Origin: Thermoanaerobaculum aquaticum | Lineage (GTDB): Bacteria > Acidobacteriota > Thermoanaerobaculia > Thermoanaerobaculales > Thermoanaerobaculaceae | Reading direction: 5' to 3' | Length of the DNA stretch: 64,000 nt | Assembly: GCF_000687145.1 (NCBI RefSeq) | Contig: NZ_JMFG01000002.1 | Span: forward strand, 62,001 to 126,000 | Notes under the pieces: model-generated | The model's database searches: none | What the model was told of the DNA's origin: nothing | The model's input: only the letters and a program-made list of their open reading frames with translations | Position numbers and translations under genes: made by a program | Shown here: positions 1 to 64,000 of the stretch, piece by piece | Numbering within the stretch: the first letter of the stretch is position 1 | Layout of the letters: the number at the start of each line of letters is the position of its first letter

Positions 1-1
1 G

Positions 2-1711
2 CGGGAACCCGATGCGCTGGTGATCCAAGTGGGGGATACCAAGAACCTTCGCCGCACCCTTTACTTGACCCTGCAGCTGGCGGAGCTGGGGCGCAGGCAA
101 ATCCTGCTTTTAAACCTGCAGGACGAAGCGCAAGACTTAGGGGTGCGGGTGGACCGCGGGAAGCTGGAGGCCCGCCTGGGCATCCCGGTGCTCTCCACCA
201 CCGCCATTCGCGGCTCCGGGCTGGAGCAAATCCCCAAGCGCCTGCCGGAAGCTTCGGTGGCGCGCCTCTCCGCTTCCTACCCCCGGGCCATTGAGGACGC
301 CTGCCAGAAGGTAGAAGCGCTCCTCCCTGAGGCGTTGGGACCTGCCCGGCGGGGGATTGCCCTGATGCTGCTGGCGGGCGACGACTCCCTGCTCCCCTGG
401 CTTACGCCCCAGGTGGGGGAGGAGGTGCTGGCCGAGGTGGGTCTCATCCGTGCCCAGGTGGAGCGGCAGCTGGGGCGGCGGGTGGCTGGCGTTCTCTCCC
501 GCTCGCGCTTTCGGGCGGTGGAAGAGCTCCTCAAGGAAACCTTCCGCGCCGACCGGGCGGCCTACGGCTCCTTCCGGGAAACCCTGGGGGCCCTCACCAT
601 GCACCCGGTTTGGGGTGCTTTTTTCTTGGCTGGGGTATTGCTGGCGGCCTACCTGTTTGTGGGCGTTTTTGGCGCCGGTACCCTGGTGGACCTCATTGAA
701 GACGGCCTCTTTGGCAAGATCATTAACCCGGCCGCCCAACGGTTTTTCCAGACGCTTTTAGGGCCGGGGCTCATCACCGAACTGCTGGTGGGGCCTTACG
801 GCGTGATCACCATGGCCCTCACCTACTCGCTGGCCATTGTGCTACCGGTGGTGGGGACGTTTTTCATCTTCTTTGGCATCTTGGAGGACTCGGGCTACCT
901 GCCGCGCCTGGCGGTGATGTTGAACCGCGTGTTCCGGGCCATGGGGCTCAACGGCAAGGCGGTGCTGCCCATGGTTCTGGGTTTGGGCTGCGACACCATG
1001 GCCACCTTGACCACCCGCATCTTGCCCTCCAAAAAGGAGCGGGTGCTGGTGACCTTGCTTTTGGCCTTAGGTGTCCCTTGCTCGGCGCAGCTGGGGGTGA
1101 TCCTGGCCATGCTTTCCAGCATGTCCTTCCTGGGCACCTTCCTGTGGGGTGGGGTGGTGGCGGCCACCCTCTTTGGTGTGGGGTGGGCCGCCGCTCGCCT
1201 GCTGCCGGGCCGCTCCTCGGATTTCCTGCTGGAAATCCCTCCCCTGCGCGTCCCCCAGTTGGGCAACATCTTCATCAAAACCGCCGCTCGCACCGAGTGG
1301 TACCTCAAAGAGGCCGTGCCGCTCTTCATCCTCGGCACCCTGGTGCTCTTTTCTTTGGACGCCACTGGCCTTTTGCGGGTCTTTGAGGGCCTGGCCAAGC
1401 CGGTGGTGTCCGGGCTTTTGGGTTTGCCGCCCGAGGCCGCCAGCTCGTTTTTGGTGGGGTTCTTGCGTCGTGACTACGGGGCCGCGGGCCTGTACGCCCT
1501 GCGGGATGCCGGCAAGCTGGACGGCGTGCAGGCGGTGGTAGCCCTGGTGGTCATTACCCTTTTCGTGCCCTGCATCGCCAACTTCTTCATGATGATCAAG
1601 GAGCGGGGCTTGAAGACCGCCCTGGCCATGGTGGCCTTTATCGTGCCCTTTGCCTTTCTGGTGGGCGGGGTTTTGAACTTTGTGCTGCGCGCCCTGGGGG
1701 TCTCCCTGTGA
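2..1711 (+). CDS. feoB: Ferrous iron transporter FeoB, 5' end cut by the window
   Basis: GTP-dependent inner-membrane Fe(II) importer. The reading frame is open to the left edge, so the Walker A part of the G domain lies outside the window. The visible part begins in the G domain: the NxxD guanine-specificity motif appears as LNLQDEA, followed by the typical LGIPVLSTTAIRGSGL stretch. A helical spacer and about eight membrane segments follow. The pore signatures are the variant type: GLGCDTMATLTTR, GVPCSAQLGVIL and FLRRDYGAAGLY instead of the commoner GCNVPA and E-containing forms. The stop overlaps the next gene in GTGA, so translation is probably coupled. About 569 residues are visible. The identification is firm; only the metal preference of the variant gate is open. 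Confidence 0.95.
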   Translation, partial: REPDALVIQVGDTKNLRRTLYLTLQLAELGRRQILLLNLQDEAQDLGVRVDRGKLEARLGIPVLSTTAIRGSGLEQIPKRLPEASVARLSASYPRAIEDACQKVEALLPEALGPARRGIALMLLAGDDSLLPWLTPQVGEEVLAEVGLIRAQVERQLGRRVAGVLSRSRFRAVEELLKETFRADRAAYGSFRETLGALTMHPVWGAFFLAGVLLAAYLFVGVFGAGTLVDLIEDGLFGKIINPAAQRFFQTLLGPGLITELLVGPYGVITMALTYSLAIVLPVVGTFFIFFGILEDSGYLPRLAVMLNRVFRAMGLNGKAVLPMVLGLGCDTMATLTTRILPSKKERVLVTLLLALGVPCSAQLGVILAMLSSMSFLGTFLWGGVVAATLFGVGWAAARLLPGRSSDFLLEIPPLRVPQLGNIFIKTAARTEWYLKEAVPLFILGTLVLFSLDATGLLRVFEGLAKPVVSGLLGLPPEAASSFLVGFLRRDYGAAGLYALRDAGKLDGVQAVVALVVITLFVPCIANFFMMIKERGLKTALAMVAFIVPFAFLVGGVLNFVLRALGVSL

Positions 1712-1896
1712 GCCGGGAGTGGGTGCGCTGTCCGTTGTGCGGTTTTTCCTTTCCCGGGCAGGCCAGCTGCCCCGCGGGATGCCCGCTTGCTAAGAACTGC
1801 CAAACCCTCTGCTGTCCCAACTGCCACTACCGCTTCGTGCTGACCTCGCCGTGGCTGACGCGGGTCGCCAAGCTGTTCAAGAAAAGGGTCGCGTGA
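1708..1896 (+). CDS. Small Cys-rich zinc-ribbon-like protein of the feo operon
   Basis: A 62-residue protein starting with GTG inside the feoB stop (GTGA) and ending one base into the next ATG, so it is sandwiched in the operon. It has eight cysteines in a CPLCGF ... C ... CPAGCPL ... C ... CCPNCHYRF arrangement, which looks like a zinc ribbon or a small Fe-S/metal site. The tail is basic. Small Cys-rich proteins next to FeoB are a known theme, but I cannot assign a precise family. A role as metal chaperone or FeoB accessory is inferred from position only. Confidence 0.75.
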   Translation: MSREWVRCPLCGFSFPGQASCPAGCPLAKNCQTLCCPNCHYRFVLTSPWLTRVAKLFKKRVA

Positions 1897-2591
1897 TGAG
1901 CGAAGACGTGCTTTTGGTCAAGCCCCCCACCTGGGCCCGGGAGGAAGTGCTGGAGGAGCTGTGGACCGCCCAGGAAGCCCAAACCCCCCTCACCATTTCC
2001 GCCCTGGCCCGGCGCATCCATGCCGGCCCCTCCGAAGGTTGGGGGGGTGTGGTGCAGGAGCTCATCGAAGAGGGGCTGGTGGCGCTGGACGGGGACCTCT
2101 TGCGGTTGACCCCCGAAGGGGACGCCCGGGCGCGGGAGGTGGTGCGCAACCACCGCCTGGCCGAGGTGCTCTTTTACGAGGTTTTGCGCTTGCCCATGAA
2201 GGACAGCGAAGCGGAAGCCTGCCGGCTGGAGCACCTGCTCTCTTCGGAAGCCGCGGAAGCGGTGTGCACCTTCCTGGGCCACCCTCCGGTTTGCCCCCAC
2301 GGCCGCCCCATCCCCCCCGGCCAGTGCTGCCAGGCCCTAAGCCGTCCGCAGGCGCCGCTTTTGGTGCCTCTCACCCAGCTCAAGCCGGGACAGCAGGCCA
2401 AGGTGGTGCTCTTGGCCCCCAAGCACCGGGACCGCCTGGAGCAGCTGGCGGACCTCGGCCTCACCCCAGGGGCGGTGGTGCACCTGAAGCAAAAGCAGCC
2501 CTCGGTGGTGGTGGAGGTGGACCGCACGCTTTTGGCCTTAGAGGACGACATTGCCGGCGGCATTTACGTGCGGCCAGTGGCCGAGTGGTGA
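1896..2591 (+). CDS. DtxR-type metal-dependent regulator with C-terminal FeoA-like domain
   Basis: A 231-residue cytoplasmic regulator. The start at ATG 1896 overlaps the preceding TGA by one base; a longer in-frame reading from upstream only duplicates the neighbouring gene. The N-terminal winged helix covers roughly residues 10-75. The dimer and metal-binding domain contains ACRLEHLLSS, which matches the Cys-x-x-Glu-His primary metal ligands of DtxR. A linker with CPHGRPIPPGQCC follows. The last ~75 residues (from LVPLTQLKPGQQAKVVLLA) form an FeoA/SH3-like domain. Cotranscription with feoB suggests it senses Fe(II) and controls the feo operon or interacts with FeoB through the FeoA-like part. 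The DNA target is not visible here. Confidence 0.88.
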   Translation: MSEDVLLVKPPTWAREEVLEELWTAQEAQTPLTISALARRIHAGPSEGWGGVVQELIEEGLVALDGDLLRLTPEGDARAREVVRNHRLAEVLFYEVLRLPMKDSEAEACRLEHLLSSEAAEAVCTFLGHPPVCPHGRPIPPGQCCQALSRPQAPLLVPLTQLKPGQQAKVVLLAPKHRDRLEQLADLGLTPGAVVHLKQKQPSVVVEVDRTLLALEDDIAGGIYVRPVAEW

Positions 2592-2592
2592 T

Positions 2593-2610
2593 TGTTAAGC
2601 ATGCTTGACA
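2593..2610. promoter_or_regulatory. 18-bp near-perfect palindrome over the -35 box (probable DtxR-family operator)
   Basis: TGTTAAGCATGCTTGACA is symmetric in eight of nine base pairs; only the 2596/2607 pair breaks it. Its last six bases are the -35 hexamer TTGACA of the next gene, so a bound repressor would block RNA polymerase. Length and position fit operators of DtxR-family repressors. The downstream gene encodes such a repressor, which suggests autoregulation. Confidence 0.65.
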
Positions 2611-2631
2611 TCGCTTTTGGGATGCTATAGA
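2605..2631 (+). promoter_or_regulatory. Promoter of the second DtxR/apbE/porin operon
   Basis: The -35 is TTGACA (2605-2610) and the -10 is TATAGA (2626-2631), with a short 15-bp spacer. The ATG at 2643 lies only 11 bases after the -10, giving a 5' leader of about 4 nt or less. No Shine-Dalgarno sequence is present, so the transcript is probably leaderless or nearly so. Confidence 0.6.
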
Positions 2632-2642
2632 CTGCCCTGCGT

Positions 2643-3176
2643 ATGGAGAGCTTTGCCACCACCTGGCGGGCTTTTGAGGCCAACGAGATCACCCACTCGG
2701 CGGCCCACTACCTCCTGGCCATTGCCGCCTTCAACCGTAAGGGCACCGACCCCCGGGCGGTAGACGTGGCCCGGGAGCTGGGTATTTCCCGGGCGGCCGC
2801 TTCCCTGCAGCTGCGCAGCCTGCAGGAGCACGGGCTGGTGGAGGTGGACGCCCGCCAGCGCCTGCACCTCACCCGGGCGGGAGCCGATGTGGTGGCCCGG
2901 GTGGCCTCCAAGCGGGAGGTGGTGCGGGTGTTCCTGGAGGAAATCCTGGGGGTTCGGCCGCAAGCGGCAGCGCTGGACGCCTGCAAGGTGGAGCACCTGC
3001 TGTCGGAGGAAACGGGGGCAGCGCTCATCCGCCTCATTCGCTTCTTGCGCTCCGATCACCCGGCGGCGCGGGAAGCGCTGGCGGTTTTTAAGGAAACCAC
3101 CGCCAGCTGTCCCCCCGAAGCCCGCTGCGACCTCTGCACCAACACCTGCCTTTTGGCAGCGGGTAGTTCCCAGTAA
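2643..3176 (+). CDS. DtxR-family iron-dependent repressor with Cys-rich tail
   Basis: A 177-residue regulator. The winged helix contains a clear recognition-helix region (RELGISRAAASLQLRSLQEH). The metal-binding segment ACKVEHLLSEETG keeps the Cys-x-x-Glu-His ligand set seen in DtxR/IdeR, rather than the MntR Glu-x-x-Glu-His set, which favours iron as corepressor. The C-terminus lacks an SH3/FeoA domain and instead ends in CPPEARCDLCTNTC, four cysteines that could bind another metal or Fe-S cluster. It leads an operon: apbE starts 10 bases downstream after an AAGGAG ribosome site. It is a paralogue of the preceding DtxR-FeoA protein. Confidence 0.88.
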   Translation: MESFATTWRAFEANEITHSAAHYLLAIAAFNRKGTDPRAVDVARELGISRAAASLQLRSLQEHGLVEVDARQRLHLTRAGADVVARVASKREVVRVFLEEILGVRPQAAALDACKVEHLLSEETGAALIRLIRFLRSDHPAAREALAVFKETTASCPPEARCDLCTNTCLLAAGSSQ

Positions 3177-3186
3177 GGAGACGGCG

Positions 3187-4257
3187 GTGATACACGCTCT
3201 CCTTCCCCGCCCCGCCTCTGCCACAAATAAGAGATTGTGTTCACTTTTAGCTTGCTCTCTTGCCGCCCTCCCCCTGGAGGCGAGCACCTGCTGGCGTCAG
3301 GTGGTTCTCATGGGGACCACGCTTTCGGTAAGGGTTTGGGCCAACCCCCCGGAAGACCCCTGCCTTTTGGCCGAAAAAGCCATTGGCGCGGTGGAGGAAA
3401 CCGAGAGGCGGCTTTCCACCTGGCGGCAGGACAGCGAGTTTTCCGCCCTCAACCGGGCACCGGCGGGGCAAGCGGTGCCGCTTTCCTCCGAGCTCTGCCA
3501 CGAGCTTTCCACGGCCCTGCGCTGGGCCCAGGCAACCGGCGGGGCCTTTGATCCCACGGTGGGAGCTTTGATCCGCGCCTATGACCTCCGGGGCCCGGGC
3601 CGCTGGCCAAGCCCTCAGGAGCTGGCGCAAGCCCAGAGGGCCGTGGGTTACGAGAAACTGCGCTTGGAAAGCTGCCGCCTTTTGAAAACCGCGCCGGATG
3701 TGGTTTTGGAGGAGGGTGGCTTTGGCAAAGGGGCCGCGCTGGACGCGGCGCTTGCCGCGGTGGGCGGCAAGGTGCAAGCGGTGGAGCTCAACCTGGGGGG
3801 CCAGGTGAGCTTTTGGGGAAAGGAAGCCCTGGCCGTGGATCTGGTGCACCCCGACCACCGCGGGGAGGTGGTGGCCACCTGGATCCTCCCCCCCGGCTCG
3901 GTGGCCACCTCGGGGAACAGCGAGCGTGCCCGCTGGGTGGACGCCAAGCCCCTGGGCCATCTTCTGGACCCCCGGAGCGGGCAGCCCGCCCGGGATTTTG
4001 GCTCGGTGGCGGTGTGGGCGCCGCAGGGGATCACCGCCGACTGCCTGTCCACCGCGCTTTTCGTCTTAGGGCCGGAAAATGCTTTCCGGTTTTTAGCGAA
4101 CCACCGGGAGGTGGCGGCGGTTTTCCTGGTGCGGGAGGGAAAGGGTTTGCGCTTGCTCACCACCCCCCACCGGGGAAGGCTCATCCCCAAAGCAAACAAC
4201 GTGCAGGTGGAGGAGATCGTTTGGCCGCACCAAGGCCAAAAGGAGGAAAAACCATGA
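3187..4257 (+). CDS. apbE: FAD:protein FMN transferase ApbE
   Basis: Transfers FMN from FAD onto a Thr/Ser of exported flavoproteins. The start is GTG 3187, 6 bases after AAGGAG; longer in-frame readings overlap the repressor gene and are rejected. The N-terminus has a hydrophobic stretch (LCSLLACSLAALPLEAS), consistent with export or a membrane anchor. ApbE signatures appear in order: MGTTLSVRV, GGFGKGAALDAA, LNLGGQVSFWG, VATSGNSERA, HLLDPRSGQPA and ADCLSTALFVLG. The length of 356 residues is typical. Two genes downstream lies an FMN_bind protein with a flavinylation motif, the obvious substrate. The stop overlaps the porin ATG. Confidence 0.93.
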   Translation: MIHALLPRPASATNKRLCSLLACSLAALPLEASTCWRQVVLMGTTLSVRVWANPPEDPCLLAEKAIGAVEETERRLSTWRQDSEFSALNRAPAGQAVPLSSELCHELSTALRWAQATGGAFDPTVGALIRAYDLRGPGRWPSPQELAQAQRAVGYEKLRLESCRLLKTAPDVVLEEGGFGKGAALDAALAAVGGKVQAVELNLGGQVSFWGKEALAVDLVHPDHRGEVVATWILPPGSVATSGNSERARWVDAKPLGHLLDPRSGQPARDFGSVAVWAPQGITADCLSTALFVLGPENAFRFLANHREVAAVFLVREGKGLRLLTTPHRGRLIPKANNVQVEEIVWPHQGQKEEKP

Positions 4258-5600
4258 AGCGATGGCTGGTTGCGTTTGTGTTCTGTGCGTTCGGTGTCAC
4301 GCTTTCCGCCTGGGGGCAGACCCTGGAGGAAAGGGTCAAGGCGCTGGAAGCCGAGGTGGCGGCTCTCCGGCAGCAGGTGGCCGCCGCCCAGGGTGCCAAG
4401 GACAACGCGCGCCTTTCGGAGCTGGAGCGCAAGCTGGCGGTGCTCGCCGAGGAGCTGGAGCGCCTGCGCTTGGGCGAGCTGGGGGAGGCCATGGCCGCCC
4501 CCCGGGCCTTGGGGTTAGGCCCGGCGGCCTCCAGGGTGTACGCCGCCAAGCCCGGGGTTTCTTTGGCGGGTTACGGGGAGCTCCTTTACCAAAACTTTGC
4601 CACCACCCGCGATGACGGTCGCCCTTCGGGCAAGGTCGACGTTGCCGATGCTTACCGGGCGGTGCTTTACACCGGCTACAAGTTCGACGACCGCTGGATC
4701 TTCAACTCCGAGCTGGAGGTGGAGCACGCCCACACCGAAAAAGGGGGCGCCGTGGAGCTGGAGTTTGCGTACCTGGATTGGCTCGCCTCCCCAGCGGCCA
4801 ACCTGCGGGCCGGCCTCATCCTGGTTCCCCTGGGCCTGGTGAACGAAGTGCACGAGCCCACCACCTTCTTCCCTGCCCGCCGGGCGGAAACCGAAACCCG
4901 CATCCTGCCCGCCACCTGGATGGAGCTGGGCTTTGGCGCCTACGGGGATGTGGGACCCTTCTCCTACCGCACCTACGTCCTCACCGGCTTGGATGCCAGC
5001 AAGTTTTCGGCCTCCGGCTTTCGCTCTGGCCGACAGTCGGGAGCTCTAGCCAAAGCCGAAAGCTTCGCCTGGGCGGGGAGGGTGGACTGGACCCAAACCC
5101 CAGGGCTTTTGGCCGGCATCGGCGTTTACCTGGGCGAAGCGGGCCAGGGGCTTTCCACCAGCGATGGCCGCGAGCTCTCGGTGCCCACCCGCATCTTTGA
5201 GGCCCACGCCGAGTACAAACTGCGCGGGCTCACGCTCCGGGGGCTTTGGGCCCAAGCCACGGTGGGCGAGGCTGCTGCCCTCAACCGCACCCTGGGGCTT
5301 TCGGGAAGCGCCGCGGTGGCTGAAAAGCTGCAAGGGGGCTACCTGGAGGTGGCCTACGACCTCCTCCCCGCCGAGCGCCGGGTGCTGGCACCGTTCATCC
5401 GCTACGAGAAGATCAACACCCAGAAGACCATGCCCGCAGGCTTTGCCGCCAACCCCGCCAACGACCAGAAGATCCTCACCCTGGGTGTGGCTTTCCAGCC
5501 CCTTCCGCAAATCATCTTCAAGCTGGACGCCCAAAACGTCCAAAACCGCGCGAAAAGCGGCATCAACCAGTGGAACCTGGCTTTGGGCTATGTGTTTTAA
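4254..5600 (+). CDS. Outer-membrane porin with N-terminal coiled coil
   Basis: A 448-residue exported protein beginning at the ATG of an ATGA overlap with apbE, preceded by AGGAGG. It has a signal peptide (about residues 1-21, ending SAWGQ). A heptad-rich coiled coil follows (about 23-75, LEERVKALEAEVAALRQQVA), then a long series of alternating amphipathic strands ending in LALGYVF with a terminal Phe, as expected for BAM-assembled barrels. The overall plan resembles OprO/OprP-like or coiled-coil-anchored porins. Substrate is unknown. Position in a repressor-led operon with a periplasmic flavoprotein suggests uptake or export linked to metal or redox chemistry. Confidence 0.8.
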   Translation: MKRWLVAFVFCAFGVTLSAWGQTLEERVKALEAEVAALRQQVAAAQGAKDNARLSELERKLAVLAEELERLRLGELGEAMAAPRALGLGPAASRVYAAKPGVSLAGYGELLYQNFATTRDDGRPSGKVDVADAYRAVLYTGYKFDDRWIFNSELEVEHAHTEKGGAVELEFAYLDWLASPAANLRAGLILVPLGLVNEVHEPTTFFPARRAETETRILPATWMELGFGAYGDVGPFSYRTYVLTGLDASKFSASGFRSGRQSGALAKAESFAWAGRVDWTQTPGLLAGIGVYLGEAGQGLSTSDGRELSVPTRIFEAHAEYKLRGLTLRGLWAQATVGEAAALNRTLGLSGSAAVAEKLQGGYLEVAYDLLPAERRVLAPFIRYEKINTQKTMPAGFAANPANDQKILTLGVAFQPLPQIIFKLDAQNVQNRAKSGINQWNLALGYVF

Positions 5601-6129
5601 CGGCACGTTGCTGCGCCGGGGGGGAGCCTTGCTCCTCCCCGGGCTTTGCGCCGCGGTCCTTTCCGCGCGGGTGCTGAAAACCCCGGAAGAGGCGATTGCT
5701 CTGGCCTTCCCCGGGACGCAGGTCACCAAAGAAGCCCACTACCTCACCCCCCAGCAAAAGGCCACCCTCGCCGCCCAGGGGGTGGGGGAGGTGCCGGGCT
5801 TGGTTTTCCAGTACCGGGTGCAGCGGGAGGGCCAGCTTCTCGCCTTTGCCTACCTGGACACCCACCGGGTGCGCACCCTGCCGGAAACCCTTCTGGTGAT
5901 CCTCAACCCCCAGGGGCAGGTGCTGCGGGTGGAGGTGTTGGCCTTTGCCGAGCCCCCGGACTACCTGCCCCGGGAGAGCTGGTACCGGCAGTTTGCCGGG
6001 ACCTCCCCGGAAAAGCCGCCGCGTCTGGGTGAGAACCTCCGCCCGGTGGCGGGTGCCACCCTCACCGCCCAGGCTACCGCTACTGCAGTGCGGCGGGTTT
6101 TGGCTTTGCACCAGGTGCTTTCGCCATGA
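5590..6129 (+). CDS. Exported FMN-binding (FMN_bind) flavoprotein
   Basis: A 179-residue protein whose ATG lies inside the last codons of the porin gene. A hydrophobic N-terminus (GGALLLPGLCAAVLSA) suggests export or anchoring. The body matches the FMN_bind domain of RnfG/NqrC/NosR-type proteins. Near the C-terminus, VAGATLTAQATATAVR carries the GAT-x-T flavinylation motif, whose second Thr would be the ApbE-modified residue. apbE two genes upstream supplies the enzyme and the next gene supplies a membrane electron donor or acceptor. Likely role: periplasmic electron carrier. The acceptor (ferric iron, quinone or other) is inference. Confidence 0.85.
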   Translation: MCFNGTLLRRGGALLLPGLCAAVLSARVLKTPEEAIALAFPGTQVTKEAHYLTPQQKATLAAQGVGEVPGLVFQYRVQREGQLLAFAYLDTHRVRTLPETLLVILNPQGQVLRVEVLAFAEPPDYLPRESWYRQFAGTSPEKPPRLGENLRPVAGATLTAQATATAVRRVLALHQVLSP

Positions 6130-6647
6130 ACGGGGTGCGGCGCTCGGGGCTGAGCCTTGCTGAGCTGGTGGCCTTTTGGCTGGCCCAGCTGCTCGTGGGT
6201 GTCACCGGCGTGGCCCTGCTTGTCCTGCGGCTTTCGCCGCCACCCGAGGATGCTTTTGCGGCGGTGGCCCCCTCTTTTCCCTTTTGGCAGCACGCCCACG
6301 TGCTTGCCGCGCCGATCCTGGTTTTCTTCCTGGGCTTGCTGTGGGCCCGGCACGCCAGCCCCTTCCTCCGGGCCCGCCGGCCGCGCCGGCTTTCCGGGGT
6401 GGCCCTTTTGCTTTTGGCCCTGGTGATGGTGGCCTCGGGCTACGGGTTGCAGGTGAGCGTGGAGGAGGCGCTCCGCCAGAGCTTCCGCTGGCTGCACACC
6501 ATCGCCGGCCTGGCGTGGCTTGCCACCGCCGGGCTGCACCTCTTGGGTCGCCGGGCTACGAACGGGGGTCAAAGCGCAAACGGGCAAAACGGCGCTTGCC
6601 CACCTGCACCAAAAGTGCCGATCCTGCCGTACAGGGGACGGTCGTAA
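6126..6647 (+). CDS. Small four-helix membrane protein with heme-ligand-like histidines
   Basis: A 173-residue protein overlapping the FMN-binding gene by ATGA. Four hydrophobic helices are visible. Histidines sit where heme b ligands would: HAHVL and WARH at the two ends of helix 2, and WLHTIAG ... LHLLG spaced 14 residues apart in helix 4. This resembles small cytochrome b561/DUF4405-type proteins. With the FMN-binding partner it could move electrons between the quinone pool and the periplasmic flavin. The hydrophilic C-terminal ~30 residues are encoded antisense to the end of tyrS, a 92-bp convergent overlap; a shorter C-terminus cannot be excluded. Confidence 0.72.
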
Positions 6648-7782
6648 ACGGGTCGGAAACCACCGTCCCCTCTACCTTTACTCCCCCCTGGCTCATGAGC
6701 CTGCGGGCTTCGGCGTTGGAGGGGGCAAGCCCGCTGGCCACCAGCAGCTTGGCCAGGAGCTGGGGCTCCCCGGCGGGGAGGGTGATTTCCTGCACCTCCT
6801 CGGGAACCTCCCGCCGCTGGTGCACCTTGCGGAAGTGCGCCTCCGCTTCCCTTGCGGCGTCCTCACCGTGGAAGTCGCGGGTAATGGTGTGGGCCAGCCG
6901 GAACTTCACCTCCATGGGGTGCTCCTGCCCCTGCTCCACCCGCTTCTTGAGGGCGGCCAGCTCCGAGGCCGGAGTGTCGGTCAAAAGCTCCCAGTAAAGC
7001 CACATGAGCTCGTCGGAAATGGACATGAGCTTGCCAAACATCTCCTCGGGGGGATCCTCCACTGCCACGTAGTTGCCCAGGGACTTGGACATCTTCTCCA
7101 CCCCATCCAGCCCCGGCAACAGCGGCAGGGTCATGACGATTTGCGGCGGCAGGCCCATCTTTTCCATGAGGTCCCGCCCCACCAGCAAATTGAAGAGCTG
7201 ATCGGTGCCGCCCAGCTCCACGTCAGCCTTCAAGGCCACCGAGTCGTAGGCCTGCGCCACCGGGTACAAAAGCTCGTGGAGGGCAATGGGCTGGCCAGCT
7301 GCCAGCCTCTTGGCAAAATCGTCCCGCTCCAGCATTTGTGCCACCGTTACCTTGGCGGTGAGGCGGATCCAGTCCTCCGAGGTAAGCGCCCCCAGCCACC
7401 GGGAGTTGAAGTCCACCACCGTCTTTTCCGGGTCCAGGAGCTTGAAGATCTGCCGCTTGTAGGTTTCGGCGTTGGCCAGCACCTGTTCCCGGGTGAGCTG
7501 AGGCCGGGTGGCTTTTTTCCCGGTGGGGTCGCCAATCATGCCGGTAAAATCTCCAATCAAGAACACCACGGTGTGCCCCAGCATTTGGAAGTGCCGCATT
7601 TTGCGGATCACCACCGTGTGCCCCAAATGCAAGTCCGGCGCCGAAGGGTCAAACCCCACCTTTACCACCAGCCCTCGCCCTTCCTTTTGTGCCTGTTCCA
7701 ACCTTTTTTCCAGGTCCTCGGGGCGCACCACATCCACGCACCCCTTCAACAGCAAGTCCATCTGCTCGGAAACCTTCACCAC
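6556..7782 (-). CDS. tyrS: Tyrosyl-tRNA synthetase
   Basis: Class I synthetase that charges tRNA-Tyr. The signature HLGH (in [11 protein letters not shown]) stands for HIGH, and the KMSKS loop is present as EKMSKSLGN, the form found in TyrZ-like enzymes. [14 protein letters not shown] is also typical. An S4 RNA-binding domain forms the C-terminus (about residues 340-408). The start is one of two tandem GTG codons (7782 or 7779) just after GAGGAG; ATG 7761 is an alternative. It follows the M16-like gene by 10 bases, so the two are probably cotranscribed. Its 3' end overlaps the convergent membrane-protein gene by 92 bp. Confidence 0.95.
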
Positions 7783-7792
7783 ACCCACCTCC

Positions 7793-9625
7793 TCAACGAC
7801 GCTTGTCTTCGCTTGCGGCGCGACCCACGCCGAAGCGAGGCAGTATCTTAAAGCCCGGCAAACCGGCCACCACTTCCCGCACCTCTTTTTCCTCCGGGGC
7901 CACCCAGTGGCCATTTCCCAGCGCCGGGTAGAACACCGAAAGGGCCTTCCGGGCGGTGGCCTGGGCGGCGGAGCCCACCAGACGCTGGGAAAGGCTGGCC
8001 CACGCCTTGCCCACGTCCTCAGCGGAAAAGAGGCAGGCGTTGGCCCAGGCGGCGCCCAAAGCCTCGTCCTGCTGCTGCACCGTGGCCTGCCCGCTTTGCC
8101 CAAACAAAAGCACCAGCTTGCCGGCGGGATGCTGGAGCTCCGCCTCCACCCCCTGGGCCACGAGCCGCTGACGCAAGACCTCAGCGGCGACCGCCCCCGG
8201 AAGGGTGGCCGGAAGCTCCACCACCGCCACCACCTGGGCGGGACCCTCCTGGGGTTCCCAGGAAAGACCGGGGGCCAGCTGCGGCAGCCGCAGCACCTTG
8301 CCGGAAGGCAAAGCCGAAAGGAACTTCTCCGCGGCTTCGGCCAGCTCATCGCTGCCCTCCGGCAGCTCCAGAACAACCCCCAGGTTTTCGGCAAAGGCCT
8401 GGGGGGCCAGGCCCAGGGCGCTGCGGGCCCGCAGCAGGGCCGGGCCCGCCTTGGTTTCCCTGGCAGCGCTCCCCACCAGAGTTGACACCTCTTCCAGGGC
8501 TTCCACCAGCTCCTCGGGGGAGCCCACCACCGCCGCGGCGGCCATGCCCAGAGCCACGGTCACCTGCGAGGGAAGCCCCTTTTTGGCCGCTCGCAGCCCC
8601 ACCTCCTGCGCCAGCGCTTGGGCCAAAGCCCCCTCCACGCCGGAAAAGGCCACGGCCATGATCCCCACGTCGCTTCCGGTTTCCCGAAAGGCCAGCACCA
8701 CGCCGGAGCTCAACGTTCGTACCTCGGGAGGCAAGGTGCGGCGCTCCCTCTCCCAGAGCTCCGCTTGCCCGGCGTAAGCGAGAAGGACCTCTTTGAGCAA
8801 AGCCTCCGTTGCCGCCGGCGCCGGCTCCACCGGGTAAAGGAGCGGCCCCAGCTCCTTCCCCCACCCCAGCCGCTCTACGCCGGAAAGCGCCACCTTCTTG
8901 GGGTCCACCGCCCACAGGCTGGCCTCCCGCCGCTGGATGGCGGAAAAGTCCGCCAGCTCACCCTCGCCTACGGCAGCGGCAAGCTTTGCTCTGCTTTCCC
9001 GGGCCATCGTCAGCATTTTCCGGGGGTTGGGGCCCCGGTGTTCCAGCACCAAAAGCGGGCAGGGACTGCCCTCCACCCGCACCGGCCCGGTAAATCCGAG
9101 CTTCTGCCAGCGCTTTTCCAGAAGAAACGCCAAAACCGGCGCCAGCTCGCTCCGGGGATCCCAGAGAGGGGGCAACGGAAAGCTCCAGTGGAAGCCCTCA
9201 ACGGTTTGGCGGGTGGGGTTCACCAGCCCATCGGCAAAGCGGCAGGCAGCCCGGAGGGGCAAGGCCGGCGTCACCGCTTCCAGGGCTTCCAGGGAGGCCG
9301 TAAGCTCCCGGGCCGGCACCGGCCCTACCAGGATGACCGCCACAGCGCTCGAAAAAGCCGGCAAAGCGGAAAGCAGCTGGGAGGGCGCCGAAAGGGCGGG
9401 AAACCAGGCGCTCACCACGCTCTCCACGGGCCCACTGGCCTCCTCCCACCCCGCCGGCGCGCTCACCCCGGGGGGAAGCCAGACCGCTGCCCATTCCCCA
9501 TCCCCTCCCGGCAGCTCCACCACCGCCCAGGGGAGGCCTTTTTCGGTGCGCCCGGTGGTTATGGCCTGCGGAAAAGCAGGCCCGGTGAAAACCAAGAACA
9601 CCAGCGGGAGCAAGAGCTTTTTCAC
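7793..9625 (-). CDS. Secreted protein, weakly M16-peptidase-like, no catalytic motif
   Basis: A 610-residue protein with a clear signal peptide ([20 protein letters not shown]). Two halves each have the look of an M16 (insulinase-like) half-domain: a strand such as [20 protein letters not shown] followed by alternating helices and strands, and a second half starting near [15 protein letters not shown]. The zinc motif HxxEH is absent everywhere, so if it belongs to M16 it is an inactive scaffold or partner, like the non-catalytic subunit of bacterial heterodimers. No active partner gene is next to it. The start is GTG 9625, only 6 bases after a TATCAT -10 element, suggesting a leaderless transcript. 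Family assignment is tentative. Confidence 0.6.
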
Positions 9626-9629
9626 CAGG

Positions 9630-9638
9630 CTATGATAG
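9630..9638. promoter_or_regulatory. Odd-symmetric -10 element shared by two divergent genes
   Basis: CTATGATAG reads as TATGAT on plus and TATCAT on minus. The plus start ATG 9644 is 7 bases beyond its hexamer and the minus start GTG 9625 is 6 bases beyond its own. Predicted transcription starts would be about 18-19 bp apart and coincide with the start codons. No good -35 boxes are visible. Confidence 0.45.
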
Positions 9639-9643
9639 CGGGG

Positions 9644-10567
9644 ATGCCAAAGGGTTTGCTTTCGCTTCCGGCACTGCTCACCTCCTGGCTTTTGGCCGCT
9701 TGCGCCTGGGTGCTGGTGTGGTGGGCGTTGCCAGTAATCCAGGGGTTGGCCACCGCGGCAGCGGGCGGCCAGTTCATTGGCCTTTCCCTCCCCACCTGGA
9801 CCCAGCCCTGGGCGCTGGTGAACGAGCCCACGGTGGGCTTTGCCGCCACCCGCACGGCGCTGTGGGCCTACTGGCTGCCGCCGTTTTTAGCTGCCTTTTT
9901 GCTGGCGTTGGTGCTGCCCCAGTTGCCCCCGGGCCCTTCTTTGAGCCGGCACCTGCTCTTGAGCCATCTGGCCCTGGCCGCCAGCTTCTTGGGGCTTGCT
10001 TGGCTTCCCAGCCTGGGGCTGGAGGACGGGCTCGTGGCTGGGCTTTCCCGCTTTTTTCACCAGGATCCCCAGCTCTGCCGGTGGGGCATGGCCCTTGTTG
10101 CCGGGATCCTGGTTCGGCCGGTGGTTCTGGGGCTTGGCTCCTACCTTTGGCACCTGCCGGGCGGCCCCACCTTTGGCCGCAAGCTCCTAACCTGGGCCCT
10201 GCACGTGGGCGTCCCTGCGGGGCTGTGGCTGGCCTGGGTGTTGGCCTCCGCCCCCCGTTTTCCTGTTGCCAGCTTGCCGCCGTTTCTGCTGGTTCTGCTT
10301 TTGAGCTTGCTTTGGGCCCTGGCCGCCAAGCCTCCGCACCCCCTGCGCCAGCGGGAGCTTTACGGGGCCAGCCCGTGGTTGGCGTTGGCCTTCGCCTTGC
10401 TGCTGGTGGTGCCGTCCCTCTGGGTTTTTTCCCCGGCGGGCCTGCGACCCAGGGGCTACCTCTGGGGGGTGGAGCGCATGACCTCCAACGTGCGCTCGGA
10501 AACCCTCAAGATCACGCTGCCCCTTTCCCCCGCAGCACGGCGGGGATCGTCCGCGCCAGGATCTTGA
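9644..10567 (+). CDS. Integral membrane protein of unknown function
   Basis: About 307 residues with roughly seven hydrophobic segments, beginning with one from MPKGLLSLPALLTSWLLAACA. Helices are joined by short loops rich in Pro, Trp and Arg. I recognise no family motif. ATG 9632 in the same frame is an alternative start, but 9644 fits the shared -10 element better. The 3' end overlaps the convergent sugar transferase gene by 56 bp. Very long upstream in-frame readings run antisense through the M16-like gene and are rejected. It is divergent from, and probably coregulated with, that gene. Confidence 0.65.
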   Translation: MPKGLLSLPALLTSWLLAACAWVLVWWALPVIQGLATAAAGGQFIGLSLPTWTQPWALVNEPTVGFAATRTALWAYWLPPFLAAFLLALVLPQLPPGPSLSRHLLLSHLALAASFLGLAWLPSLGLEDGLVAGLSRFFHQDPQLCRWGMALVAGILVRPVVLGLGSYLWHLPGGPTFGRKLLTWALHVGVPAGLWLAWVLASAPRFPVASLPPFLLVLLLSLLWALAAKPPHPLRQRELYGASPWLALAFALLLVVPSLWVFSPAGLRPRGYLWGVERMTSNVRSETLKITLPLSPAARRGSSAPGS

Positions 10568-11942
10568 GGTCCAGCCCCAGGGACCAGGAATCAATGTACG
10601 CCAAATCCAAGGCCATCCACTGGGCAAAGGAAAGCTCGGTTCGGCCGGAAACTTGCCAAAGGCAGGTCAGCCCTGGCTTCATGGCCAGCCGCCGCCGCTG
10701 CCAGGGCTCGTAGCGGGCCACCTCCTCGGGCAGCGGGGGTCGGGGACCCACCAACGACATGTCCCCCTTCAGCACGTTCCACAGCTGCGGCACCTCGTCC
10801 AGGGAAAAGCGCCGCAAGACCCGCCCCACCCGGGTAATGCGGGGGTCGTTGGGGGCTTTGAAAACCGGCCCGTCCATGACGTTGAGGTGGGAAAGCTGGG
10901 GCTTTAAAGCCTCGGCGCCCTCCACCATGGTGCGCAGCTTGTAAAGCAAAAACCGCCGGCCGCGCAAGCCGCAGCGCCACTGCTTGAAAAACACCGGCCC
11001 CGGCGAATCCAGCTTGATGGCCAGCGCCACCAGCGGAAAAAAAGGAGCAAACGCCGCCAAGCCCAAAACCGCCACCGTCACGTCCATCACCCGTTTGCAA
11101 AAGAGCGGCAGGGGTGCAATGGGGGACGGGGCCAGGGTGAGGATGGCCTGGTCCCCCAGAGGCTCCACCTCCACCCGCGGTTTGAGGTGGGGAAAGGGGG
11201 CCAGCACCACCCGCACCCGCACCCCCACCTCCTGACAGCGAGCAATGGTGTTTTCCAGTTTGGCCAGCTGGGCCAGGGGCAGGGCCACCATCACTTCGTC
11301 CACCACGGTCTTTTCCAAAAACTCAGGCAAAGCCCCCACATGGGTCACCACCGGAATCCCGGCGATAGGGCTTTTGGCGTGCTCCTCCACCCCCACGAAA
11401 CCCAGCAGGCGAAAGCCCCAGGCCTGGTGCTCCTGCAGCGTTTGCGCCAGCTTGGCGGCCTGGGGGGTGGTGCCCACGATGACCACCACCCGCTCCGGAG
11501 CCGCCAACAGCTTCTTCCCCAGGGGGGTCTTGCGCTCCAGCCAGCGGGCGGCGGAAAGCAAGAGCCCATCCAAAAGGCCAAAGAGGAGGAGAAAGGGGCG
11601 GGACACGAAGTCCAAGCGGAACAGGTAGCCTAAGGCTGCCAGCGCCAAAACCCCCAGGGCCACCGTGCCCCAGCAGGCGGCAATTTCCCGAGAAAGGGAA
11701 ACCCGCCTTCCTGGCATGCTTGCGGGAAAAGCCAGGGAAAAACCCGCCCACAGGGGAAGGGCCAAAGCCAAGAGCGGCAGGTACTGGCGCAGGGGGTAAA
11801 GGCCCGTGGGGAAGAGGGAGGGCAACAGCTGGGAAAGGCCGTGGGAGCGCAGCTGGTGGGCCAAAAGGAAGGCCAGGGAGGTGAGCACGCTGTCCCACAG
11901 CAAGCGGCGGTAGGTTACGAGCTTCGCGCTTTCCCGCAGCAC
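10512..11942 (-). CDS. Polyprenyl-phosphate sugar-1-phosphate transferase (exopolysaccharide initiation)
   Basis: Starts lipid-linked glycan synthesis by moving a sugar phosphate from a nucleotide sugar to undecaprenyl phosphate. The N-terminus has four membrane helices. A CoA-binding-like Rossmann domain follows (VVVIVGTTPQAAKLAQ, about residues 140-260). The C-terminal catalytic domain has a membrane hairpin after PLFCKRVMDV and the motifs KLRTM, LPQLWNVLKGDMSLVGPRPP and KPGLTCLWQVSGR. This is the WbaP/EpsE-type layout. The start GTG 11942 lies 28 bp inside the upstream gene after GGAGGG; the choice is not certain. It is the last gene of a four-gene glycan operon. Confidence 0.88.
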   Translation of the reverse strand: MLRESAKLVTYRRLLWDSVLTSLAFLLAHQLRSHGLSQLLPSLFPTGLYPLRQYLPLLALALPLWAGFSLAFPASMPGRRVSLSREIAACWGTVALGVLALAALGYLFRLDFVSRPFLLLFGLLDGLLLSAARWLERKTPLGKKLLAAPERVVVIVGTTPQAAKLAQTLQEHQAWGFRLLGFVGVEEHAKSPIAGIPVVTHVGALPEFLEKTVVDEVMVALPLAQLAKLENTIARCQEVGVRVRVVLAPFPHLKPRVEVEPLGDQAILTLAPSPIAPLPLFCKRVMDVTVAVLGLAAFAPFFPLVALAIKLDSPGPVFFKQWRCGLRGRRFLLYKLRTMVEGAEALKPQLSHLNVMDGPVFKAPNDPRITRVGRVLRRFSLDEVPQLWNVLKGDMSLVGPRPPLPEEVARYEPWQRRRLAMKPGLTCLWQVSGRTELSFAQWMALDLAYIDSWSLGLDLKILARTIPAVLRGKGAA

Positions 11943-13033
11943 ATGCCCTCCAGAAGCGCTTCGTAAGCGGCCGCCACTTGATCCCACCGGTAGTGGGCCG
12001 CCACGCGGGCCTTGGCCTTTTCCCGCAGGAACTGGAAAGCTTCGGGGTTGGCAAGGAAGCGCGCCAGTTGTTCCTCCAGGGAAGGTGAGCCCACAAAGGA
12101 AAAGCCCAGGCCGGCGTCGCCCACAACCTCCCGGTTCTCGCGGTTTTGCAGGTAAAACACCACTTGCCCCGCCCCCATGGCTTCCACCAGCGCCGGATGG
12201 GTCCCCCCCACCTCGGTGGCGTGAATATACGCCAAGGCAGCGGCCATGAGCTCCCGGTACCCCTGCCCGTACACCGGGCCCGTGAGCACCACCCGTGGGT
12301 CGCCCGCCGCCAGCTCCTGCACCCGCCTCGTGAGGCTACGGGCGTAAGGGGCGCCCCCCACCATCACCAGCGGCACATCCCCCGGCACCTGCCGGTAGGC
12401 CAAGAGCACCCGGTCGGGGTTGTTCTCGGGCTCAAAGCGGGAAACGTAAAGCACGTAGCCCCGGGGCTTCAGCCCCCAGGTGTTGAGGGTCTCGTGGCTT
12501 TGCGGCCAGGCCAAATCGCCGCCGTAGGGGATCATGGCTGACTCCCGCCGCCAAACCCTCCGGTAGTAGCGCTGAATGGCCCGGGCATCGGTGATCAGCT
12601 GATCCGCCCAGCGGGCGGAAAGCGCCTCGCACCAGAGGTAGTACCGCCTCCCCAACCACCCCCACTTGCGGCGCTTGCGCTCCAGCCCGTCCACGTTGAG
12701 GGCTACCGGCAACCCCTTGGCGTGGAGCAGCGGCAAGAGCGGGGCGTTGGCGGCGTTGCAGAGCAGCACGGCGTCGTAGTCCTTCCGGGACAGGTGCAGT
12801 ACCGAAAGCAGCGTGTGGCTTAGCGTTTCCAGGTGCTTTTGGCGCAGGCACGGCAGCAGCACCAAGCGCACCCCCTGGTACTGGGAAAGTCCTTCCGGCA
12901 CCAGGTGCCTGCGGGTGTACACCGTGACCTGGTGCCCCCGCGCCACCAGACGCCGGGAAAGCTCCTCGGCAAAGGTTTCAAAGCCGCCGTAGCGGGCCGG
13001 AATCCCCCGGGTGCCGAGAATCGCTACCCGCAC
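11915..13033 (-). CDS. GT4-family glycosyltransferase with DUF1972-type N-terminus
   Basis: A 372-residue GT-B fold enzyme. The N-terminus VAILGTRGIPARYGGFETF is the hallmark of the DUF1972 group of rhamnosyl- and related transferases. The C-terminal donor-binding half has YVLYVSRFEPENN and the conserved VGGTHPALVEAMGAG, whose Glu contacts the nucleotide sugar. It starts with GTG inside the end of the GT2 gene and its own 3' end overlaps the sugar transferase, so the operon is translationally coupled. It probably adds a deoxyhexose to a surface polysaccharide; donor and acceptor are not predictable. Confidence 0.87.
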   Translation of the reverse strand: MRVAILGTRGIPARYGGFETFAEELSRRLVARGHQVTVYTRRHLVPEGLSQYQGVRLVLLPCLRQKHLETLSHTLLSVLHLSRKDYDAVLLCNAANAPLLPLLHAKGLPVALNVDGLERKRRKWGWLGRRYYLWCEALSARWADQLITDARAIQRYYRRVWRRESAMIPYGGDLAWPQSHETLNTWGLKPRGYVLYVSRFEPENNPDRVLLAYRQVPGDVPLVMVGGAPYARSLTRRVQELAAGDPRVVLTGPVYGQGYRELMAAALAYIHATEVGGTHPALVEAMGAGQVVFYLQNRENREVVGDAGLGFSFVGSPSLEEQLARFLANPEAFQFLREKAKARVAAHYRWDQVAAAYEALLEGMCCGKARSS

Positions 13034-14031
13034 GGCTTAAACCTCCGGGTTTGCCAGGGCGGGTAAAACCAGGGCAGCAGGCGCCAGCTGGAAACCCTAG
13101 CGCGGGCCGCGTTTTCCCGCCCCCGCTTTCGGTACTGCGGCCAAAGACGGCGCACAAGCCCGAAAGCGGCCAGCGAGGAGCGCTCCACCGTGAGGCAGGC
13201 GGCAATCACCAACAGGTCCCGGAAGAGCCAAAACGGAAAACAACCCACGTGCCAGCGCCAATCGGCGTTGGCCAAGCGCAAGAGGAAGCGGTTTTTCACC
13301 GAGTGCAGGTTGATGGCTGCTTGCCCGGCACGTCCTTCCTCCGGCTTCAACCCCCGTCCGTGCACGGCCCTGGCGGCGGGCCAAAAGAGGCAGCGCCACC
13401 CCCGGCGTTGCAGCCGCCAGGCCAGGTCTGCATCCTCCCGGTAGGCAAAAAAACCCTCGTCAAAAACCTCCCCTCCGGGGTAAGCCACATCCTGCAGCGC
13501 TTCCCGGCGGTAAAGGGCGCAGGCTCCGGTGGCACCAAACACCCAGGCCGGCTGAGTCCAGGCCTGCCGTAGCCGCTTTCCGGCCCCGCGATCGTGGTGC
13601 CGACCAAAGGCGGAAACCACCATGCCGGCGGAATCCACGCGGTCCGTGGGCAAAAGGTTGGGGCCTTCACCGCGCAGCAACAACCCGCAGGCGCTTCCCA
13701 CCTGCCTTTGCCCTTGCACCGCCGCCAGCAGCTCCGAGAGAAACCCCGGCAGCAGCCGGCAGTCGGGGTTGAGGGATAAGACCCACGGCGTTTCCAGCTG
13801 GGCCAGGGCCAGGTTGGCCGCGCGGGAAAAGCCGGTGTTTTCCGGCAGGGGCAAGACCGAAAGGGGCAGTTTGCCCTCAAAGCTCCGGGCCACGGCCAGG
13901 CTTTCATCGCTGGAGTTGTTGTCCACCAGCACCACCCTGGCCACCAGCTGGCCCTGCTGGCTGAGCCCCTCCAGCGTGGCAGCTAAGGTGGCCCCGTGGT
14001 TGTGGGTGACCACAAAAACCCCAACGCTCAC
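13024..14031 (-). CDS. GT2-family glycosyltransferase
   Basis: A 335-residue GT-A enzyme. It starts at GTG 14031 in a GTGA overlap with the upstream gene. It has the strand/loop VGVFVVTHNHGATLAATL, the nucleotide-sugar site VVLVDNNSSDES, LSLNPDCRL in place of a canonical DxD, and FFAYREDADLAWRLQRRG, the typical ED-x-D acceptor motif. A C-terminal hydrophobic region (FWLFRDLLVIAACL) may tether it to the membrane. It resembles rhamnosyltransferase-like GT2 proteins of O-antigen and capsule clusters. It is part of the glycan operon. Confidence 0.87.
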   Translation of the reverse strand: MSVGVFVVTHNHGATLAATLEGLSQQGQLVARVVLVDNNSSDESLAVARSFEGKLPLSVLPLPENTGFSRAANLALAQLETPWVLSLNPDCRLLPGFLSELLAAVQGQRQVGSACGLLLRGEGPNLLPTDRVDSAGMVVSAFGRHHDRGAGKRLRQAWTQPAWVFGATGACALYRREALQDVAYPGGEVFDEGFFAYREDADLAWRLQRRGWRCLFWPAARAVHGRGLKPEEGRAGQAAINLHSVKNRFLLRLANADWRWHVGCFPFWLFRDLLVIAACLTVERSSLAAFGLVRRLWPQYRKRGRENAARARVSSWRLLPWFYPPWQTRRFKPCG

Positions 14032-17000
14032 CGCTGAACCTCCAGCTTGTCCAGCACCAGGCTTGCCCCTTCCGGCAGCCGCGCCTGCAGGGTGAGGCGA
14101 TGCCGGCCGGGATCCGGCGCCGGAAGCGGCACAGCTATGGCCCCCGGGCTTATCGGGAGGCAGGAGGCCGGCCCGGAGCCCAAGGTGTAGCAAAGCTCGC
14201 CGGAGCCTGGCCCTTCCAGCCAACCGGAAACCACCAGCGCCCGGGCTTTGGGGAGGTGCAGGGGAACGGCCAGGCTATCCCCGGAGAAAAGCCGCCAGCC
14301 GTTGGGGTACAAGAACCGCGACCAGGCGCCCAAATGGGGCTCCAAAGCCCCGCCCCGGTGCTCCACCTGGGGGTCCTCCAGCTCCACCACCCGGTCGGGA
14401 ACCGTCCTCAGTGCGAAAAGCAACCCGGCGGCCGCCGCCAGCCAAAGCGCCACCGCCTGCCGCGGGAGGAAGCGGCGAAAGGCCGGGCGCGAACAGGCGT
14501 ACCAAAGGCCCGCGGCGAGCAGCACCAGCACCACCGGTGTGACGTAGCTGGCCGGGGAAATCCGCAGGTAGGACGGGAAGAAATGCCGGGCATCCACCGA
14601 AAAACGCGCCGCTAGCCGGTCCGCCAGCCACTGCCCGCCGTCGCCAATGTTAAAAAGCATGGGCGCCCGGGTCACCGCAATCCACGCGGTGAAGAGCGTC
14701 GGCGGCAACGCCAGGAAGAACAGCGCCCGGGTGCGGCCCCGGCGTAGGGCCTGGGCAAGGCCGAGGAAAAACAACGGCACCAGGGGCACCAGGTAGCGAA
14801 AGGGGGGAGACCCACCCCCGCGCCACTCCACGTAGTTCAAAAGCGCTACCCAGGTGGCAAGGCCACTCAAAAGCAGCGTCCGCTCCCCCACCCCGCTCCC
14901 CCGCCAGAGGGCCGGCAAGCCCAGGAGCGCCACCAGCCAAATCGGAGAGGAAAAGGCGATGCCGTAAGCTGCGTCGAACAACAACCCCCCGGTAACCACC
15001 AGGGGCTGCCTGAGGCTTTGCGGCACCAGGTGGCTTAAAGCCCGGCGCCCCAGGGGATCCAGGGGGTTGCCAAACCAAAGGGCCGCCAACCCCAAGCCCA
15101 AGCCTCCCGCCAAGAGCAAACCCACCACTGGGGCCCAGAGCTTTTTCTGCCAGCGTCGCCAAAAGCTCACCGCCGCCAGCGGCACGGAAACAAGCCCCAG
15201 ACGCGCCTTCATCACCACCGTGGCCACAGCCACCGCCGCTGCCGGAAAGGGGCGGGCGTGCTGCACCCAGAGCAAAAGCAACGTCACGGCCAGCACCCCC
15301 ACCATTTCCACCCAAATTTGCGTGGCAAAGGTGGCGAACGGGTAGGCGAAAAGCAGCGAAAGAGCGGCAAGCCAACGAGCGTGGGCTGAACCAGGCAAAG
15401 CCCCAGCCCGCCTTTGTAACAGCACAAAGGCCAGTGCCCCCAAAAGGCTCATGAGCTGCACCATGCCAGCGCGTCCGGCGAGGGCGTAACCCGGGCTCAG
15501 CAGCAACGCCAGGCCGGGGGAATGGAGGAAGCGATCGGGGACCTGCCGCACCAAATCCACCACCCACTGGGCGTAGCGGTCGGGCGAGGCGTTGTTTTCC
15601 AGCTTAAGGTCGTGGTCCCGCACCAAAGACTCGGCCATCAGCACGTGGTACGGCTCATCCCCCATAAGCTCGGCCAAGCGCGGTGCCGCCAGCGCCAAAG
15701 GCACAAGCAAGGCCACCACCGGCAGGGCCCAACGCTGGGCGCGGATGGCCCTGGCAAAAGCCAGCCACCAGGCCAAAAGAAACGCCGCCAAGGCCAAATC
15801 CACCCCGTGGCGTTCCAGCAAAACCCGCAGCGGCTGCAATGGAAGCCCTAGGGTCAGGCGGCCAAAAGCCAGCAAGACCCAGGGCGCGGAGACCAGCGAG
15901 GAACGCCAGAAGCCCGGCAGGAAAAGCAGCACCAACACTCCCGCGGCCAAAAGCAGCTTTTCCGCGGAAACGCTTCTTTTGGGGGTAGGTCTTTGCGGTC
16001 CCGCCTGCAGAACCGAAAGCGTGACCTGTTTCGCCAGCTCCTGCGCCAGCACCAGCGTGGGCTGGAGGCCAGCGGGCACGAAGAGCTCCAAGCGACCGGC
16101 CACCGCCCACGGCGGGTCGGCGCCCCAGGTGGGCCGAAACACCGGATGGGCGGGCAAACCGTGGGCTCCCCGCTGCTTCAGCTCCTCCCGGAGCAACGCC
16201 CACTCTGCGGTGTCCCTTCCCGCCCGCAGCAGCACCCGCTCCTTCCCGACCTCCAGCCAACCCACCACCGTCCCTTTGGGGAGGCTGCCAGCGTTGGCCA
16301 AGGCCAGCTCCAGGGCGTAAAGCCTGCCCGCTTCTCCAGCAGGAAGAAGCACTTCAGGCTGTTGCCGGGTTAAAGTGGGCCCCGGCAAATCCGGAGGCAC
16401 CGGCAACGCCGGCCAAGCCCAAAGAAGCCCAAAAAACCACGCGGCTGCCGCCAAAGGCACCGGCAAAAACGCTGTTACCACCGCCAGCGCCACAACCAGG
16501 ACCCAAAGCCATGGGCTTGCCGGAAAGCCGGGGAAGGCCAGAACCCCGCCCCAGGGGAAAAGCACGGTACCCAAAAACCCCAGGGCGGCCAGGGGTACCG
16601 CCCACCGCTGTACGACCGGCGTCACGCGGGGAAAAGGCGCCGGCTGTTTCCGGCTCAAAAGCCAAACCACCGCCAGAAAACCTGCTCCCACCCCCGGGTG
16701 GAGTGGTGAAGCCAGCGCCACCCCCAGGGACGCTCCCAAGCCCCAAACCCAGGGGCTTTGGCTTGCGAGCAGCGCTGCCGCCAGCACCGGCACCAGGGCC
16801 ACCACGCCGGCCGGCCCGAACTTGCCCACCAGCACCGGAAGCCCCGGCAACACCAGGGCCAAAGCCCAAAGGCTAGCCGCCAGCAGGCCGTGCGCGGGCT
16901 TTTGCCGGGACAAGCCCCAAATTGCGGCCCCTGCCGCCAGGGGAACCAAAAACCCCAGCAGCATCTGCCGTTGGAAGGGGTCCTGGGTCAGCACCAGCAC

Positions 17001-17195
17001 GTAAGCCGGTGGCAGCAGCAGCAGCTCACAGCCAAAGCGCACCCAGCCCGAAAGCTTGGAAATGACTAGCCCCAGGAAGGCCAGCGCCAAACCTCCGGCC
17101 AGCGCCTCCGCCAGCGGCAAACCGTCCATCCCGGCCAAAACCCCGGCCAGGAGCAAAGCCGCAAGGCTTACAAAGGGAAACCGCACCCACCGCAC
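14028..17195 (-). CDS. Large multi-pass membrane protein with GT-C (GT39-like) glycosyltransferase domain
   Basis: A 1055-residue membrane protein. Residues ~1-280 form about ten helices. A soluble stretch follows (~280-400), one more helix pair, then a GT-C-like domain whose first loop carries the acidic motif MGDEPYHVLMAESLVRDHD (about residue 512), as in lipid-phosphosugar-using transferases. Another nine or so helices and a C-terminal beta-rich domain of ~130 residues (from VVELEDPQVEHRG) complete the chain. It likely uses a polyprenyl-phosphate sugar in the periplasm. The N-terminal membrane half is unusual for the family and may be a transporter-like or polymerase-like fusion. The start GTG 17195 lacks a ribosome site and is 7 bases after TATACT. 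Confidence 0.75.
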   Translation of the reverse strand: MRWVRFPFVSLAALLLAGVLAGMDGLPLAEALAGGLALAFLGLVISKLSGWVRFGCELLLLPPAYVLVLTQDPFQRQMLLGFLVPLAAGAAIWGLSRQKPAHGLLAASLWALALVLPGLPVLVGKFGPAGVVALVPVLAAALLASQSPWVWGLGASLGVALASPLHPGVGAGFLAVVWLLSRKQPAPFPRVTPVVQRWAVPLAALGFLGTVLFPWGGVLAFPGFPASPWLWVLVVALAVVTAFLPVPLAAAAWFFGLLWAWPALPVPPDLPGPTLTRQQPEVLLPAGEAGRLYALELALANAGSLPKGTVVGWLEVGKERVLLRAGRDTAEWALLREELKQRGAHGLPAHPVFRPTWGADPPWAVAGRLELFVPAGLQPTLVLAQELAKQVTLSVLQAGPQRPTPKRSVSAEKLLLAAGVLVLLFLPGFWRSSLVSAPWVLLAFGRLTLGLPLQPLRVLLERHGVDLALAAFLLAWWLAFARAIRAQRWALPVVALLVPLALAAPRLAELMGDEPYHVLMAESLVRDHDLKLENNASPDRYAQWVVDLVRQVPDRFLHSPGLALLLSPGYALAGRAGMVQLMSLLGALAFVLLQRRAGALPGSAHARWLAALSLLFAYPFATFATQIWVEMVGVLAVTLLLLWVQHARPFPAAAVAVATVVMKARLGLVSVPLAAVSFWRRWQKKLWAPVVGLLLAGGLGLGLAALWFGNPLDPLGRRALSHLVPQSLRQPLVVTGGLLFDAAYGIAFSSPIWLVALLGLPALWRGSGVGERTLLLSGLATWVALLNYVEWRGGGSPPFRYLVPLVPLFFLGLAQALRRGRTRALFFLALPPTLFTAWIAVTRAPMLFNIGDGGQWLADRLAARFSVDARHFFPSYLRISPASYVTPVVLVLLAAGLWYACSRPAFRRFLPRQAVALWLAAAAGLLFALRTVPDRVVELEDPQVEHRGGALEPHLGAWSRFLYPNGWRLFSGDSLAVPLHLPKARALVVSGWLEGPGSGELCYTLGSGPASCLPISPGAIAVPLPAPDPGRHRLTLQARLPEGASLVLDKLEVQR

Positions 17196-17202
17196 CTCGG
17201 CC

Positions 17203-17208
17203 AGTATA
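17203..17208 (-). promoter_or_regulatory. -10 box of the glycan operon
   Basis: TATACT on the minus strand ends 7 bases before the GTG start at 17195, so the transcript would begin at or next to the start codon. No convincing -35 is seen at the usual distance. Confidence 0.45.
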
Positions 17209-17287
17209 CGGAGCTTTTGCGCCAGCCGTGGGCTTGCCCCTTCGCAAACGGGAGCCCTAACGCTGGGGGAGGAACGCTTTAAACTAG

Positions 17288-18589
<1,302 letters not shown>

Positions 18590-18956
18590 GCGAAACGCAG
18601 AAACATTGGCGGTTTGGCGCGGTTTACCGGGGCGCTAAGCAGGCGGTGGCGGTGAAAGCGGCGGCGGAGTTGCCAGCCATTTACCTGGAGGCGAGGGTCT
18701 CCCTCTGGAGTTGGGGCGGCGTTAGGGATTGGGCAGGAAATTGGCAAGTCACCTCCTGGGTGCTTTCTTTTCAGCTAGCAATGCCGTTTTTATTGAACAG
18801 TGGCGGTGGTTGCCCGTGCCGCTTCACCGGCTAAGACTTGACTCTGCACACACCGTGCACAAAAGTTCTCACGCGGCAGGACAACCCCCCCGGTTTTAGC
18901 TAGGACCCCTGGTCAAATTGCGGGCAAGCGATTACATTGAGCACTGGGGACTAACC
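18590..18956. other. Intergenic region of 367 bases without a recognisable gene
   Basis: No tRNA, no convincing coding frame and no strong terminator are seen after serS. It contains a short GAGGG-TCT-CCCTC hairpin, an AT-richer patch around 18765-18800, and GCAC-acacc-GTGC symmetry near 18847. A TTGACT (near 18837) could be a -35 for the next gene, but no matching -10 is clear; TACATT about 18 bases before ATG 18957 is a weak -10 candidate. It may be a decayed gene remnant. Confidence 0.5.
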
Positions 18957-20468
18957 ATGAGGCGCTGGTGGGTGGGTGTGGTGGTTGGGCTTGTTGTCCT
19001 TGCCGGGGGATGCGGTTTCTTCCGCGAGGAAAAACCGGTGGTGGTGGCCCAGCAGAGCCAGCCTTCGACCTTTGACCCGCATTTGGCCAACGAAACCGTG
19101 GTTTCCTCCACGTTGAGCAATGTGGTGGAAGGGTTGGTGCGCTTTTCGCCCTACCTCCAGGTGGAGCCAGCCCTGGCTGTACGCTGGGAGCAGGAAAGCC
19201 CCACTGCGGTGCGGTTCTGGCTGCGCCAGGGGGTGGTCTTTCACAATGGGCAGGAGCTCACCGCCCGGGACGTGGTGGCCAGCGTGCTGCGGGCGAGGGA
19301 CCACCCCAGGTCCCAGCTCAAGCACCTGGTGCGGGATGTGGTGGAGGTGAAGGCGGAAGAGCCTCTGTCCGTCGTTATTCGGACCTCGACCCCCGCCCCC
19401 ACGCTGCTCAATAGGCTGGTTTTCGTGGGTGTGGTGCCCGAAGCTCAAGCGCAGGAGCGCGAAATTTTGGTTTCCATTGGGACCGGTCCCTACCGGATCG
19501 TGAAGCGCGAGGGAACGACCCTGGAAATGAGGGCGGTCCCGTGGTGGGGGGGTATGCCCCAGATTAAGAAGGCCCGTTTCCTTTTTGAGGAGAACGACCA
19601 ACACCGAACCAGCCTTTTTCTGGCCAAAAAGGTGGATGTGTGCGCGTGGCTGCGAAAGGAGGATGTGGCAGAGGCGGCACGCCAAAAGGACCTGCGGGTG
19701 GTCCAGCAGCCGCGTTTGTCGGTGCAAATGCTGGCCTTGAGCCCGCGGGCGGCTAGCGGGGAGGCCGCGCGGGCGCTGGCCGATGTGCGGGTGCGGCGCG
19801 CCTTGCTTTTGGCTCTAAACCGCCAGCGTTTGGTGGAGGAGGTCGCCCGGGGGGACGCAGTGGTGGCCAGCCAGCTCGTGCATCCCCTGGTGTTCGGCTA
19901 CGACCCTTCCCTGCCGCCGGTGCCCTACGATCCTGAAAAGGCGCGGGCGCTTCTATCCGAAGCCGGTTTTGCCTCGGGTTTTACCGTGCGGCTGGGCGCT
20001 GGAAGAGGGGCCGAAGACGTGGTTCGCATCGTTCAGGAGGATTGGGAGAAGGTTGGGGTGCGGGTGGAGCTTGAGTTTTTGCCGTTTCCTGAGGTGCTGG
20101 CGCGGGCGCGGGACGGTCGCCTCCCAGTCATTTTCTTTGCCCGCACCTGCACCACCTCGGACGCTTCGGAGTTTCTGGATCCCCAGGCCCACTCCTACGA
20201 TCCCGACCGCGGCTGGGGCCAGGAAAACTACCCGCGCATGGCCGATCCTGAGGTGGACCGCCTCTTGGAAGAGGCCTCCCGCGAGCTGGACGAGGAAAAG
20301 CGCCGGGCGCTCCTCCAGCAAGCCCAGCGCCGGGTCTTGGAACAGGGCTACTACCTGCCCTTGGTGATCCGCTGGTTTTACCTGGGGATGTCGAGCTGGT
20401 TGCAGTTCCAGCCCCGCTATGACCAGTTCCTGTTTTTGCCGGACTTTAAAACGGTAGCCAGCCCCTAA
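18957..20468 (+). CDS. Peptide/oligosaccharide ABC transporter substrate-binding lipoprotein
   Basis: A 503-residue solute-binding protein of the SBP_bac_5 (OppA/DppA) family. The start at ATG 18957 gives a lipoprotein signal with lipobox LAGGC (Cys about residue 19). Family features are FDPHLANETVVSS near the N-terminus, WLRQGVVFHNGQELTARDVV, GTGPYRIV, VRRALLLALNRQRLV and YDPEKARALLSEAGF. No permease or ATPase gene is adjacent, so it is an orphan that must use components encoded elsewhere. It ends convergently with the M48 gene, the two stop codons sharing bases in CTAA. Confidence 0.9.
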   Translation: MRRWWVGVVVGLVVLAGGCGFFREEKPVVVAQQSQPSTFDPHLANETVVSSTLSNVVEGLVRFSPYLQVEPALAVRWEQESPTAVRFWLRQGVVFHNGQELTARDVVASVLRARDHPRSQLKHLVRDVVEVKAEEPLSVVIRTSTPAPTLLNRLVFVGVVPEAQAQEREILVSIGTGPYRIVKREGTTLEMRAVPWWGGMPQIKKARFLFEENDQHRTSLFLAKKVDVCAWLRKEDVAEAARQKDLRVVQQPRLSVQMLALSPRAASGEAARALADVRVRRALLLALNRQRLVEEVARGDAVVASQLVHPLVFGYDPSLPPVPYDPEKARALLSEAGFASGFTVRLGAGRGAEDVVRIVQEDWEKVGVRVELEFLPFPEVLARARDGRLPVIFFARTCTTSDASEFLDPQAHSYDPDRGWGQENYPRMADPEVDRLLEEASRELDEEKRRALLQQAQRRVLEQGYYLPLVIRWFYLGMSSWLQFQPRYDQFLFLPDFKTVASP

Positions 20469-21664
20469 GGGCTTACCGCCACAACCTTGTGCACCGTTCC
20501 GCAGTGCGGGCAGGGGAGCTCCTGTCCCCGGTAGGCAGGGGGAACCTTAAGGGTGGTGCCGCAACTGCAAGGGATAAAGGCAAAACCGGAAAGCCGCCAG
20601 AGCACGTCGGTGGCTTGCCGAAGCCGGTCCAAGGCGGTTCGCGGGTCGGCGCTGGCCGGGCGCACCGGTGTGGCGGGCAAACGCAGGGCCGCCGCGGGCA
20701 CCACGCCCACGGGTCTTCCTGTCACCTTGCGGAAGGCCTCATCGTAGCCCGCGAAGGAAACCGTGCCGCCCAAGGACCTCAAGATACGGATGCGCTCCTC
20801 GGTGGGGGGGTGGGTGCTGAAAAGCCCGGTAATGGCCGAGGCAGCTTTGGTGAGGGGGTTGACGATGAACATGGGGGCGGTGGCGGCGTTGGCACTGGTG
20901 AGGGGGCTCCAGGACTGCTCGATCTTTTCCAAGGCGGAAGCAAGGCCTTCGGGGTAGCGGGTGGCCAGGGCAGCACCGGCATCGGCCAGGTACTCCCGGC
21001 GGCGGGAAAGGGCCAGGTACATGAGGCGGGCCACCAGTGGGGCCAAAAGGATCAGGACGATGGCCAAAAGGTAGAGAGGAGCTGCCCCCCGGCTGCTGCT
21101 GGAGGTCCGGCGGCGGGTGCCGCCGCCGTAAAACAGCACCCGCCGGGCAAAGTCCGCCAAGATCACCACGGTTCCCACCATCACCGCCATGACCGTGAGG
21201 TACACCACGTCCCGGTGCTTGATGTGGGAGATTTCGTGGGCAATCACCCCCTGCAGCTCGTCCCGGGTGAGGCGCTCCAAAAGCCCGGCGGTGACCACCA
21301 CCGCAGCGCGATCGGGCCGAGTGCCGGTGGCAAAGGCGTTGGGGGCTGCCTCGTCCAGGATGTAAACCTCGGGCGGCTTGGAAAGCCCAGAAGCCACGCT
21401 CATTTCTTCCACCACGTTAAAGAGCACCGGGTGATCTTCTTTGTTCACCTTACGGGCGCGGGAGATGCTCAAAATGACCTTGTCCCCGGCGCGAAAGGCC
21501 AGCTCCGCCATGACCACCCAAAGCCCCCCCGCCACCAGGATGCCGGGGACCGGAGCGGCGGCCAGCGCCTCCCCCACCGCCCAACCGGTGGCCACCAGCA
21601 CCAGCGCCATGCTCGCCAGCAAGAGGTGAGACCGGCGCTTGTTGGCGCTAACGAGCTCCCACAC
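20465..21664 (-). CDS. Membrane M48-family metalloprotease (HtpX-like) with C-terminal zinc ribbon
   Basis: A 399-residue inner-membrane protease. Two N-terminal helices precede the zinc motif VIAHEISHIKHRD; the third ligand is the Glu of RRREYLADAGAA. Two more helices lie between them. After STHPPTEERIRIL, typical of HtpX-like enzymes, comes a basic linker and then a small C-terminal zinc ribbon, CSCGTTLKVPPAYRG ... CPHCG, which classic HtpX lacks. It starts with GTG 21664, 10 bases after the lemA stop, forming the common LemA-M48 pair in membrane protein quality control. Confidence 0.9.
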   Translation of the reverse strand: MWELVSANKRRSHLLLASMALVLVATGWAVGEALAAAPVPGILVAGGLWVVMAELAFRAGDKVILSISRARKVNKEDHPVLFNVVEEMSVASGLSKPPEVYILDEAAPNAFATGTRPDRAAVVVTAGLLERLTRDELQGVIAHEISHIKHRDVVYLTVMAVMVGTVVILADFARRVLFYGGGTRRRTSSSSRGAAPLYLLAIVLILLAPLVARLMYLALSRRREYLADAGAALATRYPEGLASALEKIEQSWSPLTSANAATAPMFIVNPLTKAASAITGLFSTHPPTEERIRILRSLGGTVSFAGYDEAFRKVTGRPVGVVPAAALRLPATPVRPASADPRTALDRLRQATDVLWRLSGFAFIPCSCGTTLKVPPAYRGQELPCPHCGTVHKVVAVSP

Positions 21665-21674
21665 GGCCTGCTAC

Positions 21675-22229
21675 CTAAAACCTGACCTCGGGGCGCTGAC
21701 GCTCCTGGGGGGTCTCCAGCTCAAAGTAAACTTCGGGCTTGAAGCCAAACTGGTTGGCGATGATGTTGGACGGGAACATTTGGATGAGGTTATTGAGGCG
21801 CAGCACCGAGTCGTTGTAGTACTGTCGGGCAAAGGCGATCTTGTTTTCCGTGGAGGTCAGCTCTTCCTGCAAGGCCAAGAAGTTCTGATTGGCCTTCAGC
21901 TCAGGGTAGTTTTCCGCCACCGCAAAGAGCGAGCGCAGGGTTTGCGAGAGCACGTTTTCCGCTTGCGCGCGGGCGGCCACATCACCGGAAATCGAAATGG
22001 CCTGCTGCCGAGCCTTGGTCACCGCCTCCAGGGTTTCCCTTTCATGGTGCATGTACCCCTTGACGGTTTCCACCAGGTTGGGGATCAAATCCCACCTTCT
22101 CTTGAGCTGCACATCAATTTGGCTCCAGGCGTTGCGCACCTCGTTGCGGGCCCGCACCAACCGGTTGTAAAGGCCCACCACCCACAAAACCACCACCACC
22201 AAAAGCGCAATGAAAATCCAAAAGGCCAC
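21675..22229 (-). CDS. lemA: LemA family protein
   Basis: A 184-residue protein with one N-terminal membrane helix (ALLVVVVLWVVGLYNRLV) and a long helical bundle. It carries the family signature RNEVRNAWSQIDVQLKRR followed by DLIPNLVETVKGY, and ENYPELKANQNF later. The start is GTG 22229 with a strong AAAGGAGGTG ribosome site. It lies upstream of and next to the M48 protease gene, a widespread arrangement. Its molecular role is still unclear in the family. Confidence 0.95.
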   Translation of the reverse strand: MAFWIFIALLVVVVLWVVGLYNRLVRARNEVRNAWSQIDVQLKRRWDLIPNLVETVKGYMHHERETLEAVTKARQQAISISGDVAARAQAENVLSQTLRSLFAVAENYPELKANQNFLALQEELTSTENKIAFARQYYNDSVLRLNNLIQMFPSNIIANQFGFKPEVYFELETPQERQRPEVRF

Positions 22230-22246
22230 CGTCCACCTCCTTTGGG

Positions 22247-22618
22247 CTACGACTTGCGCCGCAGCTTCTCCCCTAAAAACGAGATGACATCACCCGAGGT
22301 TCCCCCGTCCCGCTCCGCCAGGGTGGCCAGCTCGCCGGCATCAAACCACCAGCCGTGCCCTTGCGAGCAGGCATCCACCGAAAGCGCCGGCGATCCGGGA
22401 ACGGAAACCACGTCCATGGGCTTATCGCAGCGGGGGCAGGGACGCCTGCCGGCGCTTCTTTCCCCTGCCAGTGGGGGGAAGCTGACCCCGAGCGTGGCCT
22501 CCACGGCTTCCAGCTCCCCGGAGTCAAACCACAAGCCACGGCAAAAAGGGCACCAGTCCAGCTCCACCCCTTCCCGCTCCACCACCACCAGCTCACTGCG
22601 GCAGGCAGGGCAGTGCAC
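22247..22618 (-). CDS. TFIIB-type zinc ribbon protein
   Basis: A 123-residue cytoplasmic protein with two zf-TFIIB-like units: CPACRSEL ... WCPFCRGLWFDSGELE and CPRCDKPMDVV ... CSQGHGWWFDAGELATL. The CxGLWFDxGEL pattern is diagnostic. Such proteins are often neighbours of LemA and M48 genes, as here. The function is unknown; a metal-binding adaptor is likely. It sits 17 bases upstream of lemA in the same operon. Confidence 0.88.
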   Translation of the reverse strand: MHCPACRSELVVVEREGVELDWCPFCRGLWFDSGELEAVEATLGVSFPPLAGERSAGRRPCPRCDKPMDVVSVPGSPALSVDACSQGHGWWFDAGELATLAERDGGTSGDVISFLGEKLRRKS

Positions 22619-22630
22619 CGTGCGAGGACC

Positions 22631-23059
22631 TCAGGACTCGCGGTACAGCCAGGCGGCCACAAAGGTGGCCACGATGGCGCCCACCCACAGGTCCAAAAGC
22701 CAGCCCAGGGGCACCGCTCTGGCCACCGGTGCCCAGGTGGCCGCCGAAAAGTTGGAGGGGAAAGCGATGGCAAACCCCCCGAGGATGCCCACCGCCAGCG
22801 CGGTTTTTGGTCCCGGGGCGAAGACCTCCCGCATTCCCGTGTAAAACCACGCGAGCACGAAGGTAACCAGGAAGAGCGTTAAAAACCACACGGGCAAAAA
22901 GAACGGGTAGCGCGGCTCCGAAAGCAACGCCCCGGCGCTTTGCGCTTGCCGGTACGCATCGGCCAGGAAAACGCTGTTCACAATCCACGACCAAAGGGCC
23001 CACACCACACCACCCGCCAAGCTTCCCAAAAGCAGCCTTTTCTGGTTGATTTTTTTCAT
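22631..23059 (-). CDS. Small membrane protein of unknown function
   Basis: A 142-residue protein with four predicted helices. The start ATG 23059 (MKKINQKRLLLGSLAGGVVW) follows GGGAGGAG; longer in-frame readings run antisense through the SDR gene. Gly-rich helix starts and APGPKTALAVGILGG recall small bacterial membrane proteins of DUF type, but I name none. It leads the TFIIB-ribbon/LemA/M48 operon, with the next gene 12 bases downstream, so it may belong to the same quality-control unit. Confidence 0.75.
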   Translation of the reverse strand: MKKINQKRLLLGSLAGGVVWALWSWIVNSVFLADAYRQAQSAGALLSEPRYPFFLPVWFLTLFLVTFVLAWFYTGMREVFAPGPKTALAVGILGGFAIAFPSNFSAATWAPVARAVPLGWLLDLWVGAIVATFVAAWLYRES

Positions 23060-23111
23060 GGCTCCTCCCGAGCAACGTTCTTGCGCTAACTTTACCACGG
23101 CGGAGGTGGGT

Positions 23112-23888
23112 ATGGACCTCAAGTTGGCCGGTTCCGTGGCGTTGGTCACCGGGGGATCCCGGGGCATAGGCCTGGGCATCGCCCGCGCTTTGGCCGCCGA
23201 GGGTTGCCATATGGTGCTGGCGGCGCGGGGGCAGGAGGCCCTGCAAAAGGCAAGGGAAGAGCTCGCCGCCTTCGGGGTGGAGGTTTTGACCGTGGCCTGC
23301 GACCTTACCGCCCAGCAAGCACCCCAGGAGCTTGCAGAAGCGGCGCTTTCCCGCTTTGGGCGGCTGGACATCCTGGTGAACAACGTGGGGGGCAACAGGC
23401 GCAAGAGCTTCATCGAAACCACCGACGAGGACTGGGACTTCCTGCTGAACCTCAACCTCCTGGCCCACGTGCGCCTGACCCGGGCGCTTTTGCCCGCCAT
23501 GCGGCAGCAAAAGCGAGGGGTGGTGATCTTTGTGAGCTCGATCTTTGGCCGGGAAGCGGGAGGGCGTGAGCTTTCCCTTTACAACACCACCAAATCCGCG
23601 CTCATCTCGCTGGCCAAGATCCTGTCCTTGGAGGAAGCACCCTACGGCATCCGGGTGCTCTCCGTGGCCCCGGGGTCCATCCGCTTTCCCGGCGGCAGCT
23701 GGGACCGCCGGGCGCAAGAAGACCCGGAAGGTATTGCCCGGTTTGTGGAGCAAAACCTGCCGTACGGGCGGTTTGGCACGGTGGAGGAGGTGGCGGACGT
23801 GGTGGCGTTTTTGGCTTCCCCCCGGGCCTCGCTGATCACCGGGGCGTGCATCACCGTGGACGGTGGCCAATCCCGCTCCTTGATTTAA
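23112..23888 (+). CDS. Short-chain dehydrogenase/reductase
   Basis: A 258-residue Rossmann oxidoreductase of the classical SDR group. It has the cofactor motif TGGSRGIGLGIA, LVNNVGG, the catalytic Ser in VSSIFG, and the catalytic Tyr/Lys pair in YNTTK. APGSIRFPGG and the terminal GACITVDGGQSRS are 3-oxoacyl-ACP-reductase-like. The Arg after the glycine motif (AARG) suggests NADP preference. The start ATG 23112 follows GGAGGTGGGT. It is divergent from the membrane-protein operon and convergent with the YjbQ-like gene, sharing TTAA in their stops. Substrate is unknown. Confidence 0.93.
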   Translation: MDLKLAGSVALVTGGSRGIGLGIARALAAEGCHMVLAARGQEALQKAREELAAFGVEVLTVACDLTAQQAPQELAEAALSRFGRLDILVNNVGGNRRKSFIETTDEDWDFLLNLNLLAHVRLTRALLPAMRQQKRGVVIFVSSIFGREAGGRELSLYNTTKSALISLAKILSLEEAPYGIRVLSVAPGSIRFPGGSWDRRAQEDPEGIARFVEQNLPYGRFGTVEEVADVVAFLASPRASLITGACITVDGGQSRSLI

Positions 23889-24949
23889 GAAAACCGGGTG
23901 AGGGTTACAACCAGCGTGCGGGAGGTCACGTCCCCCTGGTGCCACTGCACCAGGATCGGGCTCTGGTAGCGCCCCTGCACGATGGTGGCCGGGGGTTCCG
24001 CCACTCCCGGAGCCACCAGGAAGCTAACCTGCTTGCGAAGTCGCAAAAACCGCGAGGCGGCACCGCCAGTGGCCCGCACGATCAGCCGCTCCAGGGCCGA
24101 TTGGGAAATGCGCAGGGCCTCCATCAGCTCGTTGAACATGTGGATGAGGTCGTAAGCCGCGTAAGACCGGGTTTTTTCCGGAACCGCCCGGGGATCGGCC
24201 AAGATGTGCTTGCCTTTTTCCACCATGAAGCGGAAGGGGTCCTTCAGCACCTCCCGCAGGTCGTGCTTCATGAGCAGGGTTTCGTACTCGTTCACGGTCA
24301 GGCCGGCGTGGCGCTCCTCGGGGGCTAAAGCCACGTCCAGCCGCCCGGTTTCGATGCGGTGCTGGGCGATGAGGTCCTCCACGTAGCGGAAAAAGCCCAC
24401 CTTGGGGTCCTTGAGGTTGATGGAATCCACGGCGTGGTGGGAGACCGGGATGCTCACCCGCTCGCGGACCACCACGTCCTCGCGGTTGTAGCCCACCACC
24501 GTGGTTTTGCGCAGCCGGGCGCCGCTGCGGTGCACCCCGTCCAGGTCAATGAAGAAAACCGGGTTGCGGCTGGGGTTGAGGTACGTCACGCAGTTTTTAA
24601 GGCCGGAGCCAATAAAAGCCAGGTGGGAATCGGCGTTGGCCGGCTCTTTTTCGCGCTCCTCTTCGCTCAGCTCTTCCCGCAGCTCCATGCGATCGTGGAG
24701 GTAGGGGGCTTCGGGGGGAAAGAGGCGCTGGAAGCTGCGCACGAAGCGCGCCACCGCTTCCGGCTGGTAAGCCATGCGGGCGCACAGGCTCTGCTCCAGA
24801 TAACCGGCGGTGGTGTGGTAGGAGCAGTAAAGGGCGCGGGGGTAGGAAGGCACAGAGCTTCCCTGCTCGGCAAGGAGCCGGTTGACGTCAATGATGTCCA
24901 AGCGGGCCCGGGGCCTAAGCTCCAGGGTTGCGGCTGCCGGTAGGGCCAT
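23885..24949 (-). CDS. Extended YjbQ/UPF0047-like protein
   Basis: A 354-residue protein. The central signature is that of YjbQ (UPF0047): YCSYHTTAGYLEQSL near residue 45, then SHLAFIGSGLKNCVTYLNP and FFIDLDGVHRSGARLRKTTVV, which parallel the HTT, substrate-His and GPR segments. YjbQ proteins are usually ~130-140 residues. Here there is a ~45-residue insert between the two motifs and a C-terminal extension of ~180 residues (with YETLLMKHDLREVLKDPF and a helical region) of unknown role. A strong GAGGGGG ribosome site and TAAACT upstream suggest its own promoter. The function is not established. Confidence 0.65.
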   Translation of the reverse strand: MALPAAATLELRPRARLDIIDVNRLLAEQGSSVPSYPRALYCSYHTTAGYLEQSLCARMAYQPEAVARFVRSFQRLFPPEAPYLHDRMELREELSEEEREKEPANADSHLAFIGSGLKNCVTYLNPSRNPVFFIDLDGVHRSGARLRKTTVVGYNREDVVVRERVSIPVSHHAVDSINLKDPKVGFFRYVEDLIAQHRIETGRLDVALAPEERHAGLTVNEYETLLMKHDLREVLKDPFRFMVEKGKHILADPRAVPEKTRSYAAYDLIHMFNELMEALRISQSALERLIVRATGGAASRFLRLRKQVSFLVAPGVAEPPATIVQGRYQSPILVQWHQGDVTSRTLVVTLTRFS

Positions 24950-24977
24950 TTCCCCCTCGCAAGCGCAAGTTTAGGTT

Positions 24978-25724
24978 CTAGAAAGCGTTGGGGCAAGGGT
25001 TTTGGGGCGAAAGGAGCTGGCGAAATTCTTGGGCGTTGTCCAGGGCGTAGCCTCCCACGTCGTTGTTGAAGAAGGCGTACACCTCGGCTTGCCCAACCAG
25101 CACGCTTCGCACCCACTGGGCGTAGTCGGAAAGCTGCTCACGGGTGTACCTGGAAGCGTAAAGCGCCCCGGGGCCGTGGAAGCGCAGGTACAAGGGCCAG
25201 GCGGTCACCACCCTGGCGGTGGGGTACCTGCCGCCGGAGTCGGCTACCACCAGCGGCAAGCGCTTCCGGGTGAAGAACTCCAGGGCTTCAGGGGTAAAAA
25301 AGCTCTTGTGGCGTGCTTCCCAGGCCAGGGGTGGCAATCCGCGAGGCAGAGTGGCCACAAAGTCCTCAAGCAGGGCGGGGTCGAAGCGGAGGCTGGGGGG
25401 AAGCTGGGCTAGAAGCAGCGCCGGTTGCAGCTCGCCTACCAGCTCCACGACCCTGGCAAGCTCGGTTTGCGTGTCCCGCAGCCGCTTTTTGTGGGTGATG
25501 CTTTGATGGAGCTTGACCGCAAACCGGAACTCGGAGCCTACCTTTTGCCGCCAGGAACGCAGGGTGCTGGGGCGGGGCCAGCGGTAAAAGGTGACGTTGA
25601 GCTCCACCGCCGGAAAGTGCTGGGCGTAAAAGGCAAGAAAGTCCCGGGAGGCAAGCTCCTGCGGGTAGAAGCGCCCGCGCCAGGAGGGGTAGGAAAAACC
25701 GCTACAGCCCACAAAAAACGGCAT
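24978..25724 (-). CDS. DUF72 (YecE-type) family protein
   Basis: A 248-residue TIM-barrel-like protein. Family hallmarks are VGCSGFSYPSWRGRFYP at the N-terminus, VELNVTFYRWP, FRFAVKLHQSITHKKRL, WEARHKSFFTPE, YLRFHGPGALYASRYT and the end EVYAFFNNDVGGYALDNA. The biochemical function of DUF72 is not known. It lies 3 bases after dapF and is presumably cotranscribed with it. Confidence 0.92.
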   Translation of the reverse strand: MPFFVGCSGFSYPSWRGRFYPQELASRDFLAFYAQHFPAVELNVTFYRWPRPSTLRSWRQKVGSEFRFAVKLHQSITHKKRLRDTQTELARVVELVGELQPALLLAQLPPSLRFDPALLEDFVATLPRGLPPLAWEARHKSFFTPEALEFFTRKRLPLVVADSGGRYPTARVVTAWPLYLRFHGPGALYASRYTREQLSDYAQWVRSVLVGQAEVYAFFNNDVGGYALDNAQEFRQLLSPQNPCPNAF

Positions 25725-25727
25725 GCT

Positions 25728-26552
25728 TTAGCTCTGCTCTTCCGTCTCCAAAAGCTCCGGAGCCACCTCCCCTTCCGCCACCGGCTCTGCCGGTCCGGAA
25801 AGGCGCAGGGGGCCCCAGGGGTCGCGAGCCAGCGGCTCCACCTCCAGGACCCGCCCGGAAGCGGTGCGCACCGCCACCGGTGGGGAAAGCCAGCCCTCAG
25901 CCAACGCCACGCAGGCTGCCGCCACCGCCCCTGAGCCGCAGGCCAGGGTTTCCGCCTCCACGCCCCGCTCAAAGGAGCGCAGCGCTAGCTCCCGCCCAAC
26001 AACCTGCGCAAAGTGGACGTTGGCACCTTCCGGGCCCAAAAGCGGGTGGGCACGTAAGGCCGGGGCTTCTTCCAGCGGGCAAGACCAAAAGTCCTGCCAG
26101 CTCACCGGCACCACCAGGTGGGGAACACCCACCTGCAGGAAAAAGCCCCGCAAGGTCTTTTGGCCCACAGGAAGCTCCAACCAACCCACCACCGGCTGCG
26201 GTGCCGGCAGCTGGAGGGTGACGCGGTTTTGCCCAACTTCAGCGGGGATGGGGGCAAAGTCGGTGTGGAGCACCATGGCCGCCAAACCCAAGCGGCGGAA
26301 GGCAAACGCCGCGGCGCAGCGGCTGCCGTTGGCGCAAAAGGCCGCTCGGGAGCCGTCGCGGTTGAAATAGAGGAGGCGAACGGTGGCCTGGCCTTCGGGG
26401 ACCAAGAGCAGCACCCCGTCGGCGCCGATGCCCATCTGCCGGTGGCAGAGCCTGGGGGCCCAGCGTGGCAGGTTTTTCTCAAGCTCCGGGCCGTCTTCCG
26501 GCAGGAACAGCAGGAAGTCGTTGCCGGCCCCGTGCCACTTGGCAAACCTCAT
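25728..26552 (-). CDS. dapF: Diaminopimelate epimerase
   Basis: Converts LL- to meso-diaminopimelate for lysine and peptidoglycan synthesis. It has KWHGAGNDFLLF at the start and the two catalytic cysteines in FCANGSRCAA (usual CGNGxR has Gly where this has Ala) and LACGSGAVAAAC. At 274 residues it is of normal length, with a slightly Glu-rich tail. ATG 26552 overlaps the stop of the lipoprotein gene (ATGA). The mpl gene at the window end also handles meso-DAP-containing peptides, but is unlinked. Confidence 0.93.
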   Translation of the reverse strand: MRFAKWHGAGNDFLLFLPEDGPELEKNLPRWAPRLCHRQMGIGADGVLLLVPEGQATVRLLYFNRDGSRAAFCANGSRCAAAFAFRRLGLAAMVLHTDFAPIPAEVGQNRVTLQLPAPQPVVGWLELPVGQKTLRGFFLQVGVPHLVVPVSWQDFWSCPLEEAPALRAHPLLGPEGANVHFAQVVGRELALRSFERGVEAETLACGSGAVAAACVALAEGWLSPPVAVRTASGRVLEVEPLARDPWGPLRLSGPAEPVAEGEVAPELLETEEQS

Positions 26553-27571
26553 GATCCCCCTCGCGCCGTGCAGGTGGCTTCTGCCGATTCGTTGCCCTGG
26601 CGGTCGAAAGCCTTCACCGCGTAGGTGAGCTCACCGGTGGGCGGGTTTTCGTCCACGTAAGAAGCGCTGGCCCAATCGTCGCTCAAATGCTGCCAGCTCC
26701 CCTCCCCCAAGCGCCGGAAGACCTTAAAGCGCACGCCCTCCTCCGCGCCCGGGTCCCAGCGCAGCACCACCCGCCCCGGCTCGGGGAGGCACACCAGGTT
26801 GCTGGGCACGGGAGGGGGAAAGGTGTCCCGGTAGTCCACGGCCACCTCGGGGCTGGCCGGGCCGGTCACCTGCCGGACGGTGGTGCGCACGCGGTAGGCG
26901 TAGCGGGCCCCCTGCTGCGCGGTGGTATCCAAATAGCGGGGCGCAGCCAGGTTTTCCGCCAACACCTGCCAGCTTCCCTTTTCCTCCTTGCGCTCCACGC
27001 GGAAGCTGGCCTCGGCCGGTGCTTCCCAGCTTAACGCCACGCCTTCGGCCAGAGGCTGGGCTTGCAGGTTGGATGGTGGCGGCGGCGGGCTTTGCACCTG
27101 GAAGCTCACCACGTTGGAGAAGTCCGAAACCCCACCTTTGGCCCGGCGGGAGCGGACCGCGTAAAGCAAGGTGGGAGCCGCCTGCCCGGCGGGAAGGACC
27201 GCGCTTTCCCGGTATTCCAGGGTGGAACCGCGGGTGGCGGCTTCCAGGGCCTTGCCGCTCAAGCGCGCCACCTGCTTGCCGCGACCCAGGATGAGCTGGC
27301 GCTTGAGCTCCACCGCTTGCGGGCCCTCCAGGCTCTTTTCCTGCCCGGGGGGAACCTCGGTGAGCCACACCTCCACCGCCTCCAAGTCCCGGAGGGGCTG
27401 GCCGGAGCGGGTGAGCGCCGGGTAGCTCCAGCGCAACACCACCTCGTTTTCCTCTTGGCTGGCCACCAGATCGGTGGTGGTTTCCGGCACCTCCCGCAGC
27501 GGCGGCAGCGGCGGACCCTTGCGCCCACAGGCGGCCAGCAACACCAAAAGCAGCAAAAGCGCTCGTCTCAT
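26549..27571 (-). CDS. Lipoprotein with three fibronectin type III-like domains
   Basis: A 340-residue lipoprotein. The signal ends in the lipobox LLAACGRKGPPLPP, the short Pro-rich start typical of small LptM/YifL-like N-termini. Three FN3-like beta-sandwiches follow (roughly 30-160, 160-245, 245-335), with motifs such as GVALSWEAP, YAYRVRT, GRVVLRWDPGAEEG and LTYAVKAFDRQGNES. Start and stop both overlap neighbours by ATGA, placing it between hslU and dapF. The mature protein should sit on the inner leaflet of the outer membrane or on the surface. Partner unknown. Confidence 0.82.
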   Translation of the reverse strand: MRRALLLLLVLLAACGRKGPPLPPLREVPETTTDLVASQEENEVVLRWSYPALTRSGQPLRDLEAVEVWLTEVPPGQEKSLEGPQAVELKRQLILGRGKQVARLSGKALEAATRGSTLEYRESAVLPAGQAAPTLLYAVRSRRAKGGVSDFSNVVSFQVQSPPPPPSNLQAQPLAEGVALSWEAPAEASFRVERKEEKGSWQVLAENLAAPRYLDTTAQQGARYAYRVRTTVRQVTGPASPEVAVDYRDTFPPPVPSNLVCLPEPGRVVLRWDPGAEEGVRFKVFRRLGEGSWQHLSDDWASASYVDENPPTGELTYAVKAFDRQGNESAEATCTARGGS

Positions 27572-28878
27572 AGGATGTACCGGGCCAAATCTTCCTGCTG
27601 CAAAAGGGGCGCCAAGGCCTGGCGCACGTACTCCGCGTCCACCACCACCCGGCTCCCGCTGCGCTCGGGGGCGGTGAAGGAAACCTCCTCCATGACCTTT
27701 TCCACCACCGTCACCAGCCGGCGCGCGCCGATGTTTTGACCGCTGCGGTTGAGCTCAAAGGCAATGCGTGCCATTTCCGCCGCACCGTCGGGGGTGACCT
27801 CCAACGTTACCCCCTCCGTGGCCAAAAGCGCCTGGTGCTGCTTTAAAAGCGCGTGCTCGGGCTGGGTAAGGATGCGCAAGAGGTCGTTTTCGCTCAAGGG
27901 GGAAAGCTCTACCCGCACCGGGAAGCGGCCCTGCAGCTCGGGGATCAAATCCGAGGGCTTGGCCACGTGAAAGGCCCCGGCGGCAATGAACAGCACGTGG
28001 TCGGTGGCCACCGGCCCGTAGCGGGTGTTGACGGTGGTGCCCTCCACCAGGGGCAACAGGTCCCGCTGCACCCCTTCCCGGGACACGTCAGGACCGGCGG
28101 CGGGAGTTCCCCGGGAGGCGATCTTGTCAATTTCGTCCAAAAACACGATGCCCGACTCCTGCGCCCGCCGCACTGCCTCCCGCTCGATTTCCGCCTTGTC
28201 CAAGAGCCGCTCGAGCTCTTCGGTTTCCAGGATCTTGCGGGCTTCCGCCACCGTAACCCGGCGCTGGGCCCGCTGGGCGAAAAGCGGACCAAAGGCCTCC
28301 CGCAGGGAAAGCTCCAGGCTTTCCAGCCCTTGACCGCCCAAAAAGGCAATGTTGGGGGCGCGGTTTTCCGTGACCTCCAGCTCCACTTCCTGTTTTTCCA
28401 GCTGCCCTTCGCGGAGGAGCCGCTTGAGGGAGCGGCGGGTTTCCTCAGGGTCGGAGGCGCCTTTCGGCATGAGCAGCTCAATGAGCCTTTCCTCGGCAGC
28501 CCTTTGCGCGGCGACCCGCACCTTGGCGGCCTTTTCCTCCCGCACCAGGGCCACCGCCGCTTCCACCAGGTCCCGCACGATGGAGTCCACGTCCCGCCCC
28601 ACGTAGCCCACCTCGGTGAACTTGGAGGCCTCTACCTTCACGAAGGGGGCGTTGGCCAAGCGGGCGAGGCGGCGGGCAATTTCGGTTTTGCCCACGCCGG
28701 TGGGCCCAATGAGGATGATGTTGGCGGGCATGACCTCCTTTTGCACCTCGGGGGGAAGCTGCTGCCGCCGCCAGCGGTTGCGAAGGGCAATGGCCACCGC
28801 CTTTTTTGCCGCTTCCTGCCCCACGATGTAGCGGGAAAGCTCGGCCACGATGGCTGCCGGGGTCAGGGGTTCGTTCAC
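27568..28878 (-). CDS. hslU: ATP-dependent protease ATPase subunit HslU
   Basis: AAA+ unfoldase of the HslUV protease. It has Walker A as GPTGVGKTE, Walker B as [11 protein letters not shown], the pore-loop region [19 protein letters not shown], sensor region NIGARRL, and the C-terminal tail ending DLARYIL that inserts into HslV. The I domain lies at about residues 110-240. At 436 residues it is normal. The start GTG overlaps the hslV stop (GTGA). Confidence 0.97.
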
Positions 28879-29411
28879 GGCACCACCTCCACGGTAATGC
28901 GGTCGTTGGTGTAAAGGTCAATGCCGGCGGCAATGCGCAGGGCTTCCCGGGCAACCTCGGGAGCCGGGAGGGTGGTGAACTGCACCAACGCCCGCGCCGC
29001 AGCTAGCGCCAAGGGCCCGCCGGAGCCCACAGCCAGAATACCGTCATCGGGGACGATCACCTCGCCGCTTCCCGACAAGAGCAGGAGCTTGTCGCGATCG
29101 GCCACGATCATGAGCGCTTCCAGATGCCGTAAGGCACGGTCGGTGCGCCAGTCGCGGGCCAGCTCCACCGCCGCCCGTTCCAGGTTGGTGCCAAACTCCT
29201 CCAGCTTGGCCTCAAACCGCGTAAAAAGCGCGAGCGCATCGGCCACGGAGCCGGCAAAGCCCGCCAACACCCGTCCGCCGGCTAGCCTCCTGAGCTTGGA
29301 AGCCCCATGCTTGAGCACCGTGCTGCCCAGCGTCACCTGCCCGTCGCAGGCCAGGGCGGTGACCCCCTCCCGCCGCACGGCGCAAATGGTGGTGTGATGA
29401 AAGTGCTCCAT
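28875..29411 (-). CDS. hslV: ATP-dependent protease subunit HslV
   Basis: Threonine peptidase partner of HslU. The mature N-terminus is [20 protein letters not shown], and six residues (MEHFHH) precede the catalytic Thr, so a short propeptide must be removed, as in Bacillus CodW rather than E. coli HslV. It also has [21 protein letters not shown] and [11 protein letters not shown]. Length 178 residues. The start ATG 29411 follows GGAGGC. Longer in-frame upstream readings run antisense through the plus-strand genes and are rejected. It is the first gene of the hslV-hslU-lipoprotein-dapF-DUF72 operon. Confidence 0.96.
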
Positions 29412-29546
29412 GGCTGCCTCCGCCAAACAGTAATTGTCGCACGCCAGAGTGCCGGGGGTGGGAATTCCCGGCTTGGTTCGGCGGTTAGCGAAGTACAAGA
29501 ACAGCAGCACAACCGGCAAGGCGAGGCGGTTGGAAGGGGGGTAACG

Positions 29547-29993
29547 ATGGCAAGACTGATAGCAGGGGCGGCCCTGGCGGTGCTGTTGCTTCCGGCCCTG
29601 GCTTGGTCCCAAGGCAAGGCCCTGGCCACGGCGGAAACCAACTGGAAAGCCACAGCCGAGCTTTACGAGTGCAAGCGCAAACAAGGGGTGCTTACGGTCA
29701 AGGTCCGCTTCAAAGCCACTGCCGATACCAAAATCGAACTCCCGCACAACCAAACTTACGTGGTGGATGTGGGCGCAGGGAAACAGTACGAGATCCTGCG
29801 CGACAGCGACAAAAACGCCATTGCCACCCGCTCCGAGCACTACGGGGACCGGGCTCTGGTCTACCTCAAATCGGGAGAGACCTTTACCGCATGGTGGAAG
29901 TTTCCGGCGCCGCCGGCCAGCACCACACAGGTAACGGTTTCCCTGCCCGGCTGCGAGCCCTTCGAAGACGTGCCCATCAGCGATGTCCGCTAG
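29547..29993 (+). CDS. Secreted protein of unknown function
   Basis: A 148-residue protein with a signal peptide ([22 protein letters not shown]). The mature part is mostly beta ([54 protein letters not shown]) and resembles a small immunoglobulin-like sandwich. I do not recognise the family. The start ATG 29547 is preceded by GGAAGGGGGG. Its last 11 bases overlap the OmpA-type gene, so the two are made together. The divergent intergenic region upstream contains the perfect 10-bp palindrome GGGAATTCCC (29460-29469), possibly an operator. Confidence 0.8.
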
Positions 29994-30612
29994 GGTCTTT
30001 TGTGGCCTCGTGGGGCTGTGGTTTGCTGCGTCGCTGGCGAGCGCCGACGAGGAACCGCCCGATGCCCAGGCCCGGGCGGTGGCAGCGCTGCCCAATGCCC
30101 GAGTGCTCCAGCTGGTGCTGCCTCCGCCAAAGGTGATCGTCGGAATTGCGGGCAGTAACGGTTCAGCCAAGGCGGTGGCGGGGAGTGCTACCGGTCTGCA
30201 GCAGGTCCTTGCCGATCTAAAGGCCCGCACGGTGGGCCAGGAGATCCGCATTGATTTGGCCGCCGACGTGCTTTTCGACTTTGACCAGGAAGTGGTTCGG
30301 CAGGAAGCGGCCGCGACGCTGGCCAAGGTGGGCGAGGTGATCCGCGCGTACCCGGGAGCTCGGGTGCGGGTGGAAGGGCACACCGACAGCATTGGCGACG
30401 AAGCCTACAACGTGCGGCTTTCCGAGCGCCGAGCCCACGCGGTGGTGGAGTGGCTGACCAGCCGGCATGGGCTGCCGGCTGCGGCGTTTGCGGTCAGGGG
30501 TTGGGGTGAGAGCAAGCCGGTGGCCGGCAACACCAAGGCCGATGGCAGCGACAATCCCTCGGGCCGCCAAAAAAACCGCCGGGTGGAAATCGTGGTGGTT
30601 CAAGGGCCGTGA
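29983..30612 (+). CDS. OmpA-family peptidoglycan-binding protein
   Basis: A 209-residue exported protein: signal peptide to about residue 21 ([13 protein letters not shown]), a ~65-residue linker region, then the OmpA C-terminal domain with [43 protein letters not shown] and [11 protein letters not shown] ... RQKNRRVEI. The Asp and Arg that hold diaminopimelate are present. It has no barrel of its own, so it is a periplasmic peptidoglycan anchor. It overlaps both neighbours, which suggests a complex of three secreted proteins. Confidence 0.88.
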
Positions 30613-32558
30613 CCCGTTTTCGGGAATACCGCTGCCTGTTTGCGGTTCTTCTGGTTGCTTTTCCAGCCTCTGCACAGTTACCCAAGGGGCGGGCAACCCC
30701 CCAAGCGCTCCCGGACCTGGTGATCACCCGAGGGGGGGAGGTACTGAAAGGCCAGCTCCTGGGTTGTGTTGCCGCAAGCTGTTCCCTGGGCGGGGTGGCC
30801 CTTGACCGGGCCGAGCTGGCGTGGATTGGCTTTTCGGTAGCTCCGCCCCCGCCGGCGCCCACCCAAACCGCTGTTGACGAGGTGCACCGGAGCGACGGCC
30901 GTGTAGAAGTGGCAAAGCTCGTGGGCATCAACTCCCGGGAGGTGGTAACCGAGCGGGGCTCATTCCCGCGCACCGAGGTGCGGTGGATACACCTTGCGCC
31001 TCCGCTACCATCGTCGCCCGGCCCGGGTGCAGGCTCTCACGTCCAGCCCACAGCACCGCCCGGGAGTCACCCCACGCCGGCACCAACAGCGGTCCCAACG
31101 CCCGGCTCCCCGCAGCCTACCCCGCGCACCACGCCGCAACCTTCGCCGGTGCCGACACCTCGGCCAACGGCGGTGCCTTCGCCGCCCGCCAACCCCACCC
31201 CTCCGCCGCTGTCCCCCGGCTACGGTGAACGCGGCGCCCTGTGGCTTGGTGAGGTTCGGATGCGTCACTATGGCACCACTGAGCACGGGTATCGCTTCGA
31301 CCTCAGCGTCACCGTTCAGGTACGGCTCCGCGAGCGGCGTTTGCCGCTACTCTGCCGGGCGGGAACAGGGGAGGGGTTCATGCGGGTTGGGACCCTGGTC
31401 CACCTCGATTACGAGGGGACAGGGTTGGAGAGCCACTTCCGCTACGAGAAGGGAGCTGCCTTTTGCAGTGGCAGCGGCAGCTCTCTACTGGTCCGGCCGG
31501 AGCCGGGCGTTGCCAATTCCTCGGTGATTTTCGTCAAGGCGGTGAACATCGACACAACGGCTTGCCTCGGTTTCGACATACCGCTTGGAGCGAGGAGCGG
31601 CGCTTACTTCTTGCACTTTGATTCCAAGGACCAGCTACCCTACACGTGCACAGAACCAGGTGTTGCCGCCACTTCCCACCAAATGGAGTTTGACGGTCCT
31701 TCTGTGGGTGTCCACCTGGGGGCCCCGGCCGCGGAGTGCGGCGACCAAGAAGTACGTCGGTTGGAAGCGGACGGCACGATCATGCGTGGAAGCTATGCCA
31801 CACGCTGCATCGGGTTACTTCGGACTGTGAGCTGGAGCGTTTGCCGGGAGGGTGTGCGTTGCCCTCCCCCTCCGGAGTTTCCCTCAGGAGGCCCAGGAGC
31901 AGAACCTTCGGAAGTGCCGCCCACCCCCGATCCCTGCGGCGACCTGGCGAGAGACCAAGCCAACGTGGATGTTCTCTGGGAGCAGCGCCAGGCCTATGCC
32001 CAGGCCCTGGAGCAGGACTGGCAACGCCTTCAGCAGGCGCACCAAGCAATGCTGGGCAATTTCGAGGGGTACAAGGCGTTGCTGGACGCCTGTGCCATCT
32101 GGGATATCGTAGGGGAAACGATGGAGGGAGGCGCGGGAAACGCCGGCGAGCTGGTGGAGTTCATCACCAAGCTAGTAGGTGGGGATTTATCGTACCTGGT
32201 GCCCAGCGACACCTGGGGACCACTGGCGGAAAGGCTGGTGGACGCCTTCCCCAGCGAAGCCAACTGGGCGGGGAACATGCGATCGCGGATTGAGGGTTGC
32301 GGGGCGCCGGTGGGTCATAGCCTCAGGCGGGCCGCGCTGGATTTCGTGAGCTCCTGGGAGCAGGTACGCCAGCTCATGCCCCAGGTGCAGCAGCAAATCA
32401 ACCGCATCCGCGACAAGGACCTGCGGTACTGGGAGCAGTGGAACCGCTTTTACCGCAGCTGCCGGCAGTGGGCTCAGTGCAAGGGGCTATCCCCGGAAGG
32501 TTGCCCGCCACCACCGGCACAACCCGCCGGCCCCATGCCGCGTCCCTCGTTCCCCTAG
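30609..32558 (+). CDS. Large secreted protein with Pro-rich linker, unknown
   Basis: A 649-residue protein starting with GTG in a GTGA overlap. Signal peptide about residues 1-22. A small domain follows (about 35-125, with DLVITRGGEVLKGQLLG and DEVHRSDGRVEVAKLVGI, two repeats of a beta motif often seen in proteins that describe a resource to be regulated). Next come a low-complexity Pro/Thr/Ser linker (about 135-205), a Cys-containing beta-rich domain (about 205-420), a second Pro linker and a C-terminal helical region with many Gln (ALEQDWQRLQQAHQAML). I do not recognise the whole. The 31250-31900 part is less GC-biased in third positions by eye than its neighbours, which could mean transfer. 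Confidence 0.7.
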   Translation: MTRFREYRCLFAVLLVAFPASAQLPKGRATPQALPDLVITRGGEVLKGQLLGCVAASCSLGGVALDRAELAWIGFSVAPPPPAPTQTAVDEVHRSDGRVEVAKLVGINSREVVTERGSFPRTEVRWIHLAPPLPSSPGPGAGSHVQPTAPPGSHPTPAPTAVPTPGSPQPTPRTTPQPSPVPTPRPTAVPSPPANPTPPPLSPGYGERGALWLGEVRMRHYGTTEHGYRFDLSVTVQVRLRERRLPLLCRAGTGEGFMRVGTLVHLDYEGTGLESHFRYEKGAAFCSGSGSSLLVRPEPGVANSSVIFVKAVNIDTTACLGFDIPLGARSGAYFLHFDSKDQLPYTCTEPGVAATSHQMEFDGPSVGVHLGAPAAECGDQEVRRLEADGTIMRGSYATRCIGLLRTVSWSVCREGVRCPPPPEFPSGGPGAEPSEVPPTPDPCGDLARDQANVDVLWEQRQAYAQALEQDWQRLQQAHQAMLGNFEGYKALLDACAIWDIVGETMEGGAGNAGELVEFITKLVGGDLSYLVPSDTWGPLAERLVDAFPSEANWAGNMRSRIEGCGAPVGHSLRRAALDFVSSWEQVRQLMPQVQQQINRIRDKDLRYWEQWNRFYRSCRQWAQCKGLSPEGCPPPPAQPAGPMPRPSFP

Positions 32559-32671
32559 CCTGCCGCGGGCGACCGCGTCGGAGCCGTACGCAAAAAAAGT
32601 TGTAACGGGCGTCCGGAACCGAACAAGCTTTCCCGGCCAAGGCGTAGCTGAGGAAGCCGCTTTGGGCCTGG

Positions 32672-33565
32672 CTAAGCCTTGGGATGGGCTTTGCGGTACA
32701 CCTCCATGAGGTGGGCGAGGTCCAGGTGGGTGTAGCGCTGGGTGGTGGACAGGGAAGCGTGGCCTAAAAGCTCTTGGATGGCGCGAAGATCCATGCCGGC
32801 TTCCAAGAGATGGGTGGCGAAAGCGTGGCGCAAGGTGTGGGGGTGGATTCTGTGAACGACCGCCAGCTGTCGCACCGCCCGCTCCAGGATGCGCCGCAAC
32901 GAGCGGTCGGAAAGCCTCCTCCCCTGGAGGTTCACGATGAGCGGGTCCCCGTCCTCCTCGTGCACCTTTTGCCGCAGCTCAGCCCGCACCGGAAGGTACG
33001 CCCGCAGGGCCTTTTCCGCTTCCCGGCCAAAGGGCACGATGCGCTCCTTCCGCCCCTTGCCCAGGACCCTCACCAGACGCCGGGACAGGTCCACATCGTC
33101 GAGGTTTAACCCCGCCAGCTCGGAAGCTCTCAGGCCACAGCCATAAAGCAGCTCCAGTGCCACCCGGTCCCGCAGCCCCTGGGGGGTGGCAGGCAGGGCT
33201 TCCAGCATTTCCGAAAGCTGGGCTACCGTGGGCACCTCGGGGAGCCGCTTGGGGGCCTTGGGGGTGGGCACCACCCGGGCAGGGTTGCTGGCCACCACCC
33301 CCTCCCGGGCCAAAAACCGGAAGTAGGTGCGCACCGCCGCCAAAGCCCGCTGGAGCGAGGTACGGGCCAGCTTCCTCTCGTGCAGGTGGGCAAGGTAAGA
33401 GCGCACCGCTGCGGGGGTCACCGCTTGGGGTTGGGAAAGGCCAAGCTCGCTTTGGCAAAAGGCGATGAACCCCTCCACTTCTCGCAGGTAGGCGCGGAGC
33501 GTGTGCGCCGAGTAGTTGCGTTCGTGCTCGAGGAACGAGGCAAAGCTGTCCACTTGCCAGGACAC
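32672..33565 (-). CDS. xerC: Tyrosine recombinase XerC-type
   Basis: Site-specific recombinase that resolves chromosome dimers at dif. It has an N-terminal SAM-like domain (FLEHERNYSAHTLRAYLREV). The catalytic residues are Arg in GCGLRASELAGL, Lys in GKGRKER, His-x-x-Arg in HPHTLRHAFATH, His in LLGHASLSTTQRY and nucleophile Tyr in RYTH. The start GTG 33565 gives 297 residues, the family size, and sits 6 bases after TACAAT with a -35 TTGGTA; an upstream in-frame start at 33619 would be too long. Its place between trmFO/topA and hslV matches the conserved order in many bacteria. Confidence 0.93.
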   Translation of the reverse strand: MSWQVDSFASFLEHERNYSAHTLRAYLREVEGFIAFCQSELGLSQPQAVTPAAVRSYLAHLHERKLARTSLQRALAAVRTYFRFLAREGVVASNPARVVPTPKAPKRLPEVPTVAQLSEMLEALPATPQGLRDRVALELLYGCGLRASELAGLNLDDVDLSRRLVRVLGKGRKERIVPFGREAEKALRAYLPVRAELRQKVHEEDGDPLIVNLQGRRLSDRSLRRILERAVRQLAVVHRIHPHTLRHAFATHLLEAGMDLRAIQELLGHASLSTTQRYTHLDLAHLMEVYRKAHPKA

Positions 33566-33571
33566 GCGGCT

Positions 33572-33601
33572 ATTGTAAGGTACGGGCAGGTATGCTACCA
33601 A
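33572..33601 (-). promoter_or_regulatory. Promoter of xerC, leaderless type
   Basis: On the minus strand TTGGTA (33601-33596) and TACAAT (33577-33572) are separated by 18 bp. The GTG start at 33565 follows the -10 after only 6 bases and no Shine-Dalgarno is present. Confidence 0.6.
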
Positions 33602-33654
33602 CGTGTTACGAAAAGGCACGGTTTTTGCTCAAAGCGCCAGCAGGAGGCCGGGCC

Positions 33655-35346
33655 ATGAAACGCAACGTCTTTGGTTCTTCCGTGCTTTCATGGGCAACTT
33701 TGCTGGTGGCTGGCTCTATTGCGGGGTGGACGCAGGAGCTGCCAGCACCGAGGTTTGCGGAAAGGGCCGACGTTTTAGCCGTTTCCGTGTGGATTCGCGG
33801 GCAGGGGGAGGGGCTGACCAAGGAAAACCTGGAGGTGCTGGTGGACGGCCAGCCGGTGCAGGTGCTGGCTTTAGAACCCCTCGCCAGTGCTGCCTTGCCG
33901 CTGAATACGCCCGCCAGGGCCGAAGCTCCCTCTTTTTCAGGTTCCGTGCCCCAGGGGGCTACCGCGACGCCGGCTGCAGCTTCGCCACCTACCCGGGAAG
34001 TGGCGGTGGTGATTGCCGCACACCTTTGCTCCAAGTTTTGCCGGGCGGAGGCCTCGCGGGTGCTGGCCCGGGATGCGGAAAGCCTGGTGCGCTTGGGTCC
34101 GGTGCGTGTGGTGGTGGCCCGTTTTTCTGGACCGCAGGAACTGGCCCGGGGCGTGCGGGACGCCGAGGTTCTGCGGCGCTTTGCTCAGGACGAGCTGCCC
34201 AAGGTGTGGGTGGAAAACACCTTTCGGAAGGAAGTTGATGCCCTTTCTTTTGAGGTCTGGCGCCGATGGGGTGACCCCGGCCGCTTCGGCCCAGGTATCG
34301 GCGAGGTGAGTTTTGGCCTCCGGACGGCGGCCCGTTTGCGCCTAATCCAAGAGCAAATCCAAATGGCTGTGGCTTCGGGAAAGCAAGCACCTGCCACTGT
34401 TTTGGTGCTCTTTAGCGATGGCTTTGAAGCTTTCCCTTCCCGAATTTGGCCGCGTTTTATGGCGGGGATGCCCGGTGCCCTGGACGCCCCCTGGGAGCAA
34501 GCGGCCCTGGCTTTGGGGGACCCAGCTCAACCAGCTGGTGACGATCCGGCAGCGTGGTTTGCCCGCCATTTAGCGGCGGAGGGGGTGGTGGCGGTGCCTA
34601 ACTTTTTGGGCACTGCTGGCAATGCCTTTTTTCCGGGCGCCGCCGCCAGCTCGGGGGCGTGCATGGTTCAGGAGTTCATGACCGTGGGTTACGCTCCCAA
34701 AACTTCACTGAAAAGCATGCAGCTGCTCCGAAGCCCTGGTGAGGGTTTAAAGGTCCTGGCCGCCGAAACTGGGGGCGCCGTGGTTCCTGCAGGGGAGCCG
34801 CTCACCGCGGTGTGGTCGGGGTCAGATCTTTACCTTTTGACGTACCAGGTGGGAGGGGTTCCCGATGGCAACCTCCATCGCCTGGAGGTTCGCCATCGCG
34901 ATGGGCAAAGGCTGTGGGCCCCAGCCTACGTCCGCCACGGGGCTGCAAGCCTGGGGGACGAAGGGGCCGCCCGGGCGCTTCTGGCCTGGGGGCAGACGCC
35001 AGGGGAGTTGCCGGTGACCGCCGAACTTTCCGCGTTGCGGGGAAGCGGGAAGAGCAGGGAAACCACGCTTACGGTCCGAGCCGATTTTTCTTCCGTGGTT
35101 ACTACCCTTCGCCAGGTAGGTTTGGCGCAGCTGGCGTTGGTTGTGGCCGTAGACCTGGGTGACCCGGATCCGTTCCTTTACCGTGCCGAATTCCAGGAGG
35201 ACGTGCGCGCCGAGGAGGGGGCAACGTGGACCTTCCAGGGTCCCATGCGGTTGCCCACGCAAGCCCGCAAGCTGGCGGTGCTGGTGGAGGAAAAGGGCAC
35301 GGGAGCCCGCGGAGGCACGGTGCTGCCAATCAGGCAAGAACGCTAA
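33655..35346 (+). CDS. Secreted VWFA-related protein (acidobacterial type)
   Basis: A 563-residue exported protein starting at ATG 33655 after CAGGAGG. Signal peptide to about residue 26 (AGWTQE). The mature start has the pattern VLAVSVWIRGQGEGLTKENLEVLVDGQPVQV, the lead-in of acidobacterial VWFA-related proteins, followed by a VWA-like domain in which REVAVVIAAHLC and ATVLVLFSDGFEAFP mark the first and later strands. The first MIDAS-type DxSxS is not intact (AAHLCSK), so metal binding is doubtful. The C-terminal ~150 residues look beta-rich. It interrupts the minus-strand xerC/trmFO/topA run. Function unknown. Confidence 0.75.
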   Translation: MKRNVFGSSVLSWATLLVAGSIAGWTQELPAPRFAERADVLAVSVWIRGQGEGLTKENLEVLVDGQPVQVLALEPLASAALPLNTPARAEAPSFSGSVPQGATATPAAASPPTREVAVVIAAHLCSKFCRAEASRVLARDAESLVRLGPVRVVVARFSGPQELARGVRDAEVLRRFAQDELPKVWVENTFRKEVDALSFEVWRRWGDPGRFGPGIGEVSFGLRTAARLRLIQEQIQMAVASGKQAPATVLVLFSDGFEAFPSRIWPRFMAGMPGALDAPWEQAALALGDPAQPAGDDPAAWFARHLAAEGVVAVPNFLGTAGNAFFPGAAASSGACMVQEFMTVGYAPKTSLKSMQLLRSPGEGLKVLAAETGGAVVPAGEPLTAVWSGSDLYLLTYQVGGVPDGNLHRLEVRHRDGQRLWAPAYVRHGAASLGDEGAARALLAWGQTPGELPVTAELSALRGSGKSRETTLTVRADFSSVVTTLRQVGLAQLALVVAVDLGDPDPFLYRAEFQEDVRAEEGATWTFQGPMRLPTQARKLAVLVEEKGTGARGGTVLPIRQER

Positions 35347-35372
35347 AGAAAGCTGGCATCTGAAGGCGAAGC

Positions 35373-35981
35373 TCAGCCCTTGGGGGCTTGTGTTTCGCCG
35401 TCGCTTGCCAGGAAACCTCTGGCCTGCGCTTCGGCCACCAGCTTCTGGACCACCTCCCAAAGCGCCGGGCTTCCCGCTGCCACTTCCGCATTGCGGGCCA
35501 AAACCTGGCTGGCCCGCACCCCGTGCTCCTGCCAGGAGCGGCCCTCGGTGGCCACGTTCAAAAGCACCGGCAGGAGGCGGTCCAGGCTGCGGGCAAAGCG
35601 GGCTTCGGGGCTTGTACCGGCGGAAAACTCCTGCCAGAGCTCCCACCAGTGCCGGCTTTGATCTTCGGGAAGCTGAGCAAAGAGCTTTTCCGCCGCTTGT
35701 TTTTCCTTTTCTTCCTGCTTTTTGCGGGCGTCTTCGTCGTACACGTAGGTGTCACCGGCTTCGATTTCCACCACATCGTGGATCAACAGCATTTCCAGCA
35801 CCCGCAGGAGGTTGACCGGCTCTTTGGCGTGTTCCGAAAGGAGCATGGCGGCCACCGCCACGTGCCAGGAGTGCTCGGCGCTGTTTTCGTGCCTGCCGGC
35901 CAGGGTGTAGCTCTGCCGCTGGACCTCCTTGAGACGGTCCAGGGTAAGCAAAAAGGCCAGCTCCCGACTCAAGCGCTCCAT
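35373..35981 (-). CDS. HD-domain phosphohydrolase (YfbR-like 5'-deoxynucleotidase)
   Basis: A 202-residue HD protein. The metal residues are in NSAEHSWHVAVAAML, HDVVEIEAGDT and the later FARSLDRLLPVLLN, the arrangement of YfbR/HDDC2-type enzymes that remove phosphate from deoxynucleoside monophosphates. The start ATG 35981 overlaps the trmFO 3' end by 13 bases; longer readings are antisense-type shadows. The C-terminus has an added helix. It is the last gene of the topA-trmFO-HD unit. Confidence 0.85.
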   Translation of the reverse strand: MERLSRELAFLLTLDRLKEVQRQSYTLAGRHENSAEHSWHVAVAAMLLSEHAKEPVNLLRVLEMLLIHDVVEIEAGDTYVYDEDARKKQEEKEKQAAEKLFAQLPEDQSRHWWELWQEFSAGTSPEARFARSLDRLLPVLLNVATEGRSWQEHGVRASQVLARNAEVAAGSPALWEVVQKLVAEAQARGFLASDGETQAPKG

Positions 35982-37345
35982 GCGGCCTCCGGCGCTGGGT
36001 TTGCGGTCGGTCGGGGAATGGGGACGTCCAGTTGGGCGCGCCAGGCGAGGATGGTTTCCAAAGCCACCTCCACCGCCCGTCGCCGCCGCTGGCTTTTGTC
36101 TCTGGGAAGCGCCACCGGCGGGTCGGTCATGAGCCCCCAGGAAGCGTTGGCGGGTTGAAAGCGCCTCGGGTCCCGCTGGGTGAGGTGGCGGATGAGGCCG
36201 CCGTGGGCGGTCCAGGGTGGGGGAGGCGGGAGCTCCACCCCCAGAAGCGAGGCCAGCGTAAAGAGGGCGGCAAGCAGGCCCGTGGCTGCCGATTCCACGT
36301 AGCCCTCCACACCGGTGATTTGCCCCGCCAGGCGCACCCCGGAAAGCCCGCGCAGCTCCAACTTCTCGGTGAGGAACTTGGGGGCGCAAATGAAGGTGTT
36401 GCGGTGAATCATGCCAAAGCGCACAAAGCGGGCGTTCTCCAGCCCGGGGATGAGGCGGAACACCTCCCTTTGGGCGGGGATGGTCATGCGGGTCTGGAAC
36501 CCCACCAGGTTGTAGTGCTCACCGGCCAAATCGTCCTTGCGCAGCTGAACCACGGCGTAGGGCGTGGTGCCGGTTTTGGGGTCCACGAGCCCCACCGGCT
36601 TCATGGGTCCAAAGCGCAGCGTGTCCACGCCGCGTTCCGCCATCACCTCGATGGGGAGGCAGCCTTCGAAGTAAGGGATGTCCTCCTCGAAGGGCTTGAG
36701 CGGCACTTTTTCTGCCGCCCGAAGCGCTTCCACGAAGCGCAGGTACTGCTCCCGGCTGAGCGGGGCGTTGAGGTAGTCCTCGCCGCTGCCCTTGCCGTAG
36801 CGGGAAGCCCTAAACAGCTTGCCCATGTCCAGGGAATCGGCGGCCACCACCGGAGCGATGGCGTCGAAAAAGCTCAAGGAGCCTTCCCCCAGAAGCCTTT
36901 CCAGCGCCTGATGGAGGGCTTCCGAAGTGAGGGGGCCGGTGGCCACGATGGCCGGGGGCGCCGGCAGCTCGGTGACCTCCTGGCGCAGGACGGAAATCCG
37001 CGGGTGCTGCTCCACCGCTTGGGTGACGGCGCGGGCGAAGCCTTCCCGATCCACAGCCAGGGCGTCCCCCGCCGGCAAGCGGTGGGCCCGGGCGCAGGCC
37101 AAAATCAGGGAGCCCAGCGCTTCCATTTCCCGCTTCAAAAGCCCCACCGCGTTTTCCGGGTTGTCCGAGCGCAGGGAGTTGGAACACACGAGCTCCGCCA
37201 GGCGGTCGCTGTGGTGGGCGGGGGTGGGCTTGGCCGGGCGCATCTCGTAAAGCACCACGGAAACCCCGGCCTCAGCAAGCTGCCAGGCCGCTTCGCAGCC
37301 GGCAAGGCCGCCCCCAACCACCGTCACCGCAGGGAGAACGCTCAC
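35969..37345 (-). CDS. trmFO: Methylenetetrahydrofolate-tRNA-(uracil-5-)-methyltransferase TrmFO
   Basis: Folate- and FAD-dependent enzyme making 5-methyluridine at tRNA position 54. The start GTG 37345 lies in GTGA with topA; the protein begins VSVLPAVTVVGGGLAGCEAA with the FAD-binding glycine motif. Family markers are LVCSNSLRSDNPENAVGLLK, EGCLPIEVMAERG, RFGPMKPVGL and GRITGVEGY-like AGQITGVEGYVESAATG. At 458 residues it is complete. The longer reading upstream is the shadow of topA. Confidence 0.95.
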   Translation of the reverse strand: MSVLPAVTVVGGGLAGCEAAWQLAEAGVSVVLYEMRPAKPTPAHHSDRLAELVCSNSLRSDNPENAVGLLKREMEALGSLILACARAHRLPAGDALAVDREGFARAVTQAVEQHPRISVLRQEVTELPAPPAIVATGPLTSEALHQALERLLGEGSLSFFDAIAPVVAADSLDMGKLFRASRYGKGSGEDYLNAPLSREQYLRFVEALRAAEKVPLKPFEEDIPYFEGCLPIEVMAERGVDTLRFGPMKPVGLVDPKTGTTPYAVVQLRKDDLAGEHYNLVGFQTRMTIPAQREVFRLIPGLENARFVRFGMIHRNTFICAPKFLTEKLELRGLSGVRLAGQITGVEGYVESAATGLLAALFTLASLLGVELPPPPPWTAHGGLIRHLTQRDPRRFQPANASWGLMTDPPVALPRDKSQRRRRAVEVALETILAWRAQLDVPIPRPTANPAPEAAWSA

Positions 37346-39591
37346 CCGTTCTCCTCGGGGCTCACGATATGACCGCAGGTCTTTTGGGCACACTGAAGGT
37401 AAACGCCCCGGCGCACCGATTTCTTCTCCAGCATGAAAGGTGCCCCACAGGAGGGGCAGGCGTGGTTTACCGGCTTGGCGGGGAGGGTGAAGGTGCATGT
37501 GGGGTACTTGCTGCACCCCCAAAAGGAGCGGCCCCGCTTGGATCGTTTTTCCACCAGCTCCCCCTCCCCGCACTGGGGACAGCGCACGCCCGATGGGGTG
37601 TTGGGGGAGGCGGTTTTGGCGGCAATCCGCTGCGTTCCTTTGCACTCCGGGTAGCGGCTGCAGGCCCAGAAGGGGCCAAAGCGGGAGCGCTTTTTCACCA
37701 TGGCCGCCCCGCACAACGGGCAGGTGGGGGCCTCCTCCCCGGTGTCATCGGGCTCGCGGGTGGTCTTGCAGGTGGGGTAGTTGCTGCAGGCTAAGTACTC
37801 CCCGAAGCGGCCAAAGCGCAGCACCATGGGAGCGCCGCAGGTGGGGCAGGTCTGGTCGGTGACCACACCGGCTTTGGCGTCCTCCATGGTGTGTTTGGCC
37901 TTGGCCAGGTCCTGCTGGAACGCCCGCCAGAAGCTGGCAATGGCTTCCCGCCAGGGTTTTTCCCCTTCGGCAATGGCGTCCAGCTCCTCTTCCAGGCGGG
38001 CGGTGTAGCGCTCGTTGATGAGGTCGCCAAAGCTCTGGGTCAAAAGCCGGGTGACGAGCTTGCCCAGCTCGGTGGGGATGAAGGTGCCCTTTTCCTTGAC
38101 CACGTAGTTGCGGTCGGAAAGCGTGGCAATGATTTGGGCGTAGGTGGAAGGACGGCCAATGCCGTTTTCCTCCAGCGCCTTGACCAGCGTGGATTCGGTG
38201 TAGCGGGGGGGCGGTTGGGTGAACTTCTGTTCGGCTTTGAGCTCGCAAAGCGTGAGGTGCTGGCCTTCCTCCAGCGGCGGTAGCTTGGCGGTTCTCTCCT
38301 CCCCCTCTTCGCCTTCCTCCGGTTCCCGCTCTTCCCGGTAAACCCGCAAAAAGCCCGGATCCACCTCCACTTCCCCTTTGGCCTTAAAGCCGTAGGGCCC
38401 GGCTTCCACCAGCACCTCGGTGACGTGGAAAACCGCGGGTTTCATTTGCGAAGCCACAAAGCGCTGCCAAATGAGCGTGTAGAGCTTGAGCTCATCCGGG
38501 GAAAGGAAGGCCTTCAAGCTTTCCGGGGTGCGGGTGACGTCGGTGGGGCGGATGGCCTCGTGGGCGTCCTGAGCGGCCTGGCGGTTCTTGTACACGTTGG
38601 GCTTTTCCGGCAGGAAGTCGGGGCCAAAGGTTTGGGCGATGAAGGCGCGAGTGGCCTCCACCGCTTCTTGCGCCACCCGCACCGAGTCGGTGCGCATGTA
38701 GGTGATGAGGCCCACCCGTTCCCCCGCCACCTCCACCCCTTCGTAGAGCCTCTGGGCAATTTGCATGGTCTTGCGCACGGGAAAGCGGAAGCGCTGGTAA
38801 GCGGCTTGCTGCAGCTTGGCGGTGACGAATGGGGGCGGGGCGTGCTGCTGCCGCTTCTTCTTGGTGACCTTGGCCACGCGGAAGGGCAGCGAGGAAACCT
38901 CGCTCCGGACCGCTTCGGCGGTGGCTTGATCAGCGATCTTGAGCTTCTTGCCGTTCTTGAGCGCCAGTCGAGCGGCAAACTGGGGGGGCACCGCGGCGGC
39001 CAGCACCGCATCCAGGTTCCAGTACTCCTCGGGAACAAACGCGGCAATTTCCGCTTCCCGATCGCAAATCATCTTGAGGGCCACCGACTGCACCCGTCCC
39101 GCGGAAAGCCCCCTTTTCACCTTTTCCCAAAGCAAGGGGGAAAGCGTGTACCCCACCAGCCGGTCCAGCACCCGCCGGGCCTTTTGCGAGTCCACCAGGT
39201 GGGGGTCCAGCTCCCGGGGGTGTTCCAGGGCTTTCTTGACGCCCTGCTTGGTGATCTCATGGAAGAGCACCCGCTCCACCGGCTTTTGGCTTCCCTTCAG
39301 GAGCTCGGCCACGTGCCAGCCGATGGCTTCCCCCTCCCGGTCGGGGTCGGTGGCCACCAGGATCTTTTCCGCTTCCCTGGCGGCCTTTTGCAGCTGGGCC
39401 ACCACCGCTCGCTTGCCCGGGAGCACCTCGTAGCGCGGCTCGAAGCCCTTTTCCAGATCAATCCCCAGCTCGTTTTTGGGCAGGTCGCGCACGTGCCCCA
39501 CCGAAGCCACCACCCGGAAATCCTTCCCCAGGTAGCGGCTTAAGGTCCTGGCCTTGGCTGGGGACTCCACAATCAAGAGCTTCTCGCCCAC
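37342..39591 (-). CDS. topA: DNA topoisomerase I
   Basis: Type IA topoisomerase that relaxes negative supercoils. The Toprim domain starts LIVESPAKARTLSRYLG and has the acidic ATDPDREGEAIGWH. The active-site Tyr is in ITYMRTDSVRVA. The C-terminus carries four zinc-binding units, each with a CPxCG pair and a later Cys pair (from about residue 595), the last ending CAQKTCGH. Length 749 residues. The start GTG 39591 follows GGAGGG. It heads the topA-trmFO-HD unit. Confidence 0.97.
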   Translation of the reverse strand: MGEKLLIVESPAKARTLSRYLGKDFRVVASVGHVRDLPKNELGIDLEKGFEPRYEVLPGKRAVVAQLQKAAREAEKILVATDPDREGEAIGWHVAELLKGSQKPVERVLFHEITKQGVKKALEHPRELDPHLVDSQKARRVLDRLVGYTLSPLLWEKVKRGLSAGRVQSVALKMICDREAEIAAFVPEEYWNLDAVLAAAVPPQFAARLALKNGKKLKIADQATAEAVRSEVSSLPFRVAKVTKKKRQQHAPPPFVTAKLQQAAYQRFRFPVRKTMQIAQRLYEGVEVAGERVGLITYMRTDSVRVAQEAVEATRAFIAQTFGPDFLPEKPNVYKNRQAAQDAHEAIRPTDVTRTPESLKAFLSPDELKLYTLIWQRFVASQMKPAVFHVTEVLVEAGPYGFKAKGEVEVDPGFLRVYREEREPEEGEEGEERTAKLPPLEEGQHLTLCELKAEQKFTQPPPRYTESTLVKALEENGIGRPSTYAQIIATLSDRNYVVKEKGTFIPTELGKLVTRLLTQSFGDLINERYTARLEEELDAIAEGEKPWREAIASFWRAFQQDLAKAKHTMEDAKAGVVTDQTCPTCGAPMVLRFGRFGEYLACSNYPTCKTTREPDDTGEEAPTCPLCGAAMVKKRSRFGPFWACSRYPECKGTQRIAAKTASPNTPSGVRCPQCGEGELVEKRSKRGRSFWGCSKYPTCTFTLPAKPVNHACPSCGAPFMLEKKSVRRGVYLQCAQKTCGHIVSPEENG

Positions 39592-39665
39592 GTTCCCTCC
39601 GCGCGCACTTTAGCAAGACCTGTCAAGGGTGGGGCTACAATGCTGCTGAAGGATCGGGGGAAGCT

Positions 39666-40244
39666 ATGAAGAGGCTTTGGTTGGCGGGAGTGTTGGTTTT
39701 GAGCTTGTCCGGGTGCAGTACCGGCGTGCCCACCGGCGTTCCCGGTGTGGAACAAATGGGGGCCACGGTGCTGCGCTACCAGGGGCCGGAGGTTGAGCTG
39801 GCCCTGGGTTACCGTTTTGCCACCTTGAGCCTGGGGGACGAGTGGCTGATGCTGGATTTGGCCATCACCGCCGCCCCGGGAAAGGTGGTGGAGGTGAAAA
39901 GGGATGGAGTTTTCGTGCTGACGCCTGGCGGGGAGCGTCTGCCCCTGGCCAGCCAGGAGCAGTTTGCGCAGGCGTATGCGGCGCTGCAACCCACCCTCCG
40001 GCGGGCTGCTTTGGCTGCTGACCCTCTGGGCTACTTCAACCGGGAAATCCCGTGCGCTTTGGGTTTCTTTGCGGCACCGGGGGAAGGGCTAGTTTACCCT
40101 TCGGTGCACCTGGACGACCGGCGGGTTTGCGAGGGGAGGCTTTACTTTTTCGTGCCGGGAGGGATCCAAGCCGGCCGCTGGACCTTGGGCATTGACCTGG
40201 TGGAAACCCAGGTGCGGGTGCCCTTTGTGCTCAAGGCCCGCTAA
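39666..40244 (+). CDS. Lipoprotein of unknown function
   Basis: A 192-residue lipoprotein with signal MKRLWLAGVLVLSLSGC and Cys at about residue 17. The mature domain is beta-rich (VELALGYRFATLSLGDEWLM, GVFVLTPGGERLPL) and contains two further cysteines (EIPCALGF, DDRRVCEG) that could form a disulfide. Upstream TACAAT (39636-39641) is a likely -10, and GGGGGAAG serves as ribosome site. It sits between the minus-strand topA and dprA genes and shares CTAA stop bases with dprA. No family recognised. Confidence 0.75.
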   Translation: MKRLWLAGVLVLSLSGCSTGVPTGVPGVEQMGATVLRYQGPEVELALGYRFATLSLGDEWLMLDLAITAAPGKVVEVKRDGVFVLTPGGERLPLASQEQFAQAYAALQPTLRRAALAADPLGYFNREIPCALGFFAAPGEGLVYPSVHLDDRRVCEGRLYFFVPGGIQAGRWTLGIDLVETQVRVPFVLKAR

Positions 40245-41230
40245 GCCTTCCGGAAGCGGCCATCGGCTTCCTTCACCAGCTTGCCCTCCAGCTCCAGGGC
40301 CGTGAGCTCCGGCAGCAAATCGGCCACGGGCTTTCCGCAGCGGGCGGCCAGCTCGTCCACGGTTAAGGAAAGCCCCTGGGGGAAAAACCGCAACAAGCCC
40401 GGCTCTTCCTTGCTTACGGCCGGTGGCTGAGCGCTGGCGGTAAGCCCTAGCGCATCCAAAACGTCCTGGGCACACAGCACGGGAGCGGCACCGGCGCGCA
40501 GCAAACCGTTGGGACCGGCGGAAAGCGGGGAAAACACCGAACCGGGCACGGCCATGACCTCCCGCCCCTCCTCCAGGGCCAGCTTGGCGGAAAGCAAGGC
40601 CCCGGAGCGCTGGTCGGCTTCCACCACCACCAAAATTTGGGAAAGCCCGGCAATGAGCCGGTTGCGCTCGGGGAAGTTCTCCTGGCGGGGAGGGGTGCCC
40701 GGGGGGTACTCGGTGAGGATGCCACCCCGCTGGGCAATGGCCGTGGCCAGCTCCCCATGTTCGGGTGGGTAAACCCGGTCGCAGCCGCTCCCCCAAACCG
40801 CCACCGTGAGGCCACCTCCCTCGAGAGCACCGCGGTGCGCTGCCGCATCCACCCCCCGAGCCATTCCCGAAACCACCCACACCCCGGCTTGCGCCAGCTC
40901 CCGCCCCAGGTAGTGCGCTACTTCCCTGCCGTATGCGGAGGCCCGCCGCGATCCCACAATGGCCACCGTGGGTCCGGTGGGAAAGCGGCCCTTGAGGAAA
41001 AGCCCCAAGGGCGGATCGGCAAGGGCCCGGAGCGGCTCGGGGAAGGAAGGATCGGAAGCTGGATACCAGGTAAAGCCGGCGCGGGCGGCCTCGGCTAAGG
41101 CGCGCTGGGCTTTCTCACCGAACTCTGGTTCGGGGCTTTCCCCAGCCTGCAGGTGCCGTCGGGCTTCCTCCCGCCCCTTGCGCCCGGAGCCCGCCAATAC
41201 CCAAGCCAGTGCCGAGAGAGAATCATCCAT
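40241..41230 (-). CDS. dprA: DNA-processing protein DprA/Smf
   Basis: Loads RecA on incoming single-stranded DNA in transformation. The Rossmann-like core has VAIVGSRRASAYGREVAHYL, VVSGMARGVDAAAHRGAL, GSGCDRVYPPEH, EYPPGTPPRQENFPERNR and SGALLSAKLALEEGREVMAVPG. A C-terminal winged-helix domain (about the last 65 residues, LSLTVDELAARCGKP) is present. The start may be ATG 41230 or TTG 41239; both lie just after a TATGAT -10. DprA implies possible competence, though no other competence gene is seen here. Confidence 0.94.
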   Translation of the reverse strand: MDDSLSALAWVLAGSGRKGREEARRHLQAGESPEPEFGEKAQRALAEAARAGFTWYPASDPSFPEPLRALADPPLGLFLKGRFPTGPTVAIVGSRRASAYGREVAHYLGRELAQAGVWVVSGMARGVDAAAHRGALEGGGLTVAVWGSGCDRVYPPEHGELATAIAQRGGILTEYPPGTPPRQENFPERNRLIAGLSQILVVVEADQRSGALLSAKLALEEGREVMAVPGSVFSPLSAGPNGLLRAGAAPVLCAQDVLDALGLTASAQPPAVSKEEPGLLRFFPQGLSLTVDELAARCGKPVADLLPELTALELEGKLVKEADGRFRKA

Positions 41231-41241
41231 GGCCGGCAAGC

Positions 41242-41252
41242 GTTATCATAAC
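41242..41252. promoter_or_regulatory. Odd-symmetric -10 element between dprA and a divergent operon
   Basis: GTTATCATAAC is symmetric around its central C. On plus it gives TATCAT (41244-41249), about 20 bases of leader before the ribosome site of ATG 41277. On minus it gives TATGAT, 5 bases from TTG 41239 and 14 from ATG 41230. It repeats the pattern seen at 9630. Confidence 0.45.
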
Positions 41253-41276
41253 CGTGGCATTGCGTGGGGGACGGGT

Positions 41277-41651
41277 ATGAGGCGGGCGGTCCTGCTTGGG
41301 GTGGCGGTCCTTTTCCTAGCTTCTTGCGCCAGTCAAAAGTCTGCCCTTTCGGCGCGGGAGCAAATGCGGCAGGGGGTGGAGGCGGCGGTGGCGGGTCTCT
41401 GGCAGGAGGCGGCCTTCCGCTTTGAGCGCGCCCGGGCTTTGGCGGGGGAGAGCCCGGAGCTTTTAAACAATTTGGCGGTTGCGTACGAGGCGTTGGGTCG
41501 CTACGAGGAAGCCCTGGCCACCTACAAACGGGCGCTGGAGCTTTCCCCCCACAACTCCCGCATCCGCCGCAACTACGCGCGTTTTGCCGAGTTTTACGCC
41601 TCCTACATCCGCGGCATTAGGCCCAAAGGGGGGGACGATGAGGGGCGTTAG
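41277..41651 (+). CDS. TPR-repeat lipoprotein
   Basis: A 124-residue lipoprotein: lipobox LFLASCASQ (Cys about residue 16), then two to three tetratricopeptide repeats, the clearest being LNNLAVAYEALGRYEEALATYKRALELSPHN (positions 41464-41553), with a partial repeat before it. It likely works as a periplasmic scaffold. Its 3' end overlaps the next gene by 14 bases and the three genes 41277-45165 appear to form one operon. Confidence 0.85.
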   Translation: MRRAVLLGVAVLFLASCASQKSALSAREQMRQGVEAAVAGLWQEAAFRFERARALAGESPELLNNLAVAYEALGRYEEALATYKRALELSPHNSRIRRNYARFAEFYASYIRGIRPKGGDDEGR

Positions 41652-42324
41652 CTGGCTTTTGGCGGTGCTGGTTCCGGCGGTGGCCTTGGCCGGCGTGCGG
41701 GAAGTGGAAATTTCCCTGCCGGTGCGGCCCAAGCTCCTGCTCACCGGCCACGAAAGGGTGTATTTGGGTCCCTTTATCCGCGAGGCACCCAAGGCCGACG
41801 TGCCCCAGCAGAAGCTGGGTTTTGACGTGGCTCAGGAGTTCGAACGCTACTTGCGCCGGCTTTTGCGCCGGGAATCCAAGCTGCAGCTGCTGCCCCCGGT
41901 GGAAGGGCTACGGCCCCCCGCCGCCGACGCCCTTGCCTTGGCCCGCGCCACCCAGTTTTGGCGCGAGCTGGGCTCGCAAACGGGGGCGGACCTCATCGTG
42001 GCGGGGAGCGTGGACTTCCAGGTGCAGGACCGCTCGGGGTACAAGACCGAGGAGTACGTTTCCCCCATTGACGGCCGCACCTACTACCGTCAGGTGCTGG
42101 TGGAGCAAACCGGTTTTGCCTACGACATCCTGCTGCAGGTTTACGACGGCCGCACCGGGGCTTTGCTTCTGGAGCAACCCCTTAAGGATTTCCAGGAGCG
42201 AGCCGACCGCAGCTTTGACGAGTTTACCGGCATGTTTTCCAACCTTTACGCTCTGGAAAACCAGCTCATCGGCATTTTTGTCCCGCGTACGGTGAAGAGC
42301 AAGCGCATCTTGTTTACCGATTAA
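41638..42324 (+). CDS. Exported protein, CsgG/TolB-N-like by eye
   Basis: A 228-residue protein with signal peptide MRGVSWLLAVLVPAVALAG. The mature part has the pattern of CsgG-like or TolB N-terminal domains: a first strand VYLGPF, a helix VAQEFERYLRRLLRRE, LQLLPP, a helix with ARATQFWRELGSQTGADL and then IVAGSVDFQVQDRSG and YDILLQVYDGRTGALLLEQPL. The family link is structural guesswork. It ends 12 bases before the protease/propeller/barrel gene and probably works with it. Confidence 0.65.
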   Translation: MRGVSWLLAVLVPAVALAGVREVEISLPVRPKLLLTGHERVYLGPFIREAPKADVPQQKLGFDVAQEFERYLRRLLRRESKLQLLPPVEGLRPPAADALALARATQFWRELGSQTGADLIVAGSVDFQVQDRSGYKTEEYVSPIDGRTYYRQVLVEQTGFAYDILLQVYDGRTGALLLEQPLKDFQERADRSFDEFTGMFSNLYALENQLIGIFVPRTVKSKRILFTD

Positions 42325-42336
42325 AAGGGGGCGCTT

Positions 42337-45165
42337 ATGCGTGGCAAGATCCTGGCGTTAAGCGTACTGGTGGCTGCTGCAGCTCACGCCCAGTACTTTG
42401 GCAAGAACAAGGTCCGCTACGACACCTTTTCCTGGCAAGAGTTTGCCACCCCGCACTTTCGCATTTCCTTTTACGATCGGGTGGAGCCGCAGCTGGGCAA
42501 GGTGGCTTCCTTTGCCGAAAGCGCCTACGATGAGCTGGCGAGAAAGCTCAACTTCCAGATTCCCGAACCCATTCCCCTCATCGCTTACGCCACCCACGCT
42601 GAGTTTGAGCAAACCAACGTGATCATCGAAGGCATCCCCGAAGGCGTGGGGGCGTTTGCGGTGCCGGCCCGCAACCGCATGGTGCTGCCGGTGGATTTGC
42701 CCGATGCTGAGCTGCAAAAGCTCATCCAGCACGAGCTGGTGCACATCTTCCAGTACGAGATCCTGTTCCAGGGCAAGCTGGGCAAGGCCCTCACTACCAA
42801 CATCCCCCAGTGGTTCATGGAAGGCATGGCCTCGTACCTGGCCCAGGACGAGGACTCCCGGGCCAAGGCGGTGATGCGGGATGCGACCCTGGCCGATCGC
42901 GTTCCCTCGGTGGCCGATAACGTCACCGGCTACTTCGCCTACCGCTTTGGGCACATGGTGTTTGCCTTTGTGGAAAGCGAGTGGGGGGTGGAGGGCTTAC
43001 GGGACTTCATCTTTGAAACCCGCAACACCCTCACCGGCGCGGTGGACAAGGCGGTGAAGCGCGCCTTCGATTTGGACGTGGAGGAGTTTGACGCCCGCTT
43101 CCGGGCGTGGCTGCGCAAGAAGTACCAGCCGGTGGCCCTGGAGCGGGGGGACCCCCGGGAGTTTGGCCCGGCGTTCCGGATCGAGGAGGGGGTACGCTCG
43201 GCGGAGGCCTCCCCAGCGGTTTCGCCCTCGGGGGAGCTCATTGCCGCCTTTACCACCTATAAGGACGATGTGGACGTGGCGCTGTTTTCGGTGCCCAAGC
43301 GCAAGCTCTACAAAAACCTCACCCGCGGCTACACCACCCGCTACGAGTACCTGGTGGCGCAGCTTTTCACGGTGGGACCTAACCGCGGCAGGGATTTGGC
43401 CTTTTCCCCCGACGGCGACACGGTGGCGGTCTTTGCCCGTAGTGGCCGGGGACGGGTGCTCTTGCTTCTGGATGCCCTGAAAGGGGGTGTGGCGAAGGAG
43501 TATCCCATCCCGCAGGACCAGGCCATGGAGCCGGCCTTTTCCCCCGACGGTAAAACCGTGGCCTTTCACGCCTTTGCCAACGGCCAGGCGGATATCTTCC
43601 TTCTGGATTTGGCCAGCGGCACGGTGCAAAACCTCACCAACGACCCGGCTTACGATGCCGCCCCGGTGTTTTCCCCCGATGGCAAGTTCCTGGTGTACTC
43701 CTCCCAAAGCGGCGAACACGCCAAGCTCTTCCAGCTGGAGCTGGCCAACCCCCAAAACCGCGTGCAGCTCACCTTTGGGGCCGGGGACGATGAAGGCGCC
43801 AGCTTTTCCCGGGACGGCAAGGCCCTTTATTTTGCTTCCGATCGCGATCAAGGGGTTTTTGACATCTACCGCCTGGATCTGGAAACCCGCAAGCTCACCC
43901 GCCTCACCAAGGTCATCGGTGCCGCTTTAAACCCGGTGGCGGTGGTGACCAAGGACGGGGAGCGGGTGGTGTACCAGGCTTACACCAAAGGTCGCTGGCA
44001 GCTTTACCTCACCGATCCGGGGCAAGGGGAAGAGGTGGGGCGGGAGGAAGAGGCTGCCCCGGTGCAGCAGCGGGAGGTTTTCGTGCCGGCCATTACCGTA
44101 CCGGTGACCCAGGACAAGATCTCGCCGGTGAAGGGGCACAAGCTGTTTGCCGACAACGTGCAGGTTGCCGTGCAGTTTTCCGAAGACCAAACGCTCATCT
44201 CCCAGGCTTTCCTTTCCTTTGCCGACCACTACGGTGACCGCCGCCTCAACGTGCTGTTGGAGTCGGTCTCCGGGTACTCCAACTTCCAGGTAGCCTACGT
44301 GAACCTGGAGAAGCGCTGGCAGTGGGGGGTCACGGTTTTCGACGATCGCTCCTACTTCGTGGCTGCCGATACCTTTACCGGAAGGGAAGTGCGTCTTAAA
44401 AGGCTTTACCGAGAGACCGGGGCCGCGGTGTTTGCCCAGTACCCGCTTTCCCTTTACCTGCGTGCAGAAGCGGCGGCTGGCTACATTTACCGCGACATTG
44501 ACTACCCCGTCTTGTTTGGCGGGCAGCTGTTCTTCATCCCCATCACCGACCACATCCCCTTTGTGCAGGCGGGGCTTACCGGCGACACCACCGGCTGGAA
44601 CGACTACGGCCCGCACTGGGGCCGGCGGTGGTCGCTGCTTTTGGCCCAGGCCTTTGACGCCAAAAACGGGGGAACTTTGTCCCGGGAGCTGCGCCTGGAC
44701 GCCCGCCAGTACCTGCCGCTTTCCCGCCGCAACGAGCTGGCCTTCCGTTTGTTTGCGGCGGTGGCCGATGGCAACCGCCCCAGCATCTTTTACTTTGGCG
44801 GCGTGGACACCTTGCGGGGCTTTGATTACCGCTCGGTGCTGGGTAACCAGGCCGCTTACTTCAACGCCGAGTGGCGCTTCCCGCTCATTGACCACCTGGT
44901 GCTTCCCTGGTTGCACCTGCGGGATTTCCGGGGACGGTTCTTCCTGGACGTGGGAGCCGCGCGGGTGGACGTCCCGGGGTACACCCAGCCCTTCCGCTTC
45001 ATGAAAGACGGACAGCTCCAGGACGGGCTTTCCTCCTACGGCTTTGGCTTTTCGGTGGAGCTCTTCGGCTTGCCGGTGCACTGGGACTTTGCCAAACGGT
45101 GGGACTTCAAGAAGACCCTGGACAAAGGGTTCAACACCAGCTTCTGGATCGGTTTCCGGTACTAA
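42337..45165 (+). CDS. Fusion of gluzincin protease, beta-propeller and outer-membrane barrel
   Basis: A 942-residue exported protein. Signal peptide 1-19. A gluzincin-like domain follows, with zinc motif HELVHIFQ (about residue 133) and third-ligand Glu in QWFMEGMASYLAQ (about 170). Next come TolB/PD40-type propeller repeats (about 280-570), each with a DxAFSPDG or SPDGK-type turn, for example DLAFSPDGDTVAVF and PVFSPDGKFLVYSS. The C-terminal ~330 residues are amphipathic strands ending FNTSFWIGFRY, like the Omp85/bacterial surface-antigen barrel, with GGVDTLRGFDYRS matching the conserved loop region. It likely sits in the outer membrane with the protease and propeller in the periplasm. Substrate unknown. 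Confidence 0.8.
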   Translation: MRGKILALSVLVAAAAHAQYFGKNKVRYDTFSWQEFATPHFRISFYDRVEPQLGKVASFAESAYDELARKLNFQIPEPIPLIAYATHAEFEQTNVIIEGIPEGVGAFAVPARNRMVLPVDLPDAELQKLIQHELVHIFQYEILFQGKLGKALTTNIPQWFMEGMASYLAQDEDSRAKAVMRDATLADRVPSVADNVTGYFAYRFGHMVFAFVESEWGVEGLRDFIFETRNTLTGAVDKAVKRAFDLDVEEFDARFRAWLRKKYQPVALERGDPREFGPAFRIEEGVRSAEASPAVSPSGELIAAFTTYKDDVDVALFSVPKRKLYKNLTRGYTTRYEYLVAQLFTVGPNRGRDLAFSPDGDTVAVFARSGRGRVLLLLDALKGGVAKEYPIPQDQAMEPAFSPDGKTVAFHAFANGQADIFLLDLASGTVQNLTNDPAYDAAPVFSPDGKFLVYSSQSGEHAKLFQLELANPQNRVQLTFGAGDDEGASFSRDGKALYFASDRDQGVFDIYRLDLETRKLTRLTKVIGAALNPVAVVTKDGERVVYQAYTKGRWQLYLTDPGQGEEVGREEEAAPVQQREVFVPAITVPVTQDKISPVKGHKLFADNVQVAVQFSEDQTLISQAFLSFADHYGDRRLNVLLESVSGYSNFQVAYVNLEKRWQWGVTVFDDRSYFVAADTFTGREVRLKRLYRETGAAVFAQYPLSLYLRAEAAAGYIYRDIDYPVLFGGQLFFIPITDHIPFVQAGLTGDTTGWNDYGPHWGRRWSLLLAQAFDAKNGGTLSRELRLDARQYLPLSRRNELAFRLFAAVADGNRPSIFYFGGVDTLRGFDYRSVLGNQAAYFNAEWRFPLIDHLVLPWLHLRDFRGRFFLDVGAARVDVPGYTQPFRFMKDGQLQDGLSSYGFGFSVELFGLPVHWDFAKRWDFKKTLDKGFNTSFWIGFRY

Positions 45166-45215
45166 CGACTCCAGGCAACCTTGACTTCTGAGACACATTC
45201 GCAAAGGATTCTCCC

Positions 45216-47126
45216 GTGATACGCGCGCCTTACACCAAGGGGGATGCGCTGGAGCCGGGGGTCATTGCGGTTCCCCCCCAGCTTTCCTTTTGGAAGAGGC
45301 TTCTGGCCTTTTCGGGTCCCGCTTACCTGGTGAGCGTGGGTTACATGGACCCGGGGAACTGGGCTACGGATATTGCCGCAGGCTCCAAGTTTGGCTACGC
45401 GCTGCTGTGGGTTTTGGTGATGTCCAACCTCATGGCGCTGCTTCTGCAGAGCCTTTCCGCCCGGTTAGGGATCGTCACCCGCATGGACCTGGCCCAAGCC
45501 TGCCGGGCCCTTTACGGTAAGAAGGCGGGGTTGGCCCTTTGGGTATTGGCGGAAATTGCCATCGTGGCCTGCGATTTGGCGGAGGTCCTGGGCTCCGCCA
45601 TTGGTCTGCAGCTGCTCTTCGGCTTGCCCCTCATCGCCGGCATCCTCATCACCGCTCTGGATACCTTTTTGCTTTTGCTTCTGCACGGCCGCGGCGTGCG
45701 GCTTTTGGAAGCCTTCATCGTGGTGCTGGTGACCACCATTGGCGTGTGTCTGGCCTTGGAGGTTTTCCTGGCCAAACCTGGGCTGGCGGAGGTGGCTGCA
45801 GGCCTGGTGCCGTCGTTGCCGGGGGAAGGGGCGCTGTACCTGGCCATGGGGATGCTGGGGGCCACGGTGATGCCCCACAACATCTACCTGCATTCGGCTT
45901 TGGTGCAGTCGCGGCGGGTTGCCCCCACCCCTGCCGGGATCCGCTCGGGGATCCGCTTTAACACCATTGACTCCTTCGTGGCGCTCAACGGTGCTCTGTT
46001 CGTCAACGCTTCGTTGCTTGTAATGGCTGCCGCGGCCTTCCACAAGGCCGGGTTTCACAGGGTGGAGGACATTCTGGAGGCCCACCGCCTGCTGGAGCCC
46101 ATTCTTGGCGAGGCCATAGCCCCGGTGGCCTTTGCCGTGGCGCTCTTGCTGTCCGGGCAGTCCTCCACGATTACCGGCACCCTGGCCGGGCAAATCGTCA
46201 TGGAGGGGTTCCTGCAGCTGCGCCTGCGCCCCATCGTGCGGCGCATGCTCACCCGGGCGGTGGCCATCGTGCCGGCGGTGGCGGTGATTGCCACCATGGG
46301 GGAAAAAGCCACCGGCGAGCTTCTGGTTCTTTCGCAGGTCATTCTCTCCCTGCAACTGCCCTTTGCCGTCATTCCCCTGGTGCACCTGGTTTCCGACGGC
46401 CGGTGGTTGGGGCAGTACGCCATCGGCCGCCGGCTGAAGGTGCTGGCCTGGCTGGTGGCGGGGCTCATTACCGGTCTCAACGCCCTTTTGGCCTACCAGG
46501 AAATCAGCGGCTGGTTGGCGGCCGCCGGGAGTTGGGCGTGGCTTCTGTGGGTGACGGTGGTGCCTGCCGCGGTGGGTCTGGTGGTCTTTCTGGGGTTTGT
46601 GATCATCGGCCCGCTCTGGCAGAGGATGAAGGGCTTGCCGCTGCCGGAAATTGCCAGCGTCCACGGTCCCGCTTCCATGCCGGCCCTGGCCCCCCCTCGC
46701 CCACCCCAGCGCATTGCCGCGGCGGTGGACTTTTCGCCGGCGGATACGGCGGTGCTTTCCTACGCCGTGGCCTTGGCCCGGGCCTCCGGCCGGGGTGCGC
46801 AGGTGCTGTTGTTCCACGTGGTGGAGTCGGGGGGGGTGAGGATCCTGGGCGGAGAGATGGACGACCGCGAGGTGCGGTCCGACACCGAGAGGCTGGAGCT
46901 TTACCGCACCGAGCTGGCGGAGCAGGGGGTGGAAGCGGTGTACGAGCTGGGGTTTGGCGAACCGGCGGTGCAGCTGGCCCGCCTGGCCGAAACGCACGGC
47001 GCCGAGCTCATGGTGGTGGGCAGCCACGGTCACGTCGGGATGGCTGATTTGGTGCACGGCACCACCGTAAACCACCTTCGGCACCTGCTGAAGATTCCGG
47101 TTTTGGTGGTGCCGGCGGGTTCCTAG
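45216..47126 (+). CDS. Nramp-type divalent metal transporter fused to UspA domain
   Basis: A 636-residue inner-membrane protein. Residues ~25-470 form an Nramp/MntH carrier with the metal-site motifs MDPGNWATD in TM1 and MPHNIYLHSALVQSR in TM6, and the GQSSTITGTLAGQ stretch. A ~20-residue linker leads to a universal stress protein domain (about 490-636). Its GSHGHVGMADLVHGTT follows the G-x2-G-x9-G-S/T ATP-binding pattern. The start is GTG 45216 with AAAGGA eight bases upstream. Mn(II) or Fe(II) import is likely; the cytoplasmic Usp part may gate it by ATP. A peroxiredoxin follows under a separate promoter. Confidence 0.9.
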   Translation: MIRAPYTKGDALEPGVIAVPPQLSFWKRLLAFSGPAYLVSVGYMDPGNWATDIAAGSKFGYALLWVLVMSNLMALLLQSLSARLGIVTRMDLAQACRALYGKKAGLALWVLAEIAIVACDLAEVLGSAIGLQLLFGLPLIAGILITALDTFLLLLLHGRGVRLLEAFIVVLVTTIGVCLALEVFLAKPGLAEVAAGLVPSLPGEGALYLAMGMLGATVMPHNIYLHSALVQSRRVAPTPAGIRSGIRFNTIDSFVALNGALFVNASLLVMAAAAFHKAGFHRVEDILEAHRLLEPILGEAIAPVAFAVALLLSGQSSTITGTLAGQIVMEGFLQLRLRPIVRRMLTRAVAIVPAVAVIATMGEKATGELLVLSQVILSLQLPFAVIPLVHLVSDGRWLGQYAIGRRLKVLAWLVAGLITGLNALLAYQEISGWLAAAGSWAWLLWVTVVPAAVGLVVFLGFVIIGPLWQRMKGLPLPEIASVHGPASMPALAPPRPPQRIAAAVDFSPADTAVLSYAVALARASGRGAQVLLFHVVESGGVRILGGEMDDREVRSDTERLELYRTELAEQGVEAVYELGFGEPAVQLARLAETHGAELMVVGSHGHVGMADLVHGTTVNHLRHLLKIPVLVVPAGS

Positions 47127-47186
47127 CGCGGCCCAACCTGAAGGTTGTTCCTCGAAAACCCTGACAGCTTTTCACGACCCCGTGGG

Positions 47187-47215
47187 TTGACTGCGGCTCG
47201 AAATTTTTGGATAAT
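47187..47215 (+). promoter_or_regulatory. Sigma70-type promoter of the peroxiredoxin gene
   Basis: TTGACT (47187-47192) and GATAAT (47210-47215) are 17 bp apart, a near-consensus vegetative promoter. Transcription would begin near 47222, giving a leader of about 45 nt. Confidence 0.75.
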
Positions 47216-47224
47216 TCTTCTCGA

Positions 47225-47250
47225 ACGTGATGCCCCCAAGGCGATCACGT
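47225..47250 (+). promoter_or_regulatory. Stem-loop in the 5' leader of the peroxiredoxin mRNA
   Basis: ACGTGATGCC pairs with GGC-g-ATCACGT (7 bp outer stem, one bulged G, 3 bp inner stem, CCCAA loop). It begins a few bases after the predicted transcript start and ends just before the AAAGGAGGA ribosome site, so it may stabilise the mRNA or influence initiation. Confidence 0.5.
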
Positions 47251-47266
47251 GAAAGGAGGAACGTTC

Positions 47267-47854
47267 ATGAGCTTGGTAGGCAAACCGGCACCGCTTTTTA
47301 CCCTGGAGGGTTACCACAACGGCGAGTTTGTAAGCGTTTCTCTGGAGAAGCTGCGGGGCAAGTGGGTGTATTTGCTCTTTTACCCGCTGGACTTCACCTT
47401 CGTGTGCCCCACCGAGGTGCTGGCCTTTTCCCGGGACGCCCATGAGTTTGCCGCGCGCAACTGCCAGATCTTTGGCGTTTCCGTGGATTCCAAGTACACC
47501 CACAAGGCGTGGGTGGATGCGCCCCGGGAGCGAGGGGGTCTGGGTGGCTCGTTGAACTACCCCCTGCTGGCAGACTTGACCAAGGAGGTTTCCCGCGCTT
47601 ACGGCGTGTTGGACGAGCAAGCGGGCGTGGCGCTGCGGGGGCTTTTCCTCATCAACCCCGAAGGGGTGATTGTCCACGAAACCACGAACTTCCTGCCGGT
47701 GGGTCGCTCTTCCCGGGAAGCCCTGCGCACGCTCAAGGCCTTCCAGTACGTTTCCCAGCACACCAACGAGGTTTGCCCGGCCGACTGGGATGAGGGCAAG
47801 GACACCATGGTGGCCACGCCAGAAGGTGCCGCCCAGTACCTGGCCACCCACTGA
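47267..47854 (+). CDS. ahpC: AhpC-type 2-Cys peroxiredoxin
   Basis: A 195-residue thiol peroxidase that reduces H2O2 and organic peroxides. The peroxidatic Cys is in DFTFVCPTEVLAFS and the resolving Cys in EVCPADWDEGKDT. VSVDSKYTHKAWV and GLFLINPEGVIVHE are typical of AhpC. The start ATG 47267 follows AAAGGAGGA. It has its own strong promoter and leader hairpin. The cognate reductase (AhpF/AhpD or thioredoxin) is not next to it. Confidence 0.94.
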   Translation: MSLVGKPAPLFTLEGYHNGEFVSVSLEKLRGKWVYLLFYPLDFTFVCPTEVLAFSRDAHEFAARNCQIFGVSVDSKYTHKAWVDAPRERGGLGGSLNYPLLADLTKEVSRAYGVLDEQAGVALRGLFLINPEGVIVHETTNFLPVGRSSREALRTLKAFQYVSQHTNEVCPADWDEGKDTMVATPEGAAQYLATH

Positions 47855-47880
47855 CCGTCTTTGGCCAAAACTTTCCTTCG

Positions 47881-47903
47881 GGGCCGCCGCTTCCCGGCGG
47901 CCC
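47881..47903. terminator. Bidirectional terminator-like hairpin
   Basis: GGGCCGCCG-CTTCC-CGGCGGCCC forms a perfect 9-bp stem with a 5-base loop. It lies between the convergent peroxiredoxin gene and the third giant paralogue, right after the latter's stop. The T tracts are short on both sides (TCAGTCTTT on plus). Confidence 0.7.
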
Positions 47904-50900
47904 TCAGTCTTTGAAGCTGACCACAGCCACCGTGCCTGGTCGCACCTGCACGCTCTTTTGCCACAGCTGGCCTTGGCGCCTGAGCTGCACCTTGTACTCG
48001 CCGGCGGGGAGGGCAAGCGTTGGGCTGTAGTAGGCCGGCAGCCGGGTCCAGCCGTCGGCAGTGGCAAGGGAAACGCTGAAAGGCGGTAAGGGTGTGCCGT
48101 CGGCAGCAACCACCAGCACCTCGTCGCCGTCTTCTGCGGTGATTTCCAGCTTCCCTGCCGGTTGCAGTTGCAGGTTCAACCTGCCGGGCACTGAAAAGGA
48201 CGCCACCGCGGCGCCAGTGCTTCGCCAGAGGCCCAGGTAGGTCCCCGATGGAAGGCTGGTCACGAACCCCCTGCCGTGCCGATCCAGCTCCACCCACTGC
48301 CATACCGGCGGGGACCCCGGTTGCACCGCCATCAGGCTTACCGCTTCCGGAAAGCTGCCATCCTCATCCCGCACCACCACATGGAGCGCGGATTCCGGCT
48401 CCAGCTTCAGCTCCAGGGTTTGGGAGCCGCTTTCTGTCAGCTCCACCTCCCGCTGGGAAGGGGCGTAGCCGTTAGCCACCGCCGTTACCCGCAGCCTCCC
48501 GGGTGGCAGGTCCCGAAAGCTGAAGCTGCCATCATCCAGGGTGCGGGCCACGCGCTCGGGGTAGCCCCCGGGGCCCAGGTTCACGGTAACGGTGGCTTCG
48601 CTGATGGGCTCGCCCTGGCCGGTTACCCTCCCGGTGAGGGCACCGGTGGGCAGCCGCAGCTCCACCTGGTCGTCCTTGGTGAGGTCCAGGCTATGGAGCA
48701 GGGCAATCTGCCCGGAGGGGTCCACGACCGTGAGCCGTACCCTTCCCGGTTCCAACTCCCCGAGCACAAACTCCCCGTTTTGGTCGGTGACGTCCTCGGC
48801 AAAGCTGGCCTTGTTTTCCACCCGTGCCCGCACCAAAAAGCCGGTGACGGGCGTGGAAGCCCGTTGCAAACGCCCGCGAAGGGTGAGCGAGTGGCTGAAG
48901 TCAAACTCCACGAACGCCGGCTTTCCGGCTTCCACTTCCGCCACTGCCGTACGGGTGGCCCCGGAACCCAGGAAGCGGGCAGCCACCGGCTCTTTGCCCA
49001 GGGGAACGCCCTCCAGGCGGAAGCGGCCATCGGCCTGCACGGTGGTCCGGGCCCCATGAAAGGCGCGGATTTCGGTTTGCGAAAGCTGCTCGGCGGTTAG
49101 GCCCCGCACCACACCCTCCACCACCCCGCCGGGTTTGAGCTGAACGGTACGGGTTACGGTTTTGCCCCCCGCAACCTCTACCGACTCCGTGGCGCGCGCA
49201 AAGCCTTCGGCTTGCACCTCCAGCCAGTAGCTGCCGGGGGGAAGGTTGGAAAAGCGCCATCGCCCGGCACCCTCGCTGGCGCCTTCCCGCTCTTCGTGCA
49301 AGCCGCCGGCAAGCACCACCCGGCTGTGGGCCACCGGAACCCCCTGCCGATCGGTCACCAGCACCTCCAGCTCACCGAGGCTGCCCAGGTGGAGTTCCAC
49401 GTCGGTGGTTCCCGCCGCCACCAAGACCCGGTCCCGTTCGCCGGAAGACCCCGTAGCCTGCACCTGGTAGGTTCCTGGGCGAAGCCCCGAAAGCTGGAAG
49501 TAACCACCAGAGTCGGTAAGGTCTGACACGTAAATGGAGCTTTTTGCTGTGGCCGCTGCTTGCTGCGGACGGGCCTCCTCCGCGGACACCCACACACCGG
49601 CAGCCGGTTCCCCGCTGTTTTCGTAAACCCTCCCGCGGATGGCCAGGCCTTTGCTTAACCGGATGAGCAAGGGACGGTGTTCCTTGCCCGCTTCCAGCTC
49701 CACGGTGCGGGATACCGGGATGTAGCCCTTGGCCTCCACCTGAATCACCACGGTTCCAGGGGAGAGGCCGCCCAGCTGGAACGTCCCTTGGTCGTCGGTT
49801 AACGCGAAGTCTTGGTAGATCCGGCGGTACGCCCAGCCGGCGCCTACGAGGGGCACGGGGGCGCCGGCCTGGACTTGCGCGCCCCGGACCGGCTCGCCGG
49901 AAGCTTCGTCCACCACCCTCCCCTGAAGGCGGAGGCCAGTGGTCACCCGCAACTCCACGGGGCCGGCCGGAGGAAGGTCCAGTTTTGTTGGGGAGCCGGG
50001 AATGAGATCATCGCCCACGGCATTGAGGTAGACCACGCCTTTTACCGGTTGATCAGAAAAGCTGAAAAAGCCATGCTCGTCGGTCAGCGCCCACCCCAGA
50101 TCGTTGGCGCCTGGCGAGCTCCCCAGCCAAACCGTTGCCTGGCCCACCCCTTCTCCCCGTTCGTTCACCACCCTTCCCGCCACCTTTACCCCCGGCTCCA
50201 GCGTGACCACCCCTAGGTGCAAACCGCTGGCCGGCAGCTGCACGGTCAGAAGGCACGGCACAAAGCCCCTTCGGTGCAAGCGCAAGCCAAATTTGCCGGT
50301 GGGAAGAGCGGTGATCACCACGTTTCCCTGGGTGTCGCTTTTCCCTTTGGCAAAGGGCGCTTCCCGTTCGGCCAAAAACGCGGAGAAGGTTTCATCCTCC
50401 TCCAGCCTGTAAAGCTCTACCTGCACTTCCGACAACGGCTGGCCGCTTTGATCCTGTACGGTAGCGCTCAAGCGAACGCCCGGGTTGAGCGTCAAATCCA
50501 GCGAGCCAACCTCACCGGCGGCCAGCTGCAAGCTTGGGCTTTTGGCAACCCACTGACCCCACCTCGCCTGAACCCAAACCTCCCCGGGGGGAAGCCCCGC
50601 CACCTGCCACTGCCCCAGGCTGTCGCTTACCGCCAGCACGCCCTGGTCGTTGCCCTTCTCTTGGGTTCCCGGGCGCAGCGGCGCCCTGTTCGGTGCCGCC
50701 ACCCGGATGGGTACGTGGGCCAGAGGTCGCCCCTGGGGGTCCAGGGTTCGCCCTTTCAACGAAGCGGCAGGGACCAAACGCACCACCAGCTCCTCACGAT
50801 CCCTCTCCAGGGGATAGGTGGCAAAGCACTGACCCGGAGCTGCCACCCAGAGGGCAGCTTCGAGGCCGGGATTGGGGACCTGTCCGCCCTCGGGAGGGAG

Positions 50901-51827
50901 CACCCAAAAGGTCCCGCTCAAGGCCTCGGGCCAGCCGCTGGTGCGCACCAGAAGCGGGCCGTAGGGCTTTGCCGGAACCAGGCGGAGGGCGGGCACCGGC
51001 TTGAGCACCAGCTCCACCTGCGCTGCCCGGGTCACGGCCGCGGCGCCCAAAGCGCCCTGTGTCGCCACAACGCCCCTTGGCTCTTCCGAGTACTGCCAGA
51101 CCACCGCTGTCCCGTCCTCAGCTGTTCGTACAGCCGACCCCAGAGGCCCCCCTTGAGTGGCCACCTCTGCCCCGGCCACCGGCTGCCCCTGTTCGTTCAC
51201 CACCCGCACGCGGATGGGCTTGGACGCGTAGATCCAGTGGAATTCGGAGAGGCTGGCGTTGGCAAGGGCCCACCGGCCGTCCTCGGCGAGAGCCACTAAG
51301 GGAACCGGAATTCTTTCCGGAAGCGCTACCGCCACTTTCTTTTCAGCCGGAAGCCGCTGGCTGGCCACGATTGGACGCCAGCGAAGCGCTGCCGTTACCA
51401 GGTTGGTTGGCTGGGCCAGCGGGCTGAACACGGCAACCGTGGAGGCTTTCCCAAGGGACGGAGTGTGAAGGAGTTTGGTTTCACCCCGGGAAAGCCACGC
51501 CTCCGGTAAGGGGAGCTGCTGGGGAAGCCATACCTCCAGCGCCATGGCCACATGTTCGGGGGCCCGCACCTCCACCCGGAGGGGCAAAGGGGCGTCCACC
51601 GAAAGGGAAAGCAGGCTCCCGGGTTTGCCGGTAACCCGGGCCAGGGGCTTGGCTGGCCAGGAGGGATCAAACGCCACCCCTCGCCCGGCGGGGAAGACCA
51701 CAAGCTCCACGGTTTCCGCCGCCCCTTCGGTCCACACCCGGGTTTCCAGGCGCAAAGGCGCGGCGTGCACCAGCGTTGCCGCGAGGATCAAAACCAAGGC
51801 CGCCAGGGCAAAAGCTTTCGCTGGCAT
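47904..51827 (-). CDS. Giant secreted carboxypeptidase-regulatory-domain protein, paralogue 3
   Basis: A 1307-residue exported protein with signal peptide (ALVLILAATLVHA). Almost the whole mature chain is a string of ~80-100-residue transthyretin-like (CarboxypepD_reg/CnaB-like) sandwiches. The repeated signature is a strand, GxPxxGAxV, a TDxxGxFxLxGLxPGxY turn and a closing strand; clear copies are GLRLQGRVVDEASGEPVRGA, DDQGTFQLGGLSPGTVVIQ and LTDSGGYFQLSGLRPGTYQV. It aligns end to end with the two upstream neighbours: GRVVNERGEGVGQA (~555), GVVEGVVRGLTAEQLSQ (~900), and the LPAGEYKVQLRRQGQ end. No anchor, protease or sortase motif was found. It is the last gene of the operon. Confidence 0.8.
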   Translation of the reverse strand: MPAKAFALAALVLILAATLVHAAPLRLETRVWTEGAAETVELVVFPAGRGVAFDPSWPAKPLARVTGKPGSLLSLSVDAPLPLRVEVRAPEHVAMALEVWLPQQLPLPEAWLSRGETKLLHTPSLGKASTVAVFSPLAQPTNLVTAALRWRPIVASQRLPAEKKVAVALPERIPVPLVALAEDGRWALANASLSEFHWIYASKPIRVRVVNEQGQPVAGAEVATQGGPLGSAVRTAEDGTAVVWQYSEEPRGVVATQGALGAAAVTRAAQVELVLKPVPALRLVPAKPYGPLLVRTSGWPEALSGTFWVLPPEGGQVPNPGLEAALWVAAPGQCFATYPLERDREELVVRLVPAASLKGRTLDPQGRPLAHVPIRVAAPNRAPLRPGTQEKGNDQGVLAVSDSLGQWQVAGLPPGEVWVQARWGQWVAKSPSLQLAAGEVGSLDLTLNPGVRLSATVQDQSGQPLSEVQVELYRLEEDETFSAFLAEREAPFAKGKSDTQGNVVITALPTGKFGLRLHRRGFVPCLLTVQLPASGLHLGVVTLEPGVKVAGRVVNERGEGVGQATVWLGSSPGANDLGWALTDEHGFFSFSDQPVKGVVYLNAVGDDLIPGSPTKLDLPPAGPVELRVTTGLRLQGRVVDEASGEPVRGAQVQAGAPVPLVGAGWAYRRIYQDFALTDDQGTFQLGGLSPGTVVIQVEAKGYIPVSRTVELEAGKEHRPLLIRLSKGLAIRGRVYENSGEPAAGVWVSAEEARPQQAAATAKSSIYVSDLTDSGGYFQLSGLRPGTYQVQATGSSGERDRVLVAAGTTDVELHLGSLGELEVLVTDRQGVPVAHSRVVLAGGLHEEREGASEGAGRWRFSNLPPGSYWLEVQAEGFARATESVEVAGGKTVTRTVQLKPGGVVEGVVRGLTAEQLSQTEIRAFHGARTTVQADGRFRLEGVPLGKEPVAARFLGSGATRTAVAEVEAGKPAFVEFDFSHSLTLRGRLQRASTPVTGFLVRARVENKASFAEDVTDQNGEFVLGELEPGRVRLTVVDPSGQIALLHSLDLTKDDQVELRLPTGALTGRVTGQGEPISEATVTVNLGPGGYPERVARTLDDGSFSFRDLPPGRLRVTAVANGYAPSQREVELTESGSQTLELKLEPESALHVVVRDEDGSFPEAVSLMAVQPGSPPVWQWVELDRHGRGFVTSLPSGTYLGLWRSTGAAVASFSVPGRLNLQLQPAGKLEITAEDGDEVLVVAADGTPLPPFSVSLATADGWTRLPAYYSPTLALPAGEYKVQLRRQGQLWQKSVQVRPGTVAVVSFKD

Positions 51828-51842
51828 GGGGCTGCCCTCCCG

Positions 51843-54800
51843 TTAAGGCAGCTCCACGGTAACGGGTGCCCCACCGGCGGGGATGTCCACCCAGATGGAG
51901 GCGCCGGAGTCGGTGAGGAGCTGGTAGCGCCCGGCGGGGAGGAGAAGCGATCGCTGCTGTCCGGCTTTTACCTCCACCTCACCTGCCTCGTTGGCTTGCC
52001 AACCCAGGGGCACCGGGAGTCCTTCCGGGAAAAGCACCCGCACCTTGAGGTTCCGCTGGGCAGGGGCGCTTAGGATGAGGCTTCCCCCCTCCTGGAGCAC
52101 CACCTGAGCCTGGCCAGGGGTAGTTACCACCAAGCCGGCGTGGCCCAGGCCATCCACCACCAAGCCGTAGCGACCGGGGGGAAGGCCGGAAATCACCCCC
52201 CGCCCCCGACGGTTCAGGGGAACGGCAAGCTGGCGGGTGAGGCCGCTGGCATCGCTTAACCTGACCCACACCCTTTCCCCGACGCTTCCCCCGAGCTCTT
52301 GAACGAAGAGCTCCAGCACCGCTTCCTTGGGTAACGCCAGCACCACCTCCGGTGCCTGCCCCGCACTTATGTGCACCTCTTTCGAGGCGCTACCGTAGCC
52401 GGGCGCCTGGGCGGTGATGGTAAAGTCCCCATCGGGGAGGTCGGAAAACCCAAAGCGGCCGTCATCCCCGGTGGTTTCCTGGCGCAAAAAGCCGCCTTTC
52501 TGGTGAACGATCACGGTGGCTTCAGCCACTGGTTCGCGGCTTTCCGCCGCCACCACGCTGCCGGCCAGCGCTCCGCTGGGAAGCGCCAGCTCCAGGTGAC
52601 GGTCGGCGGTGAGCTCCAGCTCTTGGCGCAGGAGAACTTGCCCGCTGGCATCAGCCACCGATAGCTTCCACAGGCCCGCCTCCAGTCCCCGCAGGCGGAA
52701 CTGCCCCTGGCTGTCGGTGCTATCGGCCACACCTTCACCCTCTCGGCTGGCCGCCACCATAAGCCCCGAAAGCGGCTTGCCCTGTTTGTGAACCTGGCCG
52801 GTGAGGGTAAATCCCAACGCGAAATCCAACTCCACCCAGGCCGGGGCGTCGGGCTTGACCTCCACCTGGGCGTTGCGGAAGCGCCCGGTCCAGCCCACCC
52901 GCGCCTCCACCCGTTGCTTGCCCAGCGGGGCGTTGGTGATGCGGAAGGAGCCGTCGGGAAGCGGGGTAGCGGAGCTTACCCCCACGCTCACCGAACAGCG
53001 GGAAAGCTCGCTAGCCGAAAGCCCCTTCACCACCCCCTCCACCACCCCACCCGCCTCCAGGGTCACTTCCCGCCTGCTCTCCTCCCCGGCTTTCACGTCA
53101 AAGCGGAGCCATGCGGGGGCAAAGTTGGGGTGGGTGATGCGCAGGGAGTGGGTGCCGGGGCTGGCCTGCCCTAAGCGCACCTCCCCCAGGGCGTCGGTGA
53201 TTTGCTTCCAGCTTTGGCCGCTGTTGGCCCAACCCTCAACGCTGGCCCCCGCCACCGGTGCCCCGCTCTTGTCCTTCACGGTCACGGTGAGGGTGCCGGT
53301 GGGTTCCAGCTCGAGCTCCAAATCCTCCCGGCCGGCTTCCGCCACTTCCCGGGCTCGCCACCCCTCAGGTGTTTGTGCCATGACCTCGTATCGCCCTGGG
53401 GGCAAGTCAGCAACGCGGAACCGGCCTTCGCCATCAGTCACCGAGGACCAAACCTTGATCCGGGAGCCAACCGCTAACCCTCGGGCCTGCTGGCGCTCGG
53501 TTTCCAAACGAACCGCCACCCCCACGGCCGGCCTTCCCGAGGGTTCGATGACCCGGCCTGCCAAAACCAGGCCTTCCTCCAGCTGGATCAAAAGGGGTCG
53601 CGGTTTTTCTCCGGGTTCCATTCGGACCTGCCGGCTGGTTTCCCGAAACCCTTTGGCCCGAACGTGGAGCTCGATGCTGGGGCTGTCTCCCACTTCCAGG
53701 CGGAAAATGCCATCGTTGTCGGTTTCCACCCCCGGCCCCAGGGAGCGCACGCTCATGCCGCTAAAACCCCCAACGACCCGGGTCAGAACTTCCGTTGCAT
53801 ACACGCGGGCCGCTGCGATCGGCTTGCCGTCGGTGGCCCGCACCACCCGCCCCACGATGACCCGGCCGCCGGGGACCACCAGCTCCACCGGTGGGGAGGG
53901 CAGCTCCACCTTGAGGGGACGGGAGGAAACCCGGTTTTGCTTTTCCGCCCGCAGGAACACCACCCCCGATCGCGGCAGATCCGGAAACTGGAAGAACCCT
54001 GCCTCATCGGTTTCCGTGGATTCGCCAAAAGGCACGTCGCTGTCGGCGCTGACGTACACCTTGGCGCTGGCAATGCCCTCCCCCTTCTCGTCCACCACCC
54101 GCCCCTGCAGTGAGGCCCCCGGTTCCATGACCACCGCGCCCAGGTCCTTGCCTTCCGGGGGCAGCTCCACGTTCACCGTGCGCTTTACAAACCCAGCCTT
54201 TACCAGCGTGATTTCCACCGGACCGGGAAGCAGCGGCTCCAGGACCATCATCCCGTCCCGGTCGGAGGAACCTTCGGCAATCACCGGGCGGGGTTGCCCC
54301 GAATACCACACCGTGCCCTGCCCCCGGCGGGTGACCTGGGCAGTCACACCGGCCAAAGGTCGGCCATGGGGGTCGGTCACCTGCAGGCGACACCGCGCCC
54401 CAGGGGTCAGCGTGATGGTCTTGGTTACCCTTTGCCCGGGGGGCACCTCCACTTCCTCCCGGGCTTCCGCCCAAGGGGGCGCCGCCACCCGTACCGTCAC
54501 GGTTCCCGGTTCCGCGGCCACCTCCAGCGTTCCCAAACTATCGGTCACCCCCCGGGCCAGCAGGGAGGGGGTGGTGTAGCCCGGAGACCACAGGCTCCAC
54601 CGCTCGGGCTCGTCCACGAAAACCGGCACCCCGGCTTGCGGTTTGCCGGCGGGGTCCACAACCTTCACCTGCAGACGGCCTTCGGGGAGCAACCGGATCC
54701 CCACCGAATCCACGTCGCCTTCCACGTCGGTTTGCTGGTAGGCAAACCCCGGAGCCCAGAAGGCAAGGTGCAGCCCCTCTCCCAGCAAGGGGATGCGGTT

Positions 54801-55682
54801 GGCGCCCGCTCTTGCCTTCCCGTGAAGGTAGCTCAACCAGGGGCGCGGCACCACCTTGAGCCCCGGGTACGGGTAGGCCGGCACCAGGCTCACCTCCTTG
54901 CTGGGCTGGAGCTGCAGGCTCACCGGCTCCTGGGCCGGCCACCGGGCGGTTCCCAAGCCCACCCCTTCCTTCCAGGCCACCAGCTGCCATTGGCCGCTTC
55001 CCACCGGCACCCGGGCCATCCCCTGAGCATCGCTCACCGCCTCGGCGCCGGAGGGGGCCCTTTCCGCCACCACGGAGGCCCCTGGGACCGGCTTGCCGAG
55101 GGCATCCACCACCCGCACGGTGGCCCGGGTGGGGGCAAACCTCACGCTCTCGCGTTCACCGACTAGCTCCCAGCGGGCAAAAGCACCTGATTCATCCTGC
55201 CCCCAGAGCACCACCCGGGCCCCTTTGGGAGCGTAAAACTCCAGCTTTCCGTGGCGGGGCAGCTGGCCCGCGGGGATAGCTGGCTGCCAACGGCCCCAGG
55301 GGCGGGGCTCGGCCAGGTACCCCCAGAGCCTCAGGCTGCCCTGCCAGGAGCCGGCCACCTCCACCCGGCGCAAAAGGCCCTTGGGCAGCCAAACCGGCGG
55401 AAGTTCGCCCGCCTCGGTGAGGTGGAAGGCGGCCGCCGTATGGCCGGGTGCGTGCACCTCCACCCGCCACGGGGAAGATGCCGGCACGTCCAGGCGGAAG
55501 GGCGTTCCGCAGGGGGTTTGGGTGGTGGCTAAGGGTAAACCTTGGGGCGTAAGCCCCCAAGGGGCAGGGGAGCCCGCAAAGACCCTCACCTCCACCGTCT
55601 TTCCGGGCTGTTCGCAGAAGACCGTGCCGGAAACCACCGAGCCGGGGACAGTCAATGCCAGGACCAGGCATGCGCTCACCAT
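51843..55682 (-). CDS. Giant secreted carboxypeptidase-regulatory-domain protein, paralogue 2
   Basis: A 1279-residue exported protein (signal MVSACLVLALTVPGSVVSG). After a first domain starting SGTVFCEQPGKTVEVRVF, it is built of tandem transthyretin-like sandwiches. Landmarks match paralogues 1 and 3: VELPPEGKDLGAVVMEPG, GRVVDEKGEGIASAKVYV (~535), GVVEGVVKGLSASELSR (~885) and the LPAGRYQLL end. The start ATG 55682 follows GGGAGG and lies 19 bases after the stop of paralogue 1; paralogue 3 begins 15 bases after its stop. Probably structural or binding at the cell surface; no enzyme motif is visible. Confidence 0.8.
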   Translation of the reverse strand: MVSACLVLALTVPGSVVSGTVFCEQPGKTVEVRVFAGSPAPWGLTPQGLPLATTQTPCGTPFRLDVPASSPWRVEVHAPGHTAAAFHLTEAGELPPVWLPKGLLRRVEVAGSWQGSLRLWGYLAEPRPWGRWQPAIPAGQLPRHGKLEFYAPKGARVVLWGQDESGAFARWELVGERESVRFAPTRATVRVVDALGKPVPGASVVAERAPSGAEAVSDAQGMARVPVGSGQWQLVAWKEGVGLGTARWPAQEPVSLQLQPSKEVSLVPAYPYPGLKVVPRPWLSYLHGKARAGANRIPLLGEGLHLAFWAPGFAYQQTDVEGDVDSVGIRLLPEGRLQVKVVDPAGKPQAGVPVFVDEPERWSLWSPGYTTPSLLARGVTDSLGTLEVAAEPGTVTVRVAAPPWAEAREEVEVPPGQRVTKTITLTPGARCRLQVTDPHGRPLAGVTAQVTRRGQGTVWYSGQPRPVIAEGSSDRDGMMVLEPLLPGPVEITLVKAGFVKRTVNVELPPEGKDLGAVVMEPGASLQGRVVDEKGEGIASAKVYVSADSDVPFGESTETDEAGFFQFPDLPRSGVVFLRAEKQNRVSSRPLKVELPSPPVELVVPGGRVIVGRVVRATDGKPIAAARVYATEVLTRVVGGFSGMSVRSLGPGVETDNDGIFRLEVGDSPSIELHVRAKGFRETSRQVRMEPGEKPRPLLIQLEEGLVLAGRVIEPSGRPAVGVAVRLETERQQARGLAVGSRIKVWSSVTDGEGRFRVADLPPGRYEVMAQTPEGWRAREVAEAGREDLELELEPTGTLTVTVKDKSGAPVAGASVEGWANSGQSWKQITDALGEVRLGQASPGTHSLRITHPNFAPAWLRFDVKAGEESRREVTLEAGGVVEGVVKGLSASELSRCSVSVGVSSATPLPDGSFRITNAPLGKQRVEARVGWTGRFRNAQVEVKPDAPAWVELDFALGFTLTGQVHKQGKPLSGLMVAASREGEGVADSTDSQGQFRLRGLEAGLWKLSVADASGQVLLRQELELTADRHLELALPSGALAGSVVAAESREPVAEATVIVHQKGGFLRQETTGDDGRFGFSDLPDGDFTITAQAPGYGSASKEVHISAGQAPEVVLALPKEAVLELFVQELGGSVGERVWVRLSDASGLTRQLAVPLNRRGRGVISGLPPGRYGLVVDGLGHAGLVVTTPGQAQVVLQEGGSLILSAPAQRNLKVRVLFPEGLPVPLGWQANEAGEVEVKAGQQRSLLLPAGRYQLLTDSGASIWVDIPAGGAPVTVELP

Positions 55683-55701
55683 TGGAACCTCCCTACGCCA
55701 T

Positions 55702-58700
55702 TTACGGAGCCAGGTCCAGCACCGTTTCCTGTCCGGGTATCACGGTGGCGAGCTTTTCCTGTACCTGCCCATCCCGCCGCACCAGGAGGCGGTAGTCACC
55801 GGCGGGAAGGGCAAGCCTCCAGCTCGTTTCCACCCGACGCCAGCCGCCGCTGATGCCCATCCCCCGCCAACCCCAGGGCACCGGCAACCCTTCAGCGGTC
55901 AATACCTGCACCTCCACCGGGCTGCCGGATTCCAGAACGAGGGTGCCCCGCGGCTTGAGCTGGAGCTGAACTTTGGAAGGCACGGCAAAGCGCACCACCG
56001 CCGCCCCCTGCCCCTGGATCAAAGCCACGTAGTCCCCCGGTGGCAGCTGGGTGACGATGCCCCGCCCTTCCCGATCGAGACTCACGAACACCGGCTGGGG
56101 TTCCCCCGAGGGACCCTGGACGTTGGCAAAGACCTCGGTGGGGATGCTGCCGTCTGCGTCGCGCACCACAAGCTCCAGGGTTTGCTGGGGTTCCAGCAAA
56201 AGCTCCACCTCGGGGGTGGACTCCCGAACCGTAACGCTGGTTTCCGCCGGCGCAAAGCCGGGTGCGCTGGCCCGCACCCGGAACTCTTGGCCGGTGGGCA
56301 GCTCGCGGAAGGTGAAGCGCCCCGTCTCATCGCCGGAGGTGCGACGGATGAAGGCGGTTTGCCCTGGCATTTCCAGGGTAATTTGCGCCTCCGCAACGGG
56401 CTCGCGGTTGGTGCGGTTGCGCACCCACCCGGAAAGGGTGCCGTTGGGGAGCAGCAGGGAAACCTGCACGTCCTTTTCCGCCTCCACCTCCCGGGTGAGC
56501 AGCCCCTGGCCGTTGGGGTCGCTGACCACCAGCGTCCATTTGCCGGGGGAAAGGCCGGAAAGCGTGAAGCTGCCCCCTTCATCGGTGGTGTCGGAAGCCC
56601 GGTCCATGGGGGAGGGCCCGCTGGCCATCACCGCATACCCCACCACCGGCTGGCTCCCCCGTCGCACGGTTCCGGAGATCGTCACACCCTGACCAAAGTC
56701 CACCTCCACCTGGGCGGGGGATCCCTCCGGCACCTCCACCGTGAGCCTTCGGGTCCTACCCAGTGGGAAAACCGAAACCACCAGTTCCTGTTTGCCCAAG
56801 GGCACGCCCTTAAGGTGGAAGCTGCCGTCACCAGCAACCTTCGTCCGGCTCATCCCCACCCACGCTTGGCAACGGGCCAGCTCCTGGGGGGAAAGGCCCC
56901 GCACTACCCCAAGCACTTCCCCGCCCCGGGCCAGCTTCAGCGTTACCGTCTTGGGCCCCTGGGCACCCACGTTGACTTGCTCACTGTCAGCGGCATAGCC
57001 TTCCAGGGAAGCGACCACGAAGTAGGTTCCCGGGGCAACGTCCTCAAAGCGGGCCACGCCGGCGGCATCGGTTTGGCGCTCGGGGAGGTCATCGCCAATT
57101 CCTGAAGCCGCAACCCGGGCACCGGCCAGCGGTTCCCCTTGTGGCCCCACCACGTGCACCTCCAGGCTCCCCGGGGCCGCCAGGTGCAGCTCGGCTTCCG
57201 TATCCCCGCTGATGTCCAGGGTGACCCGGTCCTGGGCGCCCTCCGGGCTTCGCGCTTCCACGGTAAATTTGGCGGGCTTCAACCCGGTGAGGACGAACTG
57301 CCCCTGGCCATCGGTGGTGGTGCCCAGGGGCCTGCGGAACATCGCCAGCATGGTGCCGGCGATCCGCTCCCCAGCTTCGTTGGCGGTGACCGTGACCCCT
57401 ACCGCGGGGCTGCCATCGGCCTCCCACACCCGCCCGCGCAAGGTAAACCCCCGTTCCAGCTGAACAAGGATGAAGCCGGGGGGTTCGTCCTGCTTGATGG
57501 GTACGGTTTTTTGGGCGGGGGCAAACCCCGCGGCCCGCACCTCCAGCCGCACCTCCCCAGGCTCATTGATGGCCAGCTCAAAGTAGCCGTCCTGATCGGA
57601 GCTGGTGGGGGGGACGGGAACGGCGGATTGCACCGTGAACCCACCGATCCTGCGGGTTAACAGGCGCCCACCGGAAATTTCGGCGTTGGGCACCGCTTCC
57701 CCGGTTTCCTTGTCCACCACCCGGCCCTTGAGAAGCTTGCCGGCCTTTACCTTGAGCTCCACGGGTCCAGCGGGGGGCAGGCTGACCTTCACCGGCAAGC
57801 TCGAGTACTCCCGGGAGCGGGCTTGAAGGTAAAGGCTCCCTTCTCTGGGTACGTCAGCGAGCTCAAAACCGCCGTCGGCTTCGGTGCGGGTTAAATAATC
57901 GTACAAGAAATCGGCGTTGCTGCCTGCCACCACCGTGACATCCGGCAGCCCCCGTCCCTGCTCGTCCACCACCCGCCCCATAATTGTCGTGCCCGACTGC
58001 AGCGTCACATCCCCCAGGTCTTTGCCCTCCGGCGGCAGCTTCACCTCTTGCACTGCCGTCACGAAGCCGGCTTTCTTCACCACCAGCTCCAGGGGACCCG
58101 CAGGCAAATTGCCCAGGATGACCCGGCCTTCCCGGTCGCTTTCCCCCCGGGCCAGGGCCGGTTTGTCCGTTGCTCCCAGGCGGATGGTAAGCCGGGGCCC
58201 CTCTTCCCGGCCGGGGTGAACCTGCACATCGGCACCGGGGATGGGCGTCCCCCGCTCGTCCACCACCCGCAAGCTCAAACGGGTACCGGGGGCGAGGGTG
58301 AGGGTGACCGGCAGCCTTTCTTTGGGCTTGGGGCCAAGCTTTCCGGAGTCGGCCCGGCCCAGGACCGGATGGCTGGCCAGAAGCCGCAGCTCCCCGGCGC
58401 TCACAGCGAAAGGCCCGAAGCTGCCGTCCTGGCCGCTCACCCAGGCGGGTTCTGGCAAAAGCCGCGTGACGGTGCGAAAACGTGTGAAACGAAACGTGGC
58501 TACCTCGCTTTCCTCGCTCCAAACCGGCACGCCAGGGGCGGGAAGCCCCCGCGGGTCCACCACCTTGCCCTCAATCCACGCTTGCGGCGAAAGCCTAACC
58601 CCCAGGGTTTGGGTGGGGGATTCCACGGACAGGCTGGTGGCGTCGTACCCGTAGGCCAGGATTTCCATCTCGCCGCCGGGGGGGATGAAGGGGACGCGGC

Positions 58701-59607
58701 CGCCGGTGCCGCTGAGCAGCAACGGACCGCCGGTGAGGGCGGAGGGGATATAGCGGGGAAACACCAAAAGGGTGGGGTAAGGCTGGGCGGTGACCAGCGG
58801 CAAGTAGGCCACCGGGCGTAGCACGATTTTGGCTGTCTCGTTGCTCACCCGGGCCGAGCCCCCCTGCTCTCCGGTCCAGGCCACCACCCGCCCCTTCCAC
58901 CAGTCGGGGAGGGAAAGCCTGGCCTTGCCGTCCGGCCCTGTGAGGGCGGCCGTCCCCACCGGCATGGCTTCCGCCGCCACCCGCACGTTGGCCTGGGGTT
59001 TGCCCTGGGGGTCCTGTACCGTAACCGTTACGGTGCGGCAGCGCAGGCTTACCGGGGCTCCCTTGCCCTCGGTCACGTTGACAAAGGCGAAGCACCCCGA
59101 TTCATCAACCACCGTCAAACTGGTGAAGACCCCCGGTGCGACAGGCACGTTCACGGCTTTTCCGGCTTCCGCAAAGGCGGTGGGTGTGCTCCACCGCCAC
59201 CTCCCCACGCGGTCGCCCTCCTCCTGGTCCATCACCAGCAGCTTGCCTTTGCTCCCAGCGCTTGTGATCTGCACGCTGCGGGTCATGGCTTTGGGCAGCC
59301 ACAGGGGCGGGAGCGTCGCATGCTCGGGGAACCAAACCTCAATGACCCCGGCAGCGTGCCCCGGGGCCGAGACCTCCACTCGCACCGGAAGGGATTCCAC
59401 CTCCAGCGTGAACGCCGTGGCCGGCATCACTTCCACCGTGCGCAGGGGCTTTCCGGGTTGGTGGGGGGAAGCCATGTTCTTTTCCCCCAGCGGGAAAAGC
59501 CGCACCGTGGCTTGCGGGCAGTTGGCCTCGCAGTAAACAGTTCCCGAAAGCTGGTGCGCCTGTACCGAAGCTGCCATAAGCGAGAGCAACGCCACCCCAA
59601 AGACCAT
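55702..59607 (-). CDS. Giant secreted carboxypeptidase-regulatory-domain protein, paralogue 1
   Basis: A 1301-residue exported protein and first gene of the operon (signal MVFGVALLSLMAASVQA). The opening HQLSGTVYCEANCPQATV holds a Cys pair that could form a disulfide. Tandem transthyretin-like domains follow; good copies are GRVVDKETGEAVPNAEI, GRVWEADGSPAVGVTV and DAAGVARFEDVAPGTYFVV. Collinear landmarks with the others are LPPEGKDLGDVTLQSG, GRVVDEQGRGLPDVTV (~550), GVVRGLSPQELAR (~902) and the LPAGDYRLLVRRDGQ end. The start ATG 59607 follows GGGAGGTG. A sigma70-type promoter precedes it and overlaps that of the divergent response regulator. Confidence 0.82.
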   Translation of the reverse strand: MVFGVALLSLMAASVQAHQLSGTVYCEANCPQATVRLFPLGEKNMASPHQPGKPLRTVEVMPATAFTLEVESLPVRVEVSAPGHAAGVIEVWFPEHATLPPLWLPKAMTRSVQITSAGSKGKLLVMDQEEGDRVGRWRWSTPTAFAEAGKAVNVPVAPGVFTSLTVVDESGCFAFVNVTEGKGAPVSLRCRTVTVTVQDPQGKPQANVRVAAEAMPVGTAALTGPDGKARLSLPDWWKGRVVAWTGEQGGSARVSNETAKIVLRPVAYLPLVTAQPYPTLLVFPRYIPSALTGGPLLLSGTGGRVPFIPPGGEMEILAYGYDATSLSVESPTQTLGVRLSPQAWIEGKVVDPRGLPAPGVPVWSEESEVATFRFTRFRTVTRLLPEPAWVSGQDGSFGPFAVSAGELRLLASHPVLGRADSGKLGPKPKERLPVTLTLAPGTRLSLRVVDERGTPIPGADVQVHPGREEGPRLTIRLGATDKPALARGESDREGRVILGNLPAGPLELVVKKAGFVTAVQEVKLPPEGKDLGDVTLQSGTTIMGRVVDEQGRGLPDVTVVAGSNADFLYDYLTRTEADGGFELADVPREGSLYLQARSREYSSLPVKVSLPPAGPVELKVKAGKLLKGRVVDKETGEAVPNAEISGGRLLTRRIGGFTVQSAVPVPPTSSDQDGYFELAINEPGEVRLEVRAAGFAPAQKTVPIKQDEPPGFILVQLERGFTLRGRVWEADGSPAVGVTVTANEAGERIAGTMLAMFRRPLGTTTDGQGQFVLTGLKPAKFTVEARSPEGAQDRVTLDISGDTEAELHLAAPGSLEVHVVGPQGEPLAGARVAASGIGDDLPERQTDAAGVARFEDVAPGTYFVVASLEGYAADSEQVNVGAQGPKTVTLKLARGGEVLGVVRGLSPQELARCQAWVGMSRTKVAGDGSFHLKGVPLGKQELVVSVFPLGRTRRLTVEVPEGSPAQVEVDFGQGVTISGTVRRGSQPVVGYAVMASGPSPMDRASDTTDEGGSFTLSGLSPGKWTLVVSDPNGQGLLTREVEAEKDVQVSLLLPNGTLSGWVRNRTNREPVAEAQITLEMPGQTAFIRRTSGDETGRFTFRELPTGQEFRVRASAPGFAPAETSVTVRESTPEVELLLEPQQTLELVVRDADGSIPTEVFANVQGPSGEPQPVFVSLDREGRGIVTQLPPGDYVALIQGQGAAVVRFAVPSKVQLQLKPRGTLVLESGSPVEVQVLTAEGLPVPWGWRGMGISGGWRRVETSWRLALPAGDYRLLVRRDGQVQEKLATVIPGQETVLDLAP

Positions 59608-59633
59608 GCGTCACCTCCCGTAAACTTCGGCCC

Positions 59634-59662
59634 ATTTTAAAAACCCCGGTTCTTGCAGCCAA
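59634..59662 (-). promoter_or_regulatory. Promoter of the giant-paralogue operon
   Basis: On minus, TTGGCT (59662-59657) and TAAAAT (59639-59634) have a 17-bp spacer. The predicted transcript starts about 20 bases before ATG 59607. Confidence 0.65.
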
Positions 59663-59681
59663 GGGGTAAGCCTTCTATGCT
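59653..59681 (+). promoter_or_regulatory. Promoter of the response regulator/GAF/DUF4388 operon
   Basis: On plus, TTGCAG (59653-59658) and TATGCT (59676-59681) have a 17-bp spacer. The -35 hexamer overlaps that of the divergent giant-paralogue promoter by two bases, so the two should compete or be coregulated. Confidence 0.55.
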
Positions 59682-59711
59682 GTTGAAGGGCGGGAGTAGC
59701 GCCGATAGGGG

Positions 59712-60086
59712 GTGTCGGTGCAACCGAAGAAAGTGCTGGCGGTGGACGATTCCAAGCTCATGCTGCGCATGTACGAGGTGATGCTGCGCGGCACGCCGCT
59801 TTTGCTGGCGGAAAACGGGCAACAGGCCTTGCAGCTTCTTGAGCAGAATCCGGACGTGGATCTGGTGCTTCTGGACATCAACATGCCGGTGATGAACGGG
59901 CTGGAGTTTCTGGCAGCCCTGGGCCAGCAGGGCCGGCTTCCGGGGCTGCCGGTGATCGTGGTGTCCACCGACGGAGAAGAAGCGCAAATTGAAAAAGGGC
60001 TGGCGGCGGGTGCCGTGGCTTACCTTACCAAGCCTTTCGACGCCGAAAGGTTGCGGGCAGCCATTGCTGCCCTGGAGGCCCCATGA
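59712..60086 (+). CDS. Single-domain response regulator (CheY-like)
   Basis: A 124-residue receiver domain. It has the acidic pair in VLAVDDSKLM, the phospho-acceptor Asp in VLLDINMPVMNG (about residue 57), Ser/Thr in VVSTDGEEAQ and Lys in AYLTKPFDAERL. No output domain. The start is GTG 59712 or GTG 59718. It overlaps the next gene by ATGA. The cognate kinase is not in the window. It probably signals through the GAF and DUF4388 proteins made from the same mRNA. Confidence 0.9.
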   Translation: MSVQPKKVLAVDDSKLMLRMYEVMLRGTPLLLAENGQQALQLLEQNPDVDLVLLDINMPVMNGLEFLAALGQQGRLPGLPVIVVSTDGEEAQIEKGLAAGAVAYLTKPFDAERLRAAIAALEAP

Positions 60087-60841
60087 AGGAAACCTCGTCG
60101 GGAGGTTTGAAGCTGCCCGAGGGCTCGGGGAAGGAGCTGGTGGCCGAGCTGAAGACCACCCTGGAAAAGGCCCGCGAGCTGGTGCGGGAGCTGGAGCACA
60201 AGCTGCAGTCGGCAGGGGTGGCCACCGCCGGAAAGGGGGAGGACGATTTGGCCCAACGGCTGGCGCGGACCGAGGCGGACGTCAAGGAGCTGGCTGCGCA
60301 GCTGGCGGCTTCCGAGCGGCAAATTTCCCGCCTCATGAACCTTTACGTGGCCACCTACCAGCTCCACGCCACCCTCACCCCTGCGGAGGTGCTGCAAACC
60401 ATCGCCGAAATTGCTGTGAACCTCTTGGGAGCCGAGGCCTTTGCGGTGCTCCTGCGCCGGGACGGCGGTCAGGGCTTTGAGGTGGCCCTGGCTCAGGGGT
60501 TCGACACCGGGGCTTATCCGCTCTTTGCCGGCGACGAGTACCTGGGCGGGGAGGCCGCGGTGGATGCCACACTGGCCGATGGCACCCTGCGCCTGGCGCC
60601 CATTCCCAACTCCAGCGTGGTGGCGGTGGTGCCTTTAAAGGTGCAGGGCGAAATCGTCGGGGCTTTGGTGGTGCTCAAGCTTCTGCCCCACAAGCCTTCC
60701 CTCCGCCCGGAGGATCGGGAGCTTTTGGATTTGCTTTCCGCCCACGCCGCCTCCGCCCTCTTTGCGGCCCGCATCTTTGCCACCAAGGACCGGCGCCTGC
60801 GCACCTTAGAAAGCCTCATCAAGCTGGCACGGGGGGAGTAA
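60083..60841 (+). CDS. Coiled-coil GAF-domain protein
   Basis: A 252-residue cytoplasmic protein: an N-terminal coiled coil (about 15-95, KELVAELKTTLEKARELVRE and ADVKELAAQLAASERQISRL), then a GAF domain (about 105-245) with LHATLTPAEVLQTIAEIAVN, VVAVVPLKVQGEIVGALVVL and DRELLDLLSAHAASALF. No kinase or cyclase domain is attached. The coupled response regulator suggests a sensor or adaptor that changes oligomeric state on binding a small ligand. Confidence 0.85.
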   Translation: MKETSSGGLKLPEGSGKELVAELKTTLEKARELVRELEHKLQSAGVATAGKGEDDLAQRLARTEADVKELAAQLAASERQISRLMNLYVATYQLHATLTPAEVLQTIAEIAVNLLGAEAFAVLLRRDGGQGFEVALAQGFDTGAYPLFAGDEYLGGEAAVDATLADGTLRLAPIPNSSVVAVVPLKVQGEIVGALVVLKLLPHKPSLRPEDRELLDLLSAHAASALFAARIFATKDRRLRTLESLIKLARGE

Positions 60842-60848
60842 CCGCAGC

Positions 60849-62390
60849 ATGGGCGAAGGGCCTGCCTCCCAGGGGATTTCCGGCAGCCTCCAGGACGTGG
60901 CGGTGGCCGATGTGCTGCAGTTCATCCACCTGGGAAAGCGGACCGGTGTGTTAGCCCTGGAGCGGGGGGAGGACCGCGCCACCATTGGCTTTTTCAAGGG
61001 CAAGATCGTCTTTGCGCAAGCCACCGGCGCTCCTCGTATTGGCGACCTGCTTATCCGGCGGGGATTGGTGGACCGCCAGCGGCTGGAGGCGGCGTTGGCT
61101 TCCCAAAGGCAAGGTCCGGGGCGCCGATCCCTGGGGCAACTGCTGGTGAACGCCGGGCTGATCAACGGGGCCCAGCTCAAAGCGGTGGTGGAGGAGCAAA
61201 TCCGCCGGGCGGTGGCGGTGGTTTTGGGGTGGGAAACCGGGGAGTTTGAGTTTTTGCCCGACGACCTAACCCCTGCGGACGAGGTCACCCTCTACCCTTT
61301 CGACGTGATCCCCGAAGTGGAGGTGGACACCGCCAAGCTTTTGCAGCAGGCCAGTGAGATCTTCCAGCAAAAAAACCAGCAGGAGGTGGTTTCGCCGGTT
61401 ACCCCCAAGGCCCCAGAAATACTGACCTCCGAGGACCTTACCAGGGTCTTGGAGCAGCTGGATGCGCAAAGCGCCGAGCACCGGCCCTTGGTTCACGTGC
61501 TCACCCCTGACGATGCGTTCCTCGCCCGGCTTTGCGCGGCGTTGCGCGAGGAAGCCCGCACGGTGCGGCGGGTGAGCCTGGAAGAAGCGGGGGATGGGCA
61601 AGGACCCATCGTGGTGGTGGCGGATGCTCGGCAGGGCATTTTGGGGCCTTCGGATGTCACCAGGGTACGGCACCTTCGTTCCGGGGTGCGGGTGGTGGTG
61701 GTGGCCGAGCCAGGTCAGCCGGTGGCGCCCTACCTGCGGGCCGGAGCGGCGTTGGTGGTGCCGGCGGAACTGGAGGCGGTGGTGGCGGCGGTCACCGCCG
61801 CGGCCAGCAGCAAAGAGGAGCTGCCGGCGCCCCGGGAGGGGGCTGCGGAGCTCACGCTCCACCGTCTGCGGCAGGCTTTTGGGGACCTGCGCAGCGGTTT
61901 TGTGGCCACCTCCCTGGCCCTCAACCTCTTGAGCATCCTTTCGGAAACTGTGGCACGGGCAGTTTTGCTGTTAGCCAAGGAGCGGGAGCTTTCGGTGCTG
62001 GGGGCTTTTGGCCGCGATGCCCGGGGTCAGCTGCTGGCCCAGTCCACCCGCGGTTTGCGCCTTCCCTGGGGCGGCGATGATTTGCTCCGCCGGGCGGTGG
62101 AAAGCGGCGAGGTGGTGCGGGGTCCCCATGCCCAGCTGCCGGAGCTGCTGCGGCAGCTTTTGGGTCCGGCGGCCCGGGATGAGGTGGTGGTTTTCCCGGT
62201 GCGGGGGGTGCAGCGGGTCATTGCCCTGGTGGTGGCGGACAACGGCGAGCGGGACGCCCCCATTGCCGATTGGGAAATCGTGGAGTTGGCCGCCGAGCAA
62301 GCAGGTATGGCCTTTGAAAACGAGCTTTTACGCCGCAAGCTCCTGGAAAAAACCGGGTCAACCCCAAACGCGAAAGACAAGCGCCCCTAA
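60849..62390 (+). CDS. DUF4388 (PATAN) protein with C-terminal GAF domain
   Basis: A 513-residue protein. The N-terminal PATAN/DUF4388 domain (about 10-140) has GSLQDVAVADVLQFIHLGKR, GVLALERGEDRATIGFFKGK, IGDLLIRRGLVDRQRLEAAL and LGQLLVNAGLINGAQLKAV, the last two also resembling MshEN-type c-di-GMP-binding repeats. It ends with GEFEFLPDDL. A middle part (~210-310) looks like a degenerate receiver (VVVADARQGILG; the phospho-Asp motif is not intact). The C-terminal ~170 residues form a GAF-like domain. PATAN proteins often accompany response regulators controlling motility or surface behaviour. The start follows GGGGGGAG. Its end overlaps the convergent pgpA by 33 bp. Confidence 0.82.
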   Translation: MGEGPASQGISGSLQDVAVADVLQFIHLGKRTGVLALERGEDRATIGFFKGKIVFAQATGAPRIGDLLIRRGLVDRQRLEAALASQRQGPGRRSLGQLLVNAGLINGAQLKAVVEEQIRRAVAVVLGWETGEFEFLPDDLTPADEVTLYPFDVIPEVEVDTAKLLQQASEIFQQKNQQEVVSPVTPKAPEILTSEDLTRVLEQLDAQSAEHRPLVHVLTPDDAFLARLCAALREEARTVRRVSLEEAGDGQGPIVVVADARQGILGPSDVTRVRHLRSGVRVVVVAEPGQPVAPYLRAGAALVVPAELEAVVAAVTAAASSKEELPAPREGAAELTLHRLRQAFGDLRSGFVATSLALNLLSILSETVARAVLLLAKERELSVLGAFGRDARGQLLAQSTRGLRLPWGGDDLLRRAVESGEVVRGPHAQLPELLRQLLGPAARDEVVVFPVRGVQRVIALVVADNGERDAPIADWEIVELAAEQAGMAFENELLRRKLLEKTGSTPNAKDKRP

Positions 62391-62819
62391 GAGTCCTGCC
62401 AGCAAACCCGCCACCAGGTCGTCGGCCACAATCCCCAAACCGCCCGGCAACAGCTCCGCCTGACGCACCGGCGGGGGTTTGAGCACGTCGAAGAGCCGAA
62501 AAAGGCCAAAACCCACAACCAGCCACGGAGTCCTAAAGGGCACGCCGGCCCACGCCATGATTTGCAGGGCCCACCACTGCCCCACCACCTCGTCCAGCAC
62601 CACGGGGCTGGGGTCCACCTCCCCCCGGCGTACCGCTTCCCGGCCGCAAACCAGCGGGGCCAGGAGGGTGAGGCCCACACCAACGGCGAGCCTTAACCCG
62701 GCGTCGGGGAACAGCAAGAACAAACCCAGGCCGACGAGGGAACCCACGGTGGTACCGGGGGCGGGGAGGTGCTCCCCCAAAAACCCCACGGTGGCCAAAA
62801 ACCGGAAAAGCCACACCAC
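62358..62819 (-). CDS. pgpA: Phosphatidylglycerophosphatase A
   Basis: Removes phosphate from phosphatidylglycerophosphate in the inner membrane. Family motifs are PGTTVGSLVGL, the catalytic VVLDEVVGQWWAL and FGLFRLFDVLKPPPVRQAE, then GLGIVADDLVAGLLAG. GTG 62819, 4 bases after the mpl stop, gives 153 residues with about four helices; a longer in-frame reading overlaps mpl. Compared with E. coli PgpA it has the same size. Confidence 0.9.
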   Translation of the reverse strand: MVWLFRFLATVGFLGEHLPAPGTTVGSLVGLGLFLLFPDAGLRLAVGVGLTLLAPLVCGREAVRRGEVDPSPVVLDEVVGQWWALQIMAWAGVPFRTPWLVVGFGLFRLFDVLKPPPVRQAELLPGGLGIVADDLVAGLLAGLLGALVFRVWG

Positions 62820-62823
62820 CAGC

Positions 62824-64000
62824 TCAGGCTCCCAGAGCGGCCAGCACCCGGCGGGGGAGGCCACCAAAATCCCCGGAAGACATGGCAATGAAAACGTCCC
62901 CCGGCCGCAGCAAGGCCAACACGGTGGGAAGCGGATCGCCCCCGTCTTCCACCACCACCGCGTCCACACCCTTGGCCTTCAGTTGTGCGGCCAGGCGGTG
63001 GCGGTCCATTTGCTCTTCCGGTGGCAGCCGGTGGCGGTGGAAGATGGGCGCCAGCACCACCCCATCGGCCAGGGCGAAGGCTTGCTCGTACAGGGGGAAG
63101 AGCTCGGCGCGGCCGGCGGTGAGGGAGCGGGGTTCAAAGGCGACCACCAGCCGGCGGCCGGGAAAGCGCTCCCGGGCTCCCTCCAGGGTGAGACCCACGG
63201 CGGTGGGGTGGTGGGCAAAGTCGTCAACCACGGTCACACCTCCGGCTTCCCCCACCACCTCCAGCCTTCGGCGCACGCCGGGGAAGGTGGCCAAGGCTCG
63301 CTGCAGGGTTTCGGGGGGGATGCCGGCCAGGCGACTCACCGCCGCCACCGCCAGGAGGTTGGCCAGGTTGTGGCGCCCCACCAGCGGAACTTCCAGCTCC
63401 CACACGTCACCGTCCAGGGCAACCTCGGCCACCAGGTTACCCTGGCGATGGGAAAAGTGCCGGCAGCGCACCTGGGCTTGGGCGCTTTGTCCGTACCACA
63501 GCACCTTTCGGGCGTGGGCCGCCACCTCCCGAGCGCCAGGGTCGTCGGCGTTGGCCACCACCCATCCGTCACCGGTCACCCGCGCCACTCCTGCGCGGAA
63601 AGCGGCCAGAATGGCATCCAGGGAGGGGTAGAGATCGGCGTGGTCATACTCCACGTTGTTGACCACGAAGATGTGGGGGAAGTAGTGCAGAAACTTTGGG
63701 CCCTTGTCGAAAAACGCGGTGTTGTACTCGTCCCCTTCCACCACCGTCCACGGCGAGTGCCCCAGCCGCCAGGGCTTTCCGCCCCGGGGAACACCGCCAA
63801 TGAAGGCGGTAGGGTCAAGGCCGGCGTGGGTGAGCACATGGGCCACCAGAGCTGTTGTGGTGGTTTTCCCGTGGGTGCCGGCCACCACCACGGTTTTCCT
63901 GTTCTGGCAAAAAAGCTCCCCAAAAAGCGCCGCTTGCGAGGTGTAGGGAAGCCCCCGGGCGAGCACGGCTTGAACTTCGGGGTTGGAAATGGGCACGGCG
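62824..64000 (-). CDS. mpl: UDP-N-acetylmuramate:tripeptide ligase Mpl, 5' end cut by the window
   Basis: Mur-ligase-type enzyme that reattaches recovered L-Ala-D-Glu-meso-DAP peptide to UDP-MurNAc. The frame is open to the window edge, so the N-terminus is missing. It has ATP site VVAGTHGKTTTTALVA and the diagnostic EGDEYNTAFFDKGPKFLHY, which separates Mpl from MurC, then VVNNVEYDHADLYPSLD, PLVGRHNLANLLAV, VVDDFAHHPTAV and VVAFEPRSLTAGR. The C-terminus ends SSGDFGGLPRRVL. It is upstream of pgpA in one unit. Confidence 0.93.
   Translation of the reverse strand, partial: AVPISNPEVQAVLARGLPYTSQAALFGELFCQNRKTVVVAGTHGKTTTTALVAHVLTHAGLDPTAFIGGVPRGGKPWRLGHSPWTVVEGDEYNTAFFDKGPKFLHYFPHIFVVNNVEYDHADLYPSLDAILAAFRAGVARVTGDGWVVANADDPGAREVAAHARKVLWYGQSAQAQVRCRHFSHRQGNLVAEVALDGDVWELEVPLVGRHNLANLLAVAAVSRLAGIPPETLQRALATFPGVRRRLEVVGEAGGVTVVDDFAHHPTAVGLTLEGARERFPGRRLVVAFEPRSLTAGRAELFPLYEQAFALADGVVLAPIFHRHRLPPEEQMDRHRLAAQLKAKGVDAVVVEDGGDPLPTVLALLRPGDVFIAMSSGDFGGLPRRVLAALGA

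Follow-up and report, generated by a model that had tools for sequence, protein, structure and literature searches.

Iron assimilation has been inferred for several flavinylated extracytosolic systems (the MsrQ-, PepSY-, P19-, DsbD- and Nqr/Rnf-like clusters) through their colocalisation with iron transporters (PMC8238504). Heme b has been shown on DUF4405 cytochromes and on FezC, membrane proteins that are co-encoded with apbE and carry conserved helix histidines (PMC11334425). Fur-controlled porins were predicted beside feoAB in Geobacter and Desulfuromonas and proposed for iron uptake (PMC545781), and an OmpC/FeoB route of ferrous uptake has been shown in E. coli (PMC7315122).

We analysed a stretch of 64,000 nt (the window) from the thermophile Thermoanaerobaculum aquaticum, phylum Acidobacteriota. 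It encodes a compact operon at 2595-6647, consisting of an operator/promoter and the genes for a DtxR-type regulator, ApbE, a porin, an FMN_bind protein and a four-helix protein. Like the systems of PMC8238504, the operon combines ApbE with a predicted extracytosolic flavinylation substrate and a predicted transmembrane electron-transfer protein. Those systems, however, are tied to VIT1, P19/FTR1 and TonB receptors, with FeoB and porins absent from that text, whereas the present operon has a four-helix, DUF4405/b561-like membrane protein and includes a porin of its own. The operon shares with the DUF4405 cytochromes and FezC a membrane protein with conserved helix histidines encoded together with apbE, but it has four helices and FMN_bind where they have six helices and Flavodoxin_4; porin, FeoB and DtxR are unmentioned in the text of PMC11334425. 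The Geobacter and Desulfuromonas porins are likewise predicted to be iron-regulated and adjoin or are co-regulated with feoAB, but no apbE, FMN_bind or cytochrome partner is described for them, in a comparison by published description. The E. coli route also pairs a porin with FeoB, yet OmpC is a general porin outside any reductase operon. Neither the apbE-porin-FMN_bind-cytochrome unit nor its link to feoB was found in the open-licence literature searched (main texts). Most of the parts come from known families and each ingredient has a precedent; the combination is unusual and widely kept.

Operon layout, operator and regulator

Our reading of the window confirmed the gene set and the coordinates of the original prediction (Table 1). 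The junctions, said to be tight or overlapping, consist of a gap of 10 nt between the regulator and ApbE genes followed by overlaps of 4, 11 and 4 nt. FeoB and a second iron regulator do lie directly upstream, the latter being a DtxR-FeoA fusion that matches the structures of IdeR and FeoA. The convergent gene on the far side of the operon looks tyrosyl-tRNA-synthetase-like on inspection of its translation.

Table 1. Features of the operon and its upstream neighbours, in positions of the window
Feature	Position	Strand	Evidence or remark
FeoB ferrous-iron permease	2..1711 (start 256 nt before window)	+	PF02421, PF17910, PF07670, PF07664
62-aa Cys-rich protein, between feoB and the DtxR-FeoA regulator	1708..1896	+	81% / 69% identity in relatives G002 / G005
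DtxR-FeoA fusion regulator	1896..2591	+	PF02742 88 bits and PF04023 55 bits, above cut-off
Operator TTAAGCATGCTTGACA, imperfect palindrome	2595..2610	+	Overlaps -35 box TTGACA (2605-2610)
-10 box TAGACT	2628..2633	+	17-nt spacer from -35
DtxR-type metal-dependent regulator DtxR2 (177 aa), Cys-rich C-terminus	2643..3176	+	PF02742 37.8 bits
ApbE, FAD:protein FMN transferase	about 3187..4257	+	PF02424 E 9.5e-58
Outer-membrane porin with signal peptide	4254..5600	+	AlphaFold model, Foldseek, conservation
Exported FMN_bind protein (179 aa), candidate FMN-attachment Thr157 in RPVAGATLT	5590..6129	+	PF04205 in homologues
Four-helix membrane protein (173 aa), DUF4405/cytochrome-b561-like	6126..6647	+	Invariant H58, H76, H124, H138

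The predicted palindromic promoter proved to be real. It is the only promoter-like site in positions 2400-6900 (1 found against 0.2 expected), and the start codon at 2643 is so near the -10 box that the leader would be very short. The 16-mer TTAAGCATGCTTGACA recurs unchanged at the feoB promoter of the same genome (G000:C2:61687), and both copies are exactly kept in the sister genome G002. We scanned six genomes with the operator pattern, allowing up to 2 mismatches and using the pattern read backwards as the control, which gave 0 matches in the six genomes. The identical 16-mer at feoB, the conservation of both copies in the sister genome and the empty control argue that the operator is not a product of chance. 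The pattern precedes dtxR2-apbE in G001 and feoB in G004. The feoB, regulator and apbE-module genes of G005 form an apparent single operon with a lone operator, at feoB; the pattern is also found in G005 before a gene for a product resembling a TonB-dependent receptor. Further copies in the genome of T. aquaticum itself, at up to 2 mismatches, precede an alginate_exp-type outer-membrane protein gene (PF13372) and a c-type cytochrome gene followed by a coiled-coil porin-like gene.

The PF02742 score of DtxR2 is above the cut-off of 27, and its N-terminal PF01325 score (18.6 bits) is under the 26-bit cut-off. Aligned to the IdeR, DtxR and MntR structures, DtxR2 retains the Cys-x-x-Glu-His ligand set, with the ancillary-site ligands altered. 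Its C-terminal Cys cluster is also present in homologues from other phyla. Iron control of the module, as originally predicted, is well supported at the level of sequence by the operator common to feoB, the recurring Fur or DtxR neighbours described below, and the operator before the TonB-dependent-receptor-like gene of a relative.

Predicted flavin/heme chain and porin

ApbE matches PF02424 with 196 bits against a cut-off of 25.6, and inspection of its sequence found a hydrophobic export segment at the N-terminus; its GTG start is an assignment. It is the sole ApbE in G000, G002 and G005. The FMN_bind protein of the window alone scores 18.9 bits against PF04205, under the 22-bit cut-off, and 18 of 18 homologues match the family at E<=0.01 (best 1.6e-7). 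A PF04205 search of its own genome gave no match, a result that weak members could escape since the window protein itself is below the threshold. The match to RnfG structures is weak. Position 157 is Thr in 17 of the 18 homologues and Ser in the other one. The GATLT flavinylation motif named in the original prediction is present, but its context departs from the published consensus D-x-x-[S/T]-G-A-[S/T]. The site in the window is R-P-V-A-G-A-T and the family consensus is (R/H)-P-V-(T/S/A)-G-A-T, so that the Asp is absent and the window protein has Ala before Gly. A review reported only minor effects when ApbE substrates lose the Asp of the motif.

The AlphaFold model of the four-helix protein (pLDDT 87.7) has helices at residues 11-36, 51-83, 88-110 and 114-146. 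Four histidines are invariant in an alignment of 65 cytochrome-like homologues, with H58 and H76 on helix 2 and H124 and H138 on helix 4, which is the arrangement of His pairs looked for in a di-heme b protein. Their predicted spacing would let the protein carry two hemes that together span the membrane. The positively charged residues that follow helices 2 and 4 point to an N-in/C-in topology, in which H58/H124 would pair outside and H76/H138 inside. The best fold match, the E. coli hydrogenase-1 cytochrome b, is not significant (E 0.09). For DUF4405 (PF14358) the window protein scores 18.7 bits, under 26.7, and 6 of the 65 homologues match at E<=0.01; we do not claim identity with PF14358 proper. 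Some genomes have a different predicted membrane protein instead, with three conserved histidines, none of them late in the chain, and this replacement could dimerise to build its heme sites, in the way proposed for FezC (PMC11334425). The FMN_bind family, the genome's only ApbE and the four invariant histidines support the earlier claim of a flavin/heme electron-transfer chain, which the module likely encodes.

The porin is modelled (pLDDT 89.4) with an N-terminal coiled coil (about residues 24-77) and 16 strands, of which strands 5 and 6 are joined by a loop that corresponds to the constriction loop of known 16-strand porins. The best Foldseek match is Omp-Pst2 (E about 4e-13), together with OmpF, OmpC and OprP (E about 1e-12 to 1e-13). 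This constriction loop (residues 191-222) is conserved, with N197, H200, E201, P202, R210, E214, P219, T221 and W222 invariant, as would be expected if the pore had a set preference among solutes. Porin_O_P (PF07396) does not match the window porin and matches 4 of 70 homologues at E<=0.01; a search of the porin profile against PDB sequences returned coiled-coil matches only. The closest public relatives are from Thermoanaerobaculum MAGs, with 73-83% identity. An electron conduit is an unlikely role for the porin, given its 16 strands and the conservation of its inner loop.

Conservation and linkage to iron genes

Conservation of the gene order in other genomes had been set beforehand as one of the tests that could refute the original prediction, and the order was found to be kept. 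We drew 297 Acidobacteriota genomes evenly across the phylum, and the porin was found in 107 of them. An FMN_bind gene lies directly downstream of 76 of the 79 strong porin genes of this sample, on the same strand and mostly within 150 nt. A second set of 80 loci, picked by porin similarity from named genomes, covers MAGs labelled Acidobacteriota, Gemmatimonadota, Planctomycetota, Zixiibacteriota, Nitrospiria and others, these labels being fallible and the list of phyla provisional. In this set, the FMN_bind gene adjoins the porin in 71 of the 72 loci with enough flank, and a gene for the DUF4405-like or the alternative membrane protein is present in 70 of the 72. In 46/63 loci, an apbE gene in the same orientation lies no more than 3 kb away. 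One large clade has apbE not beside the module but elsewhere in the genome, and in one genus an ABC transporter, which is no iron gene, precedes apbE. We searched for other conserved neighbours of the module and found none that is general, with single-genus synteny and a citrate-synthase-like gene beside fur-feoAB being the cases seen.

The linkage to iron regulators is recurrent, and the linkage to FeoB is a minority pattern. Of 33 genomes with the porin, 13 carry a Fur gene no more than 5 kb away from it, where chance would give 0.16 (P about 1e-20 in a Poisson model, which takes no account of the relatedness of the genomes). Among the 80 loci with the closest porins, 12 have FeoB nearby, against about 0.4 expected. 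The FeoB proteins of these loci are of two types and the genes stand in two orders, fur-feoAB-apbE-porin-FMN-cyt and dtxR-porin-apbE-FMN-cyt-feoB, suggesting that the association arose repeatedly. The linkage to feoB recurs, but in the phylum sample only 2 of the 78 genomes with the porin have FeoB within 5 kb of it. FeoB_C has no match in 19 of these 78 genomes. Since FeoB is so rarely near and is at times unmatched, the proposal that the module feeds FeoB is too narrow.

Proposed function and its alternatives

Our analysis suggests, with moderate confidence, that the operon is repressed by iron and encodes a periplasmic ferric reductase for iron assimilation, together with a porin dedicated to it. 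When iron is short, a DtxR-type repressor would come off TTAAGCATGCTTGA, which overlaps the -35 box, at the feoB promoter and the module promoter. ApbE would join FMN covalently to Thr157 of the exported FMN_bind protein, and the four-helix protein would hold two b hemes, probably between H58 and H124 on the periplasmic side and between H76 and H138 on the cytoplasmic side. Electrons would run from a membrane donor pool, probably menaquinol, through the four-helix protein to the periplasmic flavin. The porin would admit small ferric species, for which the reduced flavin would be the donor, and the resulting Fe2+ would be imported by FeoB here and by another transporter in other lineages. Iron as the acceptor of the module is what we infer. 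Of the original interpretation, the iron control, the flavin/heme chain and the gene order are supported, and the feeding of FeoB is too narrow as stated.

Several observations count against a ferric reductase, namely the departure of the motif from the consensus, the minority linkage to FeoB, the porin-bearing genomes without a FeoB_C match, the distant apbE of one clade, the ABC transporter of one genus and the non-significant fold match of the cytochrome. The reduction of flavin by menaquinol may also be uphill unless the membrane potential drives it. With these points counted, we still consider a ferric reductase moderately probable.

The module could instead be a respiratory (dissimilatory) metal reductase, with Fe(III) or Mn(IV) as the terminal acceptor and the porin admitting soluble chelates or forming a conduit. 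A passage in PMC7729950, citing Losey 2013, reports that Thermoanaerobaculum is able to reduce iron. The separate operator copy before the pair of c-type cytochrome and coiled-coil porin-like genes is also in line with respiration. However, the operator shared with feoB and the Fur/DtxR neighbours indicate iron supply, the porin resembles solute porins in its 16 strands and in the conserved loop inside it, and the module has no multiheme cytochrome. It is also common across the Acidobacteriota, which are not generally known for metal respiration, and we regard a respiratory role as unlikely. It is similarly doubtful that the module is a flavin-based replacement pathway under iron scarcity, in which the acceptor would be some other periplasmic or imported substrate and the control would serve to spare iron enzymes. 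The swap of flavin for iron has been proposed as a rationale for flavinylated systems (PMC8238504), FeoB_C is unmatched in 19/78 porin-bearing genomes, and a non-iron ABC transporter adjoins the module in one genus. But the module itself probably requires heme, such a role hardly explains why the module has repeatedly joined different feoB genes in one cluster, and outside the close synteny of one genus its neighbourhood shows no other enzyme gene that is generally kept.

A further alternative is that the regulator and the module sense manganese or another metal and not iron, as MntR is among the best NCBIfam and PDB matches of DtxR2. This seems very improbable: DtxR2 retains the Cys of the DtxR/IdeR site, the operator is common to feoB, and Fur-family genes take the place of DtxR2 in other lineages.

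An extension of the ferric-reductase reading, which we regard as speculative and improbable, is that the porin docks the flavinylated protein through its coiled coil and conserved loop, and that ferric iron is reduced during entry in an envelope-spanning porin-flavin-cytochrome channel. If so, it would be an inward-working flavin counterpart of porin-cytochrome conduits, for iron uptake in several phyla.

Through this module, flavin-based electron transfer gains a porin of its own, a component unmentioned in the texts of the two main surveys (PMC8238504, PMC11334425). In FeoB-dependent bacteria facing a ferric supply, the source of ferrous iron is often unclear, and the module would be a concrete four-protein candidate for it. 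This candidate covers many Acidobacteriota and related MAG lineages, mostly uncultured, and the cultured genus Thermoanaerobaculum has it.

Membrane and transporter genes at module loci

A predicted membrane protein takes the place of the DUF4405-like cytochrome gene at nine loci (L046, L055, L086, L097, L099, L109, L115, L118 and L126). It looks unrelated to the DUF4405-like protein and had no match in Pfam, and it carries a conserved HxH motif with another His ~16 residues further. In one genus (locus L050) apbE is directly preceded by an ABC permease/ATPase pair, which by eye appears ModBC-like and has an Rrf2 regulator nearby.

Regulators and operator copies

DtxR2, the DtxR-type regulator of the module operon, ends in a Cys cluster, CDLCTNTC, and its homologues in L106, L122, L127 and L063 have related, likewise Cys-rich C-termini. 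Standing in for the SH3 domain of DtxR, this cluster could bind a metal or an Fe-S cluster. The genome of the window (G000) has additional operator copies.

Features and their positions
Feature	Position	Context
DtxR2	window 2643-3176	
Operator copy, 1 mismatch	L144 (G000:C2:21979)	ahead of alginate_exp-type outer-membrane protein
Operator copy, 2 mismatches	L146 (G000:C1:43955)	ahead of c-type cytochrome, then coiled-coil porin-like gene
ABC permease/ATPase pair	L050:3914-5298	
Fur-family gene	G000:C2:61102-61653 (= L052:9103-9654)	immediately 5' of feoB, ahead of window
Cys-rich 62-aa protein	window 1708-1896	between feoB and DtxR-FeoA gene

Neighbours of feoB

Besides the Fur-family gene, feoB of G000 is flanked by the gene for the Cys-rich 62-aa protein, for which we found no clear Pfam family. 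The protein is kept in the sister genome G002 and the relative G005, and is possibly a Feo accessory or metal-binding protein.

Follow-up and report, generated by a model that had tools for sequence, protein, structure and literature searches.

The Omp85 superfamily comprises outer-membrane barrel proteins that generally insert or translocate proteins, and its subfamilies without POTRA domains were described by architecture in 2014 (PMC4104836, sections consulted). One subfamily named in that survey, WD40-Omp85, combines a TolB-like propeller with a following Omp85 barrel and was given no function, whereas the 'Metallo' subfamily is defined by PF00149, a domain different from PF13485. According to the consulted sections of a 2024 paper, the metalloprotease-like and WD40-like Omp85 proteins are still poorly characterized, and the N-terminal domains of Omp85 proteins are periplasmic, as established experimentally for the enzyme domain of PlpD (PMC11116518). 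A different link between proteolysis and an Omp85 barrel is provided by BepA, an M48 metalloprotease described in the consulted parts of three papers as acting on the BAM complex (PMC8423444, PMC7950410, PMC13067283).

Here we analyze a locus in Thermoanaerobaculum aquaticum, within a window of 64,000 nucleotides (contig NZ_JMFG01000002.1, positions 62,001 to 126,000), that encodes a TPR lipoprotein, an exported partner protein (P0002) and a 942-residue protein joining a gluzincin domain, a TolB-like propeller and an Omp85-type barrel (Table 1). The positions of the three genes given in the preliminary description were confirmed at the level of the reading frames, including the overlap of 14 bases between the TPR lipoprotein and partner genes and the gap of 12 bases between the partner gene and the gene for the 942-residue protein. 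The identities proposed there, namely an upstream TPR lipoprotein, a CsgG/TolB-N-like second protein and a single chain with all three domains, likewise held up in profile searches, AlphaFold2 models and fold comparisons, and in the conservation of the zinc-site residues. An origin by chance or as an annotation artefact was rejected: the reading frame, the domain content and the order of the genes are conserved throughout Acidobacteriota, and the confirmed domains, the model and the invariant residues place the observation well beyond chance.

Table 1. Features of the three-gene locus (positions in the window)
Feature	Position	Strand	Evidence
TPR lipoprotein gene	41277..41651	+	124 aa, lipobox LASC, TPR repeats
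Exported partner protein (P0002) gene	41638..42324	+	228 aa, FlgT-middle/PelC/LptE/CsgG/TolB-N fold
Gluzincin / TolB-like propeller / Omp85 barrel protein gene	42337..45165	+	942 aa, profiles and AlphaFold2 model
Signal peptide, residues 1-19	42337..42393	+	sequence, hydropathy peak 1.84, low pLDDT over 1-19
Peptidase_MA-type gluzincin domain, residues 20-275	42394..43161	+	PF13485 over residues 63-260, model secondary structure
HELVH zinc-site motif, residues 132-136	42730..42744	+	H, E, H invariant in 43 rows and in the 67 rows of a wider set
Candidate third zinc ligand E162 in WFMEG	42820..42822	+	invariant; 25 residues between H136 and E162
TolB-like propeller, residues 281-565	43177..44031	+	Z 26 to TolB, PD40, TIGR02800
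16-stranded Omp85-type barrel, residues 604-942	44146..45162	+	model, fold match, Omp85 profile
GGVDTLRGF loop motif, residues 821-829	44797..44823	+	G821, G822 invariant; R827, G828 nearly so (43 rows)

The N-terminal domain has the HExxH motif, the downstream glutamate and the family profile of the Peptidase_MA superfamily. The Peptidase_MA_2 profile (PF13485) scored 32.2 bits (E=1.2e-7) in one search, just below the cut-off of 32.4, and 35.8 bits, above it, in another. H132, E133, H136 and E162 do not vary among 43 aligned relatives or among all 67 rows of a wider alignment (4 of its 24 added rows were chosen for having HExxH), which argues for an active enzyme. Among the six peptide patterns employed to find relatives is WFMEG, which biases recovery towards E162 carriers; the genome searches are free of this bias. 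Alignment A1 excludes L001 and L008 (broken frame), L020 (cut), L026 and L027 (weak, both in genomes lacking a match to the peptidase-domain alignment A3), L028 (the window itself) and the near-copies L034-L041 and L045. A sequence profile of the domain weakly matches an aminopeptidase (E=0.0011) and a collagenase (E=0.0063). The M48 profile PF01435 found no match in the 942-residue protein at E up to 1, nor at its locus in a genome search, and the chain does not show the BepA arrangement of PF01435 plus TPR.

In the AlphaFold2 model of the complete chain (mean pLDDT 88.5, pTM 0.86), both a barrel and an ordered propeller are present, contrary to the outcome that the preliminary description had named as refuting it. 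Residues 281-565 match the TolB propeller with a best Z of 26.1 over 248 residues at 2.7 A, in line with the PD40 match (E=1.2e-28). The match to the NCBIfam TolB propeller TIGR02800 (E=7.8e-33) is partial and, at 114 bits against an equivalog cut-off of 343, does not identify the protein as TolB, nor does the chain carry the TolB N-domain ahead of the propeller. After a linker almost devoid of helix (residues 570-603), 16 long strands follow between residues 604 and 938. Residues 605-942 match the BamA barrel (8xnb_A, Z 22.0, 298 residues, 3.9 A), and BamA barrels as a group score Z about 21-22, so that by its C-terminal 16-stranded BamA-type barrel the protein belongs to the Omp85 superfamily. 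The Omp85 profile PF01103 gave 22.0 bits (E=1.3e-4), below the cut-off of 24, in one search and 25.1 bits, above it, in another. No POTRA family matched the protein at E up to 1, setting it apart from the BamA/TamA type. The GGVDTLRGF motif resembles the Omp85 loop-6 motif RG(F/Y). The barrel may be an anchor only, a point against the assembly role considered below.

The TPR lipoprotein matches TPR_19 (E=1e-13) and TPR_2 (E=1.1e-11). A simple lipobox pattern is present in only 22 of 53 relatives, so lipidation may not be general. The model of the partner protein (pLDDT 92.8) most closely matches 8z5n (Z 13.7), FlgT (13.2) and PelC (13.1), followed by LptE (in LptDE) and PqiC (both 9.9), CsgG (9.3) and TolB (9.1); most of the 50 fold matches listed, with Z from 13.7 to 8.2 over 108-159 residues, fall in the CsgG/PelC/LptE/TolB-N group, the fold of which the partner thus shares. 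Within it, LptE, PelC and CsgG act by plugging, encircling or docking onto barrels of the outer membrane, which speaks for the assembly role considered below. Unlike the members of this group, the partner matches no Pfam family over the cut-off, the CsgG profile included (only FlgT_M, PF16539, was seen, at E=0.021 and 15.4 bits versus 31.2), and a search of PDB sequences gave no convincing match.

The locus thus resembles several described systems and coincides with none of them. The propeller, most like that of TolB, precedes an Omp85 barrel without POTRA, which is the WD40-Omp85 architecture, but the consulted sections of the 2014 survey mention neither a gluzincin domain nor partner genes (PMC4104836). 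The preliminary description knew of no function for the combination; protease, propeller and barrel together were indeed not found in the literature searched (most subscription journals lay outside its scope), whereas the pairing of propeller and Omp85 barrel already has a name. As in PlpD, an enzyme domain, periplasmic in that protein, is N-terminal to an Omp85 barrel, but PlpD, as described in the consulted sections, is a dimeric phospholipase with one POTRA domain (PMC11116518); in the present protein, a protease and a propeller stand in the positions of the phospholipase and the POTRA domain. Like BepA, as portrayed in the sources consulted, it is a gluzincin, predicted to be periplasmic, associated with TPR and an Omp85 barrel; however, BepA is a separate M48 chain with its own TPR, whereas here the protease is of the Peptidase_MA family and shares its chain with the barrel. 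TolB offers a parallel in the propeller fold and in the CsgG/TolB-N-like domain encoded in the same operon, but here the two TolB-like parts are divided between two proteins, one of which combines the propeller with protease and barrel.

The preliminary description had named co-occurrence of the three genes as a check, and the genes proved to be associated. Among 247 Acidobacteriota genomes, protease presence was scored with the peptidase domain alone (alignment A3). The full-length protein was rejected as a presence/absence query; it matched 246 of 247 genomes at E <= 0.001, with much of the signal coming from common TolB-like propellers. A strong protease-domain match was found in 122 genomes, the partner in 109 and both in 108, so that 108 of the 109 partner-bearing genomes also have a strong protease match, G216 being the sole exception (the Fisher value of 8e-53 ignores kinship and is not readable as a probability). 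The two genes adjoin in 83 of these 108 genomes and lie apart in 25, 23 of which encode a protease of the first type (E <= 1e-77). Of 20 partner loci fetched, 19 of which come from the 25 separated-gene genomes, all but one have the TPR gene next to the partner gene. In 53 of the 60 loci chosen for comparison, the TPR, partner and protease genes follow one another on one strand, and six of the 53 have a TPR-partner fusion. This co-occurrence in trans shows that the three genes belong together.

Fourteen genomes, looked at in part, have a strong protease but no partner match. Four of these (G004, G020, G047 and G240) belong to family f15, and in G240 a diverged exported protein encoded between the TPR and protease genes weakly matches the partner profile (E about 1e-5 when only this stretch was searched); the G090 assembly is fragmented. 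In G085, G122, G180, G178, G186, G209, G224, G232 and G242, the best peptidase matches fall in a weaker band, and the two examined, G122 and G224, carry a second, longer protease subfamily. Many sampled Acidobacteriota live without the protease, 104 of the 247 lacking an A3 match of any strength, which is another point against the assembly role.

Outside Acidobacteriota, the peptidase domain is present in 36 of 45 genomes of the phylum containing Firestonebacteria and in 14 of 299 of the Pseudoalteromonas phylum. All 20 loci fetched from these two phyla encode the propeller and show a barrel signal (weak in six, all from the Pseudoalteromonas phylum), and none of the 20 encodes the partner; L130 has a TPR-like gene, read by eye, just upstream. 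The neighbours in the Firestonebacteria-containing phylum differ from those in Acidobacteriota. The occurrence of the three-domain protein without a detectable partner in these phyla implies that the partners are not required everywhere, a further point against the assembly role.

Beyond the cassette, the commonest neighbours in Acidobacteriota, all to one side, are dprA, topA and trmFO (names read by eye), which flank the pair in many genomes even where the protease gene has moved; we take them to mark a conserved location rather than to give a clue to function. These counts rest on 53 of 60 loci, those in which the protease was not placed (L010, L021, L071, L079, L083, L091 and L099) being left out. 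The T. aquaticum genome also has its own BamA, with matches to five POTRA domains, and encodes a BamA/TamA-like protein next to TamB. Another of its genes encodes a TolB candidate with 339 bits on TIGR02800, just below the cut-off of 343. The three-gene set therefore appears to be an extra machine. Only two M48 proteases were found, both HtpX-like on inspection, and this one genome yielded no BepA-like protease.

The most likely role inferred from these data is proteolysis in the assembly or quality control of envelope proteins, by an enzyme that is anchored in the outer membrane and faces the periplasm. The preliminary description had suggested a barrel-linked protease for quality control or secretion that recruits its substrates by means of the propeller; the architecture and the association of the three genes are strongly supported, and the function is putative. 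Specifically, we tentatively favour, at somewhat less than an even chance, a zinc metallopeptidase that a POTRA-less Omp85 barrel tethers to the outer membrane on the periplasmic side, serving envelope-protein assembly, maturation or quality control in a complex with the TPR lipoprotein and the PelC/LptE/CsgG-fold adaptor. The N-terminal domains would face the periplasm, as in PlpD; the propeller may gate or dock substrates, which the TPR/adaptor pair would deliver or sense; and the barrel would anchor the enzyme and possibly meet barrel proteins laterally. The working mode would be similar to that of E. coli BepA, except that protease and barrel form a single chain.

Given the general role of Omp85 proteins in protein insertion or translocation (PMC4104836, sections consulted), and the fact that CsgG and PelC, which share the fold of the partner, belong to export machines, the set might itself insert or export proteins; this is rather unlikely, as no co-conserved client gene was found among the neighbours of the cassette, and POTRA domains for receiving substrates are absent. 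The propeller and the partner, with Z 26 to TolB and Z about 9 to its N-domain, respectively, also suggest a split TolB with a CpoB-like TPR protein in a membrane-anchored, protease-regulated complex related to Tol-Pal that links the envelope or acts on the cell wall. We consider this improbable in view of the separate TolB candidate, the greater similarity of the partner to FlgT-middle and PelC than to TolB-N (Z 13 versus 9), and the 24 matches to TolB-like propellers in the genome. Least plausible, with little chance of being correct, is a nutritional protease that passes its N-terminal domains outside to digest peptides: fusion of an enzyme domain to an outer-membrane barrel would suit it, and PlpD was once interpreted as surface-displayed, but the consulted sections of the same paper place Omp85 N-terminal domains in the periplasm, for PlpD by experiment (PMC11116518), and the link to two exported, barrel-less partners suits the periplasm better.

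Returning to the barrel-held metallopeptidase, the evidence points to a machine for the trimming or checking of cell-surface proteins, hitherto unstudied. It may even be self-contained, with its own metalloprotease, propeller and TPR/PelC-fold pair and, unlike E. coli BepA, no need for BAM docking, although we regard this as doubtful; if true, Acidobacteriota would have an envelope-protein maturation or quality-control device independent of such docking. To the architecture described in 2014, the present analysis adds an enzyme domain whose active site is invariant, together with two partner genes, so that an 'unknown domain architecture' becomes a complex open to testing. For a phylum in which the one genome checked revealed no BepA-like protease, the finding suggests a route to envelope proteolysis.

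The preliminary description of three consecutive plus-strand genes is borne out, with the frames lying at the coordinates tabulated below, and its assignment of a gluzincin, a propeller and a barrel to one chain is upheld by profile searches and an AlphaFold2 model. Pfam and NCBIfam profiles place a Peptidase_MA gluzincin domain at residues 63-260 of the 942-aa protein and detect PD40/TolB-like propeller repeats and then a C-terminal Omp85 barrel. Peptidase_MA_2 (32.2 bits against a curated cut-off of 32.4) and Omp85 (22.0 against 24) fell short in the protein search and passed in the genome search (35.8 and 25.1, respectively). The model, built from a 43-row alignment, is confident (pLDDT 88.5, pTM 0.86) except at the signal peptide and in some loops; its middle resembles TolB propellers (Z 26), and its C-terminal part, with 16 long strands, BamA barrels (Z about 22). 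Neither the Pfam profile search nor the model contained a POTRA domain in this protein. The H, E and H of HELVH and a glutamate beyond 25 intervening residues are invariant in 43 relatives and in a wider 67-row set that includes other phyla, where four of the 24 added rows had been preselected for HExxH.

Genes of the cassette and other genes of interest in the window and the host genome (G000)
Gene	Location	Strand	Remarks
TPR lipoprotein	window 41277-41651	+	124 aa; frame confirmed
Exported partner	window 41638-42324	+	228 aa; 14-base overlap with TPR gene
Exported predicted protease	window 42337-45165	+	942 aa; 12 bases after partner gene
Nramp-like metal transporter (putative, by eye)	window 45216-47126	+	636 aa; C-terminal universal-stress-protein domain, also by eye
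Carboxypeptidase-regulatory-like repeat protein	window 47904-51827	-	1307 aa; nine such domains
bamA	contig C20, L170:4766-7168	-	five POTRA matches; TIGR03303, 502 bits
Tricorn-like protease	contig C20, L170:1407-4763	-	1118 aa; 2 bases after bamA; propeller, Tricorn_C1, PDZ, S41
BamA/TamA-like Omp85	contig C15, L171:2811-5543	-	910 aa; overlaps TamB gene
TamB	contig C15, L171:5525-7978	-	

The Tricorn-like protease beside bamA appears to be a second propeller-protease of the host genome tied to outer-membrane protein assembly.

The partner model is very confident (pLDDT 92.8), and structure comparison assigns it the fold of FlgT-middle, PelC, chlamydial CT253, LptE, PqiC, CsgG and the TolB N-domain. 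The earlier label 'CsgG/TolB-N-like' is apt as to fold; no Pfam family profile reached its cut-off for this protein.

The host assembly comprises 2.66 Mb (completeness 95.8%); among named relatives, two Thermoanaerobaculum assemblies come closest (93 and 87% identity). Among 247 Acidobacteriota genomes, an alignment of the peptidase domain alone matched 143 (threshold E <= 1e-5); in 122 of these the match was strong (E <= 4e-57). The partner was matched in 109. The co-occurrence that the preliminary description proposed to check was found: strong protease and partner are present together in 108 genomes, protease only in 14, partner only in one and neither in 124 (kinship uncorrected). Neither occurs in any of the three genomes sampled from a sister family of the same order.

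TPR, partner and protease genes follow one another on one strand in 53 of 60 Acidobacteriota loci, which comprise all 20 from the first relative search (L002-L021) and 40 picked for breadth (L070-L109). In cassette-order loci, the median partner-protease gap is an estimated 42 bases, and TPR and partner form a single open frame in six (L077-L080, L087, L088). Among the seven remaining loci (L099-L105), L100 has a diverged partner, and the other six genomes carry the TPR/partner pair elsewhere (L163, L154, L160, L151, L162, L161). Across the 108 genomes with both genes, protease and partner are close together in 83 and apart in 25, 23 of which encode a protease of the first type (E <= 1e-77). 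Of 20 partner loci fetched (19 from these 25 genomes, one from a genome lacking a strong protease), 19 have the TPR gene directly upstream. Retention of the pair after the protease gene moved is hard to explain without shared function. Where the protease gene sits elsewhere, dprA and topA often adjoin the pair (L150-L169).

Two other phyla also have the peptidase domain: the one containing Firestonebacteria, where 36 of 45 genomes matched, and that of Pseudoalteromonas, with matches in 14 of 299. All 20 loci examined from these two phyla show the propeller and at least a weak barrel signal, and the partner was found in none. In the former phylum, the gene lies near an SppA-like gene at L136, L137 and L140 and near a UppP-like gene at L138, L139, L141 and L144, both named by eye. 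A second, longer Acidobacteriota subfamily (1022-1135 aa; four loci, L172-L175) has the same three domains and keeps HExxH and E.

Together, these sequence data show a predicted exported protein combining an intact gluzincin motif, a propeller and an Omp85 barrel, with two exported partners in strict co-occurrence. By analogy with PlpD, whose enzyme domain has been shown to be periplasmic (PMC11116518), the enzyme domain would face the periplasm; the TPR protein, partner and propeller would recruit or check substrates, and the protease would trim or remove envelope proteins close to the outer membrane. As a working model, Escherichia coli BepA comes nearest: this TPR-containing metalloprotease acts on the BAM complex, and it either promotes LptD, a barrel protein, or degrades it (PMC8423444, PMC7950410, PMC13067283). 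Profile searches of the host genome found a BamA distinct from this protein, a TolB candidate and, next to TamB, a BamA/TamA-like protein, and both M48 proteases read as HtpX-like, so a periplasm-facing envelope-protein-trimming device would be additional to BAM and could stand in for BepA. This reading of the cassette has slightly under an even chance.

Heinz and Lithgow named a WD40-Omp85 subfamily, with a propeller closest to TolB, and compared it to a BamA-BamB fusion; the sections consulted mention no gluzincin domain or partner genes for it and define a separate 'Metallo' Omp85 group by PF00149 (PMC4104836). In 2024 the PlpD paper still counted such subfamilies as not well characterised (PMC11116518). 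A literature search that left most subscription journals outside its reach returned nothing on the gluzincin, propeller and barrel combination. The protein is thus a variant of a known architecture, and the finding is a real advance on the WD40-Omp85 description, to which it adds a domain with an active site and two linked partners.
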